Below are positions 1-5,467 of a stretch of 5,467 nt of DNA, in pieces. Numbering within the stretch: the stretch's first letter is position 1; every line of letters begins with the position of its first letter. The notes under the pieces were generated by a model, which saw nothing but the letters and a program-made list of their open reading frames with translations, was not told the DNA's origin and searched no databases. The DNA is taken from contig JAHFCY010000219.1 of the NCBI GenBank assembly GCA_023249255.1, positions 1-5,467 on the forward strand, given 5' to 3'. Position numbers and translations under genes: made by a program. The DNA is from Candidatus Lindowiibacteriota bacterium (GTDB lineage: Bacteria; Lindowbacteria; 2-12-FULL-62-27).

Positions 1-234
1 GATGCTTCGAGGCAGATGATGGGTCGTGGTGATGTGCCGGATAAGCGAATCGGCCTTGAATTGCGTCAGGACCTTGATCCGGTACAACCCGGAATTGATG
101 AAATTGATCAGAACAAAATCGATGATCCGGTACTTGCCGGCAAACGGAACCGCAGGTTTGGCGCGGTCCTGAACCAGCGGCCCAAGCCGTGTGCCGCGCC
201 CGCCGGCAAGGATCATCCCGAGTGTGTCTTTCAT
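1..234 (-). CDS. glgC: Glucose-1-phosphate adenylyltransferase (ADP-glucose pyrophosphorylase), N-terminal part, cut by window edge
   Basis: Reading leftward from the ATG at 234-232, 78 codons stay open to the window edge. The protein begins [17 protein letters not shown], the nucleotidyltransferase loop (GGRGTR at residues 11-16). It continues with [17 protein letters not shown] (24-40) and [18 protein letters not shown] (47-64), the hallmark N-terminus of bacterial GlgC. The family makes ADP-glucose from glucose-1-phosphate and ATP, the committed step of glycogen synthesis in the cytoplasm, and is usually allosterically controlled. Two positions depart from the common consensus: PFAG where PFGG is usual, and FVLIN where FVLSN is usual. 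An in-frame TAA lies six codons before this ATG. A G-rich stretch (GTGGGGGA) sits directly before the start, closer than an ideal ribosome site, and its GTG is an alternative start three codons upstream. The gene is divergent from the CBS-kor operon. Family identity is firm; the C-terminal two thirds lie outside the window. Confidence 0.93.
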
Positions 235-327
235 GTCCCCCACTTTACATTACGTCCGACAATCGCCGCAAGGACGGCCGTATGTCTCTTGCCTTTCCGT
301 CGAACGCGTGGTTACAATACCGGCGGT
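235..327. promoter_or_regulatory. Divergent intergenic region between glgC and the CBS-korAB operon
   Basis: This 93-bp spacer separates the glgC start from the start of the CBS gene and must hold signals for both directions. Rightward it carries a clear promoter, listed separately. Leftward the best candidate I can find is TTGCGG, then 16 nt, then TGTAAA, placed so that transcription would begin almost on the glgC start codon. That candidate is weak. I saw no convincing operator, long dyad or small RNA here. Confidence 0.4.
289..318 (+). promoter_or_regulatory. Sigma70-like promoter of the CBS-korAB-CBS operon
   Basis: TTGCCT at 289-294 matches 4 of 6 positions of the -35 consensus. TACAAT at 313-318 matches 5 of 6 of the -10 consensus, and the spacer is 18 nt. 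A start 6-8 nt after the -10 would fall at about 324-327, directly before the ATG at 328, so the message would be leaderless or nearly so. This agrees with the lack of a well-spaced Shine-Dalgarno sequence before 328; the only purine-rich stretch, GGCGG, is almost on top of the start codon. The call rests on consensus match alone. Confidence 0.5.
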
Positions 328-816
328 ATGAGTCAGACGACGAATATCTTGCTTGAAGAAATCCTGAAGACGGACAAAATCAAACATCTGCGGCCGCATG
401 TGGTGCCGATGATCGGGCGCAAGGCGACGGTCCGGGATGCGATTGAGTCGATGCAGAAATCCCGCCGGGGATGCGTCCTCATCTGCCACGGCAGGGATCC
501 CGTCGGCATCTTCACGGAACGCGATGTCCTGCTGAAAACGTCCGCAGGCCGGCCCGACTTCCTCCGCCAGCCGGTCGACTCTTTCATGACGCCGCAACCC
601 CAGACCATCTCCGTCCAGGATTCGATCCTCAAAGCCATCCGCATCATGACGTCGCAGGGATTCCGACACCTTGTCGTGATCGGCGAAGAGGGCGAAGTCC
701 TGGGGACGGTGTCGATGCGAAATGTCCTCATTTATCTCGCGGAGCACTTTCCCGAGGCGATCTACAACCTGCCGCCGATTTCGGGCCAGATCAATGAGGA
801 ACGGGACGGCGCATGA
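328..816 (+). CDS. Stand-alone CBS-domain-pair protein, first gene of the korAB operon
   Basis: The 162-residue protein consists almost entirely of two CBS motifs, a Bateman module. CBS1 spans about 24-72 and contains RRGCVLI (46-52) and PVGIFTERD (58-66). CBS2 spans about 86-140 and contains GFRHLVVI (111-118) and GTVSMRNVLIYL (126-137). Such modules typically bind AMP, ADP, ATP or SAM in the cleft between the motifs and act as regulators. No catalytic, membrane or DNA-binding domain is visible, so the protein is probably a soluble sensor acting on a partner. The frame is open upstream to position 16, but that part is antisense to glgC. The ATG at 328 is chosen because the CBS fold begins soon after it and the promoter ends just before it. 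Its stop overlaps the korA start (ATGA, 813-816), so the two genes are translationally coupled and KorA is the obvious candidate partner. It is distantly paralogous to the last gene of the operon. The ligand is unknown. Confidence 0.88.
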   Translation: MSQTTNILLEEILKTDKIKHLRPHVVPMIGRKATVRDAIESMQKSRRGCVLICHGRDPVGIFTERDVLLKTSAGRPDFLRQPVDSFMTPQPQTISVQDSILKAIRIMTSQGFRHLVVIGEEGEVLGTVSMRNVLIYLAEHFPEAIYNLPPISGQINEERDGA

Positions 817-2696
817 GCGCGAACCAGCGGAAGGTGGAGGACGCCGAGAACGTCGTCATCCGGTTCGCCGGCGATTCCGGGGACGGCATGCAGTTGACGG
901 GCATGCAGTTCACCGACACGTCGGCTATCATCGGCAATGACATCAGCACCCTTCCGGATTTTCCCGCCGAAATTCGCGCGCCGGCCGGATCGCTGGCAGG
1001 CGTCAGCGGCTATCAGGTCAATTTTTCCAATTTTGATATCCGAACACCGGGCGATGCGCCGTCGGTACTCGTCGTCATGAACCCCGCGGCCCTCAAAACC
1101 AATCTCGGCGATCTTGAAAAAGGCGGCATCCTGATCGCCAACAGCGACGCGTTCACGCCCGACAACCTCCGTCTGGCCGGCTACGCGCAAAATCCGCTCG
1201 AAGACGGCAGCCTCAAAGGTTACCGGCTCTATCAGGTGCCGATGACCAAACTCGTCGAGACGGCCCTCAAGGATAACCCGCTCTCATTTCGCCAGAAAGA
1301 ACGCTGTAAAAATTTCTTCGCGCTTGGCCTCGTCTACTGGATGTTCAACCGGCCGATGGAGCCGACGCTCAAATGGATCCAGGAAAAATTCAAAAAGAAT
1401 CCGGATGTCAGCGATGCCAATACGCGCTCTCTCAACGCCGGTTTCTACTTCGGTGAAACGACCGAGGCCTTTGAGGTCCGCTATCAGATTCGGAAGGCCC
1501 GGATCGCGCCGGGCACGTACCGAAAAATTACGGGCAACGAGGCGCTTGCGCTCGGGCTGATGACCGCGGCTGAACGCGCAGGTTCCCACCTCTTCTTCGC
1601 CGGCTATCCGATCACGCCCGCCAGCGACATCCTCCACGAGTTGGCCAAACACCGGCGATTCGGCGTGAAAACATTCCAGGCCGAAGACGAGATATCCGCA
1701 ATCGGGGCCACGATTGGCGCGGCATTCGGCGGGGCGCTGGCGGTCACCGCATCCAGCGGGCCCGGCATCGCGCTGAAAACCGAGGGGATCGGCCTTGCGA
1801 TCATGACGGAACTGCCGATCGTCATCTGCAACATCCAGCGCGGCGGCCCCTCGACCGGCCTGCCGACCAAAACGGAGCAGGCCGATCTCATGCAGGCGAT
1901 CTGGGGCAGAAACGGCGAAGCGCCGCTGGCAGTCATCGCGCCGGCCACGCCCGGCGAATGTTTCACGATGGCGTTCGAGGCCTTTCGCATCGCCGTGAAG
2001 TACATGACGCCGGTCATGATTCTTTCCGATGGATATATCGCGAACGGCGCCGAACCCTGGCGCATTCCGAAACTGGATGATCTGCCGGCCATAACCGTTC
2101 AACATCCAACTTCCGCCGACGGGTCGTTTCTCCCGTATCTTCGCAATCCCCGTACCCTCGCCCGGCCCTGGGCTGTTCCCGGCACGCCCGGCCTCGAACA
2201 TCGCATCGGCGGACTTGAGAAAGCCGACCGGACGGGCAACGTCAGTCATGATCCGGATAACCACGAATTCATGGTCAAAATCCGCCGCGCTAAAATCGAT
2301 GGCGTCGCCGGCGATATTCCCGATGTAGACGTTTTCGGCAGTCCGGAAGGCGGCGATCTTCTGATTGTCGGATGGGGCAGCACCCACGGTGCTATTATCT
2401 CGGCCGTCGAACGTGCTCGCGACAGGGGGCTGGATGTTTCCTGCGCGCATCTGCGATACCTCAATCCCCTTCCCAAAAATCTTGGTGATGTTTTGAAACG
2501 ATTCCGCCGCGTGGTCGTTCCCGAAATGAATCTTGGCCAGCTTCGCCTGCTCCTTCGCGCTAATTATCTTGTTGACGTCGAAGGCCTGAACAAGGTCAAG
2601 GGCCAGCCGTTCAAAATCCGCGAGATCGAGCAGAAAATTGACGAGATGAATCCGAAGAAACTCGGCGTATCCAAACAGAAAGTTGCGGTGGCATAG
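813..2696 (+). CDS. korA: 2-oxoacid:ferredoxin oxidoreductase, fused gamma-alpha subunit (KorA type)
   Basis: This 627-residue chain carries two classic OFOR subunits in one polypeptide. The gamma domain (about 13-215) begins VVIRFAGDSGDGMQLTG (14-30) and includes LPDFPAEIRAPAGSLAGVSG (47-66). The alpha pyrimidine-binding domain (about 236-500) has GYPITPAS (264-271), QAEDEISAIGA (289-299), TASSGPG (312-318) and QRGGPSTGLPTKTEQADL (342-359), which includes the conserved Arg-343. The C-terminal transketolase-like domain (about 510-615) has LLIVGWGSTHGAI and VVPEMNLGQL. With KorB it should interconvert 2-oxoglutarate plus CoA and succinyl-CoA plus CO2, reducing or oxidising ferredoxin. Order and length match Mycobacterium KorA (about 650 residues). 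The 2-oxoglutarate specificity is inferred from overall resemblance; pyruvate or a branched-chain oxoacid is not excluded. GAGGA (796-800) and GGGA (803-806) precede the start, which overlaps the CBS stop. korB begins 3 nt after its stop. Confidence 0.93.
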   Translation: MSANQRKVEDAENVVIRFAGDSGDGMQLTGMQFTDTSAIIGNDISTLPDFPAEIRAPAGSLAGVSGYQVNFSNFDIRTPGDAPSVLVVMNPAALKTNLGDLEKGGILIANSDAFTPDNLRLAGYAQNPLEDGSLKGYRLYQVPMTKLVETALKDNPLSFRQKERCKNFFALGLVYWMFNRPMEPTLKWIQEKFKKNPDVSDANTRSLNAGFYFGETTEAFEVRYQIRKARIAPGTYRKITGNEALALGLMTAAERAGSHLFFAGYPITPASDILHELAKHRRFGVKTFQAEDEISAIGATIGAAFGGALAVTASSGPGIALKTEGIGLAIMTELPIVICNIQRGGPSTGLPTKTEQADLMQAIWGRNGEAPLAVIAPATPGECFTMAFEAFRIAVKYMTPVMILSDGYIANGAEPWRIPKLDDLPAITVQHPTSADGSFLPYLRNPRTLARPWAVPGTPGLEHRIGGLEKADRTGNVSHDPDNHEFMVKIRRAKIDGVAGDIPDVDVFGSPEGGDLLIVGWGSTHGAIISAVERARDRGLDVSCAHLRYLNPLPKNLGDVLKRFRRVVVPEMNLGQLRLLLRANYLVDVEGLNKVKGQPFKIREIEQKIDEMNPKKLGVSKQKVAVA

Positions 2697-2699
2697 CCC

Positions 2700-3767
2700 A
2701 TGGCGCCCGACACCTCCGCGCCCGCACAATCTGTCGTTCCGCAGTCTGGAGCGCCGTCTCTCACGAGAAAAGATTTTGTGTCAAATCAGGATGTCCGATG
2801 GTGTCCCGGCTGCGGCGATTATGCGATCCTCTCAACCGCGCTCAACGTTTTCCCGAAACTCGGCATTCCGCGCGAACGCTTCGTCATGGTTTCCGGAATC
2901 GGATGCTCAAGCCGCTTTCCCTACTACGTCAACACATACGGATTTCACAGCATCCATGGCCGCGCGCCGACCTTCGCAACAGGCCTCAAGCTCGTCCGGC
3001 CGGAACTGTCGATCTGGATCATCACGGGCGACGGCGACGGCCTCTCAATCGGTGGAAACCATCTCATCCACATCATGCGCCGGAATATCGACTGCACGAT
3101 CCTGCTTTTCAATAACCGCATCTACGGTCTCACCAAGGGCCAGTGTTCGCCGACCTCCGAAATGCACAAGAAAACCAAATCCACGCCGCTCGGTTCCATC
3201 GACTATCCCGTCAATCCCATTTCCCTCGCGCTTGCGGCCGAGGCGACGTTCATCGCGCGGACGCTCGACACCGATCCGAAACACATGGCGTCGATCTTCC
3301 AGCAGGCGGCCGAACACAAGGGCACGTCGTTTGTGGAGATTTTTCAAAATTGCATTATTTTCAACGACAAGGCGTTTGAGCCGGTGGCCGACAAAACCAC
3401 GCGGGCCGACAACGCGATTTTTTTGGAGAACGGCAAGCCGCTGGTGTACGGCAAGGATGGCCTCCGCGGGATCCGCCTCAACGGATGGAAACCCGAGGTC
3501 GTCTCATTCGACGAATCCAATCCGCCCTCGGGGTTGCCGACCCACGACGAGATGGCCGAAGACCCGAGCTGGGCGTATCTGTTGAGCCGCATGGATCCGT
3601 CACAGGGATTTCCGGTGCCGTTCGGCGTTTTCAGGCGCGTCCACCGCACCACCTACGAGGACCTCATGGCCCAGCAAATTTCTGAGGCCCAGCACCGCCA
3701 GGGCTTGGCCTCTACCGAAGCGCTTCAGGAACTCATCACCGGCGAAGACACCTGGACCGTGTCATGA
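2700..3767 (+). CDS. korB: 2-oxoacid:ferredoxin oxidoreductase beta subunit (KorB), TPP and 4Fe-4S binding
   Basis: The 355-residue protein is a full-length KorB. All four expected iron-sulfur ligands are visible: Cys-35 and Cys-38 in RWCPGCGDY, Cys-69 in GIGCSSR, and Cys-218 in IFQNCIIFND. The thiamine diphosphate and magnesium motif runs from GDGDGLSIGGNH (110-121) to NNRIYGLTKGQ (138-148), followed by the typical SPT. The C-terminal stretch LENGKPLVYG and the SRMDPSQGFPVPFGVFRR region are characteristic of KorB. The beta subunit holds the TPP and the single cluster that passes electrons to ferredoxin. No extra ferredoxin domain is fused to it. Residues 1-20, rich in Ala, Pro and Ser, are a probably disordered lead-in before LTRKDF. 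GGTGG at 2687-2691 lies about 8 nt before the ATG, inside the end of korA. Its stop overlaps the next start (ATGA, 3764-3767), so korA, korB and the CBS gene should be made together. Confidence 0.94.
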   Translation: MAPDTSAPAQSVVPQSGAPSLTRKDFVSNQDVRWCPGCGDYAILSTALNVFPKLGIPRERFVMVSGIGCSSRFPYYVNTYGFHSIHGRAPTFATGLKLVRPELSIWIITGDGDGLSIGGNHLIHIMRRNIDCTILLFNNRIYGLTKGQCSPTSEMHKKTKSTPLGSIDYPVNPISLALAAEATFIARTLDTDPKHMASIFQQAAEHKGTSFVEIFQNCIIFNDKAFEPVADKTTRADNAIFLENGKPLVYGKDGLRGIRLNGWKPEVVSFDESNPPSGLPTHDEMAEDPSWAYLLSRMDPSQGFPVPFGVFRRVHRTTYEDLMAQQISEAQHRQGLASTEALQELITGEDTWTVS

Positions 3768-4276
3768 TCTGCCCTCATTGCGGATACGACAACTACGCGG
3801 GCGAGGAAGTTTGCGAGCGGTGTCTGCACGATCTCACGCAGATCGACACAACGCCCCGACCGAAAAATCAGGTGCACCGGAGCATCATCGAAGATCCCGT
3901 GGCGCGGCTGAACCCCCCGGAACACACCACCGTCAGCCTGAACGACTCCGTTGAGTCGGTCGCCGAGACCATGAAGAAGCGCCGGGCCGGATGCGTCATT
4001 GTCGAGGACAATCACCGTCCCGTGGGTGTCTTCACGGAGCGCGACCTGTTGATGAAAGTCGCGGGCAAACCCATCGACCGGGCGCGTACGAATATTCGAA
4101 CCCTCATGACCGCGCCGGTCGAGACCGTCAAAGCCTCCGATACCATCGCGTACGTCCTGAACAAAATGTCGATCGGCGGATACAGGCATCTGCCGATCGC
4201 CGATGACACCGGTCGCGTGACCGGCGTCATTTCCGTCCGAAACATTCTGGAGTATCTCGCCGGCCGGTTCAGCTGA
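3764..4276 (+). CDS. Zinc-ribbon plus CBS-domain-pair protein, last gene of the korAB operon
   Basis: The 170-residue protein opens with a four-cysteine knuckle pair, CPHC (3-6) and CERC (17-20), a zinc-ribbon-like CxxC-x10-CxxC. A linker follows to about residue 44, then two CBS motifs. CBS1 (about 50-100) has RRAGCVIVED (73-82) and PVGVFTERDLLMKV (86-99). CBS2 (about 112-168) has GYRHLPIADD (139-148) and GVISVRNILEYLAGRF (154-169). The shared GCV, PVGxFTERD and YRHL or FRHL motifs show it is related to the first gene of the operon. It is most likely a nucleotide-sensing regulatory subunit. The ribbon could bind a protein or nucleic acid, or hold a metal. A rubredoxin-like iron site is possible but unproven, as the loop sequence looks more like a structural zinc ribbon. 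It starts inside the korB stop with no strong ribosome site of its own, which implies coupling to korB. It converges on and overlaps tgt by 8 bp. Confidence 0.88.
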   Translation: MICPHCGYDNYAGEEVCERCLHDLTQIDTTPRPKNQVHRSIIEDPVARLNPPEHTTVSLNDSVESVAETMKKRRAGCVIVEDNHRPVGVFTERDLLMKVAGKPIDRARTNIRTLMTAPVETVKASDTIAYVLNKMSIGGYRHLPIADDTGRVTGVISVRNILEYLAGRFS

Positions 4277-4281
4277 TCCGG
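4264..4281. repeat. 18-bp imperfect palindrome at the convergent gene junction
   Basis: CCGGTTCAGCTGATCCGG is a dyad with one mismatched pair (4268 against 4277). Its core, TCAGCTGA (4269-4276), is a perfect palindrome and is exactly the overlap of the two genes, so each reads AGC TGA (Ser-stop) on its own strand. Its right arm is shared with the left arm of the terminator stem, so the two structures would be mutually exclusive. Confidence 0.55.
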
Positions 4282-5336
4282 ATTTCCTCCCGGATTTTTT
4301 TCATCAGGGTGTGGATGTGAAACAAATTGTGGTACGTCGCCAGTTTCAATCCTAAAATTTCATCGCACATCACGAGGTGCCGAAGATAGGCCCGGCTGTA
4401 TGTTTTGCAGACACGGCATGCGCAGGCCGGATCGAACGGAATGTCCGACCGTTCGTGTTCCGAGTTGCGGATGTTCACAGGCCCGTCGGCAGTCAGGAGT
4501 TGTCCGCGTCGCGCGTTTCGCGTCGGCAGAACACAGTCAAACAAGTCGATGCCCAGTCTCGCGCAGGTCTCCAGATCAGCCGGCGCGCCGACGCCCATGA
4601 GATACCTCGGATGATCTTCCGGATAGTCAGGCAAAATTTGTTCGAGCGTCGCGTACATGCGTTCATTGGACTCGCCGACCGCCAGACCGCCGATTGCCAG
4701 ACCCGGAAAGTTTAACGGCAACAGCCCATCGAGACTTTGCCGGCGCAGAGCCGGATCGGTGCCGCCCTGCGTGATGCCGAAAACAGATCCGGCGAATTCG
4801 TTTTGCGAAAGCCACGCCGCCGTTCGTTTCGCCCACGCCGCCGTCCGTTCGACTGCCTTCTCAAGCTGCGCGGGATCGCATGGATGCGGCGGACATTCGT
4901 CGAGAACCATCGCGATATCGCTTCCAAGATCTCTCTGAATCTCCAGCGCGCTTTCCGGGGTCAACCGATGAACGGCGCCGCCGTCCTCCGGTGCGCTGAA
5001 CGTGACACCGTCGTCATCAAGCGCGCGGATTTTGGATAGCGAAAAAATCTGAAACCCCCCGCTGTCGGTCAGTAGCGCGCCGGGCCAGTGCATGAACGGC
5101 TTGACGCCGCCAAATCGCCGGATGACGTCGACGCCCGGTCGAAGCGAGAGATGATACGTATTTCCGAGAATGAGCCGGTATCCCATCTCCCAGACCTCAT
5201 CCGGCTCCAGAGTCCGAACCGTCGCAAGCGTCCCCACCGGCATGAATGCCGGCGTCTCAATGACCTGCCCGCCGACTTCAAGCCGCCCGAGGCGCGCCCG
5301 GCCCGATTTTTTGATGACTTCGAATTTCATTGCCAT
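4269..5336 (-). CDS. tgt: tRNA-guanine(34) transglycosylase (Tgt)
   Basis: The 355-residue enzyme swaps guanine-34 for preQ1 in tRNAs with GUN anticodons, in the cytoplasm. Key residues are intact: Asp-91 in TDSGGFQ (90-96); Asp-146 in DECPPHP (146-152); Gln-190 in ITQGG (188-192); IGGLAVGE (215-222); the nucleophile Asp-267 in FDCVLPTRNARRG (266-278); and zinc ligands Cys-305, Cys-307, Cys-310 and His-336. Each lies 10-13 residues before its counterpart in the Zymomonas mobilis enzyme. Cys-148 and Val-220 match the bacterial preQ1-specific form, not the eukaryotic queuine form. The length is slightly below the usual 370-385, mostly because the N-terminus is short. The start at 5336 is favoured over the ATG two codons later because GAAGGA (5349-5344) sits 7 nt before it. 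queA lies just upstream, giving the common queA-tgt order. Its 3' end overlaps the convergent CBS gene. Confidence 0.96.
   Translation of the reverse strand: MAMKFEVIKKSGRARLGRLEVGGQVIETPAFMPVGTLATVRTLEPDEVWEMGYRLILGNTYHLSLRPGVDVIRRFGGVKPFMHWPGALLTDSGGFQIFSLSKIRALDDDGVTFSAPEDGGAVHRLTPESALEIQRDLGSDIAMVLDECPPHPCDPAQLEKAVERTAAWAKRTAAWLSQNEFAGSVFGITQGGTDPALRRQSLDGLLPLNFPGLAIGGLAVGESNERMYATLEQILPDYPEDHPRYLMGVGAPADLETCARLGIDLFDCVLPTRNARRGQLLTADGPVNIRNSEHERSDIPFDPACACRVCKTYSRAYLRHLVMCDEILGLKLATYHNLFHIHTLMKKIREEIRIS
4276..4301 (+). terminator. Intrinsic terminator of the CBS-korAB-CBS operon, inside tgt
   Basis: The 6-bp stem ATCCGG (4276-4281) pairs with CCGGAT (4290-4295) around an 8-nt loop. The stem runs directly into a T tract at 4295-4301, leaving six unpaired T. 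It begins at the last base of the preceding stop codon, the right place to end the operon. The stem is short with four G-C pairs, so it may be only moderately efficient. The same DNA encodes the C-terminal residues of Tgt on the other strand, whose Lys codons supply the T tract. I see no comparable T tract for leftward termination of tgt. Confidence 0.6.
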
Positions 5337-5338
5337 GT

Positions 5339-5352
5339 TCCGATCCTTCGGA
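5339..5352 (-). promoter_or_regulatory. tgt ribosome binding site in the loop of a small hairpin
   Basis: On the minus strand UCCGA-AGGA-UCGGA forms a perfect 5-bp stem. The core of the tgt Shine-Dalgarno sequence (GAAGGA, 5349-5344) occupies the four-base loop and top of the stem, 7 nt before the ATG at 5336. The site decides the tgt start. Whether the hairpin exists in vivo is inference from pairing alone. Confidence 0.5.
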
Positions 5353-5354
5353 CC

Positions 5355-5406
5355 AAAGTGATATCATGATATCGTGATATATATCATGATATCATGATAT
5401 CACTTT
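5355..5406. repeat. 52-bp near-perfect palindrome made of tandem TGATATCA octamers
   Basis: Centred between 5380 and 5381, 25 of 26 base pairs of the dyad match; the exception is G5374 against T5387. It is bounded by AAAG and CTTT and consists of five head-to-tail units: TGATATCA (5359-5366), TGATATCG (5367-5374), a longer central TGATATATATCA (5375-5386), then TGATATCA twice (5387-5402). Each octamer is itself palindromic. The element is AT-rich, unlike its surroundings, and lies between queA and tgt, 5 nt upstream of the tgt ribosome site in transcription order. It could be an operator array, a long RNA hairpin in the queA-tgt message, or a repeat grown by replication slippage. No T tract follows on the minus strand, so it is not a standard terminator. 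Plus-strand RNA would have a G-U wobble at the odd pair and minus-strand RNA an A-C mismatch. Confidence 0.9.
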
Positions 5407-5429
5407 CGAACAGCCGTTCCTTCTCCCTC

Positions 5430-5467
5430 TCACACGATCAACATCGCGTCGCCGAAACTGTAAAAAC
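5430..5467 (-). CDS. queA: S-adenosylmethionine:tRNA ribosyltransferase-isomerase, C-terminal end only, cut by window edge
   Basis: On the minus strand the last 11 codons before the TGA at 5432-5430 read FYSFGDAMLIV. This is the conserved C-terminal signature of QueA, where F-Y/F-S-Y/F-GDAML is usual. QueA uses SAM to build the epoxycyclopentane ring on preQ1-modified tRNA, the step after Tgt. Its position 93 nt upstream of tgt on the same strand matches the common queA-tgt arrangement and strengthens the call from so short a segment. The rest of the gene lies outside the window. After its stop comes a purine-rich stretch and then the 52-bp palindrome before tgt. Confidence 0.85.
   Translation of the reverse strand, partial: FYSFGDAMLIV

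Follow-up and report, generated by a model that had tools for sequence, protein, structure and literature searches.

Two small CBS-domain proteins, encoded on either side of korA and korB, are well supported as partners of KorAB, a two-subunit 2-oxoacid:ferredoxin oxidoreductase (OFOR). We consider it rather likely that the pair serves this enzyme as its own regulatory module and senses an adenosyl ligand. The partnership is borne out by recurrent gene linkage, natural KorB-CBS fusions and strict co-occurrence across genomes, while we infer the ligand, the physical contact with KorAB and the direction of control.

The four-gene cluster and its enzyme

The window, by which we mean the whole 5,467-nucleotide stretch of DNA that was analysed, contains the following features.

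1-243, minus strand: sugar-nucleotidyltransferase-like fragment, a flanking gene
289-318, plus strand: possible promoter, weak (consensus match 9/12)
328-816, plus strand: tailed CBS gene, 162 aa, two CBS domains (Pfam), C-terminal tail FPEAIYNLPPISGQINEERDGA-COOH
748-813, plus strand: tail codons of the CBS gene (residues 141-162), conserved in alignments
813-816, plus strand: ATGA stop/start overlap of the CBS gene and korA, read from the sequence
813-2696, plus strand: korA, 627 aa, fused gamma-alpha subunit of a two-subunit 2-oxoacid:ferredoxin oxidoreductase, YPITP 265-269, Arg343
2700-3767, plus strand: korB, 355 aa, TPP-binding beta subunit, [4Fe-4S] cysteines Cys35, 38, 69 and 218, TPP_enzyme_C
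3764-3767, plus strand: ATGA overlap of korB and the zinc-ribbon CBS gene, read from the sequence
3764-4276, plus strand: zinc-ribbon CBS gene, 170 aa, CPHC-x10-CERC ribbon, two CBS domains, no tail
4269-5336, minus strand: tgt, a flanking gene, convergent

The order of the four genes and their ATGA, 3-nt and ATGA junctions, as described in an earlier note on this DNA, are exact to the base, with korA and korB spaced by 3 nt, and the same gene order is found in two further genomes of the window's family. Among named relatives, NC_groundwater_1274 (JACQOF01, L055) comes closest. The same note placed the genes behind one promoter and before one terminator, which we could not uphold: neither element rises above chance, the promoter being a weak 9/12 match and terminator-like sites being rarer in the window (3 found) than in shuffles (5.3). 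The candidate terminator, a 7-bp stem at 4275-4296, lies inside tgt, at the 3' end of this convergent gene. What speaks for a single transcript is therefore that the genes overlap and that these overlaps are conserved, rather than the promoter or terminator.

KorA contains POR, POR_N and PFOR_II domains (Pfam), scores 668.5 bits against TIGR03710 (cut-off 482.75) and carries YPITP at 265-269 and Arg343 within QRGGPST, all invariant in the KorA alignment. KorB has a TPP domain (Pfam TPP_enzyme_C), its Cys35, Cys38, Cys69 and Cys218 are invariant in the KorB alignment, and no ferredoxin domain was found in it by Pfam. The fused alpha subunit with YPITP and the Arg, together with a TPP-binding beta subunit with four Cys, places the enzyme among the two-subunit OFORs of the KorAB type. 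The closest solved chains for KorA and KorB are 6n2n_A and 6n2n_B, from the 2-oxoglutarate:ferredoxin oxidoreductase of Magnetococcus marinus (MmOGOR).

The roles of the YPITP motif and the substrate Arg in the alpha subunit have been described along with the pocket residues of Sulfolobus StOFOR, and the residue states of H. thermophilus KorAB at these positions were reported in the same study (Yan et al. 2016, PMC5020499). In the window, StOFOR1 Asp468a, Thr349a and Leu123b align to Leu468, Thr348 and Leu144, which are the H. thermophilus KorAB states, and the position of StOFOR Lys49b is Arg72 in KorB. Because the pocket residues match the reported states, 2-oxoglutarate is the likely substrate at the level of sequence comparison, with the score against TIGR02177 (250.6) below its cut-off (261.9) and the equivalog models not reached.

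The window's genome, which is 88.7% complete, encodes two citrate synthases and three COX1-family proteins, and no 2-oxoglutarate dehydrogenase E1 above the cut-off was found in it. Among 13 CBS-linked genomes examined, E1 above the cut-off is absent in 12 (the window's and 11 of the 12 others) and the COX1 family is present in 10 (the window's and 9 of the 12 others); these counts cover CBS-linked genomes alone, whose completeness is imperfect. The COX1 family also takes in NO reductases. As nearly all of these genomes lack an E1 above the cut-off and most have haem-copper oxidases, KorAB is probably used in the oxidative direction, within the TCA cycle of respiring bacteria. Of the two directions that had been proposed earlier, oxidation of 2-oxoglutarate or reductive carboxylation, the first is favoured by the window's genome, with its citrate synthases and haem-copper oxidases and no E1 above the cut-off.

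The two CBS paralogues and their fusions

Each of the small proteins contains two CBS domains (Pfam, 2.3e-19 and 4.9e-23). In the CBS tree, the upstream-type proteins form a clade of 24 rows with support of 100/99 (27 rows when a weaker branch is included), separate from a group that holds the downstream, second and fused copies; by this tree, the upstream and downstream proteins are distinct paralogues. Neither group has a family model of its own in Pfam or NCBIfam, where only generic CBS models match. In loci with a single CBS gene, the protein is mostly tailed, but the tree places its body, with weak support, among the downstream type, which suggests that an ancestral tailed CBS protein was duplicated and the copies then specialised.

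The tailed protein shows 68-73% identity within the window's family. The upstream homologues end in GA or GG in 29 of 30 cases, and in GA, GG or AG in all 30, and most carry a tail of the type FPxxVxNLPPRPxQxxxxxEGA. The AlphaFold model of the tailed protein is a confident CBS pair (core pLDDT ~95) in which the two domains form one module, while the tail falls to a pLDDT of 60 and then 45. Conservation up to the final residue, together with predicted disorder in isolation, would be expected if the tail took up its fold on contact with a partner, and we propose it as an effector arm. The fold neighbours of the modelled protein include CBS pairs bound to AMP, ADP or ATP (2rif, 3ddj, 9s4v).

The downstream protein bears its ribbon cysteines (Cys3, Cys6, Cys17 and Cys20) at the N-terminus, where the Pfam match to Zn_Ribbon_1 is sub-threshold (21.3 bits against a cut-off of 25). 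An N-terminal Cys4 ribbon is present in all 19 free tail-less downstream homologues as well as in the window's own protein; it is found in none of the upstream homologues and is also absent from the tandem-upstream forms and from all four KorB-fused copies. Both window proteins contain TERD in the first CBS domain, matching the [ST]-x-x-D ribose motif. T-x-x-D is near-invariant at this site in both groups, with some members lacking a clean version, and the motif of the second CBS domain is degenerate, often S-x-x-N.

In four loci, three from Anaerolineae (L084, L087, L096) and L200, KorB continues at its C-terminus into a tail-less downstream CBS module without the ribbon, giving fusion proteins of 503-550 aa. 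In another genome (G054), both CBS paralogues are joined in one 312-aa chain that carries the tail at its end and is distant from korAB. From these natural fusions, we argue that KorB is what the CBS module acts on and that its two proteins work jointly. In the model of a KorB-CBS fusion (pTM 0.60), the KorB part resembles 6n2n_B (target-normalised TM 0.79) and the CBS pair hangs on a floppy, disordered linker (333-355), with no readable interface.

The CBS proteins might instead serve KorAB in assembly, stability, oxygen protection or ferredoxin docking, with the CBS fold as a mere scaffold. OFORs are typically oxygen-labile and haem-copper oxidases occur in most of the linked genomes, the second-CBS motifs are degenerate, and the Cys4 ribbon could hold iron, as the ribbon does in some CBS-ribbon proteins. 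We nevertheless regard such a non-sensing role as unlikely, since the first-CBS T-x-x-D is retained nearly everywhere, and the lack of a ribbon in the fused and tandem-upstream forms indicates that an electron-carrier role is not essential. The same absence makes it unlikely that the zinc ribbon is an essential electron carrier.

Recurrence beside korAB and co-occurrence with KorA

We compared 138 korA loci. A named KorA-profile scan gave 80 loci, and KorA (E <= 1e-100) is present in 58 of 290 genomes that were sampled independently, mostly at one per family. CBS genes adjoin korAB in 35 of the 138 loci (the window included; one convergent), and the linkage spans at least eight lineages, namely Chloroflexota, Planctomycetota, Acidobacteriota, Elusimicrobiota, Bdellovibrionota, Omnitrophota, Fidelibacterota and the window's own. 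The named scan contributed 23 linked loci of 80, with 12 in Chloroflexota, 3 in Planctomycetota, 2 in Omnitrophota, 2 in Fidelibacterota/Neomarinimicrobiota and one each in Acidobacteriota, Elusimicrobiota, Bdellovibrionota and a bacterium of the window's family. Among the 58 KorA-positive genomes of the sample, 12 have a co-oriented CBS gene beside korAB and one has a convergent CBS gene. Outside the window's family, the co-oriented linkage is found in 9 of 55 KorA-positive genomes against ~0.4 expected; the binomial p is ~2e-10 if 0.7% of genes have a CBS neighbour, a rate estimated from ~10 CBS genes per genome, and 1.4e-6 at a rate of 2%.

On the tree of the 138 KorA proteins, the linkage label changes 20 times, and at least 14 of these changes are forced by well-supported branches, indicating that the linkage is not one inherited accident. 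The commonest arrangement is CBS-korA-korB-CBS, as in the window; the others are CBS-CBS-korA-korB, a single CBS gene upstream or downstream, and the korB-CBS fusion. CBS-CBS adjacent genes are seen in three genomes. The survey of korAB neighbourhoods and their phyletic spread that had been called for thus shows a recurring linkage, and the rarity of CBS genes beside korAB that would have spoken against dedicated partners was not seen.

We also counted tailed CBS proteins across the 290 genomes wherever the profile match ran into the tail without an internal stop. They are present in 17 genomes, all 17 of which are KorA-positive (58 KorA-positive of 290, p = 1.6e-13), a count that includes copies unlinked to korAB and rests on E-value thresholds that could overlook tailed CBS proteins that have diverged in genomes lacking KorA. 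When the window's family is excluded, the figures are 14 of 14 against 55 KorA-positive of 287 (p = 2e-11). The converse does not hold: 41 of the 58 KorA-positive genomes have no detected tailed CBS protein, and for this reason the module, as judged from the genomes sampled, is an optional accessory, as a regulator would be. By the ribbon-CBS profile, the complete ribbon CBS protein is found only in kor operons (G000, G001, G002, G210).

In four genomes (G050, G054, G151, G152), the tailed CBS protein is encoded away from the detected korA, and some copies far from korAB adjoin ftsH, leuB/leuC or a ferredoxin-reductase-like gene, each named by appearance. Such copies would fit CBS proteins that sense a ligand and act elsewhere than on KorAB, on transcription or on another ferredoxin-linked enzyme, with co-transcription only matching supply. 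Against this, the KorB-CBS fusions place the module on the enzyme and a Pfam search found a DNA-binding domain in neither CBS protein, and we judge an action off KorAB to be quite improbable. Finally, although CBS genes are common, with 14 CBS domains in the window's genome, a chance neighbourhood of CBS genes and korAB inherited in one lineage has practically no standing, being refuted by the survey (at least eight lineages with a fixed tail/ribbon order), the fusions and the co-occurrence (p = 1.6e-13).

Proposed regulation and known systems

We propose that the adenosyl-sensing CBS module regulates KorAB as follows. The four translationally linked genes, as far as their sequences tell, yield KorA, KorB and two CBS paralogues. 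The tailed and ribbon CBS proteins would form a heteromeric assembly, as suggested by the CBS-CBS neighbours in three genomes and by the one fused chain. The tail-less CBS protein may anchor this assembly to KorB, through its zinc ribbon when free and covalently when fused, which is consistent with the fusions lacking a ribbon. An adenosyl ligand (AMP, ADP, ATP or SAM) would bind at the T-x-x-D of each CBS pair and shift the tailed protein, so that its tail (..NLPPRP..EGA-COOH) pushes on or frees KorAB. In this way, 2-oxoglutarate oxidation could be tuned to the energy state in respirers where KorAB replaces 2-oxoglutarate dehydrogenase. In its most specific version, the CBS heteromer sits on KorB and reads adenylates, and the conserved tail arm gates the active site or the ferredoxin site of KorAB, so that O2-respirers of many phyla can operate a TCA cycle that is linked to ferredoxin and governed by energy charge; we put this forward tentatively, as a possibility on the doubtful side.

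OFORs stand at a branch point where the oxidation of carbon, the fixation of CO2 and the supply of low-potential electrons meet. CBS-controlled enzymes are known, while we know of no CBS-equipped OFOR and, to our knowledge, no dedicated allosteric regulator of any OFOR. The earlier note likewise knew of no characterised OFOR with CBS subunits, in agreement with our searches: there is no OFOR chain among the PDB matches of the CBS proteins, and a text search of the open-licence literature found no paper that joins CBS domains with OFOR, KorAB or PFOR. That the partnership recurs in at least eight lineages suggests that a key step in central metabolism is under an on/off control not described so far, and the most specific version of our proposal would, if true, amount to a widespread, undescribed allosteric control of ferredoxin-dependent 2-oxoacid oxidation. 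The proposal also gives a probable function to two CBS groups so far covered by generic CBS models and makes control of the KorAB flux directly testable, as it names the candidate proteins, the ligands they are likely to bind and one particular tail as the effector.

The AMPK gamma subunit and SNF4, which appear among the sequence-profile matches, resemble the proposed module in being CBS-domain subunits, distinct chains that regulate an enzyme, but their partner is a kinase and they have four CBS domains per chain, and the window proteins are not members of this group. The CBS modules of AcuB (9s4v-9s52), which binds AMP, ADP and ATP, and of CcpN are fold neighbours of the tailed model; they serve other partners, and the match is limited to the CBS part, with the NLPP..EGA tail outside. 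Ta0289 (1pvm/2qh1) and 3ghd combine a CBS pair with a ribbon-like domain. In Ta0289, the CBS match covers residues 19-132 of 184 and the remainder is C-terminal, so that the position of its ribbon is taken from the matched range, whereas the window's ribbon is N-terminal and its gene is linked to korB; the window protein thus lacks the C-terminal ribbon of that type. The four-subunit OorDABC of Helicobacter pylori (8ys5) is an OFOR with accessory small subunits that oxidises 2-oxoglutarate, the likely substrate here as well, and KorA and KorB can be aligned to the alpha and beta chains of this enzyme, but it is not among the PDB matches of the window CBS proteins. KorAB itself belongs with the two-subunit OFORs, namely Magnetococcus OGOR (6n2n), Sulfolobus StOFOR (5b46/5b48, PMC5020499) and H. 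thermophilus KorAB, which share the fused gamma-alpha KorA, the TPP-binding KorB with four cluster Cys, YPITP, the substrate Arg and the absence of a ferredoxin domain; H. thermophilus KorAB also shares the Leu468 state at the StOFOR1 Asp468a position. In contrast to the solved two-subunit OFORs, the window's enzyme has ~130 C-terminal residues of KorB past the matched region and is accompanied by two dedicated CBS proteins, which in some species are fused to KorB.

CBS genes in other arrangements

The tailed CBS paralogue, the upstream type with a conserved C-terminal tail, was also found in settings other than that of the window. At locus L170 (genome G289), the tailed CBS gene adjoins korB in convergent orientation, ~60 bp past the korB end, and therefore co-transcription is not needed for the partnership there. 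Genome G074 contains two tailed copies, one beside korA and a second (L241, contig C10) that is flanked by leuB- and leuC-like genes. Tail-less relatives of the CBS proteins lie directly 3' of a large gene of FapA/DUF342-type appearance at L239 (G010) and L237 (G158); this neighbourhood, in which the FapA/DUF342-like gene is named by appearance, is an association of a separate kind.

Additional OFOR genes and a palindrome

In Bacteroidetes bacterium WY4.bin70 (L074), two complete korAB copies are arranged in tandem with a spacing of ~0.2 kb, and the neighbourhood survey found CBS genes to be absent at this locus. The window's own genome carries a second OFOR gene:

G000:C53:3-488, OFOR alpha-type gene (L251), truncated by the contig end

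We also observed a repeat close upstream of tgt, the minus-strand gene convergent with the kor operon, and several promoter-like matches in the window are due to it:

5355-5406, 52-bp near-perfect palindrome of ATATCATGATATC repeats

The C-terminal region of KorB

The sequence alignment revealed that KorB residues 224-355 are conserved across the whole clade. The CBS module may dock on this region, which comprises ~130 residues beyond the portion of KorB that aligns with beta chains of known structure:

3369-3764 (plus strand), KorB C-terminal extension, residues 224-355
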